IMG/VR virus record: IMGVR_UViG_3300047557_002186
Coordinates: 1 to 51,574 of that record
Strand: one strand, 5' to 3'
Length of the DNA: 51,574 nt
Source: a virus
The notes beneath the pieces were generated by a model, which was given only the letters and a program-made list of their open reading frames with translations, made no database searches and had not been told where the DNA came from. Of this stretch, positions 1 to 51,574 are shown piece after piece; position 1 is the first letter of the stretch; the number at the start of each line of letters is the position of its first letter. Position numbers and translations under genes: made by a program.

Positions 1-489
1 GAATATGAAGGGTATTCTGGATATGAAGGAGAGTTCAATCCATTTTATGGTAAGAAGCATTCAAAAGAAACTAAAGAAAAATTAAGACAAATAACATTAG
101 AACTTTGTAAAAATGAATCTTTTAGAATGAGTAGGGCAAATTATGGAGAAAAAAATGGAATGTATAAAAGCGAAAGATTTGGAGAACTAAATCCAATGTG
201 GGGTAAAACTCATTCTGAAGATACAAAAGAAAAACAAAGGATCAAAAGAAAAGAATGGTTTAAAAATAATAAAAGTCCAAACAAAGGTAAACCTTGCCCA
301 GAAAGTACAAAGAAAGCAATATCCGATAAAAATAGTAAAGAGTATAAATTAATTTCTCCCAAAGGAGAAATTATAGAAATCAAAAACCTCACTAAATTTG
401 CAAAAGAAAATAATTTAAGTATTGGATGTCTACAACACGTTGTTAATGGGAGAAATAAATCACATAAGGGTTGGAAAAATGCCGCATGA
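1..489 (+). CDS. Homing endonuclease, C-terminal part (start outside window)
   Basis: The frame is open from base 1, so the N-terminal catalytic domain (GIY-YIG or HNH) lies upstream of the window. The visible part has repeated NUMOD3-type DNA-binding motifs (NPFYGKKHSKETKEK, then NPMWGKTHSEDTKEKQR) followed by a NUMOD1-like tail (LTKFAKENNLSIGCLQHVVNG) typical of phage free-standing homing endonucleases. Its last 11 bases overlap the start of the gp4 gene, so it is inserted tightly within the head/tail operon. The catalytic class cannot be told from this fragment. Confidence 0.85.
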   Translation, partial: EYEGYSGYEGEFNPFYGKKHSKETKEKLRQITLELCKNESFRMSRANYGEKNGMYKSERFGELNPMWGKTHSEDTKEKQRIKRKEWFKNNKSPNKGKPCPESTKKAISDKNSKEYKLISPKGEIIEIKNLTKFAKENNLSIGCLQHVVNGRNKSHKGWKNAA

Positions 490-931
490 TTCAAAGTATC
501 ATCAAGGATATTTCCATCCAAGAAATCCAGAAAAATATATAGGAGATCCCCGAAACATAATATACCGAAGTGGGTGGGAACTTAAATTTATGCAATGGTG
601 TGATAGATCACCAAACATCATAAAATATGGATCAGAGGAGTTTTGTATTCCTTATTATAATCCAGTAAAGCAAAGAGTTTGTAGATATTTCCCGGATTTT
701 ATTATTGAAGTATTGGAAAGTAATGGAAAAATTCAGAAGTATGTTATTGAAATAAAACCAAAAAAACAAACTGTCCCTCCTACCCAAGGAAATAAAAAAA
801 CAAAAACATACATTAACGAGATTAATACCTATGCAGTTAATCAGTCTAAATGGAAAGCAGCACAAGAGTTTTGTAAGGATAATATGATTGGATTTAAGAT
901 TATCACAGAACAAGAATTAGGAATCAAGTAA
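479..931 (+). CDS. 4: Head completion protein gp4 (T4-like)
   Basis: Small protein of 150 residues, the usual length of T4 gp4, which completes the DNA-filled head before tail joining and has a nuclease-like fold. Diagnostic segments are NIIYRSGWELKFMQWCD, SEEFCIPYYNPV, YFPDFIIEV, VIEIKPKKQT and NQSKWKAAQEFC, in the order seen in T4 gp4. PDF and EIKPK resemble PD-(D/E)XK nuclease motifs. I chose the ATG at 479 because AAGGG lies 8 bases upstream; a longer frame from 422 only overlaps the endonuclease. The stop overlaps the next start (TAATG). Confidence 0.9.
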   Translation: MPHDSKYHQGYFHPRNPEKYIGDPRNIIYRSGWELKFMQWCDRSPNIIKYGSEEFCIPYYNPVKQRVCRYFPDFIIEVLESNGKIQKYVIEIKPKKQTVPPTQGNKKTKTYINEINTYAVNQSKWKAAQEFCKDNMIGFKIITEQELGIK

Positions 932-1317
932 TGGCAAAAGGTTTTGGTCAATATACCAGTATTCCTCCAAGAATGAGAGAACTAAAAAAGAGAATTGACG
1001 CTGCTGGTACATATGACCCAGAAGACCTGATGCTAATTATCATGGATGTATTAAAGGAAGAAGTATTATACCCAGAGCCAGGAAAGTTTTATACCTTTAT
1101 TTACTCACCAAAAACACCTGACATTGAATATGATCAACACCCTTTGATTGCTTGCACATCCTTAGAGAGATGGGGATTCAAAGGTATCAACTTTCACTGG
1201 AGAGAAGGAAGACAATATACATGGGAAGAAGTTGTGGGTAAACTTCATGTTGTAAAGTATGAAGAACTCGATGAAATGCTTTCTATACCTTATGCAAAAT
1301 TCCGTCTAAATAAATAA
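931..1317 (+). CDS. Conserved phage protein between gp4 and tube-cap genes, function unknown
   Basis: A 128-residue protein starting inside the gp4 stop codon, so probably translationally coupled. It contains KTPDIEYDQHPLI, a Lys-Thr-Pro...Tyr-Asp...His-Pro-Leu motif recurrent in tailed-phage proteins of unknown role, and a conserved-looking GINFHWREGRQYTWEEV segment. No catalytic signature or membrane segment is visible. Its position in the baseplate module suggests a virion or assembly role, but that is inference. Confidence 0.8.
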   Translation: MAKGFGQYTSIPPRMRELKKRIDAAGTYDPEDLMLIIMDVLKEEVLYPEPGKFYTFIYSPKTPDIEYDQHPLIACTSLERWGFKGINFHWREGRQYTWEEVVGKLHVVKYEELDEMLSIPYAKFRLNK

Positions 1318-1394
1318 AAACCCCCCTCATAAATGTCTCATACTCTACAAAAAATTGAGATAATTACTCCTGTAACAAATTGGAGGGATTTTTG

Positions 1395-2819
1395 ATGCCA
1401 CAACTTAACGGAAACACATATGAAGCACTTTCGGGTCCAAGTGAATTAACGATAGAGGGTGTAAAATATGATGTTAGAACAAGAGTAGTATATAACAATA
1501 GTGGAAGAACAGGAACGATTGATTCTGAAAAACCAATACAGTATGAATTCCAATATAGACAAAAACCAGATATAGGAAATCCAGCACCATCTTGGACACC
1601 ATTAGCAACAAGATCAACTGACAAATCAAAAAATAATGGTTGGGTATTTACTCAAGCAGCAGGACCTGGATTTAAAAAGGAATTAGTTAAACCAGGACCA
1701 AATACTTTAACAACATCTATGGATAGTGCGGCACAAAACGCATTAGCAAAAGATGCAAACGTTCCTGTTGCCAGAGCCCAACAAGCAATAGGAGCTGCAC
1801 CAAACAAAGCATTACCAACAGTCGCTGCAGATCAGAATCCCAACGCAGCATCTGGTGGTCCAAATCAAGCACAAGCAGCAGCACAAGGAGGAACACTAAC
1901 TCCAGAACAAGCGCAAGAATCAATAAAGGATTTAACTTCAAAAGAAACTGAAAGTTTATCAAGATCAAAGTTTCCACAAAACTTAAGATATCCTGCAAAC
2001 TTACAAATTAATCAGCAAGATGTAATTAAATTCAATATGGTAAAATATTCTCCAAGAAAATTTAAAAGTGGAGAAGGAACAATAAACCCAATTCAAGAAA
2101 GAAGAAAAATTACAGACGAATTAATTATCGGGAGCGTCTACTTACCAATACCCGGAGGAATTACAGATACAAATGCTGTTACCTGGGGAAGTGATTCTAT
2201 GGATCCCATACAATCAGCTCTCGCAAACATTGCTATGCAAGCAATCGGCGGTGGTGGTGAACCTGCTGCAAACAGCACTGCAGGAACAGTTACGGATATT
2301 TCCCAAAATTCAACAGATGCAAAATCCTGGGTTAAAAGTTATTTTGCTCAAGCAGCAACGGGAACAACAAACCTATTGTCAAGAACCCAAGGTGCAGTTA
2401 CAAATCCAAATATGGAGTTGTTATTTACGGGTCCAACCTTAAGACCTTTCACATTTACTTTCAAATTATCCGCAAGAGGCAAAGCTGATAGGGAACAAAT
2501 TAGACAAATTATAAGATTCTTTAAGCAGGGAATGGCAGTTCAAAGAACACAATCACAACTTTTCCTTAAAGCGCCACATACATTTAAAATACAATATCTA
2601 CATAGAGAAAAAGATCACCAATATATTAATAAGATTAAAGAATGTGCATTGCAATCCTTCACAGTAAACTACACTCCAGAAGGAAATTACATGACATTTG
2701 CAGATGGTTTAATGACTTCTTATGAGATAACAATGCAATTCCAAGAACTGGAACCAATCTTTAATGATGATTATGGAAATATTGACGGTAATGCAATAGA
2801 CTCAGAAATAGGATACTAA
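1395..2819 (+). CDS. 48: Baseplate tail-tube cap/initiator, gp48/gp54-like
   Basis: A 474-residue virion protein. The C-terminal half (about residues 190-465) has the gp48/gp54 pattern: LRYPANLQINQQDVIKFNM, MELLFTGPTLRPFTFTFKLS, REQIRQIIRFFKQGMAVQR and FLKAPHTFKIQY. Residues 110-180 are Ala/Gln-rich and look like a flexible insertion, which makes it longer than T4 gp48 (364). In T4 these proteins sit on the baseplate hub and start tail-tube growth. The start is the ATG with GGAGGG 7 bases upstream; the TTG 15 bases earlier contains the ribosome site and is rejected. gp48 versus gp54 cannot be settled by eye. Confidence 0.8.
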   Translation: MPQLNGNTYEALSGPSELTIEGVKYDVRTRVVYNNSGRTGTIDSEKPIQYEFQYRQKPDIGNPAPSWTPLATRSTDKSKNNGWVFTQAAGPGFKKELVKPGPNTLTTSMDSAAQNALAKDANVPVARAQQAIGAAPNKALPTVAADQNPNAASGGPNQAQAAAQGGTLTPEQAQESIKDLTSKETESLSRSKFPQNLRYPANLQINQQDVIKFNMVKYSPRKFKSGEGTINPIQERRKITDELIIGSVYLPIPGGITDTNAVTWGSDSMDPIQSALANIAMQAIGGGGEPAANSTAGTVTDISQNSTDAKSWVKSYFAQAATGTTNLLSRTQGAVTNPNMELLFTGPTLRPFTFTFKLSARGKADREQIRQIIRFFKQGMAVQRTQSQLFLKAPHTFKIQYLHREKDHQYINKIKECALQSFTVNYTPEGNYMTFADGLMTSYEITMQFQELEPIFNDDYGNIDGNAIDSEIGY

Positions 2820-2820
2820 A

Positions 2821-3519
2821 ATGGCAACACCATACTTTAGACAACTACCATCTTTTGAATATGTTAGCAGATTACCAGATGCTAAGATTAGTGATTACAT
2901 TGAAGTAAAGAACCTATTCAAAAAAGGAACACTTCGTCCAGATATTTTTCAAGAAGTATCATTCTTTGAAAAATACAAAATTATTGGAGATGATCGCCCA
3001 GATAACGTTGCGTATCAAATCTATGATGATTCATCTTTAGATTGGGTAATTCTTCTCTCAAACAATATTATCAATATCCAAACAGAATGGCCAATGACTC
3101 AAGTATCTTTTGATACTTACTTAAGAGAAAAATATGGAGTTGGACTGAACACAGAAGAAGAAATCTATGCAAAGATTTATGGTGTTCATCACTATGAAAC
3201 AATTGAAATTAAAAATAGTCAAGGAGTTGTAATCATTCCAGCGGGTCTGGAAGTTCCTCAAAACTATGCTTCTGGTTGGTCTTATTATGATGCGTTCAGA
3301 GAATCACAAGTTACTCTTTCAAATGTAACTACCCCAGTTACTAACTATGAATATGAAGAAAAACTTGAGGATGCAAAGAGAAATATCTACGTACTCAAAC
3401 CAAGATACTTAAATATTGTTCTTGATGATATGGAAGAAATGATGACATATAAAGAAGGTGCCACTCAGTATGTGAGCGACACCTTGAAGAGAGCTGACAA
3501 TATCAGACTTTATTCTTGA
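2821..3519 (+). CDS. 53: Baseplate wedge protein gp53
   Basis: A 232-residue protein starting 1 base after the tube-cap stop. PDNVAYQIYDDSSLDWVILL followed by NNIINIQTEWPMTQ matches the signature of T4 gp53, a wedge subunit needed for joining six wedges around the hub. The middle (about 105-180) is more divergent. It ends nose to nose with gp32: the two stop codons abut as TGATCA at 3517-3522, and no terminator lies between these converging genes. Confidence 0.9.
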   Translation: MATPYFRQLPSFEYVSRLPDAKISDYIEVKNLFKKGTLRPDIFQEVSFFEKYKIIGDDRPDNVAYQIYDDSSLDWVILLSNNIINIQTEWPMTQVSFDTYLREKYGVGLNTEEEIYAKIYGVHHYETIEIKNSQGVVIIPAGLEVPQNYASGWSYYDAFRESQVTLSNVTTPVTNYEYEEKLEDAKRNIYVLKPRYLNIVLDDMEEMMTYKEGATQYVSDTLKRADNIRLYS

Positions 3520-4467
3520 TCAATCTTCAGCAAGACGCTGGAAGTAAGAAAGATCATCATCTTCATCCTCATCAACAGAACTGATTGTAGGAAGTGAAGG
3601 AGACTTAGAACGAGCATAAGACTGTTCCAGTTCTTCCACTACGCGATCTTGAACTGTAGGAGTTTGAGTGAACTCTTCAAGATCATCTTCCTGTTCAACC
3701 ACTGCACGGGAACGAGCAGGAGAAGAGTTCTTAAGACCCAGAACCATGTTCATACGACGCTCAAGTTCTTCATAGGACTTGAATTGATCTGGGGCAGTGA
3801 TTGCAGTCAACGAATATTCTTTCTTCCAGAGGGCTTCCAGAGCATCGTCATCATCCAGTAGTGGTTCAACAGAACCAAATTCTGACTTGTCGTAGTTCCA
3901 ATACCCATCTTTCTTTACGATTTTGAGTTTGAAATTAGCACCCTGCCAGAAGTCAAAAGGATTGATAGGAGTTTCATCCTCAAATTCAGGTTGCATTGCT
4001 TCCATGATCTTATCAAAGATCTTCTTACCGTACTTGAAGAGGAAGACCTTACCTTCATTATGAGGATTTACAGGATCTTTTACAACGTAGATATTGCTGT
4101 AGTAAGACAGTTTACGCTTTTGTTTGCGAACAGTTTCTTTGTTGGATTCAATACCACTGTTCCACAGTTCACGATTGTGTTCACCAAGAGGATCTTTTTG
4201 ACCAATAGTGGTCAGAGAGTTCTCAATGTACCAACCACCAGGACCTTGGAAGGCGTGAGAATACATTTTTGCCCAAGGAAGTTCTTCACCTTCAGGGGCA
4301 GGAAGGAAACGGATAACTGCGAAACCGTTACCAGTTTTATCCATTTCAGGTTTCCAGAGACGCTCATCAGCACCACCAGAAGTTGTACTCATCTTCTCAA
4401 CTTCCTTTACCAGTTTGGAAGTGAGAGAACCCAGTTTGGATTGTTTCTTGAGATCAGAAAAAGACAT
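3520..4467 (-). CDS. 32: Single-stranded DNA-binding protein gp32, lacking the zinc cysteines
   Basis: A 315-residue gp32. GNGFAVIRFLPAPEGEELPWA, GWYIENSL, RKLSYYSNIYVVKDPVNPHNEGK, FKYGKKIFDKI and FWQGANFKLK follow the T4 OB-fold core. The acidic tail (SSVDEDEDDDLSYFQRLAED) matches the C-terminal arm that binds replication partners. The T4 zinc site (His64, Cys77, Cys86, Cys90) is not kept: His is present in YSHAF, but the corresponding Cys segment reads NSLTTIGQKDPLGEHN with no cysteines. It coats ssDNA in replication and recombination and helps gp59 load helicase. Ribosome site CGGAGA lies upstream of the ATG. Confidence 0.95.
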   Translation of the reverse strand: MSFSDLKKQSKLGSLTSKLVKEVEKMSTTSGGADERLWKPEMDKTGNGFAVIRFLPAPEGEELPWAKMYSHAFQGPGGWYIENSLTTIGQKDPLGEHNRELWNSGIESNKETVRKQKRKLSYYSNIYVVKDPVNPHNEGKVFLFKYGKKIFDKIMEAMQPEFEDETPINPFDFWQGANFKLKIVKKDGYWNYDKSEFGSVEPLLDDDDALEALWKKEYSLTAITAPDQFKSYEELERRMNMVLGLKNSSPARSRAVVEQEDDLEEFTQTPTVQDRVVEELEQSYARSKSPSLPTISSVDEDEDDDLSYFQRLAED

Positions 4468-4512
4468 TAGATTTCTCCGTATTAGTTGGATTTGGCTTTT
4501 GTGTACTTCGTT

Positions 4513-4541
4513 ATTCTACAGGTCGGAACCCGTTTTGTCAA
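4513..4541 (-). promoter_or_regulatory. Host-type promoter for gp32
   Basis: On the minus strand TTGACA (4541-4536), 17 bp, TAGAAT (4518-4513). It lies within the end of the upstream gene, about 45 bases before the gp32 ATG. Confidence 0.7.
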
Positions 4542-4860
4542 TCTGCTGCTTCATCACATCAAGCATCTTGGACATGTTGTTCAAGATGATGTTCATATCA
4601 GTGCCAGGAGGCATACCCATCATAATGGCAGAGTTAATGATACGTTCTTTCATTTCTCTTGCTTCAGGATCATCAGACAAACTCATTCTTGTATAAAGAA
4701 CTTTTTGTTTTTCTAAAAGAGTTTCTAAAACTTCAACATGCTCAAGTTTTTCTTCTTTTGTCATAGAAGGAAACTTAAAAACATTGTTGTAAATTTGTTC
4801 TTGAAGTTCTGCGATTTCCGTCATTTCTGCACGGACGACTTCGGAACTAAAGAAACTCAT
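4516..4860 (-). CDS. DUF1825-like protein
   Basis: A 114-residue alpha-helical protein. The start MSFFSSEVVRAEM, the middle LETLLEKQKVLYTRMSLSDDPEA and the Met-rich helical end resemble the cyanobacterial DUF1825 family, which has no assigned function. It lies between gp32 and gp59, a slot where T4 has no extra gene, so it may be a host-derived partner of replication or transcription; this is inference. It overlaps gp59 by 4 bases, and its 3' end holds the gp32 promoter. Confidence 0.75.
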   Translation of the reverse strand: MSFFSSEVVRAEMTEIAELQEQIYNNVFKFPSMTKEEKLEHVEVLETLLEKQKVLYTRMSLSDDPEAREMKERIINSAIMMGMPPGTDMNIILNNMSKMLDVMKQQIDKTGSDL

Positions 4861-5453
4861 TGACCCTCCAAAATAATTTCTTTCAAGATTTTACGAAAAC
4901 GAAATACATCAATATTTAGAAACGGATTATATTTTTTAATCCGACGACTTACGGTTTGCCACACCGGGTCTTGAAGTTTCTTATCAAAGTTCTTTGAGTA
5001 TGCAAAGATCTTATCAAAAAGAACCATTGTTTCCAATGATACTTTACCACTTAAAAACTTTTTAAGTAGAACAGGATGTCCCTTTGAACACTTAAAGACA
5101 TCCTCAAATTTATTTTCTTCAAATAAAGATTGACTTTCTTCTTTGAAGACATATGAAAGTGATTGTATTTTCTTTTGCCAGGTTTGATATCTTGCCTCTC
5201 CGTCTTTCATCATTTCTCCAATCCAAAGTGTTTCTGGATCAGGACAAGAAACAAAATTAGCGACAAAAAATTCTACAACTTCTTGATCAGTTTTCTGTCT
5301 TGAAATCTTTTCAAACCAGAAACGATCCTTACGTTTGTAGAAAGACTGAACTGTTGCTCTACTTTTTCCACAGTACTTATGATAATCATAACTATCTTTT
5401 GTGAAGTGGTTTTTTAGAGCAAGATATTCACGATACGCATCAAACGGCTGCAC
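4857..5453 (-). CDS. 59: Helicase loader gp59
   Basis: YLALKNHFTKDSYDYHKYCG, FYKRKDRFWFEKIS and VEFFVANFVSCPDPETLWIGE match T4 gp59, which loads the gp41 helicase onto gp32-coated DNA at forks. I chose the GTG at 5453 (start of VQPFDAYREY) because AAGGAGG lies 10 bases upstream and family members start just before this motif. This gives 198 residues, near the T4 length of 217. A longer frame to 5561 only duplicates the end of the neighbouring gene in another frame. Confidence 0.9.
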   Translation of the reverse strand: MQPFDAYREYLALKNHFTKDSYDYHKYCGKSRATVQSFYKRKDRFWFEKISRQKTDQEVVEFFVANFVSCPDPETLWIGEMMKDGEARYQTWQKKIQSLSYVFKEESQSLFEENKFEDVFKCSKGHPVLLKKFLSGKVSLETMVLFDKIFAYSKNFDKKLQDPVWQTVSRRIKKYNPFLNIDVFRFRKILKEIILEGQ

Positions 5454-5739
5454 CTTTAGAATTCCTCCTTCTCTCCCGCTGACGTGCGAGGTAGTAGCTC
5501 CTATACGGTTCAGTGTTTCTCGCTTCTCTTCGCTTGCGGTTAACTTCATCACGATTTTCATTTAAATATTGTGTTGCTTTTTTCTTCAACCTTTCTTTAT
5601 TTTTCAAATACCATTGATGCTGCTGTTCTTTTATTGATTCATAAAAAGGAACATTGTTATCGGAAATATCAATATCAATGATTTCAGGTCCAAGAACACT
5701 AAAACATTCATTTAATGAAGAAAAATCAAACGGCATCAT
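5440..5739 (-). CDS. Small basic protein between gp33-like gene and gp59
   Basis: A 99-residue protein. The N-terminal third is acidic/hydrophobic (PFDFSSLNECFSVLGPEIIDI); the rest is strongly basic and helical (WYLKNKERLKKKATQYLNEN, then RKRREARN and RQRERRRN), as in nucleic-acid-binding tails. The start overlaps the gp33-like stop by one base (TAATG) and the end overlaps the gp59 start by 14 bases, so it belongs to this operon. T4 order (32-59-33) makes it a possible alternative to gp33, but the next gene fits better. Function not recognised. Confidence 0.75.
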   Translation of the reverse strand: MMPFDFSSLNECFSVLGPEIIDIDISDNNVPFYESIKEQQHQWYLKNKERLKKKATQYLNENRDEVNRKRREARNTEPYRSYYLARQRERRRNSKGAAV

Positions 5740-5996
5740 TAAAAAATCAATTTAGCACGGGAAGTTTTCTTCAGAAAGTTTAGTTCCATTGCTTCATACT
5801 TAATCTTTTCTTTCAAAGGTTTTGAGATGAGTTTTGGAACTGATTCCAAGTCAATGTTGTTCTGTTCGCAGAAATAGATAATTGCATCAATATAATTCAT
5901 CTCCACGTTTACTTGCACAAGGTTTTCAATCTCTTGTGCAAAACGTGATGGACAAAAGAACTTATTCTCTAATGCTTTCTCTAATTCATTCTCCAT
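5739..5996 (-). CDS. 33: Late promoter transcription accessory protein gp33-like
   Basis: An 85-residue protein. ARFAQEIE-type N-terminus (here CPSRFAQEIENLVQ), NYIDAIIYFCEQNNIDLESV and KLISKPLKEKIKYEAMELN are the conserved blocks of the small protein annotated as gp33 across marine T4-like phages. In T4, gp33 bridges host RNA polymerase and the sliding clamp for late transcription. Position next to gp59 agrees with T4 gene order. I placed the start at MENEL (5996), which overlaps the upstream stop by 11 bases; a start at 6020 is possible. Supported by the abundant late-type octamers in this window. Confidence 0.7.
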   Translation of the reverse strand: MENELEKALENKFFCPSRFAQEIENLVQVNVEMNYIDAIIYFCEQNNIDLESVPKLISKPLKEKIKYEAMELNFLKKTSRAKLIF

Positions 5997-6666
5997 CTGG
6001 CCTAATATTGTGATGTACAAATTCTTTGATATAACGAACTAATAGTCTAATATAATCGTCTTTGTTCCTTTTGTCAAATACTTTGACTTCACCGTTAGGA
6101 GTAACCATTAGTGTGATGAGTTTTTTAACAACCTGACCAGTGAGTTCGTAATATGCTGCAGCGTAGAATGTCTCTTGAACAAAATAGTTTTCAATCCATT
6201 CTTCTGGTTTAATTTTATCTGAAGTCTTAAAGTCAATAACTGCTAACTCTCCTTCGTACTCGGCAATACAATCAACTCGTCCAGCAAGTCCAAGATATTC
6301 TGAGTAGAGAGTTCTTTCAATTGCATGAATATTATTTATTTTATCAAGATAAGGTTTTGCATGAACATACATGAACTTTGTCAGGGGTTGATAATCATTC
6401 CAGTTTAGTTCCTTGTTTTCCAAATAGTCTTGACAGACTTGGTGGAAATCAGTTCCTCTTGCAGTTGCTTTTCTTGTGATCGCATTTGCTTTTTCTTCAC
6501 CAACTCTCTTTCTCCACTCAACAAAGATCTGTCGATTGTAGAAAGAGGTTACTGATGTGATAGAAGGCACCCACTGACCATCAGGAAGATTGTACAAGCG
6601 GATGCCATTTGTTTCTTTCTTTTCTAGTTCAAGATCACCTAAAAAATTACAATGATTAAAGGTCAT
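5986..6666 (-). CDS. PD-(D/E)XK exonuclease
   Basis: A 226-residue RecB-family nuclease-like protein. The catalytic core is visible at about residues 130-155: ...GLAGRVDCIAEYEGELAVIDFKTSDK gives the D...(D/E)XK triad (Asp in GRVD, Asp and Lys in IDFK), and QETFYAAAYYEL is the downstream helix with a Gln. Residues 30-45 (PSITSVTSFY) form the usual N-terminal motif. It is the phage-related exonuclease found near PhoH in cyanomyoviruses, probably acting on replication or recombination intermediates. It overlaps both neighbours. Confidence 0.85.
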   Translation of the reverse strand: MTFNHCNFLGDLELEKKETNGIRLYNLPDGQWVPSITSVTSFYNRQIFVEWRKRVGEEKANAITRKATARGTDFHQVCQDYLENKELNWNDYQPLTKFMYVHAKPYLDKINNIHAIERTLYSEYLGLAGRVDCIAEYEGELAVIDFKTSDKIKPEEWIENYFVQETFYAAAYYELTGQVVKKLITLMVTPNGEVKVFDKRNKDDYIRLLVRYIKEFVHHNIRPDGE

Positions 6667-7418
6667 ACACCAACTTCCATTTTTGCAAGAATGTACTCTT
6701 TGACTAAACCTGAACGAACAATATCATCTACACCAAATTCAATGATATCAATTGAAGGCATGATACGAAGTACTTTCATGAAATCAATAATACCATTCCT
6801 TTCATTTGTTTTGATCAGGTCAGTTTGAGTAGCATCACCACAGAACATGATTTTACTATTCTCACCAACACGAGTAATGATACTATCAAGTTCATGATAG
6901 TTCAAGTTCTGGAATTCATCTACAATAATGATTGCATTGTCCAGAGTAGTTCCGCGAATAAAAGAAGTGCTCCAAAAACTAATCGTTCCTTGAGTTTTGA
7001 GGTTTCCATAGAGCATCTCAAAGTCTGCATCTGTTGGCATTTGGAACATGTACTTTACCATATTCTTATAGGGAATTTGATAAAGTGAGGACTTATCCTC
7101 ATGATCGCCAGGAAGAAAACCAATTTCACGAGTAGCGACAAGAGACCTAACGATATAAATTTTTTCGTAAGGAGTCCTTTCATCAAGGACATCTTGAAGT
7201 GCATTATAAAGAGTGATAAACGTTTTACCAGTTCCTGCACATCCGTAAGCAACAATGTTTTGATTCTTTTCGTATGCTTCGTATAAAAGTTTTTGATTGT
7301 CTGTAAGAGGTTCAATATCTCTCATCAAATCAAGACCAATTGGTTTCTTGCGTTTCATTTGCTTTGCAGTCATTCCAACGCCAATTGGTTGATCGTCTAC
7401 TCTTTTCCTTCTTGCCAT
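6663..7418 (-). CDS. phoH: PhoH-like P-loop ATPase
   Basis: A 251-residue PhoH-family ATPase. The Walker A motif GCAGTGKT is at about residues 59-66, Walker B IIIVDEFQN at about 164-172, and a later sensor segment reads IMFCGDATQTDL. The basic N-terminus (MARRKR, KQMKRKKP) may touch nucleic acid. PhoH is nearly universal in cyanomyoviruses; a role in RNA or phosphate metabolism is proposed but unproven. It overlaps the exonuclease by 4 bases. Confidence 0.93.
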   Translation of the reverse strand: MARRKRVDDQPIGVGMTAKQMKRKKPIGLDLMRDIEPLTDNQKLLYEAYEKNQNIVAYGCAGTGKTFITLYNALQDVLDERTPYEKIYIVRSLVATREIGFLPGDHEDKSSLYQIPYKNMVKYMFQMPTDADFEMLYGNLKTQGTISFWSTSFIRGTTLDNAIIIVDEFQNLNYHELDSIITRVGENSKIMFCGDATQTDLIKTNERNGIIDFMKVLRIMPSIDIIEFGVDDIVRSGLVKEYILAKMEVGV

Positions 7419-7428
7419 ATAAAGTTAA

Positions 7429-7677
7429 TTAAATAGGTTTTACTTTTGAACCTGGTGCTTTTGATGCTGCGCGAAGAACATCATTCCATCCTGGATGAGA
7501 TTTCTTAAGTCTATCATAGACTTCACCAACCTCTCCTGCTGATGGACAAGTAGATGGATCACTCCAATCCCTTGTCCAATCTGGGTTATCTTCTTTCCAC
7601 TGGTCCCATTCAGTAACAGACATTGTTACTTCTTTCTGTTCACCAGTTTGTTTATTGATAACGGGGTAAGTTGCCAA
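7429..7677 (-). CDS. Small conserved cyanophage protein, function unknown
   Basis: An 82-residue protein. Visible features are the YPVINKQTGEQKEVTMSV start, a Trp-rich core (TEWDQWKEDNPDWTRDW) and a GEVGEVYDRLKKSHPGWNDVL tail. It resembles a small cyanophage protein that usually accompanies PhoH. No catalytic motif is visible. It starts 30 bases after the ThyX stop and ends 11 bases before PhoH. Confidence 0.8.
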   Translation of the reverse strand: MATYPVINKQTGEQKEVTMSVTEWDQWKEDNPDWTRDWSDPSTCPSAGEVGEVYDRLKKSHPGWNDVLRAASKAPGSKVKPI

Positions 7678-7706
7678 ATTTATGCCTCCATAGTATGTAA
7701 GGATAT

Positions 7707-8417
7707 TTATTCAATAGTAATAGAAGGGGGATCAATACAATCTGAACATCCCTCTCGAGTCCAACCAAGTGCTTCAGATACTGCAGGGAACTGACAAGTA
7801 AAGATACAACGAACAAGTTCAGCAATTTCCATATGTTCCTTCTGTGTACCATGTGCAGAGCGAAGATCAATGTAATGGATCCACGACCGCACAGAACCGG
7901 TCATATAGAGGCGTGTGGGCGTTGCCAGGGGCAGTACGAACCTTGCGCACTCCTTTGCCACACCCTTGTCCAGGAGGCGGTTGTAGAGGCGTAGAGCACT
8001 CTCAAAATGAACACGGATGTCTTCTGTCAGGGTCAGTTTCAAATAATCAGGAATGTCATCAATACTGTTCTGACGATTCTTAGTGTCCTGACGACGCAGT
8101 TCAGGAAGAGGAATGGTTTTATTCAAGAGATTTGTATCAGCATATCGTTGCGAAAATTCTTGATATGTAAACGAACGATGGCGAAGAATTTGAGCTGCGA
8201 TACCTCTTGTAGTATTGATCTCAACAGTCATTGAAGCTTGTTCAAAGATGCTCCAGTGTTGATGTTGAATACAATACTTGAGAAGACCAGAGAACTTCTC
8301 ATTTTCTTGATTAGCAGGATTACTTACGCGAGCACAATATGCCATGTGCTTTTCTGCATCTGGAGTAACACTGATGAGTTTTACTTCTGGTTTCATAAAC
8401 TCAAAATCATCGTACAT
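7707..8417 (-). CDS. thyX: Flavin-dependent thymidylate synthase ThyX
   Basis: Makes dTMP from dUMP using methylene-tetrahydrofolate and FAD. The ThyX motif is present as RHRSFTYQEFSQRY (about residues 75-88), preceded by WSIFEQASMT, and followed by the Arg-rich LYMTGSVRSWIHYIDLR with the usual ThyX ARxxL-like and HAQ-like context (SAHGTQKEH). Length about 236 residues is normal. Several ATGs cluster at 8438, 8426 and 8417; all overlap the upstream stop and the choice among them is uncertain. Works with NrdB in nucleotide supply. Confidence 0.95.
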   Translation of the reverse strand: MYDDFEFMKPEVKLISVTPDAEKHMAYCARVSNPANQENEKFSGLLKYCIQHQHWSIFEQASMTVEINTTRGIAAQILRHRSFTYQEFSQRYADTNLLNKTIPLPELRRQDTKNRQNSIDDIPDYLKLTLTEDIRVHFESALRLYNRLLDKGVAKECARFVLPLATPTRLYMTGSVRSWIHYIDLRSAHGTQKEHMEIAELVRCIFTCQFPAVSEALGWTREGCSDCIDPPSITIE

Positions 8418-8592
8418 CGTATTCATCTTCCTCGTCATAAAATACTTCGTCGTAGTCAGTTAAAAAAGTTTTAATCTCTTCATAGACAGGATCTTTAACT
8501 TGAGTTTCAGTTTCAGGTTCAATCTCTGCCTTTAAGCATTCTACCAGAGACTCAAGGTTTCTGACAATTAGCTTAAGCTTTTCTCTATCCAT
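8407..8592 (-). CDS. Small acidic protein upstream of thyX
   Basis: A 61-residue protein, MDREKLKLIVRNLESLVECL at its start, ending in an extremely acidic tail (DEVFYDEEDEYDVR). I chose the ATG at 8592 because GAGG lies just upstream and the host-type promoter starts about 16 bases earlier; the longer frame would run into the promoter. It overlaps thyX. Function not recognised. Confidence 0.7.
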   Translation of the reverse strand: MDREKLKLIVRNLESLVECLKAEIEPETETQVKDPVYEEIKTFLTDYDEVFYDEEDEYDVR

Positions 8593-8614
8593 CTTTATCA
8601 ACCTCAACAAAGGT

Positions 8615-8643
8615 ATTATAGACAAAAAAAAGAGGAGTGTCAA
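8615..8643 (-). promoter_or_regulatory. Host-type promoter embedded in a terminator
   Basis: TTGACA (8643-8638), 17 bp, TATAAT (8620-8615) on the minus strand. The -35 box lies in the loop and 3' arm of the upstream terminator hairpin, and the spacer is its T-run. Confidence 0.8.
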
Positions 8644-8652
8644 GCACTCCTC
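8622..8652 (-). terminator. Intrinsic terminator after the 32-aa gene
   Basis: Stem GAGGAGTG / CACTCCTC (8652-8632 on the minus strand) with a 5-base loop, followed by a run of Ts. It ends the 8.66-8.9 kb unit and overlaps the next promoter. Confidence 0.85.
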
Positions 8653-8656
8653 TAAA

Positions 8657-8755
8657 TTATTTTGCTGCTACCAGGGTAGCAAGAGATGCCTTACGACGCC
8701 TCTCTTCTTTTTGCTTCTGCTCTTTAATGAGTTGAAGTACGTTAAGTTTCTGCAT
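8657..8755 (-). CDS. 32-aa basic peptide
   Basis: Begins MQKLNVLQLIKEQKQKEE and continues RRRKASLATLVAAK; helical and basic. GGAGGG lies about 10 bases before the ATG and the start overlaps the upstream stop (TGATG), so translation coupling is likely. Function unknown. Confidence 0.6.
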   Translation of the reverse strand: MQKLNVLQLIKEQKQKEERRRKASLATLVAAK

Positions 8756-8892
8756 CACTTATGTCCCTCCTTTACAAACTTAACACCACGATAGGTTTCG
8801 TTGTATTGTTGGGGTTGTTGCATCATCTGTTGTTGATATGCAATACGCTTTTCAGTATCATATTCGATTCCACGATAAACTACTTTTGACAT
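8755..8892 (-). CDS. DUF4278-like small protein
   Basis: A 45-residue protein with the twin YRG motifs of the cyanobacterial DUF4278 family: SKVVYRGIEYD at the start and ETYRGVKFVKEG at the end, joined by a Gln/Met-rich stretch. AAGGAG lies 8 bases before the ATG. It is the first gene after a strong promoter and a long structured leader, so it should be expressed early. DUF4278 has no known function. Confidence 0.7.
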   Translation of the reverse strand: MSKVVYRGIEYDTEKRIAYQQQMMQQPQQYNETYRGVKFVKEGHK

Positions 8893-9025
8893 TAGGTTTC
8901 TCCTTAGTTTTTTAGGTTAAAGAGCGTTCCTTCAGTCGGCGTTTGCGTTCGCTATTTGCGAATAGCGAATGAACGATCCGTTCCGCGTCGGCTTACTTCC
9001 GTCCCAGAGGGATGAACGTAAGGTC
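8893..9025 (-). other. Structured, GC-richer 5' leader
   Basis: About 120 bases between the promoter at 9026-9054 and the DUF4278 gene hold no gene. There is a 9-bp perfect hairpin (TTCGCTATT / AATAGCGAA, 8948-8969), a direct repeat of GTCGGC (near 8935 and 8988) and repeated GAACG-type words. The base composition is clearly richer in G and C than the surroundings. It looks like a folded leader RNA or a protein-binding site. Confidence 0.5.
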
Positions 9026-9054
9026 ATTATAGACCTGTTAGTATAGTTATGCAA
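9026..9054 (-). promoter_or_regulatory. Host-type promoter
   Basis: TTGCAT (9054-9049), 17 bp, TATAAT (9031-9026) on the minus strand, just after the 9.1 kb gene. It drives the DUF4278 gene through the long leader. Confidence 0.75.
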
Positions 9055-9079
9055 AAACTTCTGTATAATATGATACAGT

Positions 9080-9397
9080 TTAATCTCTTTGTCTCCAATC
9101 TTCTGGTTTGTCTCCAGTAAAGAAGTCTATAATATCATCAGCACCATTAAATCTTGTTCTATGATTAGATGGATCTGGATCTCCCAAATCTAATGCGTTC
9201 ATAAAGTCATCAAGACTGCCCTCCTGCATGTCAGGATTAGCTGCACGGCGTCTTGCTTGTCTTAGAATAGTTGCTGCTGAACGATTTGATTTGGCAATTT
9301 TTTCTGCCCAAATCATTTCACTCAACTCTACAGATTCACCTTTTACAATTCTTTCACAGATTGCTTCAAGGCGAAGACGATATTGAGTAGAGAGCAT
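9080..9397 (-). CDS. Conserved cyanophage protein, function unknown
   Basis: A 105-residue protein with a helical basic middle (AATILRQARRRAANPDM) and an acidic C-terminal part (EGSLDDFMNALDLGDPDP, DDIIDFFTGDKPEDW). It is the kind of protein kept beside SpeD in cyanomyoviruses. No enzymatic motif is seen. Confidence 0.8.
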   Translation of the reverse strand: MLSTQYRLRLEAICERIVKGESVELSEMIWAEKIAKSNRSAATILRQARRRAANPDMQEGSLDDFMNALDLGDPDPSNHRTRFNGADDIIDFFTGDKPEDWRQRD

Positions 9398-9424
9398 ATA
9401 CTTCTCCAGATATAGTGTATTTAG

Positions 9425-9751
9425 TTAACGCTCAATATAACTTAAGGTATGATTTTGAGCATATAATTGATGAATAATCATATCGCATCCAATCTTTGGA
9501 TTACAATCACCACAAGTATAAACATCCACTGCTGCTTTACCTTCTTCAGGCCAAGTATGAATGCTAATATGACTTTCAGACAGCAAACAAATTACAGTGA
9601 CACCTTGTGGTTCAAACTTTTTTGAGATAGTTTGAACCACAGTGGCACCGCTTGCAACTGCTGCGTTTTCTAATAAGTCTATAAGACAACGCTCGTCGTC
9701 CAAAAGAACAAACGAGCATCCATACAAATTAAGTAGATAATGCTTTCCCAT
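9425..9751 (-). CDS. speD: S-adenosylmethionine decarboxylase proenzyme SpeD
   Basis: Class 1b AdoMet decarboxylase, which supplies aminopropyl groups for spermidine. The self-cleavage site is visible: LLSESHISIHTWPEEG, where Ser of ESHIS becomes the pyruvoyl residue after Glu, and CGDCNP carries the proton-donor Cys. At 108 residues it is slightly shorter than bacterial homologues but contains all motifs. A common cyanophage auxiliary gene; polyamines may help DNA packing or host photosystem stability (inference). Confidence 0.95.
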   Translation of the reverse strand: MGKHYLLNLYGCSFVLLDDERCLIDLLENAAVASGATVVQTISKKFEPQGVTVICLLSESHISIHTWPEEGKAAVDVYTCGDCNPKIGCDMIIHQLYAQNHTLSYIER

Positions 9752-9752
9752 T

Positions 9753-9965
9753 TTACAGTGGATTTTCCTCCGCTTCCTTTATCAATGAACTCACAATGTC
9801 TTCTGTGCCGTCCATTGTTTTGATAGCGAACAGAGATGACTTTTGATATTTTTTAATTTTTTTATATTGTTTAATGACCTGATCAATATTATCTAAATCA
9901 ATTGTAATTTTTGCGTCTTTACCAATTCGGTTTTCATTGGGAGACCCACCAAATCCTGCACTCAT
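9753..9965 (-). CDS. Small protein upstream of speD, function unknown
   Basis: A 70-residue protein. A Gly/Asn-rich start (MSAGFGGSPNENRIG) is followed by a Lys/Tyr-rich helix (IDQVIKQYKKIKKYQKS). It is one base from speD and overlaps the upstream gene by 4 bases, so it is cotranscribed. Confidence 0.75.
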   Translation of the reverse strand: MSAGFGGSPNENRIGKDAKITIDLDNIDQVIKQYKKIKKYQKSSLFAIKTMDGTEDIVSSLIKEAEENPL

Positions 9966-10300
9966 TTTCTTTTCTTTTTCTCCGGTTGCTTATAACCCCA
10001 AAGTTTGGGATTCACTCTTCCATATCCAAAATCAATTTTTCGTACTGAACCTGGACCATATTTGTCATAATACATGTCAAAAAGATTTACTCTTTTTGCA
10101 CAGCGAGTAAGATCAATATGTTCTTCTTCATCCACAACATACCAAATCAAATATGCATCACTTGGAAATGAAGAGTCTTTTGCTTTTTCTAAAGTAGTTC
10201 TTTCCAGAAGAATTTCGCACCCATATTCGTGTGGCAGAACTTTATTGATTTTGGTTTTATTTTCTGCCATTTTCTTTTTTTCTCCTACTGCTGTTGTCAT
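9962..10300 (-). CDS. Conserved cyanophage protein, function unknown
   Basis: A 112-residue protein starting MTTAVGEKKKMAENK, with Lys-rich ends (terminal QPEKKKRK) and a central DAYLIWYVVDEEEHIDLTR block. Overlaps the next gene upstream by 4 bases. I use the ATG at 10300, since a start at 10315 would overlap the upstream coding end further. Confidence 0.75.
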   Translation of the reverse strand: MTTAVGEKKKMAENKTKINKVLPHEYGCEILLERTTLEKAKDSSFPSDAYLIWYVVDEEEHIDLTRCAKRVNLFDMYYDKYGPGSVRKIDFGYGRVNPKLWGYKQPEKKKRK

Positions 10301-10863
10301 GAACGACCACCCCAAGTAATTTCAGGATAGGCTTCTTTGACATTTTCAAAAGATACTTTGTATTTATTTGTAAGGTTCTTGTCTTTAGTTAGGACTAACA
10401 CTTCTGCTTCTTTAGGGTGAAGTCCCTGAAGAAGATTGATAAACATCATCTCCCTACGAATAGTTGAAAGGTTATTATTACCACCTTTCACATAATGATA
10501 GAGATTTTGATACTCCTTACGAAGTGAAGTACGTCCTCTTCCTTGAAGATCTTGAACAGTGGCAGACTCTCCTCCCATTGCTTCACGGGAAAGATTATCG
10601 GAAAGAGTTCCAGAATAAACATTTTGATCTTTCACATCACCATAAGGAACTTCTCCTGGAGGAAGAAGTGAGATAACACTCTCATCAAAGTTCCAAATAA
10701 AAATAGTCTTTAGTGCATCATTCTCATAAGTTTTGAGAACTTCAACTTTCTTAGCATTAGATCTCTGCTTTGAAGCAAGTTCTAAAATCTCAAAAATAAA
10801 AGGGTTTATTGGAAGAGATTCAATACTATCTTCACTCTTCTTCCTCGTCTTCGTCGTAGTCAT
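10297..10863 (-). CDS. DUF6433-like T4-superfamily protein
   Basis: A 188-residue protein. LPINPFIFEILELASKQRSN, VEVLKTYENDALKTIFIWNF and VISLLPPGEVPYG match a conserved family in marine T4-like phages (I recognise it as DUF6433; memory only). C-terminal TIRREMMFINLLQGLHPKEA is followed by LVLTKDKNL. No function known. The ATG at 10863 lies inside the upstream gene's acidic tail. Confidence 0.75.
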   Translation of the reverse strand: MTTTKTRKKSEDSIESLPINPFIFEILELASKQRSNAKKVEVLKTYENDALKTIFIWNFDESVISLLPPGEVPYGDVKDQNVYSGTLSDNLSREAMGGESATVQDLQGRGRTSLRKEYQNLYHYVKGGNNNLSTIRREMMFINLLQGLHPKEAEVLVLTKDKNLTNKYKVSFENVKEAYPEITWGGRS

Positions 10864-11065
10864 AATCGTAATCGCTATTTTCAAATCGTACAGATACTAT
10901 TTCGTCAGGTATCACCTGCCCATTTTCATCAAAAAACTCTGGATGCAAATATGGAGGTCTTGATTCCAACAAATGCCTGTAGGTTAACCATCCAATTATA
11001 CCTCCTACCATAAAAAAGAGCAATGTGAACATCGTGACAAATGTTATTACATATGCTGTTTCCAT
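10832..11065 (-). CDS. Small single-span membrane protein
   Basis: A 77-residue protein: one N-terminal transmembrane segment (about residues 5-28, ITFVTMFTLLFFMVGGIIGW), then a soluble part (LHPEFFDENGQVIPDEIVSV) and an Asp/Glu/Tyr-rich tail. The same architecture is common in cyanophages. Function unknown. It overlaps the DUF6433-like gene by 32 bases. Confidence 0.8.
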   Translation of the reverse strand: METAYVITFVTMFTLLFFMVGGIIGWLTYRHLLESRPPYLHPEFFDENGQVIPDEIVSVRFENSDYDYDYDEDEEEE

Positions 11066-11083
11066 TTTCCTTCTCCAGAGAGT

Positions 11084-11290
11084 TTATTTTTTCCTAATAT
11101 CAAAATGAAATTCTATAAAGAAATGAAACTCTCTACGGAAGAGAGAAATCATTTTACCAAACTTCACTTGAAAAGTCTTTGGCGTTGATGATTTCCTCCT
11201 CCTATTGCGTAGTAATAATTCAACACCTCTATTGATTTGAGGTTCTGATTTATTTAGTTTGCTTCTTCCGCCTTCCTGGTCTTTTGTCAT
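11084..11290 (-). CDS. Small basic conserved protein
   Basis: A 68-residue protein starting MTKDQEGGRSKLNKSEPQIN, then GVELLLRNRRRKSSTPKTF and an aromatic C-terminus (FRREFHFFIEFHFDIRKK). The ATG at 11290 overlaps the upstream gene's 3' end by 41 bases. Nucleic-acid binding is possible from charge alone; not shown. Confidence 0.7.
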   Translation of the reverse strand: MTKDQEGGRSKLNKSEPQINRGVELLLRNRRRKSSTPKTFQVKFGKMISLFRREFHFFIEFHFDIRKK

Positions 11291-11609
11291 GATTATATCT
11301 CCAGGCATCCTCAAGAATACCATACAGGTAATTTCTTATCTTTCTTGCTTGTGGTTTTGGAATGTGACCATATCCCTCACGAAGTTGTTTATGCATCTCA
11401 TCAGAACCACCTTCAAGATAATCATCTAAATCCATTACAAGATTACTCAGCTCATGTGCCGTATTACTTTCAATAAATTGTTCTACTTCAATTTTTTTAG
11501 TTCCACGAACCTTTAGATAATCATAAAACTTCAAAACAAATTGACCATTAAAGGCATAGTCAATTGCCTTTTCTACATCGCTGTAAACTTCGTGAAGATT
11601 ATTATTCAT
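11250..11609 (-). CDS. Conserved cyanophage protein, function unknown
   Basis: A 119-residue helical protein: MNNNLHEVYSDVEKAIDYAF at the start, HELSNLVMDLDDYLEGGSDE in the middle and a basic tail (RPGRRKKQTK). The ATG at 11609 touches the glutaredoxin stop; the longer frame runs through glutaredoxin. Confidence 0.75.
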   Translation of the reverse strand: MNNNLHEVYSDVEKAIDYAFNGQFVLKFYDYLKVRGTKKIEVEQFIESNTAHELSNLVMDLDDYLEGGSDEMHKQLREGYGHIPKPQARKIRNYLYGILEDAWRYNHDKRPGRRKKQTK

Positions 11610-11848
11610 TAAACTAAATTTTGCTCCTTTAGATATTGAACAGTATCTGTGCATCCACCAATGTGTTGATCATTTACAATCACTTGAGGGAAGGTAGAAC
11701 CTTCTCCAAACTCAGCATAAAACTCATCGCGAGTAAAATCCGTATTCAATTTGTAGACTACATGTTGTAGTTGTGCCAACTCTAACACCTGCTGAACTTT
11801 TGTGCAATATGGGCAACCATCTTTTGAATAAACTGTAAACTTCATCAT
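11609..11848 (-). CDS. grx: Glutaredoxin
   Basis: A 79-residue dithiol glutaredoxin: active site CPYC at residues 13-16, cis-Pro loop TFPQV (about 53-57) and GGCTD at about 64-68. It reduces class I ribonucleotide reductase and other disulfides using glutathione. This fits the nrdB gene in the same window. The start is one of two adjacent ATGs. Confidence 0.95.
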   Translation of the reverse strand: MMKFTVYSKDGCPYCTKVQQVLELAQLQHVVYKLNTDFTRDEFYAEFGEGSTFPQVIVNDQHIGGCTDTVQYLKEQNLV

Positions 11849-11865
11849 TCTTTATAAACTGAAAG

Positions 11866-12150
11866 TTATTTAGCGTTAACTGGAATTCCCTGTCCTTCAG
11901 GCAACCATACTTGTTGTTGAAGTTCTATAGGAGGTAGTTCTTCTTTTGCTGCAGGTAAACCTTGTTGACCAGGAAGTTGCTTATCTGTTGTTGACGTTAC
12001 TGTAATGACTTGATCCAAAATAAACTTTTGTTTGCGATAACTTCTTTTATCTTTATCAAATCCAACTAACATCAATGCATCATTCTCTTCTCCACAATGA
12101 GCAATTACTCTACCTGTGGTTTTGTCGGTAACCACCCAATAATCATACAT
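11866..12150 (-). CDS. Conserved cyanophage protein, function unknown
   Basis: A 94-residue protein: YDYWVVTDKTTGRVIAHCG, then DKDKRSYRKQKFILDQVITV and a Pro/Gln-rich end. Its start overlaps the upstream 39-residue gene. No motif recognised. Confidence 0.75.
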   Translation of the reverse strand: MYDYWVVTDKTTGRVIAHCGEENDALMLVGFDKDKRSYRKQKFILDQVITVTSTTDKQLPGQQGLPAAKEELPPIELQQQVWLPEGQGIPVNAK

Positions 12151-12262
12151 TCTTTTCTTGTGCTTTTGATTGATTATAAGTCTTTACTGGTGGTCTGTAA
12201 AGGTTTGGCCAAGTATCTCTAATGATCTCTGCCAATTTATATGGAGTTTCGGAGGTGATCAT
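12143..12262 (-). CDS. 39-aa conserved-type peptide
   Basis: Reads MITSETPYKLAEIIRDTWPN and then LYRPPVKTYNQSKAQEKNV. The ATG follows the upstream stop by one base (TGAAATG) and the end overlaps the next gene by 8 bases. The packing and protein-like composition support a real gene. Function unknown. Confidence 0.6.
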   Translation of the reverse strand: MITSETPYKLAEIIRDTWPNLYRPPVKTYNQSKAQEKNV

Positions 12263-12263
12263 T

Positions 12264-12425
12264 TCAAGATCTATTAGGAACATAATCCATATCTTCAAGG
12301 AGTGTGTCTAACATTGCTCCGTATTCTTTAAATCTTTTATCCCCAGCAACAAAACATCTTTGACGCATCCAAATTGCATCAGCAAGAAGTTTGATTTGAT
12401 CTTCTGAAAGAGATAGGTTTTTCAT
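12264..12425 (-). CDS. 53-aa conserved-type protein
   Basis: MKNLSLSEDQIKLLADAIWM, then RQRCFVAGDKRFKEYGAMLD and an acidic end. Helical, soluble and typical of small cyanophage proteins after psbD. A longer frame crosses the psbD terminator and is rejected. Confidence 0.65.
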   Translation of the reverse strand: MKNLSLSEDQIKLLADAIWMRQRCFVAGDKRFKEYGAMLDTLLEDMDYVPNRS

Positions 12426-12430
12426 AATTG

Positions 12431-12511
12431 TTAGTAATGATAGTGGTCTGTCAATGACATTAGAAACATAAAAATTCCAAAAAGTTGGAATAGTATAAGA
12501 ATGAGAAGCAT
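12431..12511 (-). CDS. 26-aa hydrophobic peptide after psbD terminator
   Basis: MLLILILFQLFGIFMFLMSL followed by TDHYHY: one membrane span. The ATG is joined directly to the T-run of the psbD terminator (TTTTTTTATG) and the stop is 5 bases before the next ATG. It resembles small thylakoid subunits in size but I cannot match it to PsbI, PsbM, PsbT or PetN. Confidence 0.4.
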   Translation of the reverse strand: MLLILILFQLFGIFMFLMSLTDHYHY

Positions 12512-12538
12512 AAAAAAAGGAGTTCAAAGAACTCCTTA
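12512..12538 (-). terminator. psbD intrinsic terminator
   Basis: AAGGAGTTC TTT GAACTCCTT followed by a T-run on the minus strand, just after the psbD stop. A late-type AATAAATA lies between the stop and the stem. Confidence 0.85.
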
Positions 12539-12547
12539 TATTTATTT

Positions 12548-13609
12548 TTAGAGTGCGTTTCCGCGAGGGAGAACTTCCTCTGGGAACACAAAGTTCTCGT
12601 GAGGTTGATCTACTGGTGCCATCCAAGCACGAAGACCTTCGTTTAGAAGGATATTTTTCGTGTAGAACGTTTCAAATTCTGGATCTTCTGCTGCACGAAT
12701 TTCCTGTGAGACGAAATCGTATGCTCTAAGGTTAAGAGCGAGCCCAATAATTCCAATACTAGATGTCCAAAGACCCATAACAGGTACAAACAACATAAAG
12801 AAATGGAGCCAACGCTTATTACTAAAAGCGATACCAAAAATTTGAGACCAGTACCTATTCGCTGTAACCATTGAATAGGTTTCCTCTTCTTGGGTGGGTT
12901 CAAAAGCTTTGAAGGTGTTTGCTTTGTCCCCGTCTTCGTAGAGGGTGTTTTCAACCGTTGCACCATGAATAGCACATAGTAGAGCACCTCCCAATATACC
13001 AGCAACTCCCATCATATGGAAAGGATTGAGAGTCCAGTTGTGGAAACCCTGGAGGAATAGAAGGAACCTGAAGATTGCTGCGACCCCGAAGGAAGGGGCA
13101 AAGAACCAACTGGATTGACCCAGAGGGTACATCAGGAATACAGAAACGAATACTGCAATAGGACCAGAGAATGCGATTGCATTATAAGGACGGATACCTA
13201 CCAGTCGTGAAATCTCAAACTGGCGAAGCATGAATCCAATCAGGCTGAAAGCCCCGTGGAGCGCCACAAAAGTCCAGAGTCCCCCAAGTTGGCACCACCT
13301 GACGAAATCTCCCTGAGACTCAGGACCCCAAAGTAGAAGAAGAGAATGACCCATAGAATCTGCAGGGGTGCTTACCGCAGATGTTAAAAAATTACAACCT
13401 TCCAAATAACTGGAAGCAATACCGTGCGTATACCAAGATGAAACAAATGTTGTTCCAGTCAACCAACCTCCAAGAGCAAGATATGCTGTTGGAAATAGGA
13501 GCAAACCACTCCAACCAACGAAAACAAATCTATCCCTTTTCAACCAATCATCTAATAAATCAAACCAACCTTTTTGCTGGTTTGGAATTGAAAGTGTAGA
13601 AGAAGTCAT
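12548..13609 (-). CDS. psbD: Photosystem II D2 protein
   Basis: A 353-residue D2 protein, full length. It carries the five-span reaction-centre fold with [20 protein letters not shown] at the start, [39 protein letters not shown] (chlorophyll/iron His region) and [15 protein letters not shown] near the end. Phage D2 replaces host D2 in thylakoid photosystem II and keeps light reactions running during infection. Minus-strand gene with a dual promoter and its own terminator; psbA lies about 1.6 kb upstream. Confidence 0.98.
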
Positions 13610-13630
13610 AACCTCCCATATCGTTTCTCA

Positions 13631-13664
13631 TATTTATCTTAACATTGCTTAACACAGGAGTCAA
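13631..13664 (-). promoter_or_regulatory. psbD dual promoter (host-type plus late octamer)
   Basis: TTGACT (13664-13659), 17 bp, TAAGAT (13641-13636); the late-type GATAAATA (13638-13631) shares bases with the -10 box. Same layout as at psbA. Confidence 0.7.
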
Positions 13665-13691
13665 TGAGTGTTTATACTCAACCAAATTTAT

Positions 13692-13922
13692 TCATAAATT
13701 TTGATATTTTTTAAAAGAATCTAACCAAATTTTTTCTGCTTTAGACTTACCATTAGAATATGTTTTAACAAATTTTCTGCCTATGAAAAACATCTTTGGA
13801 CTTCTTCCAGCAACAGGTCCAATATCATCAGCATCTGAACTAAATCCAGGTTTATCAACAGTGCTTTGTGTTGCCATGCCTTCCAATAAACATTCCAAAA
13901 TAAACTGTTTAAAAGTTTTCAT
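13692..13922 (-). CDS. Putative packaged head protein with T4-type capsid-targeting leader
   Basis: A 76-residue protein beginning MKTFKQFILE. The internal head proteins of T4 start with a very similar 10-residue capsid-targeting sequence (MKTYQEFIAE) cut by the gp21 protease after the (I/L)-x-E motif; here I-L-E occupies the same place. Cleavage would leave a basic mature protein (GRSPKMFFIGRKFVKTYSNG, KSKAEKIW). A late-type AATAAATA precedes the gene. Packaging is inference from the leader. The same leader occurs at 46821-47516. Confidence 0.7.
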   Translation of the reverse strand: MKTFKQFILECLLEGMATQSTVDKPGFSSDADDIGPVAGRSPKMFFIGRKFVKTYSNGKSKAEKIWLDSFKKYQNL

Positions 13923-13949
13923 CTTTTATGTTTTTAGATATTTATTATT

Positions 13950-14072
13950 TTATCCCCAATACATCTGCCCAAGAGTAAATAAAGCAAATACAAGAACTGT
14001 AAAGACCATCATACCTACACCTGCCCAGATAACCCAGGATTCCATAGGATGATGTTGATTATTATGAGACAT
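13950..14072 (-). CDS. 40-aa single-span membrane protein
   Basis: MSHNNQHHPMESWVIWAGVG then a hydrophobic span MMVFTVLVFALFTLGQMYWG. The ATG abuts the T-run of the terminator at 14073 (TTTTTTATG). Small membrane proteins of this type are common near psbA/psbD in cyanophages; function unknown. Confidence 0.65.
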   Translation of the reverse strand: MSHNNQHHPMESWVIWAGVGMMVFTVLVFALFTLGQMYWG

Positions 14073-14098
14073 AAAAAAGAGGGTTGTTACACCCTCTA
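14073..14098 (-). terminator. Intrinsic terminator
   Basis: GAGGGTGT AAC AACCCTC followed by six Ts on the minus strand, 6 bases after the stop of the 14.1-14.7 kb gene. Confidence 0.8.
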
Positions 14099-14104
14099 AT
14101 TATA

Positions 14105-14713
14105 TCATCCGCCAGTTTTAGCCCTATGTCTTAGGTATCCCTCTGGACCAGTTCGATCTTCTGGAGACACTCCCTTACTCATAGTTGCTGATCTGTCTAT
14201 CGTATTCCTCGCTGCGGCTCTTCTTTGTCCCGCTGAACTGGTATTTCTTAGAGTTGTAGGTCTTTCAGTTTTAGCCCTATGTCTTAGGTATCCCTCTGGA
14301 CCAGTTCGATCTTCTGGAGACACTCCCTTAGTCATGGTCCTATGTCTGTCTATCATGTTCCTCGCTGCGGCTCTTCTCTGTCCTCTTTCATTTTCTTCAT
14401 CAAGGACTTCTTCTAAAATATGATATCTCCAGTCTTCGCTCATATTCACCATAATTGCTTCTGCTGATTCAACGGTTTCAGCATATCCTTCATCAAGTAA
14501 GTGTGAGAGGATGATGTCGTAGAGGTCTGCTTGTTCATTTTTCAATTCTCTTCTACCATAAGTCAATGATGGTAAAACTGAAGGATGGAGTTTTTTCTGA
14601 ATTATTTTAGAAACAGCATCGTTCTTTTTTTGCTTATTTTTTTTATTACCTTCATCAAGTTCATAAACTTCCATATATGCTTCTTGGAGGTTGCGAAGTT
14701 CTTGTGCGTCCAT
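14105..14713 (-). CDS. MDAQEL-tagged virion-type protein with a duplicated C-terminal repeat
   Basis: A 202-residue protein with three parts: an N-terminal tag (MDAQELRNLQEAYMEVY followed by ELDE), a central helical block (LYDIILSHLLDEGYAETVES then EAIMVNMSEDWR) and two near-identical 39-residue units starting GQRRAAARN and ending GPEGYLRHRAKT. The tag and central block recur in the protein at 18981-19715. LDE after the tag could be a gp21-type cleavage point. It is downstream of an HNH gene, as is its relative. I infer a head-associated or virion protein; function unknown. Confidence 0.7.
   Translation of the reverse strand: MDAQELRNLQEAYMEVYELDEGNKKNKQKKNDAVSKIIQKKLHPSVLPSLTYGRRELKNEQADLYDIILSHLLDEGYAETVESAEAIMVNMSEDWRYHILEEVLDEENERGQRRAAARNMIDRHRTMTKGVSPEDRTGPEGYLRHRAKTERPTTLRNTSSAGQRRAAARNTIDRSATMSKGVSPEDRTGPEGYLRHRAKTGG
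14114..14383 (-). repeat. Two direct copies of a coding repeat, period 153 bases
   Basis: Copies of about 117 bases start at 14114 and 14267 and differ at few positions. The period is 51 codons, so both copies stay in frame. They encode the twin C-terminal units of the protein above. Confidence 0.8.
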
Positions 14714-14732
14714 TTTTACAAATACTTTTTAG

Positions 14733-14761
14733 TTATTTAGGTATTTAGGTATTTAGGTATT
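14733..14761 (-). promoter_or_regulatory. Tandem CTAAATA late-type octamers
   Basis: On the minus strand CTAAATAC is repeated with an 8-base period (three full copies and a fourth variant, CTAAAAAG, after it). The array sits about 20-45 bases before the ATG of the MDAQEL gene and after the HNH stop. The last copy and following bases are nearly the same as before the second MDAQEL gene (19715). Confidence 0.6.
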
Positions 14762-15164
14762 CTATCATTTTTTGAAGAGTGCTGATATTGTCTCCTACTT
14801 CACCCAAAGCTATGTTGCAACTTTTACATAAAAGTCCTCTAACTTCACCAGTATTATGAGAGTGGTCTACCATAAACTTTCCATACTTTCCACCTGGTTC
14901 AGTAGTTCCACAAATTTTACAACGATGCTCCTGTTCTAGAAGCATTTGATTGTATTCGTTGAGAGTTATACCATAGTTTCTTTTGAGATGTTGATTTCTA
15001 TAAGTTTCTGCATTATATTGCTCCTTTACTCTTTTTCTATCGCATATTTTACATACAGAATGTCTCCTACCAGTCTTTTTATCACGAACATAAAATTCGG
15101 TTGCGTATTTTTGCTCACCACAAGTCATACACTTTCTGTATAAGTCAGAATAAAGTTTAGACAT
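14745..15164 (-). CDS. HNH / recombination endonuclease VII-like nuclease (free-standing homing endonuclease type)
   Basis: A 139-residue protein with four CxxC zinc pairs (CMTC, CKIC, CKIC, CKSC) and the endonuclease VII block YGITLNEYNQML ... HRCKICG ... FMVDHSHNTGEVRGLLCKSC, where DHSH is the catalytic centre. It is immediately downstream of psbA, the position of the known psbA-targeting homing endonuclease F-CphI in some cyanophages; here psbA has no intron. Whether it cuts psbA cannot be read from sequence. Late octamer TATAAATA upstream. Confidence 0.85.
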   Translation of the reverse strand: MSKLYSDLYRKCMTCGEQKYATEFYVRDKKTGRRHSVCKICDRKRVKEQYNAETYRNQHLKRNYGITLNEYNQMLLEQEHRCKICGTTEPGGKYGKFMVDHSHNTGEVRGLLCKSCNIALGEVGDNISTLQKMIEYLNT

Positions 15165-15189
15165 TTTCGTGCTTTTTATCGTGCAATAT

Positions 15190-15197
15190 TATTTATA
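15190..15197 (-). promoter_or_regulatory. Late-type octamer TATAAATA
   Basis: TATAAATA on the minus strand directly after the T-run of the psbA terminator and about 26 bases before the HNH ATG. Confidence 0.65.
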
Positions 15198-15223
15198 AAA
15201 AAAGAGACCCAAAAGGGTCTCTC
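15198..15223 (-). terminator. psbA intrinsic terminator
   Basis: AGAGACCC TTTT GGGTCTCT then a T-run on the minus strand, about 20 bases after the psbA stop. Confidence 0.9.
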
Positions 15224-15242
15224 AAAAACTATTGAAGTTTTA

Positions 15243-16322
15243 TCAACCAATAGAAGGAGCAGTCAAAGCAATAGGTGTTGCTTCTACACTTGCAAGATCC
15301 AATGGAAAATTGTGGGCGTTCCTTTCGTGGGACACCTCCATGCCCAGACCAGCACGGTTCAGAACATCAGCCCAGGTGTTAACAACACGACCCTGACTAT
15401 CAAGCAGAGACTGGTTGAAGTTGAAACCGTTGAGGTTGAATGCCATCGTAGAAACACCAAGAGCGGTGAACCAGATACCTACAACAGGCCAGGCAGCAAG
15501 GAAGAAGTGAAGTGAACGAGAGTTGTTGAACGAAGCGTATTGGAAGATCAGGCGACCGAAATAACCGTGGGCAGCCACGATGTTGTAGGTCTCTTCCTCC
15601 TGACCGAACTTGTAGCCGTAGTTCTGGCTCTCGGTTTCGGTGGTTTCACGCACCAGTGAGGAGGTCACCAGCGAACCATGCATGGCGGAGAACAGGGAGC
15701 CACCGAACACACCCGCCACCCCCAGCATGTGGAAGGGGTGCATCAGGATGTTGTGCTCAGCCTGGAACACCAACATGTAGTTGAAGGTGCCGGAGATACC
15801 CAGGGGCATGGCGTCAGAGAAAGAACCTTGACCGAAAGGATAGACCAGGAATACAGCAGATGCAGCAGCAACAGGTGCAGAATATGCAACGCAGATCCAA
15901 GGACGCATACCCAGACGGTAGGAAAGTTCCCACTCACGACCCATATAAGCATAGATACCAATCAGGAAGTGGAAGACAACAAGTTGGAAAGGACCACCGT
16001 TGTAAAGCCACTCATCAAGTGAAGCGGCTTCCCAGATTGGGTAGAAGTGCAGTCCAATTGCGTTGGACGAAGGAATCACAGCACCAGAGATGATGTTGTT
16101 TCCGTACATGAGTGAACCAGCAACGGGTTCACGGATGCCATCAATGTCCACTGGGGGAGCACCGATGAATGCAACGATGAAGCAGATTGTTGCAGCAAGG
16201 AGGCAAGGCACCATCAATACACCAAACCACCCGACATACAAACGATTATCGGTGCTGGTAATCCAGTTGCAAAATTGTTCCCAAAGATTATTCTGTTTTT
16301 GAATTGAAATTGTAGCAGTCAT
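15243..16322 (-). CDS. psbA: Photosystem II D1 protein
   Basis: A 359-residue D1, uninterrupted (no intron). Diagnostic parts: [80 protein letters not shown] and the C-terminal [11 protein letters not shown] before the processing site. Phage D1 replaces the rapidly damaged host subunit so photosynthesis continues to lysis. It has a dual promoter, a 165-base leader with a hairpin, and its own terminator. Confidence 0.99.
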
Positions 16323-16488
16323 TGTTATTAAACAGTTAGTAAGACCATCAGGGAAATGGTGGAGTTACTATGTTCCCCGCACCCTCAGCGGGGATATGAG
16401 AGACGTCATTTATACTCCCTAGAGGTCTCGGTTTACGGGGAGTTTAACAGTGTTACAGAATGTTTAAGTTTCGTAACATTTGTTTACC
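16323..16488 (-). other. psbA 5' leader
   Basis: About 165 untranslated bases. They hold a GC hairpin (CCCCGC / GCGGGG, 16375-16393 with a 7-base loop) and a TATAAAT-like box near 16410 that could be a second start. No gene is seen. Leader folding may control D1 translation (inference). Confidence 0.5.
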
Positions 16489-16522
16489 TATTTATCATAG
16501 CACGCCCCCACCGCCCCGTCAA
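16489..16522 (-). promoter_or_regulatory. psbA dual promoter (host-type plus late octamer)
   Basis: TTGACG (16522-16517), 17 bp, TATGAT (16499-16494), with late-type GATAAATA (16496-16489) overlapping the -10 box. Confidence 0.75.
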
Positions 16523-16532
16523 GCCCTTTTTA

Positions 16533-16539
16533 CTAAATA
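16533..16539 (+). promoter_or_regulatory. Late-type CTAAATA for the plus-strand unit
   Basis: CTAAATA on the plus strand, 28 bases before the first plus-strand ATG (16567) and back to back with the psbA promoter. Confidence 0.5.
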
Positions 16540-16566
16540 CTTTTAGTGTTCACACAATAAAAGAAA

Positions 16567-17028
16567 ATGAAAAGACTTATTCTAGCCTTTTCGTTATTCT
16601 TCGCAATCCCAGTTAATGCTGCTGAAATCACATCAAAAATCACTGACTCCGTACAATTGAAAGTTGATGGTGCTGCAGTTCAATCAACCCGAATCGGTGC
16701 TTCATATTCAGCATCAGGAACCAATGTCCAAGCAACATCCTTTGGTGGTGTTGGTGGTGCTGGAACCTATGATATCAATACTCCAGGACAAGCATTTAGT
16801 TTTTCCGAAACTATCAATGCTGCTGATACTCCAGTTACTACTCAAACAGTTACTAATGGTGTAATTGGAACGCCAAATCTCTACGGAGATAGCGTAACTC
16901 AAGTTGGTGGTGAGAAAGGAACTCTCGCGGGAACTCTTTCCCCAACTGGTGTCCCAACTGTTACTGCTGGTGGTGCAGGTACAAGTGCAACTGCTCAAAG
17001 ATCGATTGAATTAAGCGTATTCAAATGA
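16567..17028 (+). CDS. Exported protein, function unknown
   Basis: A 153-residue protein with a clear signal peptide (MKRLILAFSLFFAIPVNA, cut before AEIT). The mature part is rich in Gly, Thr, Ser and Val with a repetitive beta-like texture (SFGGVGGAGTYDINTPGQAF). It overlaps the next gene by 4 bases. First of four plus-strand genes of exported or membrane type. Secreted or outer-membrane location is predicted. Confidence 0.75.
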   Translation: MKRLILAFSLFFAIPVNAAEITSKITDSVQLKVDGAAVQSTRIGASYSASGTNVQATSFGGVGGAGTYDINTPGQAFSFSETINAADTPVTTQTVTNGVIGTPNLYGDSVTQVGGEKGTLAGTLSPTGVPTVTAGGAGTSATAQRSIELSVFK

Positions 17029-17390
17029 GACATTTAACTCCCGCTTTGCTTTTGGCGACGGGAGTCACTTGTACTCCCGTTTATGCTGAAAGTGTTGTGC
17101 CTAATTTTACAAGAGGTACAATTAACGCAACAACAGAATCAACAACAAAAGTCATAGAAACTATTCGTCAAGTTGAATACACTACTGGCGAATCATATAC
17201 TGTATCTGGAACCAACATTAACATTCCAGGTATCCCCCAAAGGGGTGCTAGTTATTCCATCATGACTCAAGGTGCCCCATTTCAATTTAGTGAGACGTAT
17301 CTTGGCCCTGGAGTGGCAAAAGAAACATGGATAGATCGCACCACAGAAACGCAATCAACTACTACATCAATCTCTGTCTTTACGCAATAA
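17025..17390 (+). CDS. Exported protein, related in style to its neighbour
   Basis: A 121-residue protein: signal peptide MRHLTPALLLATGVTCTPVYA, then a Thr/Ser-rich mature part with GASYSIMTQGAPFQFSETY, which echoes the neighbour's TYDINTPGQAFSFSET pattern, so the two may be distant paralogues. Function unknown. Confidence 0.75.
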   Translation: MRHLTPALLLATGVTCTPVYAESVVPNFTRGTINATTESTTKVIETIRQVEYTTGESYTVSGTNINIPGIPQRGASYSIMTQGAPFQFSETYLGPGVAKETWIDRTTETQSTTTSISVFTQ

Positions 17391-17911
17391 TCTCAACTGG
17401 AACTGCATTTGCTCAAAGCACTCCTGCACCCAGCAATACAAACATTGCTGGTCCAAGTGCAAGTGCTACAGGAAATGTAACTAATCAAGCAGTTCAAGTT
17501 CTTCAAGGACCATATGCAGTTAACACTTATGGCGGTGGAGTAAGTTGCCAAGGTGCAACTTTTTCAGTCTCCCCGTTTGCCATGAGTAGTAACAATGGAA
17601 GTGATGATCCCGAATCTTTTGCATCACGCAATGGTAACTGGGGAATTTCTGCAGGTCTCAACATACCATTAGATAGCAATCTAATGAACTTATGTAAGAA
17701 GAGAGCAGAGACTGAAATTGCAAGACAACAAGCAGAGACTGATAAAGCAAGATTAGATTTTGAATTGGTTAGACTATTAAAATGCGGCGAAGCTTATAAA
17801 AATGGAGTGATGTTCCATCCAGAAAGTCCTTACTTCAAAGTTTGTGCTGATGTTGTTGTGAAATACCCAAAAGTTGAGGATGTGGTTAATGGAACCAATA
17901 CAACTAATTGA
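17327..17911 (+). CDS. Exported protein with coiled-coil segment
   Basis: A 194-residue protein whose start overlaps the previous gene by 64 bases in another frame. Its N-terminus has a hydrophobic stretch ending STGTAFAQS, consistent with a signal peptide with a long n-region. Features are FSVSPFAMSSNNGS, GNWGISAGLNIPLDS and a helical region (KKRAETEIARQQAETDKARL), with Cys residues at both ends of the latter. Cyanophage protein of unknown function. Confidence 0.7.
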   Translation: MDRSHHRNAINYYINLCLYAIISTGTAFAQSTPAPSNTNIAGPSASATGNVTNQAVQVLQGPYAVNTYGGGVSCQGATFSVSPFAMSSNNGSDDPESFASRNGNWGISAGLNIPLDSNLMNLCKKRAETEIARQQAETDKARLDFELVRLLKCGEAYKNGVMFHPESPYFKVCADVVVKYPKVEDVVNGTNTTN

Positions 17912-18782
17912 TAACCCAAATCTAAGACCCATAATCGGAAATAATCCGATTAATGTACCAAATTCAAACGTAAACAGAATATCTGGTCCATCTGTAATTT
18001 CAACTATAGATAGACCAAATGTTCGCGGAGTAGAAGCACCTCTTGTTCGTGGATTAGAAGTTCCTGTTGTTGATGTTCCAAATACTGCAATTAAGTATCC
18101 AATCATTAATGTTCCAACTCAAGCAGAGTTTGATGCTGCAGTAAATGCAGAACGTCAAAAACAAGCAGCGGCGGAACAGCAGGAAAAAACAAGAGGATTA
18201 CCTGATGCTACTCCCCCTTCCCAACTGCCTCAAGTTGTCCAAACCCCTCCTATACAAACTCCAATATCTGAACCATCTCAAGTTGCAGAAGTTCCAGTAG
18301 GTAAACAACAACCAACTTTTACTGTTTATGGAGTCGATATTAATTTACCTGATCCTTCTCTTGTTGCTACGGCTGGTGCTGTCGCAGTAGTTACAACTGC
18401 TGCGACAATGGCATCAACAGCAGTATTGAATGTACTTAAAAATGCTGCTGAACCTTTGATTAAAGAAGCAACAAAGAATAAGTTTAAAATTAAAATCAAA
18501 CAAGTAAAACCAGTCCTTCATTATGTAATGTCTGAAGGTGGACATATTGATATTTTTGAATATTCCTCTGAAGGGACAAGACTCGTTGCGCAAACAGATA
18601 ATGTAGAGCAGTATATTCGTGATGAGATTGAAAAGAATACTCTATATGAAATTGAAAATAAAGTAATTATTGATGAACCAGTAAAAGATAAATTCACAAA
18701 AGAAGGGCAAGAAAGATTTAAGTCCCTCTATGCCCCACCTAAGAAAATTGCTAAAAAATTATCTGCTCGCTTGTCTTTTTGA
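17889..18782 (+). CDS. Membrane-anchored proline-rich protein
   Basis: A 297-residue protein from the ATG at 17889. The N-terminal half has repeated NP, VP and RGVEAP-type motifs and a Pro/Gln linker. A hydrophobic segment (LVATAGAVAVVTTAATMAST, about residue 160) may cross the membrane, followed by a basic stretch (KNKFKIKIKQVKP) and a soluble C-terminal domain. Its end overlaps the converging gene at 18759. With the three genes before it, it may form an envelope-associated set; function unknown. Confidence 0.7.
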   Translation: MEPIQLIDNPNLRPIIGNNPINVPNSNVNRISGPSVISTIDRPNVRGVEAPLVRGLEVPVVDVPNTAIKYPIINVPTQAEFDAAVNAERQKQAAAEQQEKTRGLPDATPPSQLPQVVQTPPIQTPISEPSQVAEVPVGKQQPTFTVYGVDINLPDPSLVATAGAVAVVTTAATMASTAVLNVLKNAAEPLIKEATKNKFKIKIKQVKPVLHYVMSEGGHIDIFEYSSEGTRLVAQTDNVEQYIRDEIEKNTLYEIENKVIIDEPVKDKFTKEGQERFKSLYAPPKKIAKKLSARLSF

Positions 18783-18977
18783 TTTATTTTTCAATTTAAA
18801 AGCAGCATCACCAAGAAAAGAACCTACAGCAAGCACAAGTACTTTTGCATATGCATCTCTACTTGTGCTTTCTAGTTCTACTTGTCCTTCTGTGCGAATG
18901 GCAACAGACTCCAAAGCAGAAATCATAAATGCTGCCCAGATGATAATAAACAATCTAACAATATTAAAATATATCAT
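18759..18977 (-). CDS. Small two-span membrane protein
   Basis: A 72-residue protein with hydrophobic segments at about 3-22 (YFNIVRLFIIIWAAFMISAL) and 46-60 (VLVLAVGSFLGDAAF), ending in a Lys/Arg-rich tail. It converges on and overlaps the plus-strand gene by 24 bases. Function unknown. Confidence 0.65.
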   Translation of the reverse strand: MIYFNIVRLFIIIWAAFMISALESVAIRTEGQVELESTSRDAYAKVLVLAVGSFLGDAAFKLKNKSKRQASR

Positions 18978-18980
18978 AAA

Positions 18981-19715
18981 TCAACCAAGAATAGAGTTTC
19001 TCCACTCCTCACTCATATTAACCATAATTGCTTCTGCTGCTTCTGGTGTTTCAGCATATCCTTCATCAAGAAGGTGTGAGAGGATGATGTCGTAGAGGTC
19101 ATAATGTTCTTTCTGCTGTGCTGCGGACTGCAATACTTTCATTGGATCATCTCCAGTTGTAACACCACGAGCAGTTTGTCTATAGAGTTTTTTACCTTTT
19201 GGAAGAGATCCTTGACCTTTGAATCCTGCTGCTGCTGCTCTTTCGTCTCTAGTTTTTGGAGTTAATGGAGTATTTGTTCTGCTGGTTGGTCCACTTGTGG
19301 GAGGAGTTGATCTACTTCTAATAGGTATTGGACGTTCACTTGGAGTTAATGGTGTATTTCTACCTTTTGTCTCTTTGTCAAGCAGTGCGCGTGCTGCACC
19401 TCTACGAGTACCTCGTAGAGATGTTACAGAATCTCCTGCTCTATCTGGAACTCCTGCCCCACCAGCACCCCTTCTAAGACCTGATTGCTGGGGGTATGTA
19501 CCTTTTGCTCTTCTTGATGCATTATTCCACAAATTCGACAAAGTTCTTAAAGAAGTTGTTCCTCTACGATGATGAATATGATGTGTTGGGGGCAAATCTC
19601 CAATTCTTTTATTAGCAAGATCTGCTAATCTTTGGGAAGTTTTACCTTCCTCATCAAGATTCTGATAAACTTCCATATATGCTTCTTGAAGATTGCGAAG
19701 TTCTTGTGCGTCCAT
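18981..19715 (-). CDS. MDAQEL-tagged, basic low-complexity virion-type protein
   Basis: A 244-residue protein. It opens with the same tag as the 14105-14713 gene (MDAQELRNLQEAYMEVY, then NLDE) and ends with the same block (LYDIILSHLLDEGYAETPEA ... MVNMSEEWR). Between them is a basic Arg/Ser/Thr/Pro-rich stretch with THHIHHRRG and two TPLTP words. The upstream DNA, including the late-type AATAAATAACTAAAAAGTATT, is nearly the same as at the first gene. An HNH gene lies directly upstream in both cases. Probable virion or DNA-associated protein; not recognised beyond that. Confidence 0.7.
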   Translation of the reverse strand: MDAQELRNLQEAYMEVYQNLDEEGKTSQRLADLANKRIGDLPPTHHIHHRRGTTSLRTLSNLWNNASRRAKGTYPQQSGLRRGAGGAGVPDRAGDSVTSLRGTRRGAARALLDKETKGRNTPLTPSERPIPIRSRSTPPTSGPTSRTNTPLTPKTRDERAAAAGFKGQGSLPKGKKLYRQTARGVTTGDDPMKVLQSAAQQKEHYDLYDIILSHLLDEGYAETPEAAEAIMVNMSEEWRNSILG

Positions 19716-19734
19716 TTTTAACAATACTTTTTAG

Positions 19735-20190
19735 TTATTTATTAGAAGCAAACCTACCACTTTCGTCTCTTAGAATATTCATACCTTTTCTTTTCTTATT
19801 TCTTTCTGCTAAATCTGGTCTTTTTCTACCAGTATTAGCAGCACTAACTTTTGCCTTTGCTTCTTCACTAATGGGATGCCCCCTCCTACTCCTATTCAGT
19901 TCAGCAAGATGAGGATTTTTTTGAACTCCTTTCTTTCCTTTATTCCAAGGAACTCTACCTTTTGGAGCACCACCTCTTTTTCCTGCTTCACTTAATACTT
20001 GTTGTATTACCTCTTCTTTTTTTATAATTCCAGATAGTGCTTCATAAGCAATCCTATCATATTCATTACCATATTCTTCATAGAGTTTTTTATGTGCCTC
20101 TGCGTGTTCTTCAACACTTAACTCTATAAGATTGCTGGGGTCGTCTGTGCCTCCCATATGTTTAGGCACAATATGGTGAATGTGTTTCAT
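19735..20190 (-). CDS. HNH homing endonuclease
   Basis: A 151-residue protein: HNH core HHIVPKHMGGTDDPSNLIEL with SVEEHAEAHKKLYEEYGN, then NUMOD3-like DNA-binding repeats (VPWNKGKKG, NRSRRGHPISEEAKAKVSAA, NTGRKRPDLAE). A free-standing homing endonuclease gene. It is preceded by a hairpin-enclosed late promoter (20197-20268) and followed after 19 bases by the MDAQEL gene. Confidence 0.9.
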   Translation of the reverse strand: MKHIHHIVPKHMGGTDDPSNLIELSVEEHAEAHKKLYEEYGNEYDRIAYEALSGIIKKEEVIQQVLSEAGKRGGAPKGRVPWNKGKKGVQKNPHLAELNRSRRGHPISEEAKAKVSAANTGRKRPDLAERNKKRKGMNILRDESGRFASNK

Positions 20191-20196
20191 TCTACT

Positions 20197-20268
20197 CTGT
20201 AAGTCGCAATACTATTTATACAAGAAAAGGTGCCGAAGCACCCTTTCCACCTATAATGCGACTTACAG
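20197..20268 (-). promoter_or_regulatory. Inverted repeat enclosing a late promoter, before HNH gene
   Basis: CTGTAAGTCGCA and its exact 12-bp complement (20257-20268 and 20197-20208) flank a terminator and the late octamer TATAAATA (20213-20220). Readthrough RNA can pair next to the HNH ATG; late RNA starting inside the loop lacks the far arm. An ATACTATTTAT direct repeat lies beside each arm. Confidence 0.65.
20224..20247 (-). terminator. Intrinsic terminator after the nuclease gene
   Basis: AAGGGTGC TTCG GCACCTTTTC on the minus strand: a stable tetraloop hairpin ending in Ts, some 30 bases after the SNase stop. Confidence 0.75.
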
Positions 20269-20278
20269 GTGATACTAT

Positions 20279-20728
20279 TTATTCTACCAGAGTTCCTCTT
20301 TGTCGTCTAATTTCTTTTAATTCTTCAAAGTTTTTAACTTTGGTGCCTCCCGAGTAAGTCCAAGCAAATCCCTCATCAATCATTTGTTGATTGACTGATT
20401 TCTTTTTATTGACTGCGGATACTTCCTTATCTCCAATAAACAAATGTCCCAGAATTCTTCCGTACTTTTCGGTAGAATCTGGGAGTTCTGTTTTAACAAT
20501 AATATCTTCCTGCCCTTCTAACTTTTTCTTGAGCCACTCTTTAACCTCAAGACCAAGTTTCTTTTCATTTGCATCAGTTGTTCTGCTCTCTGGGGTATCG
20601 ACACCAGCAAGACGAATTCGCTTAGTAAGGGAGATATCAAACCCAAGGTCAATAGCAGCATCAATAGTATCGCCATCTACAACCTTAAGAACTGACTTGA
20701 TTCTATAAATGTACGGATCCTTATCCAT
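20279..20728 (-). CDS. Staphylococcal nuclease-like (SNase) protein
   Basis: A 149-residue thermonuclease-fold protein without a signal peptide. Motifs: VVDGDTIDAAID (calcium Asp), RIRLAGVDTPES (catalytic Arg and Glu) and EKYGRILGHL (second catalytic Arg), then NQQMIDEGFAWTYSGG. Cleaves DNA or RNA in a calcium-dependent way in known members; may help degrade host nucleic acid for nucleotide reuse (inference). Overlaps the upstream gene by one base. Confidence 0.9.
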   Translation of the reverse strand: MDKDPYIYRIKSVLKVVDGDTIDAAIDLGFDISLTKRIRLAGVDTPESRTTDANEKKLGLEVKEWLKKKLEGQEDIIVKTELPDSTEKYGRILGHLFIGDKEVSAVNKKKSVNQQMIDEGFAWTYSGGTKVKNFEELKEIRRQRGTLVE

Positions 20729-20940
20729 TAGAATGGCAGCTTAAACTTCTCATTATTTAGTTTTGGAATAGGTAATTTTTCAAATGCTTTATTGACTTGA
20801 TTCTCTACAACCTTACCAACAAACTGTTCTGGGTTGTTCAAAATTGCCTCTGCTTTTTTATAAGTTACATAAGCACCATAGCAAAGTGCTCCACTAATGA
20901 GAAGACTTGTTGTTGATAGGATGAGTGCTAAATTTTTCAT
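20728..20940 (-). CDS. Small membrane-anchored protein
   Basis: A 70-residue protein: one N-terminal span (ALILSTTSLLISGALCYGAY), then a soluble basic part (PEQFVGKVVENQVNKAFEKL). It sits between SNase and another small membrane gene. Function unknown. Confidence 0.7.
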   Translation of the reverse strand: MKNLALILSTTSLLISGALCYGAYVTYKKAEAILNNPEQFVGKVVENQVNKAFEKLPIPKLNNEKFKLPF

Positions 20941-21043
20941 CTTTCATTTCCTCGTGTGCTAATTTTAATATGTAGTAAATTACATATGCAGTAAAGATAA
21001 GACCGCATCCTAATATTGTAACAACTCCCCAGGGAAAATCCAT
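20894..21043 (-). CDS. 49-aa single-span membrane protein
   Basis: MDFPWGVVTILGCGLIFTAY, then VIYYILKLAHEEMKDEKFST and a short polar tail. The start overlaps the metallopeptidase-like stop (TAATG) and its end overlaps the next gene by 47 bases. A common small cyanophage protein type; function unknown. Confidence 0.65.
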   Translation of the reverse strand: MDFPWGVVTILGCGLIFTAYVIYYILKLAHEEMKDEKFSTHPINNKSSH

Positions 21044-21789
21044 TAGTACTTACCTTCAGTACAATACTCTACTTTTTTATTTGGGTAATAAGGATACTTA
21101 CCTTCCTGTGGTTTCATCCATCCACACCCAATCAACCAATCCATTGTCATAGGAGTTGGTCTAATCTGTTCCCACAATGGTCCTTTAGCACACATTTCTA
21201 ACTTTTCTGCAGTCTGATTTGATTGCTCTTCTGCCCAGTTAGCATCTGCCTCCCAAGGAATAGCACGACTCTGCATCATTGATTCATAAGTCAAACGAGT
21301 CTGCTTCATCACCCAAGCAGGAATTTCTGAGTCCTGGTGGACTTGAGCCATAAAGGATGTTTGTAATCCACCACCCATACAATCTTGTACAACATGCCAT
21401 CCTTCATGTCTCATCGTTCCAAGAAACTCTCTTGGATCTTTGAGAAGTTGTTCGTTCACAAAGAAACGATTGTAGTTTGGTTTATATAACCCCACTGTTC
21501 TTGGAGTAAAGTATCTTTCTGGGGCAACATAAACAGGAACATTTACACCATCAAGAGCAGTAATAATTCTTTTTAATTCTTCTCTGAATGGATCAAAGTC
21601 TGGATCCTTTAGTAGTTCAGAATCTACTGATAGTTTCTCTATTCCTTCAGTACACTCTAAGAGAATCATACAACCCATTGCCTCTGCACTATAAGGTCTT
21701 ACTGTTGGTTGTTTTGGTAATAATGAAGAAGCACTAGTAGGAAGTGCTAACGTCAGCAATAAACCAATTGAGGTGAGCAACTTTTTCAT
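21043..21789 (-). CDS. Exported HExxH metallopeptidase-like protein
   Basis: A 248-residue protein with a signal peptide (MKKLLTSIGLLLTLALPTSA) and a zinc-protease motif, HEGWH (in GTMRHEGWHVVQDCMGG). EADANW (about residue 203) further on may supply the third zinc ligand. Cys pairs suggest disulfides in the periplasm. The substrate is unknown. Start at 21789 gives the signal peptide directly after the start. Found in cyanophages as a conserved hypothetical protein. Confidence 0.7.
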   Translation of the reverse strand: MKKLLTSIGLLLTLALPTSASSLLPKQPTVRPYSAEAMGCMILLECTEGIEKLSVDSELLKDPDFDPFREELKRIITALDGVNVPVYVAPERYFTPRTVGLYKPNYNRFFVNEQLLKDPREFLGTMRHEGWHVVQDCMGGGLQTSFMAQVHQDSEIPAWVMKQTRLTYESMMQSRAIPWEADANWAEEQSNQTAEKLEMCAKGPLWEQIRPTPMTMDWLIGCGWMKPQEGKYPYYPNKKVEYCTEGKY

Positions 21790-21986
21790 TCGTTCCACCA
21801 ACCCTCTTCTTTGTGAATCCAGACTTTCAAATCTTTTACATACTTTCTCAAGATCTGGGCCTGTTCTTCATGCCAAAAATCACCCGTCTCCATATAAAGA
21901 CGGGTGTGATTATCTATTGCTTGAAGTATTTTGTGGATGGGAGCATTCCAACACTCCCTTTTTGGAGTGTTCCATTCTCTTGGCAC
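21786..21986 (-). CDS. Conserved cyanophage protein, start uncertain
   Basis: A 66-residue protein in the frame opening with GTG at 21986: RECWNAPIHKILQAIDNHTR, then LYMETGDFWHEEQAQILRKY and VWIHKEEGWWNE. The conserved part is helical and Trp/His-rich. No ribosome site precedes the GTG, so the true start may be further in. It overlaps the metallopeptidase start by 4 bases. Confidence 0.65.
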   Translation of the reverse strand: MPREWNTPKRECWNAPIHKILQAIDNHTRLYMETGDFWHEEQAQILRKYVKDLKVWIHKEEGWWNE

Positions 21987-22072
21987 GGGATTACAAGCGA
22001 GTGAACTTCATTATAACGAAGGTATTCCAACTGACAACTGCCAGGACTAATCTCAGAATAACCAACAATCAT
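21914..22072 (-). CDS. Possible 52-aa peptide overlapping its neighbour
   Basis: MIVGYSEISPGSCQLEYLRY then NEVHSLVIPCQENGTLQKG. It could also start at GTG 22093. It overlaps the previous gene by 73 bases in another frame. The N-terminal part looks protein-like; only moderate support. Confidence 0.35.
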   Translation of the reverse strand: MIVGYSEISPGSCQLEYLRYNEVHSLVIPCQENGTLQKGSVGMLPSTKYFKQ

Positions 22073-22089
22073 AAAGGCGATAAAATCAA

Positions 22090-22206
22090 TCACTTTTTCT
22101 TACCGCCATTTTTTGCCTTCTTGGCATTAGCATTGCCAGAATTCTGCTTTTTATTGTTGGCAGATCCTGCGCTACCCTTTTTACCTTTGTTTGCTGATTT
22201 TGACAT
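22090..22206 (-). CDS. 38-aa lysine-rich peptide
   Basis: Starts MSKSANKGKKGSAGSANNKK and ends in KKAKNGGKKK. Extremely basic and low in complexity, perhaps DNA-binding. AGGA lies just before the ATG and the start overlaps the upstream stop (TAATG). Confidence 0.55.
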   Translation of the reverse strand: MSKSANKGKKGSAGSANNKKQNSGNANAKKAKNGGKKK

Positions 22207-22529
22207 TAGGTTCCTGTGCGTGGTTTTACAAATCCCTCACCTTCCTCAACTTTTTCTTCAAGAGCTTCAACTCTTTCTTCCAAAGTTGTTGGTTCAGGTG
22301 CTGGAGGTTCTGGTGGTGCAGTAGCAACTACTTCTTCTCTACGTGGTTCATCTTTTTTTTCATCATCATCACCACCCTTCTTCATTGTATTAATACCAAA
22401 TGTGGCAGCAGATGCAGTGAACACAGTTGCAATAAAAGTTGGGTCCATCTTAGCGAGAGCCCCAGCATAGCTAGCAGTAAGAAGTGCGGCAGACCAACCC
22501 AAAATGGCAATACGAATAAAAGTACTCAT
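22206..22529 (-). CDS. Two-span membrane protein beside endolysin (candidate holin)
   Basis: A 107-residue protein. Two hydrophobic segments (about 5-24, RIAILGWSAALLTASYAGAL, and 30-45, TFIATVFTASAATFGI) with a short turn are followed by a charged tail (KKGGDDDEKKDEPRREEVV), a Pro-rich linker and a coiled coil (LEERVEALEEKVEEGEG). Two spans plus a charged C-terminus next to a lysozyme gene fit a class II-like holin, but no family was recognised. Start chosen at 22529 in preference to 22559. Confidence 0.6.
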   Translation of the reverse strand: MSTFIRIAILGWSAALLTASYAGALAKMDPTFIATVFTASAATFGINTMKKGGDDDEKKDEPRREEVVATAPPEPPAPEPTTLEERVEALEEKVEEGEGFVKPRTGT

Positions 22530-22577
22530 ACACTTTTCCTTTTTGTTTGGTGTTTCCATTTGTTCCTTAGTTTGAGG

Positions 22578-23252
22578 TTAACCTTTTTTCCAAGCTTCAC
22601 CTTCTGCTTTTCTTCTACGTGCTAATCCTGCTTCTACATTGGAACCAGGATTTCTATAGAGATAAAGCGCATCGGGAACTAAATCCCACTCTCTGTTCTT
22701 CAGGCGTTTAGTAATAGTATTAAAGTTATCACCACCGTAAAAACCGGCACCAAGATTATAAGCAAAGCTGAGCAGAGCGCCTCTTTTTCCATCTGACATT
22801 TCATTCCAATGTGGGATTTTACGCAGTGCAGGAAGAAACTCATTTTTACATTGTTCAATGAGAAGTGCATCCGCCTCTGCTTGAGTTAAAGTATCGCCAA
22901 GTTTGAATGGCGAACCATCCTTCTTACGAGTAGAACCCCAACCAATGGTGATTGGAAGTCCACCAGTAAGAGGATCTGGATATGCCTTTAGATGACATCC
23001 TTCAAATTCCTTGATGAGTTTGATGCCCATCTGAGGAACATCATCACCACCTGCTACAGGAGCGGCAGAAGCTGCAGCAGCAGGTGCTGGTGCAGCATTA
23101 GACTTTTTTCCTCGGTAAATTTCTGCCCAATCAATATTATCCTCCAGATATTTGACAGGTAGATTATCTTCTAACCATTGCACTGCCTTAACGTGGTTAG
23201 GGTTCTTCTCGTCATAAAACTTGAAGAAGTTATGTAGATCGATTCTTGCCAT
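22578..23252 (-). CDS. GH24 endolysin (T4-type lysozyme) with N-terminal docking-like domain
   Basis: A 224-residue protein. Residues 1-46 form a domain (DLHNFFKFYDEKNPNHVKAV, QWLEDNLP) also found in the cysteine peptidase-like gene upstream; an Ala/Pro linker follows; residues 75-224 are a GH24 muramidase with catalytic Glu (IKEFEGCHLKAYPDPL), TIGWGST and LLSFAYNLGAG. It cleaves peptidoglycan between MurNAc and GlcNAc. No signal peptide, so a holin is needed. Confidence 0.9.
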   Translation of the reverse strand: MARIDLHNFFKFYDEKNPNHVKAVQWLEDNLPVKYLEDNIDWAEIYRGKKSNAAPAPAAAASAAPVAGGDDVPQMGIKLIKEFEGCHLKAYPDPLTGGLPITIGWGSTRKKDGSPFKLGDTLTQAEADALLIEQCKNEFLPALRKIPHWNEMSDGKRGALLSFAYNLGAGFYGGDNFNTITKRLKNREWDLVPDALYLYRNPGSNVEAGLARRRKAEGEAWKKG

Positions 23253-23337
23253 TGTTGTCTCCGAAATACCGTTGATAAAGTTCGTTTGCTTCTACGTGCT
23301 TTCCATTATTTGTAAGATCTTTAATCACTTTAAGCAT
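23230..23337 (-). CDS. 35-aa peptide between the two lytic genes
   Basis: MLKVIKDLTNNGKHVEANEL then YQRYFGDNNGKNRST. AAGGAAG precedes the ATG, and its end overlaps the endolysin start by 23 bases, whose ribosome site (GGAG) lies within it. A coupling peptide or small regulator is possible. Confidence 0.5.
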   Translation of the reverse strand: MLKVIKDLTNNGKHVEANELYQRYFGDNNGKNRST

Positions 23338-23350
23338 CTTCCTTTTAAAA

Positions 23351-24022
23351 TTAATCGAAGATTCTGCCCCATCCATCGTTGCCTCCTGGACACCAACGGT
23401 GCTTAAGAACTGCTTTGGTATAAATTGTTTTCTTACCGTTAGTTACAGGACCAGTATAGTTATCGTTCAGTGAACCATATGGATCATTTACATAATATCC
23501 TTTGCCATCAGGAGTCTTACCAATTACAACACACATGTGCCCACCAGTAGGTGCAGATAGAGAACCGCGATGCAGGATACCAATAACAACAGGTTTTCCA
23601 GCATCAAGACTCTTATCAATATCAGCAAAAGAAAGATTGTAACTAAAGTGTGACTTAACTCCATAACCTGCCAGAACTTTCGTCTGTACCGCATGGTCAG
23701 TCGTGTCACCAATCGCAAATACCTTCTTAACGTATTCGTCATCACCCTTAATGCTTCCTGGCTTGAGGAAAGCAAGGCACATAGCGCACGATGAAGAGTT
23801 GCAAGTTCTATGCGCATCTCTGTAGTTATCTACTTGATTGAAATATGGAACTGCAAGAACTGCTGGTGTAGGGGGCTTAGTTCTAAAAATTCCAATCCAA
23901 TCGGTTTCAGAATCATCTAAAAATTGAGCAGGTAAATTATCTTCTAACCACTGGACCGCTGCAACATGATTTGAATTGCTATCATCATAAAACTTAAAAA
24001 AGTTATGAAGATCTAGGGTCAT
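23351..24022 (-). CDS. C39-like cysteine peptidase with the same N-terminal domain as the endolysin
   Basis: A 223-residue protein. Residues 1-45 (LDLHNFFKFYDDSNSNHVAA, VQWLEDNLP) match the endolysin's N-terminus. The rest looks like a peptidase_C39_2 domain: VPYFNQVDNY and TCNSSSCAMCLAFLK (catalytic Cys), GKPVVIGILHRGSL and TGGHMCVVIG (catalytic His), with VNDPYGSLND (Asp). It may cut peptide bonds of the wall or of a protein target; the function is inferred. A late promoter lies 26 bases upstream. Confidence 0.8.
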   Translation of the reverse strand: MTLDLHNFFKFYDDSNSNHVAAVQWLEDNLPAQFLDDSETDWIGIFRTKPPTPAVLAVPYFNQVDNYRDAHRTCNSSSCAMCLAFLKPGSIKGDDEYVKKVFAIGDTTDHAVQTKVLAGYGVKSHFSYNLSFADIDKSLDAGKPVVIGILHRGSLSAPTGGHMCVVIGKTPDGKGYYVNDPYGSLNDNYTGPVTNGKKTIYTKAVLKHRWCPGGNDGWGRIFD

Positions 24023-24047
24023 TGATTATCTCTATAAACACTGAAGA

Positions 24048-24055
24048 TATTTATA
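24048..24055 (-). promoter_or_regulatory. Late-type octamer TATAAATA for the lysis unit
   Basis: On the minus strand, fused to the T-run of the preceding terminator and about 26 bases before the C39-like ATG, so lytic genes would be expressed late. Confidence 0.7.
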
Positions 24056-24080
24056 AAAAAAGCACCCTTTTGGGTGCCTT
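24056..24080 (-). terminator. Intrinsic terminator after peroxiredoxin
   Basis: GGCACCC AAAA GGGTGC followed by seven Ts on the minus strand, directly after the peroxiredoxin stop. Confidence 0.9.
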
Positions 24081-24088
24081 TATTATTT

Positions 24089-24616
24089 TCAAGCAGTAAC
24101 AGTTTCTCGTACTGTAGATTTCACGTAATCAAGAACCACTTCTGGAGTAGTCGCCTCGTAAGGGTCGGTGTCTGCATTATCCCGCTGACCCGCCTCAACG
24201 AATAGTTTTTCGATGATTCCGTTATCCACGACTGCAGCATAACGCCAAGAGCGACTGCCGAAACCAAGGTTGGACTTAGTGACAAGCATTCCCATAGAAC
24301 GTGTGAAATATGCATTTCCGTCTGGAATGAGTTTTACATTTTGAATGTTCTGATCCTGCTGCCAAGCATTCATTACAAACCCATCATTAACAGAGATGCA
24401 GTAAATATCATCGATGCCACTACCAATAAAGTCGTCGTATTTCTCTTCGAATCCAGGAAGCTGATAGGCACTGCAAGTAGGAGTGAAAGCACCAGGCAGA
24501 CTAAAAATGACCACACGCTTTCCATCAAAGAGATCTAAAGAAGTACGAGTTACAAATTCACCATTCTCACGGAATACAAATTCAACTTGAGGAATTTGAT
24601 ATTGTTCTTTACGCAT
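24089..24616 (-). CDS. Peroxiredoxin (Prx5-like)
   Basis: A 175-residue thiol peroxidase. The active site PGAFTPTCSAYQLPGF contains the peroxidatic Cys, with the conserved Pro/Thr; SRSWRYAAVVDNGIIE carries the Prx Arg and fold motif. It reduces peroxides with thiols, plausible protection of photosystem components during infection. The ATG at 24616 is chosen because GGAG lies 7 bases upstream. Confidence 0.92.
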   Translation of the reverse strand: MRKEQYQIPQVEFVFRENGEFVTRTSLDLFDGKRVVIFSLPGAFTPTCSAYQLPGFEEKYDDFIGSGIDDIYCISVNDGFVMNAWQQDQNIQNVKLIPDGNAYFTRSMGMLVTKSNLGFGSRSWRYAAVVDNGIIEKLFVEAGQRDNADTDPYEATTPEVVLDYVKSTVRETVTA

Positions 24617-24627
24617 GTTAGTCTCCA

Positions 24628-24747
24628 TCAAAATACACCAGGAATAATTTGTCCAGTAATGAGATAAGATCCTGCAGCAGCCACGAATCCAATCATTGCA
24701 GCCCAACCATTAATGCGTTCTGCACGTTCAGTAAAAATTTTGTTCAT
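24628..24747 (-). CDS. hli: High-light-inducible protein (Hli)
   Basis: A 39-residue protein, too short for most gene calls: ERAERINGWAAMIGFVAAAG then SYLITGQIIPGVF, the chlorophyll-binding motif of cyanobacterial and cyanophage Hlips (ExxxRxNGxxAMxGF). One thylakoid span; quenches excess light energy and helps PSII. AAGGAG precedes the ATG. It ends just before peroxiredoxin, likely one transcript. Confidence 0.95.
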   Translation of the reverse strand: MNKIFTERAERINGWAAMIGFVAAAGSYLITGQIIPGVF

Positions 24748-24759
24748 TTCTTTTCTCCT

Positions 24760-24945
24760 TTATTTTACTTTAGAATAGATAGAAGTTTCACCATAATCGC
24801 GGTGAGTTTTATAACCAACAACTGCTCCCTTTGTATTCATAAGTGCAGGCATAAAAACAATTGTAAAAAATACTGCGGGTGCTCCAATAAACAGAGCAGC
24901 AACAATTACATAATAAGTCAGAATTTCAATTAGAGAGTGTTCCAT
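24760..24945 (-). CDS. Small two-span membrane protein
   Basis: A 61-residue protein: [20 protein letters not shown] then GAPAVFFTIVFMPALMN, and a polar tail (YKTHRDYGETSIYSK). The first span is long and Tyr-rich. Located in the photosynthesis gene cluster; function unknown. Confidence 0.7.
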   Translation of the reverse strand: MEHSLIEILTYYVIVAALFIGAPAVFFTIVFMPALMNTKGAVVGYKTHRDYGETSIYSKVK

Positions 24946-25204
24946 TATAAGGGTGTTGTTGTTTAAGTTCAGGATTTGGTTGTGAAGGAACAACTGGGTT
25001 CCTTGACTTGTTTTTAATTACAATAAAAGCATCGTTTTGATAAGATACAGTTCCAAATGGTTTTGCCCATTTTGGATTTGCATTTGGACTGGTAGCAGTT
25101 CCTGTGACTGCTACCCCACCAATCTCAACTGAAAGTTCATCATCACGATCCCAATTCAATTGTTGGAGGGCAACTCCAAGTTGCCCGAGCATATCAGCAC
25201 TCAC
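24926..25204 (-). CDS. Conserved protein after ferredoxin, function unknown
   Basis: A 92-residue soluble protein: [34 protein letters not shown], then [20 protein letters not shown]. The GTG at 25204 overlaps the ferredoxin stop (GTGA); the ATG at 25192 is an alternative. It overlaps the next gene by 20 bases. A redox or photosynthesis link is only positional. Confidence 0.7.
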
Positions 25205-25494
25205 AGATTCTCTTCCTGTTCGGTAAGAATTACACAATCACTTGTGGGATAAGCAACGCAAGTGAGAACCCAACCTTCTGCTTGTTGGTCATCATCAAGG
25301 AACGATTGTTCTTCATTGTCAACGGTGCCAGAGATGAGTTTACCAGCACAGGCAGAGCAAGCACCTGCCTTACACGATGAAGGGAGATCAACACCTGCCT
25401 CTTCTGCTGCTTCAAGGATGTACTGGTCATCAGCACATTGAATTGTAGTTTCAGTGCCATCAGGAGATTGGAGAGTGACGTTAAAAGTAGCCAT
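25201..25494 (-). CDS. petF: Plant-type [2Fe-2S] ferredoxin
   Basis: A 97-residue ferredoxin. Cluster cysteines: CKAGACSAC (residues 41-49) and a fourth Cys (LTCVAY) near 79. It carries electrons from photosystem I to reductases, and may divert them to phage metabolism (e.g. phycobilin or ribonucleotide reduction; inference). Promoter TTGACA-17-TACAAT lies inside the preceding small gene. Confidence 0.96.
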
Positions 25495-25580
25495 TAGTAA
25501 GTCTCACAAAGTTTTTCTACGGATGCTGCCAACAGAACGAAGAAGGCAACGGATGTCATTGTAAACAAGAATGAAGTCAT
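25494..25580 (-). CDS. 28-aa hydrophobic peptide before ferredoxin
   Basis: [20 protein letters not shown] followed by VEKLCETY: one membrane span. Its stop overlaps the petF ATG (TAATG). No good ribosome site, and a promoter for petF lies within it, so it may be translated only from transcripts starting upstream. Confidence 0.45.
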
Positions 25581-25586
25581 TGTCAA
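25558..25586 (-). promoter_or_regulatory. Host-type promoter for petF
   Basis: TTGACA (25586-25581), 17 bp, TACAAT (25563-25558) on the minus strand, about 65 bases before petF. Confidence 0.7.
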
Positions 25587-25593
25587 TCAATTG

Positions 25594-25788
25594 TCAGAAG
25601 ATGCCGAAGAAGAAGTTGCCAGTGACAGTATAAGAAATAACACCAGCAACAAAACCGACCATTGCCCAACGTCCATTAGTACGCTCCTTTACTTGATTAG
25701 GTGAGAGCATACCGTAGTTTTCGTAATACATGGTTGGCTCTTTGGCAAACATATTCTGTTGCCCATATTCATTAGTCGTTACAGTCAT
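25594..25788 (-). CDS. hli: Second high-light-inducible protein (Hli)
   Basis: A 64-residue Hlip with an N-terminal extension (VTTNEYGQQNMFAKE) and the chlorophyll-binding span VKERTNGRWAMVGFVAGVIS with YTVTGNFFFGIF. Longer than the 39-residue Hli at 24.7 kb, the two belong to different types. Preceded by a near-consensus promoter, so expressed early. Confidence 0.93.
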   Translation of the reverse strand: MTVTTNEYGQQNMFAKEPTMYYENYGMLSPNQVKERTNGRWAMVGFVAGVISYTVTGNFFFGIF

Positions 25789-25816
25789 TGTTTAATTCGT
25801 TAAGAATTGTTACACA

Positions 25817-25845
25817 ATTATATAGGAAAAAGAAAGGGGTGTCAA
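25817..25845 (-). promoter_or_regulatory. Consensus host-type promoter embedded in a terminator
   Basis: TTGACA (25845-25840), 17 bp, TATAAT (25822-25817). The -35 box is within the porin terminator hairpin and the spacer is its T-run. Drives hli. Confidence 0.85.
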
Positions 25846-25852
25846 GCACCCC
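25827..25852 (-). terminator. Porin intrinsic terminator
   Basis: GGGGTG / CACCCC hairpin with 5-base loop and a T-rich run on the minus strand, about 35 bases after the porin stop. Confidence 0.85.
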
Positions 25853-25885
25853 TGGTAGTCATTTATACCTAATTTTGTTAGGAGA

Positions 25886-27355
25886 TCAGAACTTAAACGT
25901 AGTCTGGATCACACCACCCCAGTTGGAAGAGTTATTAGCAAGACGCTGATTGTCGCTACCGTAGATGATAGCAGGAGTGACGCTGATGTTATCAGACACT
26001 TGATACTTGTAGAAGATCTCAAGCATCGTGGACTTCTCAAGGTTCTCACCAGTAGGTGCTTGACCGATAGCAACACCAGCAGAGTTGCCACCCACAAACA
26101 CGTCTTCCCACTGAAGACCAGCAAACCAAGATTGACTATCAGTAGCATCACTATTAGTACCACTTACAGTGTTCCAACCATAACCAGCAGAGATAGAGGG
26201 AACCCAACCAGATTGAGTGGGTTGCCAGTAAGCATTGAGTGCATAACCGTTAGAGGTTTGTCCTGGAACCAGAGTACCAGAAGCACCATTTAGGCCGTTG
26301 TAGGTACGAACACGAGTACCTTCAGTACCATAACGGTAACCGAATGCAGCACCCCAGTTAGTACCACGATAACCAATTTGTGCCAGGGTGTTCAGAGCAC
26401 CAGTCTCATCAAACACTCCAGTCTCACTATTGTTACCACTTTGGGCAACATAGTTTACACCAGCAACGAGACCTTTGGTTCCGTACTGAGCACCGAAACC
26501 AGCACCAGTTGCTTTGTTATAAACACCAGGAGTACCAGCAACAGCAAAGAAGTCAAGAATACCAGACTTATAAGCAGAAGGCATCCAAGCAATCTCAGTG
26601 TTACGAACAGCAGCACCAGCAGTCAGAGTTGCTTTATTATTGAATGCAGGGAACTGATAGAACAGTCGGTCAATAACTACGTTGTTACCAACTTCACTGG
26701 TAGTGTTGTCTGCCTTATCCAATTTAAAGAGTGACGAACTGGAACCGAAAGGATCACTACTGAAGTTAGCAGAACGCAGGCGGGTACGCAGCAGATCCTT
26801 GCCGGTGAATGAAGTATCCAGGTTCAGACGGAGATCATAGTTGAATGCAGTGCGAGTTGCATTACCACCTTTGGTTTGGTAGTCATCAACACCACCAAGA
26901 ACAAAGTTTGCTTCACCACGCAGTTTGGTAGTGGTGGAGAATTGAGTTGCTTCCAGAGATGCAACTTTAGTTTCCAGACCAGCAACCTTACCTTGAATCA
27001 CAGCGAGTTCATCACGGAATTCATTAGCAAGACGCTTGAGTTCATCAGTGTTTTCAGTAACACGATCAAGGCAAGCATTTAGGAGTGCTGCTGCCTCATA
27101 ACGGGTCATTGCACGTCCACCAGCAAAGGTGCCATTGGGATAACCAGCAACGCAACCATAACGCTCTACAAGGTTGCTGAGTGCTTGATATGCCCAATCA
27201 GTAGGTTGCACATCAGAAAGTTGTGTGACACTTGTGACCTGCTCAGAGGTAACATATTGGTTGACTGCTGCCATGTTAAGGTCTGCGGCATTCGCAGCAA
27301 CAGGAGCAACCATTCCCAGAGCAACAGGTGCAAGCATCAGTTGTTTGAGTTTCAT
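25886..27355 (-). CDS. Cyanobacterial-type outer-membrane porin (SLH plus beta-barrel)
   Basis: A 489-residue protein with all parts of a cyanobacterial Som/OprB-type porin: a signal peptide (MKLKQLMLAPVALGMVAPVA, cut after ANA), an SLH-type domain at about 47-95 (VQPTDWAYQALSNLVERYGC, TFAGGRAMTRYEAAALLNAC), a coiled coil (VIQGKVAGLETKVASLEAT), then a beta-barrel ending in Phe (TTFKF). The barrel would sit in the host outer membrane. It is intact, with its own promoter and terminator. Host-derived by the look of it; role perhaps nutrient permeability or receptor masking (inference). Confidence 0.93.
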   Translation of the reverse strand: MKLKQLMLAPVALGMVAPVAANAADLNMAAVNQYVTSEQVTSVTQLSDVQPTDWAYQALSNLVERYGCVAGYPNGTFAGGRAMTRYEAAALLNACLDRVTENTDELKRLANEFRDELAVIQGKVAGLETKVASLEATQFSTTTKLRGEANFVLGGVDDYQTKGGNATRTAFNYDLRLNLDTSFTGKDLLRTRLRSANFSSDPFGSSSSLFKLDKADNTTSEVGNNVVIDRLFYQFPAFNNKATLTAGAAVRNTEIAWMPSAYKSGILDFFAVAGTPGVYNKATGAGFGAQYGTKGLVAGVNYVAQSGNNSETGVFDETGALNTLAQIGYRGTNWGAAFGYRYGTEGTRVRTYNGLNGASGTLVPGQTSNGYALNAYWQPTQSGWVPSISAGYGWNTVSGTNSDATDSQSWFAGLQWEDVFVGGNSAGVAIGQAPTGENLEKSTMLEIFYKYQVSDNISVTPAIIYGSDNQRLANNSSNWGGVIQTTFKF

Positions 27356-27384
27356 AAAAATTTTTATGTACTATAGGACGAATG

Positions 27385-27409
27385 TTAAGAATTACAACTG
27401 AATTCTTAA
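27385..27409 (-). other. Perfect hairpin in the porin leader
   Basis: TTAAGAATT and AATTCTTAA (9 bp, 7-base loop) lie near the predicted porin transcript start. It may stabilise the 5' end or be a binding site. Confidence 0.55.
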
Positions 27410-27419
27410 GTACTTATTT

Positions 27420-27448
27420 AGTGTACCGATTTTCTTCAAATTTGTCAA
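27420..27448 (-). promoter_or_regulatory. Porin promoter (host-type plus late-type box)
   Basis: TTGACA (27448-27443), 17 bp, TACACT (27425-27420), running into CTAAATA. The layout matches the psbA and psbD promoters. Confidence 0.75.
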
Positions 27449-28254
27449 GTCGTTTGTTGGGCTGCTGAATTTTCAGTTATTCTACCCAAAAATGGATCAT
27501 AATTCATATAATCCTTAATATCAATATTAGCACCATTTTGCTGCCAATACTGTGAGAGAGCATTATAATTTCCTCTATGAAAAGCGTCAATATGATCTGG
27601 GTGAATACTGGAACCCAATTCAATACGGTAAAGCAAGAGAGGGATAGAGTAAGTATTACCAGAGTTATAAATCAAATCATCAGCAACAGGTCTTGGTTTA
27701 ACACCATTATCAAGTTTATACTTATCACCGCGAACATGAAACTTCAAAAGTTTTTCTGCATGATGTCTCGTAATTAGATAACAAGCTGTAGAAAAATCAT
27801 TTACAAACCTCTTATGAAGTTTTACATGTATATCACCTGTACAAATAATGGCAATTTGAACTACATCCCAATCATATGGAACATGAGCATAAAAATCAGA
27901 CCAAGTAAAGTTCCAATACTTAACTAAGTCCAAGTTGCAATCATCTTCCATAATGATTGCATATGGACTATCACTTGTCTCATACCAATGTTTAATTGCT
28001 TTCAAATGAGACGTAATACACCCAACCTCACCTGAACTCATCATTTCAGGATAACGACCACTAATAATATCACTTAGGTCATCTTCTCTACCATCGTATG
28101 CAGAGATGCGAGTGTAATTTTCTATCTCCCAATATTTAAATTGGTTCTCCATATATTCTCTTCTCTCTGGTTGCCCGTCAAGATTCAAATAGTAAATTGG
28201 TCCAATATTTTTAAGTTTATACGTTGATTTATTTTTATCAAGTAAATCATTCAT
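27445..28254 (-). CDS. Family 25 glycosyltransferase (LPS type)
   Basis: A 269-residue enzyme. PIYYLNLDGQPERREYMENQ, SSGEVGCITSHLKAIKHWYE and YAIIMEDDCNLD (acidic metal-binding motif) are hallmarks of GT25 lipooligosaccharide galactosyltransferases. Last gene of the sugar island in transcription order; its end overlaps the porin -35 box. Start taken at the ATG 28254, overlapping the upstream stop by 4 bases. The acceptor cannot be told from sequence. Confidence 0.85.
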   Translation of the reverse strand: MNDLLDKNKSTYKLKNIGPIYYLNLDGQPERREYMENQFKYWEIENYTRISAYDGREDDLSDIISGRYPEMMSSGEVGCITSHLKAIKHWYETSDSPYAIIMEDDCNLDLVKYWNFTWSDFYAHVPYDWDVVQIAIICTGDIHVKLHKRFVNDFSTACYLITRHHAEKLLKFHVRGDKYKLDNGVKPRPVADDLIYNSGNTYSIPLLLYRIELGSSIHPDHIDAFHRGNYNALSQYWQQNGANIDIKDYMNYDPFLGRITENSAAQQTT

Positions 28255-29108
28255 ACTACTACCCAACCTGAACAATAAAGATCTTTAGTATCTTTGTCTG
28301 CATACGCAGGACCAAACCACTTTTGCGGTGCGATAACTTTTTTATTTGGATTACTAATCAACCATGACCCCCACCAACTCAAAGAACTATTAGCAATAAT
28401 AGCGTGAGAACACAATGACATTAAGCAAAGGTCAGCATATGGCGTATAAGATCCGTCTGGATATTTATCAACTGGTTCGGATACAAAAAATCTATCACTC
28501 TCAAAGAATTCCTGCTCTTTTACCCATTCAGGAGAATCTGAAAATACAATTACAGGATGATCATCATCAAAATAAGAAAGTGCCTTTTCATAATAATCAA
28601 TTGCTTGAACAGGATGCTGATCAGAGCAATTTACATATGCCCACTTAAATCCGCGAGGATCAACCAGATTTGGATCTCCTCTGCGAACATGCAGCATGAT
28701 TGGTTCCTGACCTTGGAAATTTTCCATCATTTCTTTACAAGGTTCAAGATGCTCATTATGAAAAGTAAAGTCCTTACGTATGTCATCTGAAATATGTTGA
28801 AAATATTTTTCAGATTGAAAAAATCCATGAAGACTTACATTATCTGGACAATTTTCAAAAAGTTCCTCATCAAAGTGAAAGAATCTTTCTTGAACATATC
28901 CAAAGTCATCTCTAAAATTTAAATTAGAATCCCTAACAGACTCCAATTTAAAACAATTATGTAGACTATAATTTTCAATACCACTTCTGTGGAATGGTGG
29001 AATACACCAATCATAATTATGTTTAGTAGCAATCCCTCTTAGAGATGCATACTCAAACATTTGATTGCCAAGTCTACCAAGATTTCCAATCTGATTAAAT
29101 GCTAACAT
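28251..29108 (-). CDS. Family 11 glycosyltransferase (alpha-1,2-fucosyltransferase-like)
   Basis: A 285-residue enzyme. N-terminal GNLGRLGNQMFEYASLRGIA, donor-binding IMLHVRRGDPNLV and IIANSSLSWWGSWL are the three GT11 motifs. GT11 uses GDP-fucose or related GDP-sugars, compatible with the GDP-mannose 3,5-epimerase at the start of the island. One of several paralogues here (compare 30655-31428). Confidence 0.88.
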   Translation of the reverse strand: MLAFNQIGNLGRLGNQMFEYASLRGIATKHNYDWCIPPFHRSGIENYSLHNCFKLESVRDSNLNFRDDFGYVQERFFHFDEELFENCPDNVSLHGFFQSEKYFQHISDDIRKDFTFHNEHLEPCKEMMENFQGQEPIMLHVRRGDPNLVDPRGFKWAYVNCSDQHPVQAIDYYEKALSYFDDDHPVIVFSDSPEWVKEQEFFESDRFFVSEPVDKYPDGSYTPYADLCLMSLCSHAIIANSSLSWWGSWLISNPNKKVIAPQKWFGPAYADKDTKDLYCSGWVVV

Positions 29109-29910
29109 ATTTTTTAAGATAATCCTGTTTCAAATAATATTCTTTTAGTTGATTTTTGTTCATAGTTTGAATTTTTTCCCACTCACTAATATTAGATTGC
29201 ATGTAGGGATTATTAAACCAAGAGTTTTCTCCTCGCGAATGCTCTAAGTGATAAACAACATCATTAATTCTACCAACATTATACTCTAAAGTATTAAACC
29301 TGTAAAATCTTTCTTTATCTTCTGGAGCATATGCTTTAAAGTTTTCATTCTCCATGCCACCATCAATATAAACTTGACGATTGAAAAACTGAACCCACCC
29401 AAAATCAGAGGTGCTACGTTCCGAATATTTCTCAAGATAATCAAAGTTCATATTTTGTAAGAAATTAGAAACTACTTCATCAGTTGCATGAACTTTCCTT
29501 TGAAATAATCCTTGTCCATATGGATAAATTACATCATGCGTATGATGCAAAATAGATTGATATGCTTCGTGGTATGAATCTAAAGGAAGCAAAACATCAC
29601 AATCATAGTTTACAACTATCTCGGTCTTTGCTTCCATAATCATCTCATTCAAAACTTTCTGACGATGAAAGAGTGGTTCATCACTTTTATCAAAGATATG
29701 ATTTACATTAATTTCAACATCCAAAATATTCTTTAAAATTGGTAGAGCATCTCTCTGAAAAACAGACTCTGCATCAACTTCTTTAATAAGAATATTTGTA
29801 TCAAAATTTTCCAACAGAAATGCAGTTGTTGTAATTACATTCCTAAGCCTATCAGTAGACTCAATACGAATTGGAATAATAAAAGTTGCTTCCTTTAAAT
29901 CAATTTTCAT
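29095..29910 (-). CDS. GT-A fold glycosyltransferase (galactosyltransferase-like)
   Basis: A 271-residue protein: TFIIPIRIESTDRLRNVITT start, VNYDCDVLLP with the metal-binding DxD-like motif, and GGMENENFKAYAPEDKERFY, the C-terminal domain motif of GalT-like GT2/GT27 enzymes (Glu-Asp catalytic pair). It overlaps both neighbours by 11-14 bases, consistent with one operon. Sugar specificity is not readable. Confidence 0.8.
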   Translation of the reverse strand: MKIDLKEATFIIPIRIESTDRLRNVITTTAFLLENFDTNILIKEVDAESVFQRDALPILKNILDVEINVNHIFDKSDEPLFHRQKVLNEMIMEAKTEIVVNYDCDVLLPLDSYHEAYQSILHHTHDVIYPYGQGLFQRKVHATDEVVSNFLQNMNFDYLEKYSERSTSDFGWVQFFNRQVYIDGGMENENFKAYAPEDKERFYRFNTLEYNVGRINDVVYHLEHSRGENSWFNNPYMQSNISEWEKIQTMNKNQLKEYYLKQDYLKKYVSI

Positions 29911-30655
29911 CTGGATATTTTCTATTGATACAAAATTCTTTATGTTTATTTTGGACGTAGTGATACTCTGATCTATTAATCAACCAACTACCTTCTGGGT
30001 GTTCCACCACTGCATCATATTGAGATGTCTGATGACTACTAATGCGATTGTCATGATCACGATTTGCAACTAAAACATCAGAAATAATATGGGGAATTCC
30101 ATTCTCCCAACGCATACGATGATAAAACTCAGTATCTAAAAGTAGTTTTAGATTCTCATCAAAGTGTTGCTTTGAGTTTCTCAAAAAAGAGACAACAGAA
30201 GGACTACTTAAAAGATTTCTACCTTCTAACATGTAGTCTGTCCACTGAGGAACTCTTTCATCATAAAATGTTTTACCATCTTTAGTTCCACAAAATCCAC
30301 TAAAAGACCAGGAACACCCAGTCTTTTTATATTCCTGATCAAGAATTTCTAAAGCATTATTCACAACGAAGAGATCATCAGAAAACATCGGTTTAATAAT
30401 CTCTCCCTCACATTCATCAAGGGCAATATTAATATTTTCGCAAGGAATATTTCCACTATACTTTACATATTTGAAATCAAAATCATTGGAGTATTCCTTA
30501 CACGCATTTAAAATGTTATCATTTTTACTTTGATCCGAAACAACTATTTCCAAATCTTGAAATGTTTGAGTCTTAATAGAGTCAAGGAGTTCTCTCATCC
30601 ATACTGGACCATTTTCTCCCCTATCATGTGCAGGAATTGCAATAGAAAATCTCAT
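29900..30655 (-). CDS. Family 2 glycosyltransferase
   Basis: A 251-residue GT2: MRFSIAIPAHDRGENGPVWM (nucleotide-binding start), LLDSIKTQTFQDLEIVVSDQ, EGEIIKPMFSDDLFV (DD metal motif) and later TEFYHRMRWENG. The start at 30655 overlaps the upstream GT11 stop codon; an upstream Met at 30670 is rejected. Confidence 0.85.
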   Translation of the reverse strand: MRFSIAIPAHDRGENGPVWMRELLDSIKTQTFQDLEIVVSDQSKNDNILNACKEYSNDFDFKYVKYSGNIPCENINIALDECEGEIIKPMFSDDLFVVNNALEILDQEYKKTGCSWSFSGFCGTKDGKTFYDERVPQWTDYMLEGRNLLSSPSVVSFLRNSKQHFDENLKLLLDTEFYHRMRWENGIPHIISDVLVANRDHDNRISSHQTSQYDAVVEHPEGSWLINRSEYHYVQNKHKEFCINRKYPDEN

Positions 30656-31428
30656 CAAATACGCTCCCAAGAATCAGGAACTAAATCGCGATCATCAAGA
30701 TTTGCTTGAGGACCAAACCAAACCTTGGGAGCAATAACTTTTTTACTACCAGAGAGCCAAGCACCCCACCAACTGAAAGAACTATTTGCAATGATGTGAT
30801 AACTACACATTGTCATTAGACACATATCAACCAAATTATTATCAGATTCAGAGATAAGAAATCTATCTGGCTGAAAAATATCTTGCTTTTTACACCATTC
30901 AGTGTCATCTGAAAAAATAAGAACTGGAATATCTTGAGGAAGTCTTTTCAGTGCTTCCTCATAGTATTCCATAGAACAAAGTGGATGATAATTTTGTTTC
31001 TCTACATAATCACTTCTGCGGATATGCAAAGAGATTGTTTCATCAAAAGTAAACATTTCCTTACATGGATTCCAAATATCATCTACAAAGATGAAATCTT
31101 CACGAATCTGTTGTTCAATGTGCTTAAAATACTTTTCAGTTTGAAAGAATCCATAAAGATTTACATTGTCAGAACAATTTTCAAATAAGTCTTCATCAAA
31201 GGTAAAAGATTTTTCTTCAACATAAGTTGCACCAAGCATCTCAACATTCTTCACAGAAGGAAGTTTGAAGGCTTCAAACAACTGATGGTCTTTATGCTCG
31301 TTACGAAAGTCGCTTGGAGGAATACACCATTCATATCCATGCTTCTCTGCAATTCCTCTCAATGCAGCATATTGAAACATCTGATTACCAAGTCTGCCAT
31401 TACGACCTAGATGATTATAACCAATCAT
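30655..31428 (-). CDS. Family 11 glycosyltransferase (fucosyltransferase-like)
   Basis: A 257-residue enzyme closely related to the one at 28251: GRNGRLGNQMFQYAALRGIA, ISLHIRRSDYVE, IIANSSFSWWGAWL. GAGG lies just before the ATG at 31428; the longer frame is a read-through of the intergenic stretch. Two GT11 copies suggest branched or repeated deoxyhexose additions (inference). Confidence 0.87.
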   Translation of the reverse strand: MIGYNHLGRNGRLGNQMFQYAALRGIAEKHGYEWCIPPSDFRNEHKDHQLFEAFKLPSVKNVEMLGATYVEEKSFTFDEDLFENCSDNVNLYGFFQTEKYFKHIEQQIREDFIFVDDIWNPCKEMFTFDETISLHIRRSDYVEKQNYHPLCSMEYYEEALKRLPQDIPVLIFSDDTEWCKKQDIFQPDRFLISESDNNLVDMCLMTMCSYHIIANSSFSWWGAWLSGSKKVIAPKVWFGPQANLDDRDLVPDSWERI

Positions 31429-31435
31429 AATTACC

Positions 31436-32113
31436 TCAACGAATATCCTGAACAAAAAAATGAAATCCAAAAGTCTCAATATCATCATGATATGGAGATA
31501 TATGCCTTTCTTTAGAAAACTTTGCGGCAACTTCTACTGGAGCAAATTTGCATCCTTGCTCTTCGTATATATGCCTATTGTGAACACAGATGTTTCCATC
31601 TTCCGACGTTGATCCATACCCAAAATGTTTGTAAAAATCTCCTTTGTTTACATCCCAGGGAACTTGAACTTTGGTTGGAACATCAAGAAGTTTCTTACTC
31701 CTAAAACTAAATCCACCATTACCAACAGAAATATGTTCGCCAAAAGGAGTTATGAATGATGCTTCTTCCCACCTCCACGGTGCTCCAATGTAGTCATAGT
31801 TGAACCAGTTGTTGTCCCATTTCCACGGCCTAATAACATACCCATCTGGTTGAACAAGTAGACAATAATCAGTGTCAATATGTTTAGTGAGATTATAGAT
31901 GCAATAATAGTTGTAATCATGAATTGATTCTATCTTATAACATTTAGAGAACTCAATTCCCTCAGGAAGATTGCCAGGATCTTCATGAGTGATTAATTTA
32001 ATTTTTCCAAAGGAGATGCCCTCCATACTTTTTTGTAAAGCATAGAGAGCACCATCAATATTATTGGATGAAATGCAAAAGAGAGTTACATTTGGTAAGA
32101 TAATTTTATTCAT
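31436..32113 (-). CDS. DUF5672-type glycosyltransferase-like protein
   Basis: A 225-residue protein. The core DYCLLVQPDGYVIRPWKWDN, YDYIGAPWRW and VGNGGFSFRSKKLLD match the DUF5672 family found in sugar loci and giant viruses (recalled, not searched). No catalytic residues are established. It overlaps the upstream gene by 8 bases. Confidence 0.8.
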   Translation of the reverse strand: MNKIILPNVTLFCISSNNIDGALYALQKSMEGISFGKIKLITHEDPGNLPEGIEFSKCYKIESIHDYNYYCIYNLTKHIDTDYCLLVQPDGYVIRPWKWDNNWFNYDYIGAPWRWEEASFITPFGEHISVGNGGFSFRSKKLLDVPTKVQVPWDVNKGDFYKHFGYGSTSEDGNICVHNRHIYEEQGCKFAPVEVAAKFSKERHISPYHDDIETFGFHFFVQDIR

Positions 32114-33092
32114 ACTTAACTAAAACACCAGAAGTTTCGGGATTAATCACATGCGTATACCTACGATAATCCTGCCAACAATCATTTCCTGTTTTAATAT
32201 TACCAGACCTATCCATATAAGTCCACTCAGGAACGATAGAATCAACAGGTCTCCACCATCCATCAGAAGTATTCCAATCAAACCAATACATTGGAACAAT
32301 GATATTTTTGAGTTCTGTTGACAACCAAACAGGCCAGAAAGAAAAAGTAGAGGAAGACATAATCACATTCTTTGCTGTGTGCAAAATACTATAATCAATA
32401 GATAGAGGTCCACCTTTCATTTGATACCAACCGATCTTATAGTCAGGTCCACCCGGTTCATTAGAAACTGCTGCACCAACAACTTCAATCCCAGGAATAT
32501 GCTTCCGTGCAAGATCTGCATCATCAGTTACAATCACAAATCGCATATCACTTCTCTTTTCTTTCATTCTCTCAATTGCCATTTGATAGTATTGAGGTGG
32601 TAGGAATGAAAATCCAGTGGAGTAATCTCCTCCACGAAAATGAATTACACAAATATCATCTGCAGAATAATCAGTAATGACTTTATCTTCATCAACTTTA
32701 CACCACTCCCGAATATCATCACGGCGATCTTCAATATACAACATATTCTGGAATGTTCCGTCCAGTTTTGTGTTGTCAGGAAGAAAGAAAAGTCCGTGGT
32801 CAATAGGATTCATATCATGCTGATGACGACCCTCTTTATAGTGACCTTCCTGACGTTCACGATACCAGTACTCAATACCTTCAGGTAGAGTATCTGGAGG
32901 ACCACCATCAGGTCCAGATCCACCTACAACTTCCTTCCCCCAGAAGTAAGGCATCCAACCATTTCCTTTCCACAGTTCTTTGCCTTTAATGCCATACTCG
33001 TATCCCAACTTTTCTGCAATGATGCGAGTTACGACAGATGCCCAAATCTGGTTACCAAGACCAGATCCGAGATACATTTCATTTACTAACAT
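32106..33092 (-). CDS. GT11-like glycosyltransferase, longer type
   Basis: A 328-residue protein. It keeps GSGLGNQIWASVVTRIIAEK, ICVIHFRGGDYSTGF and SSSTFSFWPVWLS, variants of the GT11 motifs, with a Gly/Pro insertion (GGSGPDGGPPDTLPEG). Probably a GDP-sugar-dependent transferase of the same superfamily with another specificity. Confidence 0.78.
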   Translation of the reverse strand: MLVNEMYLGSGLGNQIWASVVTRIIAEKLGYEYGIKGKELWKGNGWMPYFWGKEVVGGSGPDGGPPDTLPEGIEYWYRERQEGHYKEGRHQHDMNPIDHGLFFLPDNTKLDGTFQNMLYIEDRRDDIREWCKVDEDKVITDYSADDICVIHFRGGDYSTGFSFLPPQYYQMAIERMKEKRSDMRFVIVTDDADLARKHIPGIEVVGAAVSNEPGGPDYKIGWYQMKGGPLSIDYSILHTAKNVIMSSSTFSFWPVWLSTELKNIIVPMYWFDWNTSDGWWRPVDSIVPEWTYMDRSGNIKTGNDCWQDYRRYTHVINPETSGVLVKYE

Positions 33093-34029
33093 ATTCTCCT
33101 TCTAAGGCTTTATTTACAATGTTATCAAAAAAAGTTGGAAGTGTCAATTGAGTTAGATCCATTTCTTGCGCTTTAGCAAACAAATGATCATTATCTTTTA
33201 GAAGTTCTTCGGTTACTTCAGTGTAATTATTTACAAATAGAACTGGATATCCTTCAAATAATTTCTCAAGATATGGATGAGTTTTCATCACGGGAACTCT
33301 TCGCATATAAAGAACTTCCCAATTTCTATGACAATCAATAGCGTTTCCAATAGGACAAATCATAAATTTGGATTGACTGAGATTGTATAAAAATACAGAA
33401 TAAGGGACTCTCTCTTCATGAACTTCTGCCCAAGACTTATTTTTAAAAATACTCTTGATACCGACTCTTTGAGAATTTGTATTCTCGCTATGACTCACAT
33501 ATAAAAGTCCTGGAGGATTCTTTGAAGTAAATCTCATAGAACTCTTAATATCACCAATTCTACCATCGCTTGGATTCATTGCCCTTTGCAAACCGTAAGG
33601 AGCAGGTACAACTTTTCCACCGTAGGCAATAGCATTTACAGCAGAAATGCACAATACGTTTTCGGGAATAGCATCAAAAATGTGTTCGTCAGTTGGAGTA
33701 TCTTCAAGGTTAGTGAAGATAATGAATTTCATATCAGGAAAGTTTGAACACAACTTCAACAGATCACTTCTTTCCATAAGACTTTCAACATAAGGTCGGT
33801 CAGTCTCTTTTACCTCTACAATATGTCTTTTATATAAACGAATATTATCAATAAACAGAGTCATATAATCTCTGCTTTTTTTAATCTCAAAAAGTTTTTC
33901 TACAAATTCCAAATTCATTAAGTTGGCATCTTTCATAAAAGACGTAAAAATATTCCCCCATTGACCAGACTGGTCTCCGAAGGAATAATCACATAACTCT
34001 GAAAGTGCTACACCTTCAATCAATTCCAT
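33079..34029 (-). CDS. Exostosin-like (GT47-type) glycosyltransferase
   Basis: A 316-residue protein. The C-terminal half reads SKFMICPIGNAIDCHRNWEV, LYMRRVPVMK and LFEGYPVLFVNNYTEVTEEL, the donor-binding pattern of exostosin-type GT-B enzymes. The N-terminal half (KFIIFTNLEDTP) is less clear. Overlaps both neighbours. Assignment to GT47 is by eye only. Confidence 0.65.
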   Translation of the reverse strand: MELIEGVALSELCDYSFGDQSGQWGNIFTSFMKDANLMNLEFVEKLFEIKKSRDYMTLFIDNIRLYKRHIVEVKETDRPYVESLMERSDLLKLCSNFPDMKFIIFTNLEDTPTDEHIFDAIPENVLCISAVNAIAYGGKVVPAPYGLQRAMNPSDGRIGDIKSSMRFTSKNPPGLLYVSHSENTNSQRVGIKSIFKNKSWAEVHEERVPYSVFLYNLSQSKFMICPIGNAIDCHRNWEVLYMRRVPVMKTHPYLEKLFEGYPVLFVNNYTEVTEELLKDNDHLFAKAQEMDLTQLTLPTFFDNIVNKALEGEYVSK

Positions 34030-34877
34030 GGTTTAATAAATTCTGCGTATTTTTCTTGATTAACAACAATGTACTCTGGATATGAGTCATCAATGGGAAT
34101 TGTTTTTATTTGAATAGACCTACCAAAAGGATCAATACCTTCGTCAATTTTTCTCTCCGCATTTGCAGTATTAGACTCTACATTATTTTCAGTATGCTCA
34201 TATGAAGCCAATTTCAATCTAAAATTATCTGCGTCACCAAAGAAACTCCAATGCCAACCCGCCTGCTCAATTCTATAAGCATCTTTATGCATATTTCGCA
34301 AAAGATCTACAGAATAATTTGAAAGAGTTTTGAATGTAGAAATCCTTGTTCCCATCCAATCATCTTGATAAAGATAGTTTAACTTGTAGTAAAATGCTTT
34401 CTGCAGGCAAACATAATGATTGTTTGGATCAAACCAAGATAGATCTTTAAGAACTAAAGGATTAATAATTTCATCGGCATCACTGGTAAGAATAATATCA
34501 TCATCATTGATTCCAAAATTTACTGATCCATAAATGCTACTATCTCTATTAAAGATGGCTCTTTGAAAACGAATTGGATACTCTCTATATGGAGTTCCAT
34601 TCAAATCATTTCCTCCCATAGGAGTATGATATTTTTTCTTATCCACATAATCACTATAGTCATTGGGAATTTCTTCAGTGATATTATGAATAATCTTATG
34701 ATGAAACTTAGAAAATCTTTCTTTGTTTTCCTGATAGTAAAGTGGTTTAGGATTTCCACTAACAGTCCAAGGAGATTCTGTAATTACGAAATAATCAACT
34801 ACATCATTGAGTATATTGAGTCTAAGGTCAAGAAGATCTAACTCATTAAAGAAAATAAAGGAATCAAATACTCTCAT
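34020..34877 (-). CDS. Family 17 glycosyltransferase
   Basis: A 285-residue GT17 enzyme: MRVFDSFIFFNELDLLDLRL, VDYFVITESPWTVSGNPKPL, YYQENKERFSKFHHKIIH and DDIILTSDADEIINP. This family includes beta-1,4-GlcNAc transferases acting on mannosyl cores and is frequent in large phages and viruses. The DADE segment is the probable metal site. Confidence 0.88.
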   Translation of the reverse strand: MRVFDSFIFFNELDLLDLRLNILNDVVDYFVITESPWTVSGNPKPLYYQENKERFSKFHHKIIHNITEEIPNDYSDYVDKKKYHTPMGGNDLNGTPYREYPIRFQRAIFNRDSSIYGSVNFGINDDDIILTSDADEIINPLVLKDLSWFDPNNHYVCLQKAFYYKLNYLYQDDWMGTRISTFKTLSNYSVDLLRNMHKDAYRIEQAGWHWSFFGDADNFRLKLASYEHTENNVESNTANAERKIDEGIDPFGRSIQIKTIPIDDSYPEYIVVNQEKYAEFIKPWN

Positions 34878-35664
34878 TGCTATACTCCAGAATAAATTTA
34901 CGTTGCTCTTCGTCGTTTTTCCAATTCTTAAGTTGAATATAATTTTTAAGTTCCATCACATAAACAGTGACCTCTTCAGTTTTCATTAACATCCCAGGAT
35001 TTAAATGCTCGTCAAGATATAAGTTTGTACAATAAAAATTCTTAAGATTAGAAGAGCATAATCCAGCAGCAACAGCAAAAGTACCAGTGCCAGAAGATGC
35101 AAGATTTTTTGCTCTCATAAGAGTTGCAAAATCCTCTCCTACTGATTTTGATTGTATGGTTACTTTTTCAATCCTTCTAAGTTCATCAACTATGGGATTA
35201 CAGTTATCTGGTTCAGTGACCACAATTACTTTATCGTATTCCTCAATCAAATTTAAATAATAACATAAAGGATTGGGAACATAATCATGTGGAGGATTAT
35301 GTTCATGCGCAAAAATATCTCCACTACGAATATGAATGACTAAAGTATCATCATCAAATGGTTTATCAATGCTAAATTTAAAGTTTGGAACTACATATTG
35401 CTTTGCAACTTTTCCAATATTTTCATATAGAAAATCAATAGGAATATCAAAGTCTTTATTTTGAGTATTATAATGAAAGAATCTATTTGGACGAAGCATT
35501 GTTTTGCCTTCGTGATTCAATATCACTTGCTCAATTAATTCATGATGAGGACTAACAAATCCGTCTCCATGAATTTGAGAGTATAGAATTCCATTACAGA
35601 TTTGTTGAATATTATTTCCAAGTCTCCCATACCAATGAGAGACACTATTCACAATACTTCTCAT
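34864..35664 (-). CDS. Fucosyltransferase-like glycosyltransferase, divergent
   Basis: A 266-residue protein with GRLGNNIQQICNGILYSQIH at the start, LVIHIRSGDIFAHEH in the middle and ASSGTGTFAVAAGL near the end, corresponding to GT11/GT23-like motifs. The C-terminus is charged. Overlaps both neighbours by 4-14 bases. Confidence 0.7.
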   Translation of the reverse strand: MRSIVNSVSHWYGRLGNNIQQICNGILYSQIHGDGFVSPHHELIEQVILNHEGKTMLRPNRFFHYNTQNKDFDIPIDFLYENIGKVAKQYVVPNFKFSIDKPFDDDTLVIHIRSGDIFAHEHNPPHDYVPNPLCYYLNLIEEYDKVIVVTEPDNCNPIVDELRRIEKVTIQSKSVGEDFATLMRAKNLASSGTGTFAVAAGLCSSNLKNFYCTNLYLDEHLNPGMLMKTEEVTVYVMELKNYIQLKNWKNDEEQRKFILEYSNESI

Positions 35665-36287
35665 ATCAAATCCTGCTTAATATAAAAGGCATCACCCCAA
35701 GTACCGCCCATCCAATCAGTTTCAACTCTAACCATATTATATCCTTTAAGGAAATCGTCAATGTCTTCAATAAGAGCATTATCTTCATAGACTTCAGTAT
35801 TATTAACCTCAGTATAAACACAATCAATAGTCTTGAGAGTATTTTTTGCTCCTTTTAGAACTTCAAGTTCATATCCTTGAGTGTCCATATTGAGAAAATT
35901 ATAACTATGATTTTTCCCAATTACAGAATCCATCGTAACCATTTCAACAGTTTCTTTCCTGTCAAAAATAATATTTGGATATTGTTCTAAAACATGTTTA
36001 GGATTTAGAATTGAACTACACAATCCATCATCATTACAAGTCATTTCTACAGTAGCACAACTACTTCCAAGTGCTTTATTAATAAGATTAATATTATCAA
36101 ACCCAATAGAGTTGACAACATCAGTCAACTTTTGAAATGGTACTTTTTGTGGTTCAAACACAATCAAGTTTTCTACATTATTCTTCTTATAGGTTTCCAT
36201 TTCTTGTCCGATGTGACCGCCAACATGAATCACACCAGTAACGTTAATGTTATACTTCCTAATCAAGGAATTAAAACTCAAAAGCAT
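35661..36287 (-). CDS. FkbM-family methyltransferase
   Basis: A 208-residue SAM-dependent methyltransferase: VIHVGGHIGQEMETYKKNNV (SAM-binding loop), LIVFEPQKVPFQKL, VEMVTMDSVIG and YNFLNMDTQGYELEVLKGAK are the FkbM signature. FkbM enzymes O-methylate sugars; methyl caps often end polysaccharide chains. Confidence 0.9.
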   Translation of the reverse strand: MLLSFNSLIRKYNINVTGVIHVGGHIGQEMETYKKNNVENLIVFEPQKVPFQKLTDVVNSIGFDNINLINKALGSSCATVEMTCNDDGLCSSILNPKHVLEQYPNIIFDRKETVEMVTMDSVIGKNHSYNFLNMDTQGYELEVLKGAKNTLKTIDCVYTEVNNTEVYEDNALIEDIDDFLKGYNMVRVETDWMGGTWGDAFYIKQDLI

Positions 36288-36290
36288 AAG

Positions 36291-36980
36291 TCAACTCCTA
36301 AAGATACATTCTGTTGACTCTTTAGAAATTCTTCCTTTCTGCACAAAAAGTTTTACAATTTCTGGATCAACCACAGTAGGATCTACATACCAATCTTCAT
36401 ATGGATTATTTTGGTTAGCAACATTTCTTACAACCAATTCATATCCACGAGATAGAAGGATTTCCATTGCCTCTTCACCAGCATCAGGACCATCCTTATA
36501 AAGATCAGTTTCATAAGTAATCACAGAGAAGCGATATTCATCCAAAGGAAGTGCTTTCAGTGCATTAAGAGTTTGCCAGGCAGGTTCAATGTCAACTTGG
36601 AGATAATCAATTTGCTTTGGGTAATTATTCTCTTTAAAGAATTTTTTATAATCAAATTGAATTGCATCAGCACAAATGCACTTATTATCTCTAATAGAGT
36701 TGTATCCTTCAACCTTTGACCGATCAATTTCAAAAGAAACGCCTTTCCAATCAAACTCAGTTTCAAGAAGATAGGTGTTACTAATAATTACACCATGATC
36801 TCCTCCAATCTCAACATAAGTTCCATTCTTTTTTCCATCAAGAATACTCAAGACAAACATATCTTGAAATGCTTGAGAATAATTATTTTTAATACTCTCA
36901 GCACCATTAAACTTATATCTAAGTTTTTCTAAGTTTTCCTGAAAATATCGGTTGCAATCAGGGAAAGTGTAATCAGTCAT
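36291..36980 (-). CDS. FkbM-like methyltransferase
   Basis: A 229-residue protein. NYSQAFQDMFVLSILDGKKN, TYVEIGGDHGVIISNTYLLE and FDWKGVSFEIDRSKVEGYN fit FkbM-type methyltransferases, but the later QVDIEPAWQTLNALKALP replaces the DTQGYE-type motif of the neighbour. It starts at 36980 within the stop of the epimerase (ATGA). Confidence 0.8.
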   Translation of the reverse strand: MTDYTFPDCNRYFQENLEKLRYKFNGAESIKNNYSQAFQDMFVLSILDGKKNGTYVEIGGDHGVIISNTYLLETEFDWKGVSFEIDRSKVEGYNSIRDNKCICADAIQFDYKKFFKENNYPKQIDYLQVDIEPAWQTLNALKALPLDEYRFSVITYETDLYKDGPDAGEEAMEILLSRGYELVVRNVANQNNPYEDWYVDPTVVDPEIVKLFVQKGRISKESTECIFRS

Positions 36981-37972
36981 CAGTTTTTCCAATAATCGTA
37001 AATGTCTTTAGTAACTTCATATTCCATAGTTTTAACTTTTCTGTTTGGTTGACTCATTGCCCAAACAAACATACTTTCAATTAATTCTTCAAGATTAGTT
37101 TCATCTCTAAATTCTAACATACTTTTTGCTTTTGTGTGATCACAATATGCATGTTTCACTTCATGTCTCGGTTCACCATGCTCAATAGGAACTTCATATC
37201 CATATTTTTTACCAATCTTCTGTACTGTTTCAGCAACCTCATTTAGAGTAAAGTGCTTATCGGCACCAATATTAAATATTTCTCCGTCAAAATCTGTGAG
37301 AAGTTTATCAAATGGTTCCATATAATATTTGATATCGGAAAAAGCACGAGTCTGTTCCCCATCACCATAAACAAGAATGGGTTGCCCATTCAAAGTTTTG
37401 CGGATAAAAATACCAATCACATTCCGATAACGATCCCAAATGTTTTGATAAATTCCAAGAACATTGTGAGGACGAACAATATTATATCTAAGACCAAACT
37501 GTTCGTGAGCCAATTTTAAATCACACTCCACAGCGTACTTAGCAATACCATATGGATCAATTGGTTGTGGTCGTTTATCCTCAGTGAATGGAGGTTCTTG
37601 TTCACCATAAACTGCCATACTTGAAGTAAAAATCATTTTAGTATCATGCTTGATACATTCATTGATTAAATTGGCAGAACAAATAAGATTGTTTCTATAG
37701 TTATAGTTGCGAATAAAAGGTGATAGTCCTTCAGCAGCATAAGCGGCAAAATGCAAAAGAACATCTGGTTTATGCTCTTCAAATAGATCAACTACTTTCT
37801 TTCTCCTTTCAAGATCAAACTTTGCAAAGGTAAAATTTTCAGACTTCGGAAGAAATGCCTTATATCCACCAGAAAGATCATCAATACCTATTACCTTATG
37901 ACCGTTTACCAAAAGATGTCTTGTATAATTGGACCCAAGAAGTCCTGCACATCCAGTAACAAATATCTTCAT
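36980..37972 (-). CDS. NAD-dependent nucleotide-sugar epimerase/dehydratase
   Basis: A 330-residue extended SDR: VTGCAGLLGSNYTRHLL (GxxGxxG), LLHFAAYAAEG, TSSMAVYGEQEPP and YGIAKYAVECD (YxxxK). Closest in style to UDP-glucose 4-epimerase (GalE) or NDP-hexose epimerases. It supplies activated sugars to the island. Exact substrate not readable. Confidence 0.85.
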   Translation of the reverse strand: MKIFVTGCAGLLGSNYTRHLLVNGHKVIGIDDLSGGYKAFLPKSENFTFAKFDLERRKKVVDLFEEHKPDVLLHFAAYAAEGLSPFIRNYNYRNNLICSANLINECIKHDTKMIFTSSMAVYGEQEPPFTEDKRPQPIDPYGIAKYAVECDLKLAHEQFGLRYNIVRPHNVLGIYQNIWDRYRNVIGIFIRKTLNGQPILVYGDGEQTRAFSDIKYYMEPFDKLLTDFDGEIFNIGADKHFTLNEVAETVQKIGKKYGYEVPIEHGEPRHEVKHAYCDHTKAKSMLEFRDETNLEELIESMFVWAMSQPNRKVKTMEYEVTKDIYDYWKN

Positions 37973-38820
37973 AGATAATCTCCCTTCATTGCTTCAAATA
38001 CTTTAGCGATGCCTTGGTCAATTGTAGTTTTTGGAGTCCACCATTTCATCAAATAAGTATCTGGTCTATTTCTCTTATCCATTTGAACACTATCTTTCTG
38101 ATCAGATGGTTGAACTTTTACATCATACTTTCCAATCAAATTAAATTGTCCACAAATAATACTTGCAATGTCAATAATTTTTGTGGACTTAAAACTTGTA
38201 ATATGGAGATTATCTTCTGATGTAAATTCATTATAATTTTCCATAATTGCCTCAAGTGCTTCGCAACAGTCTTCAGCATAAAGAAACTCACGTTCTTCCT
38301 GACCATCGGTGAGCATATCAATTACGCCAGTCTCAAATCCTTTGCGGATAAAATCTGTAATAACATGTGCTTTGTCATGGTCCTTTTCAATTCCATACAC
38401 ATTCCAGAACTTAACAATAAGACCATTTAGAGATTTAGTATAGAGTTCTCCAACATTCTTGAGTACACCATAAGGTGAGTAACTCATGTTACTCATCTGG
38501 GATGATGCAAAAACAAATCTCTTATTATATTTCTTAAGAAGTCCAAATGCATTTGCCATCAAACGGGCATTATTATCAATGAATTGAAATGTATGTTGAT
38601 ACTTTTTCAAGTAACGAGATCCACCAACATCAAATGCAAGAAAGAATACAAAGTCTGCTGTCTGAATTGCATTTTCAAGATATTGATTTGGAATCACAGT
38701 CATATCATGATTTGGAGTTTCAACCTTATCAAAATCAATAACCGTATGACCCTTCTCGCGAAGATACTCCGAAAGGTAGGCACCAATCTGCCCACTGGAT
38801 CCTAAAATTGTAATTTTCAT
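37969..38820 (-). CDS. SDR nucleotide-sugar epimerase-like protein
   Basis: A 283-residue SDR: ITILGSSGQIGAYLSEYLRE, DFVFFLAFDVGG, FVFASSQMSNMSYSPYGVLK (Ser...YxxxK). The N-terminal SSGQIG and the AFDVGG motif separate it from the other epimerases here. ATG 38820 overlaps the neighbours by 4 bases. Epimerase or reductase, undecided. Confidence 0.8.
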   Translation of the reverse strand: MKITILGSSGQIGAYLSEYLREKGHTVIDFDKVETPNHDMTVIPNQYLENAIQTADFVFFLAFDVGGSRYLKKYQHTFQFIDNNARLMANAFGLLKKYNKRFVFASSQMSNMSYSPYGVLKNVGELYTKSLNGLIVKFWNVYGIEKDHDKAHVITDFIRKGFETGVIDMLTDGQEEREFLYAEDCCEALEAIMENYNEFTSEDNLHITSFKSTKIIDIASIICGQFNLIGKYDVKVQPSDQKDSVQMDKRNRPDTYLMKWWTPKTTIDQGIAKVFEAMKGDYL

Positions 38821-38822
38821 AA

Positions 38823-39878
38823 TCAAGCAGTTTGTTTTTTAGAAATTTGAGAGGAAATCCATTCGTATGTTTTTCTAATTCCTTCTTCAAGAGATTGTGA
38901 ATAATCCCAACCAAGTTTTTCCCTAATGAGATCATTATTAGAATTACGCCCACGAACTCCAAGAGGTCCATCAATATGATTTTTTTCTACAACTTTACCC
39001 GCAACTTTAGCGGCAGTATCTACAAGTTGATTGATAGTAACCATTTCTTCCGAACCAATATTAACAGGTCCGATGAAATCACTATCCATCATTCTGCGGG
39101 TTGCTTCGATGCATTCATCAATATACAGGAAGGAACGAGTTTGTAAGCCATCTCCCCACACTTCGATGGATCCACCTTCCTCTGAAAGATGGGCAACTTT
39201 ACGACAGATTGCTGCTGGTGCTTTTTCTCTTCCACCCTCCCAGGTTCCTTCTGGACCGAAAATATTGTGGTAACGAGCAACCCGAACAGGGATCCCATAA
39301 TTACGATGATAAGCAAAAAATAGTCGCTCGGAGAAAAGTTTTTCCCAACCATACTCAGAATCTGGATTAGCAGGATATGCGGACTCTTCACGACAATCTG
39401 GATTGTCAGGATCAAGTTGATTATGTTCTGGATACATACATGCGGATCCAGAATAGAAAATTTTAGTTTTATTTACGTTCTTGAAGTCATTAAGTTGACG
39501 CTGTGCTTCAAGAACGTTCAAGTTGATAGTAACAGAGTTATGCATAATATCTGCGTCGTTCTCACCAGTGAAAACAAAACCTGCACCACCCATATCAGCA
39601 GCAAACTGATAAATCTCATCGAAAGTATCAATGTACCTGCTGGGAACAAAGTTATAAAAATTTCTATAAGGACCCTTGTATTGAAGGACTCTCTCTACAA
39701 AATTAAGATCTCTTAAATCCCCAACAATGAATTCATGCGCTTCACTTTCAGAATACTCTGGGAGTTTAAGATCTACACCACGCACCCAATATCCTTCGGA
39801 GCGTAGTCTTTTTACCATATGACTTCCAATGAAACCACCAGCACCCAATACAAGTGCTGTTTTCTTATAATCACTCAT
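38823..39878 (-). CDS. GDP-mannose 3,5-epimerase-like enzyme
   Basis: A 351-residue SDR: ALVLGAGGFIGSHMVKRL, DIMHNSVTINLNVLEAQRQ, FYSGSACMYPEHNQ, DSEYGWEKLFSERLF and the signature YHNIFGPEGTWEGGREKAPA with VWGDGLQTRSFLYIDEC. This pattern fits GDP-mannose 3,5-epimerase, which makes GDP-L-galactose (and GDP-L-gulose). First gene of the sugar operon, 27-55 bases after a terminator-embedded promoter. Confidence 0.88.
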   Translation of the reverse strand: MSDYKKTALVLGAGGFIGSHMVKRLRSEGYWVRGVDLKLPEYSESEAHEFIVGDLRDLNFVERVLQYKGPYRNFYNFVPSRYIDTFDEIYQFAADMGGAGFVFTGENDADIMHNSVTINLNVLEAQRQLNDFKNVNKTKIFYSGSACMYPEHNQLDPDNPDCREESAYPANPDSEYGWEKLFSERLFFAYHRNYGIPVRVARYHNIFGPEGTWEGGREKAPAAICRKVAHLSEEGGSIEVWGDGLQTRSFLYIDECIEATRRMMDSDFIGPVNIGSEEMVTINQLVDTAAKVAGKVVEKNHIDGPLGVRGRNSNNDLIREKLGWDYSQSLEEGIRKTYEWISSQISKKQTA

Positions 39879-39904
39879 AAACGAACAAATTACTCATAGT
39901 ATAT

Positions 39905-39933
39905 ATTATACAAAAAAAGAGGAGTTTATGCAA
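39905..39933 (-). promoter_or_regulatory. Host-type promoter for the sugar island
   Basis: TTGCAT (39933-39928), 17 bp, TATAAT (39910-39905) on the minus strand; the -35 box is the loop of the preceding terminator. Confidence 0.8.
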
Positions 39934-39939
39934 CTCCTC
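39912..39939 (-). terminator. Intrinsic terminator overlapping the island promoter
   Basis: GAGGAGTT / AACTCCTC with a 5-base loop and seven Ts on the minus strand. Confidence 0.85.
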
Positions 39940-39948
39940 TTATAAGAT

Positions 39949-40047
39949 TCAGGCTCGCCACCAATTCTTTGACTGGAAATTGGAAACCAGGCGGAGAAAG
40001 AATTCCCCATCCGCACCACTTGCTCTTGTGAGAAGCAAGAAACTCAT
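39949..40047 (-). CDS. Possible 32-aa peptide
   Basis: MSFLLLTRASGADGEFFLRL then VSNFQSKNWWRA. No clear ribosome site. It is the only open frame in the 39.94-40.08 kb stretch, which otherwise holds no gene, and is followed by a terminator. Weak support. Confidence 0.3.
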   Translation of the reverse strand: MSFLLLTRASGADGEFFLRLVSNFQSKNWWRA

Positions 40048-40077
40048 TAAGGGGTCATTTGACTCCACCACTTGGTT

Positions 40078-40305
40078 TTAAGAAACCAAGAAAAGTTGGG
40101 TTAACTTTGATATCTCGGTAATACCAAAGAATGCACATAAAAATAGTACGTCCCAAAGTTTGAGTTTAATTGCAAAAGGAACTGTGAGTAATCCTCCAAT
40201 AACTTTTACCATTAACCCATATTTAAATTCTCCCCATAGCATAGTTTGATAACCAATTATAAGGAGAATGTTTCCAATCCAACGAAGTAGATCAGATTTA
40301 GACAT
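40078..40305 (-). CDS. Small membrane protein
   Basis: A 75-residue hydrophobic protein: SDLLRWIGNILLIIGYQTML, then GLMVKVIGGLLTVPFAIKLK and WDVLFLCAFFGITEIS, giving three spans. Related-looking proteins are frequent in cyanophages; function unknown. Confidence 0.75.
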   Translation of the reverse strand: MSKSDLLRWIGNILLIIGYQTMLWGEFKYGLMVKVIGGLLTVPFAIKLKLWDVLFLCAFFGITEISKLTQLFLVS

Positions 40306-40353
40306 AAGGGGTTTTGCTCCCGACCAGTGCTGTTATAGTCCATCCGTGACTAT

Positions 40354-40740
40354 TTACTCATCCTTCTCTTTCTCTTTTTGTATTAGTTTATTTTGCTCTT
40401 CAAGAGGCAAACTCCTGAATAAATTCCAAGCAGCATTTCTTTGATATTTTGATTTTTTAGTATGGCAACAATGACATAACAGTTGAAGATTATTATCATC
40501 TAATGTTTTTGATAATCCTTGTGCCAATGGAGAAATTCTATTTTCTTTTAGAGAAGGATTTATGTGATCTATTTCTAAATTTGAAGTAGATCCACATTCA
40601 ACACACTTATTTCCAAGTGCTTCATAAATTAATTTTCTGCGATTTTCTCTTTTTTCTTTATTTTTTAATGAGTACTTTTTAGTATTTTTTCTATAAAGTT
40701 CTCTTGCTTTGGCATTGGCATCTGCTTGGTTTTTATACAT
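40354..40740 (-). CDS. HNH homing endonuclease
   Basis: A 128-residue protein: a basic N-terminus (YRKNTKKYSLKNKEKRENRR), then the HNH core CVECGSTSNLEIDHINP and NNLQLLCHCCHTKKSKYQRN with two Cys pairs binding zinc. Free-standing type. A late octamer between short inverted arms precedes it (40742-40776). Confidence 0.85.
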   Translation of the reverse strand: MYKNQADANAKARELYRKNTKKYSLKNKEKRENRRKLIYEALGNKCVECGSTSNLEIDHINPSLKENRISPLAQGLSKTLDDNNLQLLCHCCHTKKSKYQRNAAWNLFRSLPLEEQNKLIQKEKEKDE

Positions 40741-40741
40741 A

Positions 40742-40776
40742 AGATATGGATTATTTTATATTATTTATCTATATCT
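40742..40776 (-). promoter_or_regulatory. Late octamer within a short inverted repeat before HNH gene
   Basis: AGATAT and ATATCT (6 bp; 40771-40776 and 40742-40747) flank the late-type GATAAATA (40762-40769), and the near arm abuts the ATG. A weaker copy of the layout at 20.2 and 50.6 kb. Confidence 0.45.
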
Positions 40777-41024
40777 CACTCTTCATCATCCTTAATGTAG
40801 CAAGGTACTCTGTCTGGGTCAAGCCAACGCGCATACTCAATGTCTTCCATTGCAGTAGTACATTGTAGACCATTATCAAAGAGATAAATGTCATTCCAGC
40901 GTTTTGTATATTCGTTTTGCTTTTGCAAACGATAATCGGGTTTACCGTTAATTTCAAGAATACCAACTTCTACGAAGCGATATCCTTCACGTTCAAGAAG
41001 GACTTTAGGAAGTCGTGTTGTCAT
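40776..41024 (-). CDS. Conserved cyanophage protein, function unknown
   Basis: An 82-residue protein: LPKVLLEREGYRFVEVGILE, KQNEYTKRWNDIYLFDNGLQ and WLDPDRVPCYIKDDEE. Alternating beta-like texture, no catalytic motif. Overlaps the upstream gene by 4 bases. Confidence 0.75.
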   Translation of the reverse strand: MTTRLPKVLLEREGYRFVEVGILEINGKPDYRLQKQNEYTKRWNDIYLFDNGLQCTTAMEDIEYARWLDPDRVPCYIKDDEE

Positions 41025-41236
41025 GCAACCTCAACGGATTCAAGATCAGCAAGAACATATTCCATAAGAATCTCATAATCATCCAAAGGATCACCAGAGA
41101 ACACTACACCTTCGTTTTCATAAAAACGACGAACCTTTTTATAAAGTTTCGGATTCTTTACATCAAGGTAGAAATCTCCGTTTGCTGCACCACGAAGGGT
41201 TTGAACGTCTTTCTTGAATTTTGCTGTGAGAGTCAT
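41021..41236 (-). CDS. Small conserved protein, function unknown
   Basis: A 71-residue protein, MTLTAKFKKDVQTLRGAANG then LYKKVRRFYENEGVVFSGDP and an acidic end. The ATG at 41236 is 23 bases after a host-type promoter; a longer frame would cross that promoter. Confidence 0.75.
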   Translation of the reverse strand: MTLTAKFKKDVQTLRGAANGDFYLDVKNPKLYKKVRRFYENEGVVFSGDPLDDYEILMEYVLADLESVEVA

Positions 41237-41258
41237 TGTTTTGAATGTTGACCTTAGT

Positions 41259-41287
41259 ATTATAAGGGTTTGACTTGGAGAAGTCAA
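41259..41287 (-). promoter_or_regulatory. Host-type promoter
   Basis: TTGACT (41287-41282), 17 bp, TATAAT (41264-41259) on the minus strand, just downstream of the tRNA genes. Confidence 0.75.
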
Positions 41288-41312
41288 GACGGACAGGTGC
41301 CAATCTGTCCTA

Positions 41313-41385
41313 TGCTCCTTGCGTGGATCGAACACGCCTCAGGCGAATTATGAGTTCGCTGCATTCACCAGATTGCTAAAGGAGC
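41313..41385 (-). tRNA. tRNA with CAT anticodon (Met, or Ile2 if modified)
   Basis: Full cloverleaf: acceptor GCTCCTT / AAGGAGC, anticodon loop CTCATAA, T-arm GCGTG TTCGATC CACGC. Elongator Met and Ile2 both have CAT; sequence alone does not settle it. Confidence 0.85.
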
Positions 41386-41389
41386 AAGG

Positions 41390-41461
41390 TAGGAGTACTG
41401 GGAGTTGAACCCAGACTACCCCGTTATAAGCAGGGCGCTCTAACCATTAAGCTATACTCCC
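41390..41461 (-). tRNA. tRNA-Ile(TAT)
   Basis: Acceptor GGGAGTA / TACTCCT, anticodon loop CTTATAA (TAT), T-loop TTCAACT. Four bases from the CAT tRNA and sharing its promoter. TAT reads ATA, a codon more used by AT-rich phages. Confidence 0.85.
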
Positions 41462-41475
41462 ATAAGGGTGGGTCT

Positions 41476-41504
41476 ATTGTAGAGGACCCAAAACTCTATG
41501 TCAA
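41476..41504 (-). promoter_or_regulatory. Host-type promoter for tRNA-Ile and tRNA-CAT
   Basis: TTGACA (41504-41499), 17 bp, TACAAT (41481-41476), about 15 bases before tRNA-Ile; the -35 box overlaps the 3' end of the Phd-like gene. Confidence 0.75.
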
Positions 41505-41731
41505 GAACCTTCTTCGTGGTCGGTGTGTATTCGTATCACATCGTCATCCACATTAGATTCTACTGCAAACTTTATGGTTTCTTTGTATGGAACAATCACC
41601 GCGTTTCTTTCTCCGTCAGTAATAATAAATGATTCACCATTTTCTACTCTTTGTATTAGATTATCAAAATCTGCTTGAAACTCTTCGACTGTAAACTTTT
41701 GGAGATCTGAAAGTTCTGGATACATTTTCAT
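41501..41731 (-). CDS. Phd/YefM-like antitoxin, without visible toxin
   Basis: A 76-residue protein: LQKFTVEEFQADFDNLIQRV followed by ENGESFIITDGERNAVIVPY, the Phd/YefM fold (beta-alpha DNA-binding dimer) seen in type II toxin-antitoxin systems, with an acidic C-terminal tail that would bind a toxin. No toxin gene lies adjacent; neighbours are tRNAs. It may neutralise host toxins or act as a repressor (inference). Confidence 0.7.
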   Translation of the reverse strand: MKMYPELSDLQKFTVEEFQADFDNLIQRVENGESFIITDGERNAVIVPYKETIKFAVESNVDDDVIRIHTDHEEGS

Positions 41732-41749
41732 AAAGTGAAGTTTTATGAG

Positions 41750-41825
41750 TCCGGATATTCAGATTTGAACTGAAATTATTCCTGCTCCCAAAGCAGGTGC
41801 CATGACCAAGTTAGGCGATATCCGG
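41750..41825 (-). tRNA. tRNA-Pro(TGG)
   Basis: Acceptor CCGGATA / TATCCGG, anticodon loop TTTGGGA (TGG), T-loop TTCAAAT; 76 bases. Its promoter lies in the preceding small gene. Confidence 0.85.
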
Positions 41826-41942
41826 TTATTTGTTTCTATGTATAAACATAATACCAGCAAATGGTACGATTGTCAATCCACATCCACATAGAAAAAGAAA
41901 GAAAGGACTTGCTGATAATGTTTCAACAAGATGAAAAATCAT
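41826..41942 (-). CDS. 38-aa membrane peptide
   Basis: MIFHLVETLSASPFFLFLCG then CGLTIVPFAGIMFIHRNK: one or two short spans. GGAGG lies upstream and the start overlaps the previous stop (ATGA); the stop directly abuts tRNA-Pro. The tRNA-Pro promoter is inside it. Confidence 0.6.
   Translation of the reverse strand: MIFHLVETLSASPFFLFLCGCGLTIVPFAGIMFIHRNK
41848..41876 (-). promoter_or_regulatory. Host-type promoter for tRNA-Pro
   Basis: TTGACA (41876-41871), 17 bp, TATTAT (41853-41848), within the 38-residue gene. Confidence 0.75.
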
Positions 41943-42166
41943 CTTCCCCTCCAGTTCTTATATTCATAATACATGAATTGGTCCACTTCGTCAAGCCCCT
42001 GTAAAGGAGCTTGAACATCCCAGTACGACCATTCGATACAGAACTGCTTAATATGTATATCATTAGCAGCAGTCTTTACACCATACATTCTTGAAAAGGC
42101 AGACATTGCAAACCAATATCTTTGCTTAATGTGCGGTTCCATTTCCCTTATAGTCTTCGGAGTCAT
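41939..42166 (-). CDS. Conserved small protein, function unknown
   Basis: A 75-residue protein from ATG 42166: MTPKTIREMEPHIKQRYWFA, FSRMYGVKTAANDI, QFCIEWSYWDVQAPLQG. Rich in aromatic residues. Overlaps the 39-residue gene by 41 bases. Confidence 0.65.
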   Translation of the reverse strand: MTPKTIREMEPHIKQRYWFAMSAFSRMYGVKTAANDIHIKQFCIEWSYWDVQAPLQGLDEVDQFMYYEYKNWRGR

Positions 42167-42245
42167 AGTATCCGCCTCGTGTTCCGAAATACAGTGTAGC
42201 AAGTACAAAAGGAATAGCAACAAAAATAAGTGCTTTACCTAACAT
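42126..42245 (-). CDS. 39-aa membrane peptide after gnd
   Basis: MLGKALIFVAIPFVLATLYF then GTRGGYYDSEDYKGNGTAH: one span and a Gly/Tyr-rich tail. The start overlaps the gnd stop by 11 bases. This composition recurs in cyanophages after gnd (recalled). Function unknown. Confidence 0.6.
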   Translation of the reverse strand: MLGKALIFVAIPFVLATLYFGTRGGYYDSEDYKGNGTAH

Positions 42246-43269
42246 GATGACCTCCAAACATATAACGCATACCATTCAGGATTTTTGCTCCGAATGATCC
42301 AAGATTGCGTGAGTTAAATCTTTCAAATAGTGCCGTAGTAATAACAGGAGCGGGAACCCCCAAGTCCACAGCGGCAGAAACAGTCCAACGACCCTCACCG
42401 CTGTCGGATACGCCTCCAGAGAAGCGTTTAAGGCTGCCATCCCTGCGTAGCACATCAGCAGTAAGATCAAGTAACCAACTGCCAACCACGCTACCGCGAC
42501 GCCATAACTCAGCAACTTCAGCAACATCAATGTCATAACAATAACTTTCTGGATCTGCCATGGGGGCAACTTCTGCGTCTCCTTCTTTAACATATTGTGC
42601 CCCGTTATTTGCGTTCTTTAAGATATTGAATCCTTCGGCATATGCCTGCATAATACCATACTCAATACCATTATGAACCATCTTTACAAAATGACCAGCG
42701 CCTGGACCACCACAATGCAACCAACCAAACTCAGCAGAAGTTACGTCCGAGTCAAATTGAGTCCTTGGGGCAGCGTTGATTCCTGGGGCAAGGGCATCAA
42801 AAATGCTCGCACAAGTGGCGACCGCAGTATTTCCGCCACCAACCATAAGACAGTATCCACGATCCAAACCATAAACACCGCCGCTAGTACCACAATCAAT
42901 ATATTGGATACCAAGTTTTGCCAGACGCTCTGCTCTTTTCCGACTGTCTTTAAAATTGCTATTGCCATGATCAATAATAATATCTCCCTCACTACAATAT
43001 CGTAGTAACTCATTAATTGTCTCCTCTACAGTTTCGGCAGGGACAACCATCTGAAAAATACCTGGTTGTGGTCTACCATTTTTGTTTTGTTTAACTACTT
43101 TAACAAGGCTTTCGATAGTAGTTGTAATTCCATTTACATAACCTTTTTCAAATGCTTCCTGTGCTTTATCGTAATTTCTACGATAACCCCAAACTTCTAT
43201 ACCCGATTTCATCATACGGCGAGACATACCTTCGCCCATTCTACCTAATCCAATTAATCCTACTTTCAT
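42235..43269 (-). CDS. gnd: 6-phosphogluconate dehydrogenase
   Basis: A 344-residue enzyme of the short class: MKVGLIGLGRMGEGMSRRMM (cofactor-binding), IIDHGNSNFKDSRKRA, YIDCGTSGGVYGLDRGYCLM and GPGAGHFVKMVHNGIEYGIM (catalytic Lys and substrate site). Decarboxylates 6-phosphogluconate to ribulose-5-phosphate with NAD(P)H formation. In cyanophages it feeds pentose and reductant to nucleotide synthesis. Start at 43269; ATGA overlap with the peptide upstream. Confidence 0.95.
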   Translation of the reverse strand: MKVGLIGLGRMGEGMSRRMMKSGIEVWGYRRNYDKAQEAFEKGYVNGITTTIESLVKVVKQNKNGRPQPGIFQMVVPAETVEETINELLRYCSEGDIIIDHGNSNFKDSRKRAERLAKLGIQYIDCGTSGGVYGLDRGYCLMVGGGNTAVATCASIFDALAPGINAAPRTQFDSDVTSAEFGWLHCGGPGAGHFVKMVHNGIEYGIMQAYAEGFNILKNANNGAQYVKEGDAEVAPMADPESYCYDIDVAEVAELWRRGSVVGSWLLDLTADVLRRDGSLKRFSGGVSDSGEGRWTVSAAVDLGVPAPVITTALFERFNSRNLGSFGAKILNGMRYMFGGHHVR

Positions 43270-43370
43270 AAAACCTCTGGATATGCGTGTGTAATTCCCC
43301 AATGTATAAAAAGTCCAATAGAGGAAAAAAGAAGAATCGCTGATATTACTGTCCTAATCATCTTCTTCAT
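43266..43370 (-). CDS. 34-aa membrane peptide upstream of gnd
   Basis: MKKMIRTVISAILLFSSIGL then FIHWGITHAYPEVL: one span. GAGG lies 4 bases before the ATG, and the stop overlaps the gnd start (ATGA). Two 17-residue frames (43354-43407, 43414-43467) lie just upstream and are too short to judge. Confidence 0.5.
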   Translation of the reverse strand: MKKMIRTVISAILLFSSIGLFIHWGITHAYPEVL

Positions 43371-43466
43371 CCTCATAAGTAGATGGTTCTTCAAAGAGTT
43401 CTTCCATTTTTTGTTAAAGAACTATTCGATTTAATTTTTGTAAATCTTCTTCTGTAATTGTTGCCA

Positions 43467-43670
43467 TTAGTTCAAAGTAATCTTTAGAAATGGAAGTAAA
43501 GGTGGAATAACCCCAATTAGTCTCAGCAGTCCCTCAGCAAATAAAGCAAGAACCACCCAACCGACGCACATACTAATGATAGAAGCATTGCGGTTGTGTC
43601 TTCGGATAGCAGCATCGATCATCTCCTGTACTTCAGAACGTGTAATAAACTCTTCCTGTTCATACATCAT
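43467..43670 (-). CDS. Small single-span membrane protein
   Basis: A 67-residue protein: YEQEEFITRSEVQEMIDAAI is a helical cytoplasmic part, then ISMCVGWVVLALFAEGLLRL is the span, with a second hydrophobic end (IPPLLPFLKITL). Starts inside the stop of the upstream gene (AAATGATG). Confidence 0.7.
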   Translation of the reverse strand: MMYEQEEFITRSEVQEMIDAAIRRHNRNASIISMCVGWVVLALFAEGLLRLIGVIPPLLPFLKITLN

Positions 43671-43816
43671 TTTTCATCTCCAAGAAATTTTGCGAGAGGA
43701 TCTCTGCGAGTCTTTACAATTTCAACTGCTCTTTTGTAAAACATATTGTCTGTATTACCAGACTGTTCAAATGTCTCCTTGATCTTCACCCAATTTAGGT
43801 AGGTGTGCTGATCCAT
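43667..43816 (-). CDS. 49-aa conserved-type protein
   Basis: MDQHTYLNWVKIKETFEQSG, NTDNMFYKRAVEIVKTRRDP, LAKFLGDEK. Helical and soluble; I recall related cyanophage proteins of this size. First gene of a short unit with membrane peptide genes. Function unknown. Confidence 0.7.
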   Translation of the reverse strand: MDQHTYLNWVKIKETFEQSGNTDNMFYKRAVEIVKTRRDPLAKFLGDEK

Positions 43817-43826
43817 AGGTTTTTTC

Positions 43827-43854
43827 CCGTGATACTACTATATACTAATCACGG
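43827..43854 (-). promoter_or_regulatory. Operator-like palindrome near a weak promoter
   Basis: CCGTGAT and ATCACGG (7 bp, 14 bases apart) enclose TA-rich sequence with a possible TAGTAT -10 box; TTGACG is 16 bp upstream. Possible repressor site. Confidence 0.35.
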
Positions 43855-43928
43855 AAGTTCTATCGTCAACATTTGTGTTCATTTGGTAACAGTGTTGAAG
43901 AAATTATTAAATTTGTAATTTTTCTTAA

Positions 43929-44014
43929 AGGAAGATCAGGGATTCGAACCCTGGAACGCTATTAACGTTAATAGTTTTCAAGACTATCGCCATCAACCAC
44001 TCGGCCAATCTTCC
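43929..44014 (-). tRNA. tRNA-Ser(TGA)
   Basis: Type II tRNA with a long variable arm (AACGTTAATAGCGTT): acceptor GGAAGAT / ATCTTCC, anticodon loop CTTGAAA (TGA), T-loop TTCGAAT. 86 bases. Confidence 0.88.
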
Positions 44015-44026
44015 GTTGTTGGAGGT

Positions 44027-44284
44027 TCAACGAACCTCGAAATCCAAACGACGAACTTTACGTTGTCTACGTGCTTCTTGCCAAGCAATATCTTGAGAAG
44101 TCAACACGTTTGTTTTTGAACTTTCTTTTATTGAGTTTAACATAACAATACGTGATAAGTCAACTGCTGAGACTTTATCTCCGCGAATCGTTGCCATATT
44201 AGGACATCCACAAGTTACTGTTCTTGAATGATGACCTTCCAATTCCTTTCCACAGGATCTACATCTTATTTTTAGGTTTTCCAT
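44027..44284 (-). CDS. Small zinc-ribbon-like protein
   Basis: An 85-residue protein: IRCRSCGKELEGHHSRTVTC then GCPN holds two Cys pairs (CxxC and CGC) with His that may bind zinc, and the C-terminus is basic (ARRQRKVRRLDFEVR). Possibly nucleic-acid binding. Lies between tRNA-Ser and the Dps-like gene. Confidence 0.7.
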   Translation of the reverse strand: MENLKIRCRSCGKELEGHHSRTVTCGCPNMATIRGDKVSAVDLSRIVMLNSIKESSKTNVLTSQDIAWQEARRQRKVRRLDFEVR

Positions 44285-44292
44285 AATTCAAT

Positions 44293-44832
44293 CTATTCTT
44301 CGATACTTTCTTCTATTGTATTTTCAGCATACTCAATTTCATTAAGTTCGGGTTCAATTTCATCAATTACGAAAGTCTCTTCAACTTTCTTTGATGTATT
44401 ATCTGAAAATGATCTTAACATCCATACGAATTTACCATGCGATTCCATCAAGTCTTGAACCAAATTAGCAGTTGCGTATGACTTTTGTTTTTCTGCTTCT
44501 TCAGATATATTGGACATTATATCACAAAAATCAATATTTGATTGAAGAAGATCGGAAATCATAGACTCCGCATTTGCAGAACTTGATGCCTCATCAATTT
44601 TTGATACCTCAAGAACTCTTTTCAGACTACTCAAAGGTTTTACATTTAAGTATCTCATATGTTCCGAAAGTCTATCAATCTCTTCAAACATAGTTTCATA
44701 TTGACCACCAAAAAGAGTATGTAGTTGTTGAAAATCTTTTCCAACAACATTCCAATGATAGACCCAAGTTTTATGAAATAACACAAAAAGTGATGCCTGA
44801 GCATCACTTAAGAGTTTAAATAGTGTTTCCAT
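44293..44832 (-). CDS. dps: Dps-like ferritin (DNA-protection / iron-storage)
   Basis: A 179-residue four-helix protein. LFHKTWVYHWNVVGKDFQQL, HTLFGGQYETMFEEIDRLSE and HMRYLN match the Dps ferroxidase signature: His, His, then Asp and Glu in the next helix. Dps shells oxidise iron with peroxide and shield DNA. A C-terminal acidic tail (IEPELNEIEYAENTIEES) is unusual for DNA-binding Dps. AATAAATA lies upstream. Start at 44832; a longer frame passes through the tRNA. Confidence 0.82.
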   Translation of the reverse strand: METLFKLLSDAQASLFVLFHKTWVYHWNVVGKDFQQLHTLFGGQYETMFEEIDRLSEHMRYLNVKPLSSLKRVLEVSKIDEASSSANAESMISDLLQSNIDFCDIMSNISEEAEKQKSYATANLVQDLMESHGKFVWMLRSFSDNTSKKVEETFVIDEIEPELNEIEYAENTIEESIEE

Positions 44833-44860
44833 TATACTCTTTTTATTCTTATTTATTAAG

Positions 44861-44932
44861 TGGGCGATGACGGATTCGAACCGCCGACCTACTCCGTGTA
44901 AAGGAGGCACTCTACCGCTGAGTTAATCGCCC
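44861..44932 (-). tRNA. tRNA-Val(TAC)
   Basis: Acceptor GGGCGAT / ATCGCCC, anticodon loop TTTACAC (TAC), T-loop TTCGAAT, 72 bases. Confidence 0.88.
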
Positions 44933-45119
44933 GAAAGGTGACGAGTGCCCATCACCAGCGCCAGACACTTGACGCGATTTTCGCTGCATTAGAGGGCAGT
45001 GAATAAGAGAAAACACCAAACCTTATTTCTCCTGTTCTCAGGAGCTTACAAATGGAAAGGGAGAAAACCTCCAAAGTTTGTCCAGCATTTTCAATTTGAA
45101 AGAACCAAAATCCTTCCAA
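44933..45119 (-). other. Gene-free stretch between tRNA-Val and tRNA-Asn
   Basis: About 187 bases with no plausible gene. A hairpin CTCCTG TTCT CAGGAG (near 45029-45044) may be an RNA-processing signal. No good promoter was seen. Confidence 0.4.
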
Positions 45120-45192
45120 CTCCCCCACCTGGACTCGAACCAGGAACCCCAGAGTTAACAGCTCCGTGCTCTGCCAATTGAGCTATAAGGGA
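45120..45192 (-). tRNA. tRNA-Asn(GTT)
   Basis: Acceptor TCCCTTA / TGGGGGA (with wobble pairs), anticodon loop CTGTTAA (GTT), T-loop TTCGAGT, 73 bases. Confidence 0.85.
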
Positions 45193-45198
45193 ATGTGG

Positions 45199-45269
45199 TG
45201 GCGTACCAGGGAATTGAACCCTGTCCTGGGGCTTATGAGACCCCCGTGCTACCGTTACACCCGTCCGCG
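45199..45269 (-). tRNA. tRNA-Met-like (CAT), imperfect acceptor stem
   Basis: Anticodon loop CTCATAA in a GGGGT/GCCCC stem, T-arm CAGGG TTCAATT CCCTG. The acceptor CGCGGAC / GTACGCC has two mismatches (first pair C-C, fifth G-A). The first-pair mismatch recalls initiator tRNA. Second CAT tRNA of the window. Confidence 0.65.
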
Positions 45270-45284
45270 ATGATGTATTAAGTT

Positions 45285-45356
45285 ACCTCTGTCTGGGAAT
45301 CGAACCCAGTCTCCATGTGTGTTGTCCACCTGTCCTTACCAATAGACTACCAGAGG
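45285..45356 (-). pseudogene. tRNA-like gene with degenerate anticodon arm
   Basis: Acceptor CCTCTGG / ACAGAGG (six of seven pairs), D-arm GTC/GAC and T-arm CTGGG TTCGATT CCCAG are good. The anticodon stem AGGTG/CACAT has a G-A mismatch and the loop GACAACA lacks the universal U33, so no anticodon can be assigned safely (CAA in the standard register). Confidence 0.55.
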
Positions 45357-45358
45357 AG

Positions 45359-45430
45359 AGCGGGGTATCGGAATCGAACCGACGACATCTAACTTGGAAG
45401 GATAGCGTTCTACCGCTGAACTAACCCCGC
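45359..45430 (-). tRNA. tRNA-Gly(TCC)
   Basis: Acceptor GCGGGGT / ACCCCGC, anticodon loop CTTCCAA (TCC), T-loop TTCGATT, 72 bases, directly after a promoter. Confidence 0.9.
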
Positions 45431-45440
45431 TTGTATGACA

Positions 45441-45469
45441 ATCATAAAGTATATATCTCAGATTGTCAA
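45441..45469 (-). promoter_or_regulatory. Host-type promoter for tRNA-Gly and following tRNAs
   Basis: TTGACA (45469-45464), 17 bp, TATGAT (45446-45441) on the minus strand, immediately downstream of tRNA-Leu. Confidence 0.7.
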
Positions 45470-45470
45470 G

Positions 45471-45552
45471 TGTCGATGAAAGGACTTGAACCTTCACAGA
45501 TTAATCTACTGGAACCTAAACCCAGCGCGTCTACCAATTCCGCCACATCGAC
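45471..45552 (-). tRNA. tRNA-Leu(TAG)
   Basis: Type II tRNA: acceptor GTCGATG / CATCGAC, anticodon loop TTTAGGT (TAG), T-loop TTCAAGT; 82 bases. Confidence 0.87.
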
Positions 45553-45614
45553 TAGATGGACTACGTATGATATACCTCAAGGATATAACAGTGACGTAGC
45601 CTCTATCTTTTTAT

Positions 45615-45643
45615 ATAGTAACAGACTCATAAAAATCTGTCAA
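45615..45643 (-). promoter_or_regulatory. Host-type promoter upstream of tRNA-Leu
   Basis: TTGACA (45643-45638), 17 bp, TACTAT (45620-45615), immediately downstream of tRNA-Arg(ACG). Confidence 0.7.
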
Positions 45644-45644
45644 G

Positions 45645-45717
45645 CGTCCTTTGAGAGATTCGAACTCCCGCACATAGGTTCGTAGCCTACTGCTCTATTC
45701 CACTGAGCTAAAAGGAC
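45645..45717 (-). tRNA. tRNA-Arg(ACG)
   Basis: Acceptor GTCCTTT / AAAGGAC, anticodon loop CTACGAA (ACG), T-loop TTCGAAT, 73 bases. Confidence 0.88.
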
Positions 45718-45721
45718 TTGG

Positions 45722-45793
45722 CGAAGGGTGAGGGATTTGAACCCACAACTTCCAGGTTAAAAGCCCGTTACTCTACCGTTGAGTTACAGACCC
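45722..45793 (-). pseudogene. tRNA-Lys-like (TTT) gene with unpaired acceptor
   Basis: Anticodon arm ACGGG CTTTTAA CCTGG (TTT, with mismatch at the stem base) and T-loop TTCAAAT are recognisable, but the 5' end GGGTCTG cannot pair with the 3' end ACCCTTC in register. Looks like a decayed or recombinant tRNA. Confidence 0.55.
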
Positions 45794-45799
45794 ATTAAA

Positions 45800-46003
45800 G
45801 GTTTAGATTGTCAAGGTGCTGGTGGTCTCTCAACCACCCTTTTAGAATACCACAGAACCCAGTGAGGGGAAAGTGGTTTGTGCCAGTTCCGAAAGTGGTC
45901 TTGGCAGTTTGGGGTCTCGTTCCCCCACCGACTCATGTAATATACCACCATTTTGGTCTCTGTGGGGAGATTGGTGGACACTTAGGAAACTGTCCCAAGC
46001 AAC
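45800..46003 (-). other. Unexplained intergenic stretch with repeats and hairpin
   Basis: No gene of good quality is seen. A GGTGGT / ACCACC hairpin (near 45819-45838) and two diverged copies of a 20-base word (AAAGTGGTTTGTGCCAGTT and AAAGTGGTCTTGGCAGTTT, near 45870 and 45892) are present. Base composition is richer in G and C than most intergenic DNA here. Confidence 0.45.
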
Positions 46004-46036
46004 AAAAAAGGGGAGGAAACTTTTGGTTTCTCTCCC
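46004..46036 (-). terminator. Strong intrinsic terminator
   Basis: GGGGAG-GAAAC / GTTTC-CTCCCC stem with short loop then six Ts on the minus strand. It ends the small unit at 46062-46192. Confidence 0.85.
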
Positions 46037-46061
46037 CTGTCTTTGCTTTATGGATTACATC

Positions 46062-46163
46062 TTACATATGTCTTTCCATATCAGCAAACAGGGGAGTACC
46101 CTCAATATGCCAATCACGGCAATCAAGGTTACTAATCTGTTTGATGGTAATTTGGAAAGACAT
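46062..46163 (-). CDS. 33-aa peptide in an isolated late unit
   Basis: MSFQITIKQISNLDCRDWHI then EGTPLFADMERHM. It lies between a late promoter (46185-46192) and a terminator (46004-46036), the only open frame of the unit, so a small protein is plausible; a non-coding RNA is the alternative. No strong ribosome site. Confidence 0.45.
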   Translation of the reverse strand: MSFQITIKQISNLDCRDWHIEGTPLFADMERHM

Positions 46164-46184
46164 TGTTTTCGACCTAAGTGTTTT

Positions 46185-46192
46185 TATTTATA
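46185..46192 (-). promoter_or_regulatory. Late-type octamer TATAAATA
   Basis: On the minus strand, 22 bases before the ATG of the 33-residue frame. Confidence 0.65.
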
Positions 46193-46214
46193 AGACTTTT
46201 ATTTAAAAGTCAAG

Positions 46215-46288
46215 CGCCTCAGGTAGGATTCGAACCTACGGCTAACCGCTTAGAAGGCGGATACTCTAGTCCACTGAGTTACTGAGGC
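46215..46288 (-). tRNA. tRNA-Arg(TCT)
   Basis: Acceptor GCCTCAG / CTGAGGC, anticodon loop CTTCTAA (TCT), T-loop TTCGAAT, 74 bases; reads AGA, common in AT-rich phage genes. Confidence 0.9.
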
Positions 46289-46374
46289 AAGAGACCTCTC
46301 TGTTTGTGCTTCTATGAGAGGCATGAGAGGGGTGAGACTTATATGAGGTTTGGACCCTCACCGCTCATATGATT

Positions 46375-46403
46375 ATTGTACTACTCTTTTTTGCAGGTGT
46401 CAA
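46375..46403 (-). promoter_or_regulatory. Host-type promoter for tRNA-Arg(TCT)
   Basis: TTGACA (46403-46398), 17 bp, TACAAT (46380-46375). The -35 box is inside the end of the gene upstream, and an 80-base folded leader (GGTGAG / CTCACC) precedes the tRNA. Confidence 0.75.
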
Positions 46404-46698
46404 GCCATGGTGAACAGAGTCTCATTTCTCCTCCAAGTTTCTTACACTCTTCAGTATAACACTTAGAAGTATCTAAAGGCCTCTCTATCAACCTCGACAA
46501 AGGTATTCTACTGTTGTTCGAACCCTCTGTCAAGCGTTCATAGTCACGAATGGCTTTATCCACATCCCTCTCAACTCTCCTACTCACCACAGCAGGGTCC
46601 TGGAGCAGCACATCGTTGATTACGGTGCCTGGGAACAGAACCCTCTGAACCTCGTCTAGGAGGTCCCAGAGGCGCTCCTGAGCACTGGGAGAGAGTCG
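46381..46698 (-). pseudogene. Downstream frame of a split membrane-anchored protein
   Basis: An open frame without a usable ATG, continuing SPSAQERLWDLLDEVQRVLF, INDVLLQDPAVVSRRVERDV, DKAIRDYERLTEG and ending with a Cys-rich segment (CYTEECKKLGGEMRLCSPWL, DTCKKE). It would join the N-terminal membrane frame at 46699-46780 after a one-base shift. It could instead start at GTG 46611. Helical periplasmic domain with four Cys; function unknown. Confidence 0.6.
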
Positions 46699-46780
46699 CT
46701 ACGACACCGCTGAGAATGACGCTTATGAGGATTATATGCTTCTTATCAGGGCTCTTCTTTCCGAAGTTAAAATTAAACAT
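46580..46780 (-). CDS. Upstream frame: membrane anchor with lipobox-like Cys
   Basis: A 66-residue frame: MFNFNFGKKSPDKKHIILIS, VILSGVVATLSQCSG, then a Pro/Arg-rich end (APLGPPRRGSEG, CAAPGPCCGE). The Lys-rich start, one span and LSQC resemble a lipoprotein signal, though Gln before Cys is atypical. It overlaps the other frame, so either a frameshift broke one gene, or these are two nested genes as in Rz/Rz1 spanins. The ATG abuts a terminator T-run and lacks a ribosome site. Confidence 0.5.
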   Translation of the reverse strand: MFNFNFGKKSPDKKHIILISVILSGVVATLSQCSGAPLGPPRRGSEGSVPRHRNQRCAAPGPCCGE

Positions 46781-46781
46781 A

Positions 46782-46810
46782 AAAAAAGAGGAGTAGCAAC
46801 TGCTCCCCTC
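46782..46810 (-). terminator. Intrinsic terminator after the HNH-like cargo gene
   Basis: GAGGGGAGCA / TACTCCTC imperfect stem and seven Ts on the minus strand. AATAAATA lies between the stop of the 46821-47516 gene and the stem. Confidence 0.75.
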
Positions 46811-46820
46811 TATTTATTAC

Positions 46821-47516
46821 TCAGTTTTCAAAACTCCTACCAACTCTTTTATCATAAGCAGCAGACATTCTCTGTGCTGCTCCAGTATCTCTTGGTTTTG
46901 GTTTTGAAGTTGATGTTCTACCTTGATTTTGTGCTTTTCTTTTTACCGCAACAATTTCTGCCTCACTACCAAAATCTTGAATACTACCACCTTTTCCAAC
47001 TGCTCTCTGTCTAGAATGATATCCACCTTCTCCTCTGTGCGGAACGCCAGTTCCACCTTTAGGGCCATCTGTTTGTGCTAAGTTTCTTGGATCGCTTCCA
47101 TGAAACTTTCCACCTTGAGCATCTTTCTCTCTTTTCTCTTTTCTCTGTTCTGGAGTTAATCCTTTAAATTCTTTAGCAGATTGTGAAATTGGAGTTAAAT
47201 GATGATGCTCTTTTCCTCTTCCTTTAATTATATTTGCTTTCTTATCTCCTCTCTGTTTTTGATTGGAATCTAAATCAGAATCCACATCGGCAAGTCTAGA
47301 TGCTCTATTTGTTTGCTGACCGGTTCTAGATGATTTCTTTTTAGTACCATATGTCCTATTTCCATCTTTGTCTCTACCAGTGCTATTAATTACAAAATCA
47401 CCTGGATTTTCTCTAGCATCCAAACTTGCTTTTACTCTATCCCATCTTGCTTTTTCTACCTCATTACCACTTTCTGGGCGATTAACTTCTAAAATAAATT
47501 CTTTAAAGGTCTTCAT
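46821..47516 (-). CDS. Putative injected head protein: capsid-targeting leader plus HNH-like domain
   Basis: A 231-residue, very basic protein. Residues 1-10 (MKTFKEFILE) match the T4 capsid-targeting sequence with an I-L-E site for prohead protease. A His-rich domain at about 115-190 (KEHHHLTPISQSAKEFKGLT, GSDPRNLAQTD, RGEGGYHSRQRAV) has the HH...(P)...N...H spacing of HNH-type nucleases, such as those in bacterial toxins. The N- and C-terminal parts are Lys/Arg/Gln-rich. Predicted: packaged beside DNA, cut by gp21, injected. Nuclease activity unproven. Confidence 0.7.
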   Translation of the reverse strand: MKTFKEFILEVNRPESGNEVEKARWDRVKASLDARENPGDFVINSTGRDKDGNRTYGTKKKSSRTGQQTNRASRLADVDSDLDSNQKQRGDKKANIIKGRGKEHHHLTPISQSAKEFKGLTPEQRKEKREKDAQGGKFHGSDPRNLAQTDGPKGGTGVPHRGEGGYHSRQRAVGKGGSIQDFGSEAEIVAVKRKAQNQGRTSTSKPKPRDTGAAQRMSAAYDKRVGRSFEN

Positions 47517-47523
47517 CTTACTA

Positions 47524-47552
47524 AAAAAGGGGAGGTTTGCAGCACTCCCCTC
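47524..47552 (-). terminator. Intrinsic terminator upstream of the cargo gene
   Basis: GAGGGGAG / CCTCCCC stem with T-run on the minus strand. A late-type AATAAATA lies right before it, so late RNA would begin with the hairpin. Confidence 0.75.
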
Positions 47553-47558
47553 TATTTA

Positions 47559-47783
47559 TTACTTAGATGTTTTTTTAGTTTCTTCTTCCGATTGTGAAGA
47601 TTCTTCTTCAGGTTGTGAAGATTCTTCTTCAGGTTTTGATTCTGGAAGCGTAACTCCCAATTCTACAAGATATTCAATTATTCCTTGAACTTTCCAAAAA
47701 AGTTCTTTATTTTTGTTAATCTGTTGCTATAGCGATGCTCTTTGTTGCAAAAGATTTTTAAGATGTTGTTGTTGTTCAGTCAT
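47559..47783 (-). pseudogene. Gene with an in-frame TAG codon
   Basis: Starting MTEQQQHLKNLLQQRASL, the frame meets TAG at codon 19 (47729-47727), then continues QQINKNKELFWKVQGIIEYL, VELGVTLPESKP and an acidic PEEESSQ repeat to a TAA. The reading on both sides looks like one small helical protein; a single C-to-T change of CAG explains the stop. It is either a broken gene or one read by suppression. Two imperfect 18-base repeats code the acidic tail. Confidence 0.65.
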
Positions 47784-47809
47784 TTTTTATATGTAAATTG
47801 CTAATAATT

Positions 47810-47832
47810 AAAAGGGAGATTAAATCTCCCTC
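47810..47832 (-). terminator. Intrinsic terminator after the lysozyme-like gene
   Basis: GGGAGATT / AATCTCCC stem with TTTT on the minus strand; AATAAATA precedes it. Confidence 0.75.
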
Positions 47833-47850
47833 CATATTTATTCTATTGTA

Positions 47851-48507
47851 TCAAACTTCTACCGTGATCAGTTTGGAAGCATACTCATGAGCATACGAAG
47901 TGCGGGCACCATGAATGCCCCATCCAATCCATTCGTAGGCATAATTCATATACCTATCAATAGATTTTCCAGAAACTCTCATTCTGTTTTCAATACTCTT
48001 CCATTGTGGTTCAGTAGTAATATACCGAAGTTGAGTATCAGCAGTAGAAGGATTACCTCCTATTTTTTTAGCAAAAGCACCCAGTCCATAATAACGAGAA
48101 GCAGAAGTAAATTGTATCAAACCATAACCTCTTCCACAATTATAGTATGAGGTTCTACTACCACCTTCACAAATATTAGGCACGAACATAGATTCCTGCT
48201 TAATATTGCCCATGATAGTAGCAAGGGCGTTTCTGTCTCTAATACCACGTTCCTGGAAAAATGCCAGGGTGACATTCTCATGTTCATTACACCCTTTACA
48301 AATTAGCCTTTTCTCTTTTGGCTTCGGTGGTGGTGCAACCTCTAGGATTGCTGTCTTCTCAGGTTCAAACTCTTTAATAATTGAGTAAGGTTTTTCTTCC
48401 ACTGGGGGAGGAGGACCTTGCAGTTTATAACTAGAGAAAGGCAGTGATGCCGTACTGGTTGTAACCGTTGCCAGAAGGGGCAGGGCTACTGTAAAGATAT
48501 TTTGCAT
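47851..48507 (-). CDS. Exported lysozyme-like protein (phage tail lysozyme type)
   Basis: A 218-residue protein: signal peptide (MQNIFTVALPLLATVTTSTA), a Pro/Lys-rich linker, then a lysozyme-superfamily domain from about residue 85: VTLAFFQERGIRDRNALATI, MGNIKQESMFVPNICEG (Glu probably catalytic), YGLIQFTSASRYYGLGAF and IDRYMNYAYEWIGWGIHG. It fits the Phage_lysozyme2 family. It could open the wall during entry or lysis from the periplasm. Start at 48507 gives the signal peptide. Confidence 0.8.
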   Translation of the reverse strand: MQNIFTVALPLLATVTTSTASLPFSSYKLQGPPPPVEEKPYSIIKEFEPEKTAILEVAPPPKPKEKRLICKGCNEHENVTLAFFQERGIRDRNALATIMGNIKQESMFVPNICEGGSRTSYYNCGRGYGLIQFTSASRYYGLGAFAKKIGGNPSTADTQLRYITTEPQWKSIENRMRVSGKSIDRYMNYAYEWIGWGIHGARTSYAHEYASKLITVEV

Positions 48508-48523
48508 TAAAATTAATTGAACT

Positions 48524-48622
48524 CTACATCCGTATAGAAAGGGGGTACACCCTTTTCTCAAAGGGCACTTTCCACGGCTCTAAATCACTTATCAAATTCT
48601 CATAATAAAAAACCCTGCTCAT
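48524..48622 (-). CDS. Possible 32-aa leader peptide
   Basis: MSRVFYYENLISDLEPWKVP then FEKRVYPLSIRM. The ATG lies in the loop of the hairpin at 48607-48630. It ends 17 bases before the lysozyme-like ATG. No clear ribosome site. May be a leader peptide linked to attenuation, or chance. Confidence 0.4.
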   Translation of the reverse strand: MSRVFYYENLISDLEPWKVPFEKRVYPLSIRM

Positions 48623-48630
48623 AACAGGGA
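48607..48630 (-). terminator. Attenuator-like terminator at the start of the lysozyme transcript
   Basis: CCCTG TTATGAG CAGGG then six Ts on the minus strand, only about 8 bases after the promoter -10 box. Confidence 0.7.
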
Positions 48631-48637
48631 TTTTAGC

Positions 48638-48666
48638 ATTATAAGTTTTTATTTAGAATTTGTCAA
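48638..48666 (-). promoter_or_regulatory. Consensus host-type promoter
   Basis: TTGACA (48666-48661), 17 bp, TATAAT (48643-48638) on the minus strand, overlapping the end of the 57-residue gene. Confidence 0.85.
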
Positions 48667-48836
48667 CTTTCTGGTTCCAGAGAAACAATCTCCAATTCAT
48701 CATCTTCTGGTTCAATCCACTCATAAAATTCAGCAAGAATGGCACGGGCATCTTCCTTATCCACACTCATATCAGCAGCACGGTCAAGAGACCACGTTCT
48801 AATGTGAGCAACAATGTCTTCAGTCGTTGCGTTCAT
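48663..48836 (-). CDS. 57-aa acidic protein, function unknown
   Basis: MNATTEDIVAHIRTWSLDRA then DMSVDKEDARAILAEFYEWI and an acidic tail. The ATG at 48836 overlaps the GIY-YIG gene's end; a longer frame is its shadow. Helical and soluble. Confidence 0.7.
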   Translation of the reverse strand: MNATTEDIVAHIRTWSLDRAADMSVDKEDARAILAEFYEWIEPEDDELEIVSLEPES

Positions 48837-49263
48837 AATAGTCTTTTCGGTAGAACCTTCCAAGGATGTTGCTATTGTAGAAGGCTGGTTCTCCATTGTC
48901 AAGGGACTCTGTGAGGACATCATTTTTAAAGAGTTGGCTGGTCTCTCCAAAGTTTGTTTTGCCCTTTGTTTTATGTAATGATAAGATAGTTCGACTAAAA
49001 TTTTCTCTGCCCAATTTGTCAATGTCTTCTTTAAGTTCCGGACAAGACCCATAGTATTCTTTCCAATTAGATTCGGATTTTACTTTTCTTTTTTTACCTT
49101 TTGGAGTACGAAATTGCCAAAGATATTTTCTTCCAATGTATTTTTTACCATTAAGATTATTCTGGATAAGATAAACAAAACCAAAATAATCTTGAATATC
49201 AGAGGAAGTAAAAGGCACTCCATTATAAATCCAAGGATTTTTATAGTCAATATCTGTACTCAT
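48820..49263 (-). CDS. GIY-YIG nuclease-like protein
   Basis: A 147-residue protein: FGFVYLIQNNLNGKKYIGRK is a GIY-YIG variant (GFVYLI...KYIG) with the following Arg, then WKEYYGSCPELKEDIDKLGR (Tyr-Gly) and ENFSRTIL with the catalytic-type Glu. It resembles Seg-like endonucleases, but lacks NUMOD DNA-binding repeats. Overlaps genes on both sides. Confidence 0.8.
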   Translation of the reverse strand: MSTDIDYKNPWIYNGVPFTSSDIQDYFGFVYLIQNNLNGKKYIGRKYLWQFRTPKGKKRKVKSESNWKEYYGSCPELKEDIDKLGRENFSRTILSLHKTKGKTNFGETSQLFKNDVLTESLDNGEPAFYNSNILGRFYRKDYYERND

Positions 49264-49408
49264 CAATTATATCAAGAACATCATTCAGATATTTATGAGC
49301 AAGTCCTTTCATATCCATCTCTGGTCTAATATGGTCTTTGTGCAGATTATCTTTTAGTTTTAAAACACGAACCTTAAGTTCATCTTTTGATATTTGATTT
49401 TTAGGCAT
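49247..49408 (-). CDS. 53-aa conserved-type protein
   Basis: MPKNQISKDELKVRVLKLKD, NLHKDHIRPEMDMKGLAHKY, LNDVLDIIDEYRY; helical. Its ATG abuts the T-run of the terminator at 49409 (TTTTTTTATG) and its end overlaps the GIY-YIG gene by 17 bases. Function unknown. Confidence 0.65.
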   Translation of the reverse strand: MPKNQISKDELKVRVLKLKDNLHKDHIRPEMDMKGLAHKYLNDVLDIIDEYRY

Positions 49409-49433
49409 AAAAAAAGAGGAGTTTGACCTCCTC
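49409..49433 (-). terminator. Intrinsic terminator joined to the next start codon
   Basis: GAGGAGG TCAAA CTCCTC and seven Ts on the minus strand, directly followed by ATG. Confidence 0.85.
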
Positions 49434-49446
49434 TATCTATGTGCGA

Positions 49447-49596
49447 TTAGTCGCTTGTGTCTAACCATTCTTTACAGTAGTCATAATCACCAAACATAAA
49501 CTCATCACACTCTGCTGCCTCTCTATATGCGTTCAGGATTTCCTGTTCGCACCATTCGTCATAGTTTGAATCCTGAGAAAGTATTTTTGGTAACAT
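49447..49596 (-). CDS. 49-aa acidic protein
   Basis: MLPKILSQDSNYDEWCEQEI, LNAYREAAECDEFMFGDYDY, CKEWLDTSD. Three Cys and many acidic residues. Starts within the stop of the upstream gene (TAATG). Function unknown. Confidence 0.65.
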   Translation of the reverse strand: MLPKILSQDSNYDEWCEQEILNAYREAAECDEFMFGDYDYCKEWLDTSD

Positions 49597-50009
49597 TAGA
49601 TTACATTAAATCCTGGTTCTAATAATTTATATTCCATTCCATCATAAACAACTCCAGAGTAATAATCTGCAGTATCCAACACAGAGAACATATTATATTT
49701 TCTTCCATCGTCAAATGGTGTTATATCTATCAAGTCTCCATAAGTATTCTTCCAGATACTATGATATATCGCACACCCATAGGTTTCATCATCAACATCA
49801 GTGATTAAATAATATCCACTTATCTTCTCTCCGCCATAAGTATTCACATAATGATTTACATTATTATGGCAGTTTGCGTCGGCACATAAAGGTTTAGAAA
49901 CTACGGGAACTTTCAATAGAGTAAGAGAGAACTTACAATACTTTTGGAGTTTAACTACACATTCATCTTCTGGTAAGGATATTCTAAACTTTCTCAATAC
50001 TCCATCCAT
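49596..50009 (-). CDS. Conserved phage protein, function unknown
   Basis: A 137-residue protein from ATG 50009: LPEDECVVKLQKYCKFSLTL, CADANCHNNVNHYVNTYGGE and GCAIYHSIWKNTYGDLIDIT. The conserved NCHxNV...YGGE...HSIW...DLIDITPF pattern is found in phage and bacterial proteins of unknown role. Its start lies within the end of the GIY-YIG homing gene, so that gene was inserted just before it. Confidence 0.7.
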   Translation of the reverse strand: MDGVLRKFRISLPEDECVVKLQKYCKFSLTLLKVPVVSKPLCADANCHNNVNHYVNTYGGEKISGYYLITDVDDETYGCAIYHSIWKNTYGDLIDITPFDDGRKYNMFSVLDTADYYSGVVYDGMEYKLLEPGFNVI

Positions 50010-50598
50010 TTTTTCTTGGACCTCTTCTATCATACTTAATTGCGGCACTCATAGTAGCATATGAAATATTTTGAGACTTACAAAACTCCTTCAATCCCCC
50101 AATAATAATATACTCTTTATTTTCAGGAGAAATAATCTTCCAGGTTTTAGAATTTGGATTATCCTTTCCAAATTGAGGAGTTCTGTTTTGACTTATCTTA
50201 TTTCTTGTCTCTTGTGATAATTTAACACCATATCTTGGATTATTCTTACCAGCAACCTTTTCACTTATTCTTTTCTTTGCTTCCTCACTATGGTTTCTTC
50301 CACCAAATCCTTTAGTTTTTTGTCCTCCAGGTTTTCCTTCTCCACCTAAATTCTGGTTGAGCAAAACTCCACCATCACACTCTCTTTTCCAGAGTGCTAT
50401 ATGTTTTATCTCAAGTTCTATTGCTTCTTCTTTAGTTAATCCAGATTTTACGATATATCTTCTTTCTCTTGGTGGCAGTAAGTTTGCTCCATTACTTCTT
50501 AAATGTTTTGCATTTATTCTTCTTGGTTTTCCATAACCAACATAAAAGGGAGAACTAAAGTCCTCCCTTAAGTAATAGTAAAGAATATAATTATTCAT
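49984..50598 (-). CDS. GIY-YIG homing endonuclease
   Basis: A 204-residue free-standing homing endonuclease. YILYYYLREDFSSPFYVGYG is the GIY-YIG motif, EEAIELEIKHIALWKRECDG the catalytic Glu region, then NUMOD3 repeats (FGGRNHSEEAKKRISEKVAG, NNPRYGVKLSQETRNKISQN) and a NUMOD1-like end (LKEFCKSQNISYATMSAAIK). Inserted between nrdB and the gene at 49596. Confidence 0.92.
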   Translation of the reverse strand: MNNYILYYYLREDFSSPFYVGYGKPRRINAKHLRSNGANLLPPRERRYIVKSGLTKEEAIELEIKHIALWKRECDGGVLLNQNLGGEGKPGGQKTKGFGGRNHSEEAKKRISEKVAGKNNPRYGVKLSQETRNKISQNRTPQFGKDNPNSKTWKIISPENKEYIIIGGLKEFCKSQNISYATMSAAIKYDRRGPRKNGWSIEKV

Positions 50599-50599
50599 T

Positions 50600-50658
50600 T
50601 TAAGACTGAACTTACCTATTATTATTTATATAATACACTATTTCAGTCTTAAGGTCAA
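50600..50658 (-). promoter_or_regulatory. Dual promoter inside an inverted repeat before the GIY-YIG gene
   Basis: TTAAGACTGAA / TTCAGTCTTAA (11 bp; 50642-50652 and 50600-50610) enclose late TATAAATA (50623-50630) and a host-type -10 TATTAT (50630-50635), whose -35 TTGACC (50653-50658) is 17 bp upstream. The near arm abuts the ATG. Confidence 0.7.
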
Positions 50659-51574
50659 TCAAAGTTTAAATCCACTAAATGTGTCCTTTTTAACATCCTG
50701 TTTAATACCACCAACCACATAAGATTGTACTTGTGTTTGTTGTGGGGCAACCTGGAGACCTTTAGAGGAAATCCAGTGCTGAGTCCAAGGAAGTGGATTG
50801 TTGTTTGCTGAAATATCATATTGGGGTTTTAGTCCAATTGCTTTAAGTCTTCTATTTGCTACCCATTCAACATATTGCTGAAGAAGTTTATCATTCAGTC
50901 CAATCATACTTCCATCTTTGAACAGATAATCTGCCCATTTCTTTTCCTCATTCACAGCACGATCAAACATTTTATAAGTCCACTCTTCTTCTTCCTTCAT
51001 AATCTTCTGCATTTCAGGATCATCACCGTCCCTCCACTTATTCAGAATGTTCTGAGTAAGTGCTAAGTGTTGATTTTCGTCTCTTGCGATGAGAGAGATG
51101 ATCTTAGCGGATCCTTCCATAAGCTTAAGTTCACCAAAGGCGAAACTACAAGCAAAACTAACGTAGAAGCGAATACCTTCAAGAATATTAACGTTTGCGA
51201 CTGCTCTATAGAGTTTTCGTTTAACGTCATTGATTGTTTCCTTTGCGTATGAAACTCCCTCAAGATTATGCATCCAGGCATCGGATACACCATACTGTTG
51301 TGCTGATTGAATAAAGTCATCGTAAGACTCTGTAACGCTCTTAGCACGTTCCAGAATACGTTCATCACCAATAATAGTGTCAAATACCTCAGAAGGATCT
51401 GAATAGACATTTTTAATGATATAAGTGTATGAACGACTATGGATCATCTCCATAAATCCCCACACTTCCATACATGCTTCCAATTCAGGAAGTGAGCAAT
51501 ATGGAATAAATGCCATACCAGGACCACGACCCTGCACAGAATCAAGCATAATCTGATACTTCAAATTAGAAGTA
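50659..51574 (-). CDS. nrdB: Ribonucleotide reductase small subunit (class I), N-terminus outside window
   Basis: The last 305 residues of NrdB; the frame is open to the window end. Di-iron and radical residues are visible: EACMEVWGFMEMIHSRSYTY (Glu, His and the radical Tyr), GIRFYVSFACSF (Glu just before) and ISLIARDENQHLALTQ (Glu and His). The C-terminal segment that docks the large subunit is present (KKDTFSGFKL). It makes dNTPs with NrdA, reduced by glutaredoxin. Confidence 0.97.
   Translation of the reverse strand, partial: TSNLKYQIMLDSVQGRGPGMAFIPYCSLPELEACMEVWGFMEMIHSRSYTYIIKNVYSDPSEVFDTIIGDERILERAKSVTESYDDFIQSAQQYGVSDAWMHNLEGVSYAKETINDVKRKLYRAVANVNILEGIRFYVSFACSFAFGELKLMEGSAKIISLIARDENQHLALTQNILNKWRDGDDPEMQKIMKEEEEWTYKMFDRAVNEEKKWADYLFKDGSMIGLNDKLLQQYVEWVANRRLKAIGLKPQYDISANNNPLPWTQHWISSKGLQVAPQQTQVQSYVVGGIKQDVKKDTFSGFKL

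Follow-up and report, generated by a model that had tools for sequence, protein, structure and literature searches.

A candidate translational lock and a candidate antisense-RNA cassette before homing-type endonuclease genes of a T4-like cyanophage

The endonuclease gene behind nrdB and its leader

The window analysed here is a 51,574-nucleotide stretch of DNA from a marine-type cyanobacterial virus (IMG/VR record IMGVR_UViG_3300047557_002186), taken at its full length. The 3' part of nrdB, encoding the small subunit of ribonucleotide reductase, runs off the window on the minus strand (50659-51573; Pfam PF00268, E-value: 2e-44). Directly behind it on the same strand lies a homing-type endonuclease gene (49984-50598) encoding a protein of 204 amino acids. 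This protein has a NUMOD3 domain (E-value: 9e-13) and a GIY-YIG-like N-terminus and is similar to the homing endonucleases of phrog_314 (E-value: 1e-16). A first-pass annotation, made from the sequence alone, had called it a GIY-YIG homing gene. The homing part of that label agrees with the two matches, but the Pfam GIY-YIG model (PF01541) is unmatched at E<=1 in the window, as it is in 26 relatives, so "GIY-YIG-like" is the wording preferred here. It rests on the motif YILYYY..FYVGYG, a predicted strand-strand-strand-helix core and weak Foldseek matches of a low-confidence AF2 model (pLDDT 58) to the UPF0213 proteins 1zg2 and 1ywl, which we take to be of the GIY-YIG type.

Downstream of the gene lies a remnant duplicate of the nrdB 3' end (NVTKNTFSGFKL followed by a stop; 49559-49597, minus strand), and a diverged remnant of this kind occurs, at variable distance, in 47 of the 73 relatives with enough downstream DNA. 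When the locus is compared by BLAST with DSL-LC03, which has no such gene, the alignment stops a few bases beyond the nrdB stop codon. The remnant and this break were probably left by homing into the 3' end of nrdB, in which the gene and the leader described below would have moved together. No close relative of the nrdB-adjacent gene was found among public phage records. Within the endonuclease reading frame, near its start, is an in-frame, terminator-like hairpin (50546-50569, minus strand; AAGGGAG..CTCCCTT, AAGGGAGGACTTTAGTTCTCCCTT, with TTATG next) that is kept in most relatives and lost in two of them (L052 and L076); it may be kept by constraint on the coding sequence or may attenuate read-through RNA that is not translated.

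About 60 nt separate the nrdB stop codon (50661-50659) from the start of the endonuclease gene at 50598. On the minus strand this spacer reads CCTTAAGACTGAA-ATAGTGTATTATATAAATAATAATAGGTAAG-TTCAGTCTTAAA-ATG. It contains a perfect 11-bp inverted repeat, with the far (5') arm TTAAGACTGAA at 50642-50652 and the near (3') arm TTCAGTCTTAA at 50600-50610, which covers positions -2 to -12 relative to the start codon. The 31-nt, AT-rich loop holds the whole of a late-promoter octamer, TATAAATA (50623-50630). The first-pass annotation had described such a repeat abutting the ATG, and its description is accurate except that the near arm is set off from the ATG (50598-50596) by a single A. It had also noted a host-type promoter overlapping the octamer; this is a sigma-70-type match, TTGACC-17-TATTAT (50630-50658), with 10 of 12 consensus bases, 17-nt spacing and a -35 element that precedes the far arm. 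By analogy with T4, the late start is predicted at 50617, the sixth base past the octamer, and starts from either promoter would fall within the loop.

RNA with both arms has a folding energy of -20.2 kcal/mol (z -2.6), and an RNA beginning at the predicted late start would be nearly unstructured (-2.4 kcal/mol). The window has five exact TATAAATA octamers, each of them on the minus strand, and those inside stems of at least 11 bp (11-12 bp) are the two that precede the endonuclease genes starting at 50598 and 20190. The near arm does not contain a Shine-Dalgarno sequence, and no Shine-Dalgarno tetramer is found at -17 to -4 in any of 43 distinct leaders of the gene, compared with 191 of 655 other genes longer than 150 amino acids. 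An AGGT in the leader was considered as a distant Shine-Dalgarno sequence and dropped because it is not conserved among relatives. Positions 50600-50658 have no match among 4227 Rfam models.

As the nrdB stop codon and the hairpin are only a few nucleotides apart, the hairpin might be nothing but the ordinary 3' end structure of nrdB, a terminator or an mRNA stabiliser. We find this scarcely credible: a T-run is absent, the loop is long and AT-rich, and a terminator scan at the element returned nothing. Furthermore, the element travels with the endonuclease, and the alignment with DSL-LC03 ends just past nrdB.

Conservation, enrichment and a proposed mechanism

In silico, the hairpin layout is shared by 80 IMG/VR relatives in which the gene lies behind nrdB, and the octamer is exact in 41 of the 43 distinct leaders. 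Across 30 leaders used for covariation analysis, a 17-pair stem has 90.8% of its cells paired. Changes on both sides are seen at 8 of the 17 pairs (14 cells), a level reached by none of 500 shuffles, although the relatives are phylogenetically linked and the independent events must be fewer than these counts suggest. Sliding the stem register by 1-3 columns reduces pairing to 21-52%. A collection-wide scan for the stem AAGACTGAA..TTCAGTCTT gave other matches, but TATAAATA is in the loop solely before this gene family; the exact repeats of the stem elsewhere were set aside, as all of them lack the octamer in the loop.

Coincidence is the least probable explanation of the repeat, and we regard its likelihood as negligible. 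The region is AT-rich and stems of six to seven bases around octamers are also found before ordinary genes, but a stem of at least 11 bp arises in only 1 of 5000 dinucleotide shuffles of the spacer (66 nt; P about 0.0002). A chance origin is refuted by the covariation, and both the conservation and the enrichment described below argue against it.

Another explanation is that the inverted repeat acts as a DNA operator, bound by the endonuclease itself or by another repressor, and has no role as an RNA structure. I-TevI acts at an operator to repress the late promoter of its own gene (PMC2988022), and the repeat studied here brackets a promoter and has an arm sequence that is invariant or strongly conserved in part. 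Compensatory changes that alter the sequence and keep the pairing, stems that vary from 11 to about 17 bp among relatives and unrelated arm sequences at the same place before other homing genes make this very improbable as the sole explanation. The invariant part of the arms does allow for an additional DNA-level role.

Less remote, though still unlikely, is the idea that the host-type promoter mainly drives the gene, which would be expressed early or in the middle of infection, while the hairpin only silences read-through from nrdB. The quality of the promoter match is in its favour, as is the presence of TTGACN-17-TATTAT in about 60% of the distinct leaders, and for cyanomyoviruses lacking MotA an overlap of early and late promoters has been proposed (PMC2984593). 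Two of the leaders with this promoter, L060 (upstream of 585) and L064 (upstream of 1655), keep the stem while their octamers are altered (TATGAATA and TATAGATA, respectively). On the other hand, a deeper clade (leaders of the L012, L045, L067 and L069 type) does not have this -35 element and has the exact octamer, and the -10 element can be mimicked by a TATAAATA promoter. The sigma-70-type match would also give an RNA that starts in the loop, possibly early in infection, and this, together with the two leaders lacking the exact octamer, makes "late only" uncertain. The layout of hairpin and late promoter that the first-pass annotation proposed is present, but its use may not be exclusively late.

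Enrichment before homing genes was assessed with 1891 ORFs, taken from eight cyanophage records that are largely complete and from portions of two others. Homing genes were labelled by layout-blind Pfam searches (GIY-YIG, HNH, NUMOD3, HNH_3 and Endonuclease_7). The layout was defined as an octamer within 70 nt and a helix whose far arm precedes the predicted start and whose near arm falls in -25 to +6. This detector recovers the published T4 cases I-TevI (8 bp), I-TevII (8 bp), segB (11 bp) and gene e (7 bp). At a stack energy of -12 or better, the layout precedes 18 of 66 homing-type ORFs and 14 of 1825 others (odds ratio 48, p 2e-19), in a sample that includes related records, some homologous genes and approximate gene starts. 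It is therefore far from equally common before the two classes, the comparison that the first-pass annotation had put forward as decisive. When homologues of the labelled genes are included, the counts are 23 of 76 versus 9 of 1815 (odds ratio 87), and when only octamer-bearing genes are compared they are 23 of 44 versus 9 of 69 (p 9e-6). On visual inspection, several of the "other" ORFs with the layout resemble endonucleases, among them MTSQSPRIYIYKIIFEEVPYYYYGVHKE and MTREYKKHPEIKVGDKFYHLEVISNP, the latter with CxxC pairs; the true odds ratio is therefore probably higher. Many homing-type genes in these phages are without the layout. Where it is present, the arm sequences are unrelated and their position is the same, in line with the earlier remark that one layout recurs with different arms before unrelated endonucleases. 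Across T4-like cyanophages, the layout marks homing-type genes with strong statistical support and independently of sequence, and it can serve as an aid to annotation, having flagged several endonuclease-like genes that were missed by the Pfam labels.

A weaker 6-bp version had been reported before a third HNH gene of the window (40740-40354, minus strand). It is present at 40742-40776 (AGATAT/ATATCT around GATAAATA, 40769-40762), and in four relatives the pairing around GATAAATA extends to 9-11 bp. Among other leaders, that of a homing-type HNH relative (L108, upstream of 8001) has a TATAAATA that ends 5 nt before the ATG, such that the predicted late mRNA would be leaderless. The leader of another HNH relative, found behind a tRNA-like sequence (L115, upstream of 7651; also L116-L119), has a hairpin around TATAAATA that sequesters a true Shine-Dalgarno sequence, AGGAGG, and so comes nearer to the T4 segB layout. 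Elsewhere in the window, Rfam matches on the minus strand are a wcaG RNA (39947-40047), a PhotoRC-II RNA (16360-16455) and an abiF RNA (46294-46330). A cluster of 11 tRNAs extends from 41313 to 46288, and a large imperfect palindrome with directly abutting 23-nt arms (78% complementary) is located at 18828-18873.

We propose, with a probability of roughly 0.8, that 50600-50658 acts as a lock on translation, in cis and of the T4 I-TevI/SegB/MobE type, for the freestanding GIY-YIG-like homing endonuclease gene that is inserted behind nrdB. The lock would operate in the following manner. Read-through RNA of the nrdB operon, in this phage presumably an earlier-expressed unit, has both arms and would fold into the 11-bp hairpin. 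The near arm would block the ribosome-binding stretch as far as the AUG, and the endonuclease would not be made. The promoter in the loop (the late octamer TATAAATA, possibly aided by the overlapping sigma-70-type promoter) would start an RNA past the far arm, and the short, unstructured leader of this RNA would permit translation without a Shine-Dalgarno sequence. The start sites, the timing and the effect on translation are those that we infer from this arrangement. Since the near arm does not contain a Shine-Dalgarno sequence, the lock would be a variant of the T4 scheme and not a plain member of it. The layout has already been described for T4-like phages (PMC2988022), so the idea is not new, and the principle of the lock is known from T4; its form without a Shine-Dalgarno sequence on a cyanophage homing gene appears to be new. 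A literature search, which was not exhaustive, found no reports of such locks in cyanophages. Why phage genomes retain freestanding homing genes and are not harmed by them is an old question, for which T4 has given a handful of cases.

A two-promoter cassette before the HNH gene at 20190

The second endonuclease gene with a long stem around its octamer (19735-20190, minus strand) encodes an HNH/NUMOD3 homing-type protein of 151 amino acids. This protein has the conserved domain PF01844 (HNH; E-value: 8e-5) and NUMOD3 and is similar to the homing endonucleases of phrog_655 (E-value: 8e-16). The first-pass annotation had ascribed the same design to the leaders of both genes. A hairpin and a late promoter do precede each of them, but the leader at 20190 has in addition an upstream late-promoter motif and an intrinsic-terminator-like hairpin. 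In order on the minus strand, it consists of the upstream motif AATAAATA (20276-20283), whose predicted start at 20270 is the A of ACCTG in P1; P1, a small hairpin (CACCT...AGGTG, 20248-20271) that begins about five bases after this octamer and whose loop holds the far arm CTGTAAGTCGCA (20268-20257); P2, an intrinsic-terminator-like hairpin between the arms (GGTGCTTCGGCACC plus TTTTCTT, 20222-20242) that is below the threshold of a generic terminator scan; the octamer TATAAATA of the HNH gene (20213-20220), whose predicted start at 20207 falls at the very beginning of the near arm; and the near arm TGCGACTTACAG (20197-20208), which is complementary to the P1 loop. The P1 loop is thus antisense to the leader of the HNH gene. 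Rfam has no match at 20190-20290 (4227 models), and cassette leaders in L321 and L325 have none at E<=1.

This two-promoter leader (20191-20283, minus strand) is common to many cyanophage homing genes of several families. Two pattern scans, which used the promoter, the P1 stem and the second octamer and left out the arms and the terminator, identified at least 165 distinct cassettes. When cassettes are detected without the upstream promoter, most have a TAAATA that sets the predicted start at the first purine of P1. Among the 165 cassettes listed, 135 have arm complementarity of at least 8, compared with 68 of 825 mismatched pairs; the near arm starts 2-6 (mostly 3-5) bases past the octamer, and about 125 have a terminator with a T-run. 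An ORF accompanies 152 of the cassettes listed, and 145 of these ORFs belong to a single BLAST-linked cluster of GIY-YIG-like and HNH genes. As MAFFT shifts the variable arms, cassettes were compared by the duplex energies of cognate and non-cognate pairs in place of formal pair counts. The cognate duplex of loop and leader has a median energy of -16.4 kcal/mol versus -6.5 kcal/mol for mismatched pairs, and 160 of the 165 cassettes listed have a cognate duplex of -12 kcal/mol or better.

The arms differ between cassette genes. In S-SRM01 and in record G001, strong pairing of each loop is found solely with its own leader; in a third record with two cassettes (G010), one loop also pairs with the other leader (-12.4 kcal/mol). 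The differing arms and the own-leader-only pairing in two of the three phage records tested fit a set of pairs that do not cross-react. A classic H-type pseudoknot was set aside, as the 0-1 nt junction would be too short for 9-13 bp, and an antisense or alternating-structure reading fits better.

The organization of the cassette at 20190, with its own promoter, defined start, terminator and antisense loop, resembles by sequence that of a type I antitoxin. It predicts a terminated antisense RNA of roughly 50 nt, and an economical reading of the cassette would be that it provides both this dedicated small RNA and a cis lock on the read-through RNA. More broadly, we lean towards the view that cyanophage homing endonucleases of several families (GIY-YIG-like, HNH and EndoVII-type), including the HNH protein at 20190, are each controlled by a dedicated antisense RNA with its own late promoter. 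Such an RNA would be made up of a small hairpin and a downstream intrinsic terminator, and the hairpin loop would be complementary to the beginning of the endonuclease mRNA. The leader at 50598, where both the upstream octamer and the terminator are missing, would then be a stripped-down, cis-only form. No description of two-promoter cassette control of homing endonucleases was found in the literature searched. If the proposal is correct, the cassette represents a widespread small-RNA control of homing endonucleases, and it is directly testable in the cultured phages S-SRM01, S-CREM2 and MA01.

Comparison with known systems

In T4 I-TevI, I-TevII, I-TevIII and segB and in Aeh1 mobE, a hairpin covers the ribosome-binding site on early and middle RNA, and the late promoter is so placed that its RNA does not include the far arm (PMC2988022, fig. 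5; PMC3014915). The 50598 gene is similar to these in that it has a hairpin over its initiation region and an octamer placed so that late RNA would lack the far arm; it also has the orientation of nrdB, the gene directly upstream, which may be expressed earlier. It differs in that no Shine-Dalgarno sequence is sequestered, the octamer is wholly within the 31-nt loop and is overlapped by a sigma-70-type promoter, and the gene is freestanding behind nrdB in a T4-like cyanophage. The leader hairpins of T4 gene e and soc (PMC3014915) follow the same early-silent, late-open logic; these are functional phage genes with a Shine-Dalgarno sequence, whereas the gene studied here encodes an endonuclease. 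With regard to late transcription in cyanophages, the late-promoter motif of S-PM2 is NATAAATA, and homologues of gp55, gp33 and gp45 are present in cyanomyoviruses (PMC2984593).

The cassette at 20190 has two further counterparts. Like the CfrI antisense RNA of S-PM2 (PMC2984593), its predicted RNA is tied to a cyanophage homing endonuclease gene. CfrI is about 225 nt long, is encoded on the opposite strand and links psbA and the gene, whereas the RNA of the cassette would be about 50 nt long, come from the same strand and pair via a hairpin loop. In type I toxin-antitoxin systems, the antitoxin RNA is encoded nearby and is separately promoted. The cassette likewise appears to specify a small RNA with its own promoter and terminator and a loop complementary to the 5' leader in the mRNA of a potentially harmful gene. 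Unlike in those systems, the target would be a homing endonuclease, the promoters are predicted phage late promoters in tandem, and read-through from the upstream promoter would also give a lock in cis.
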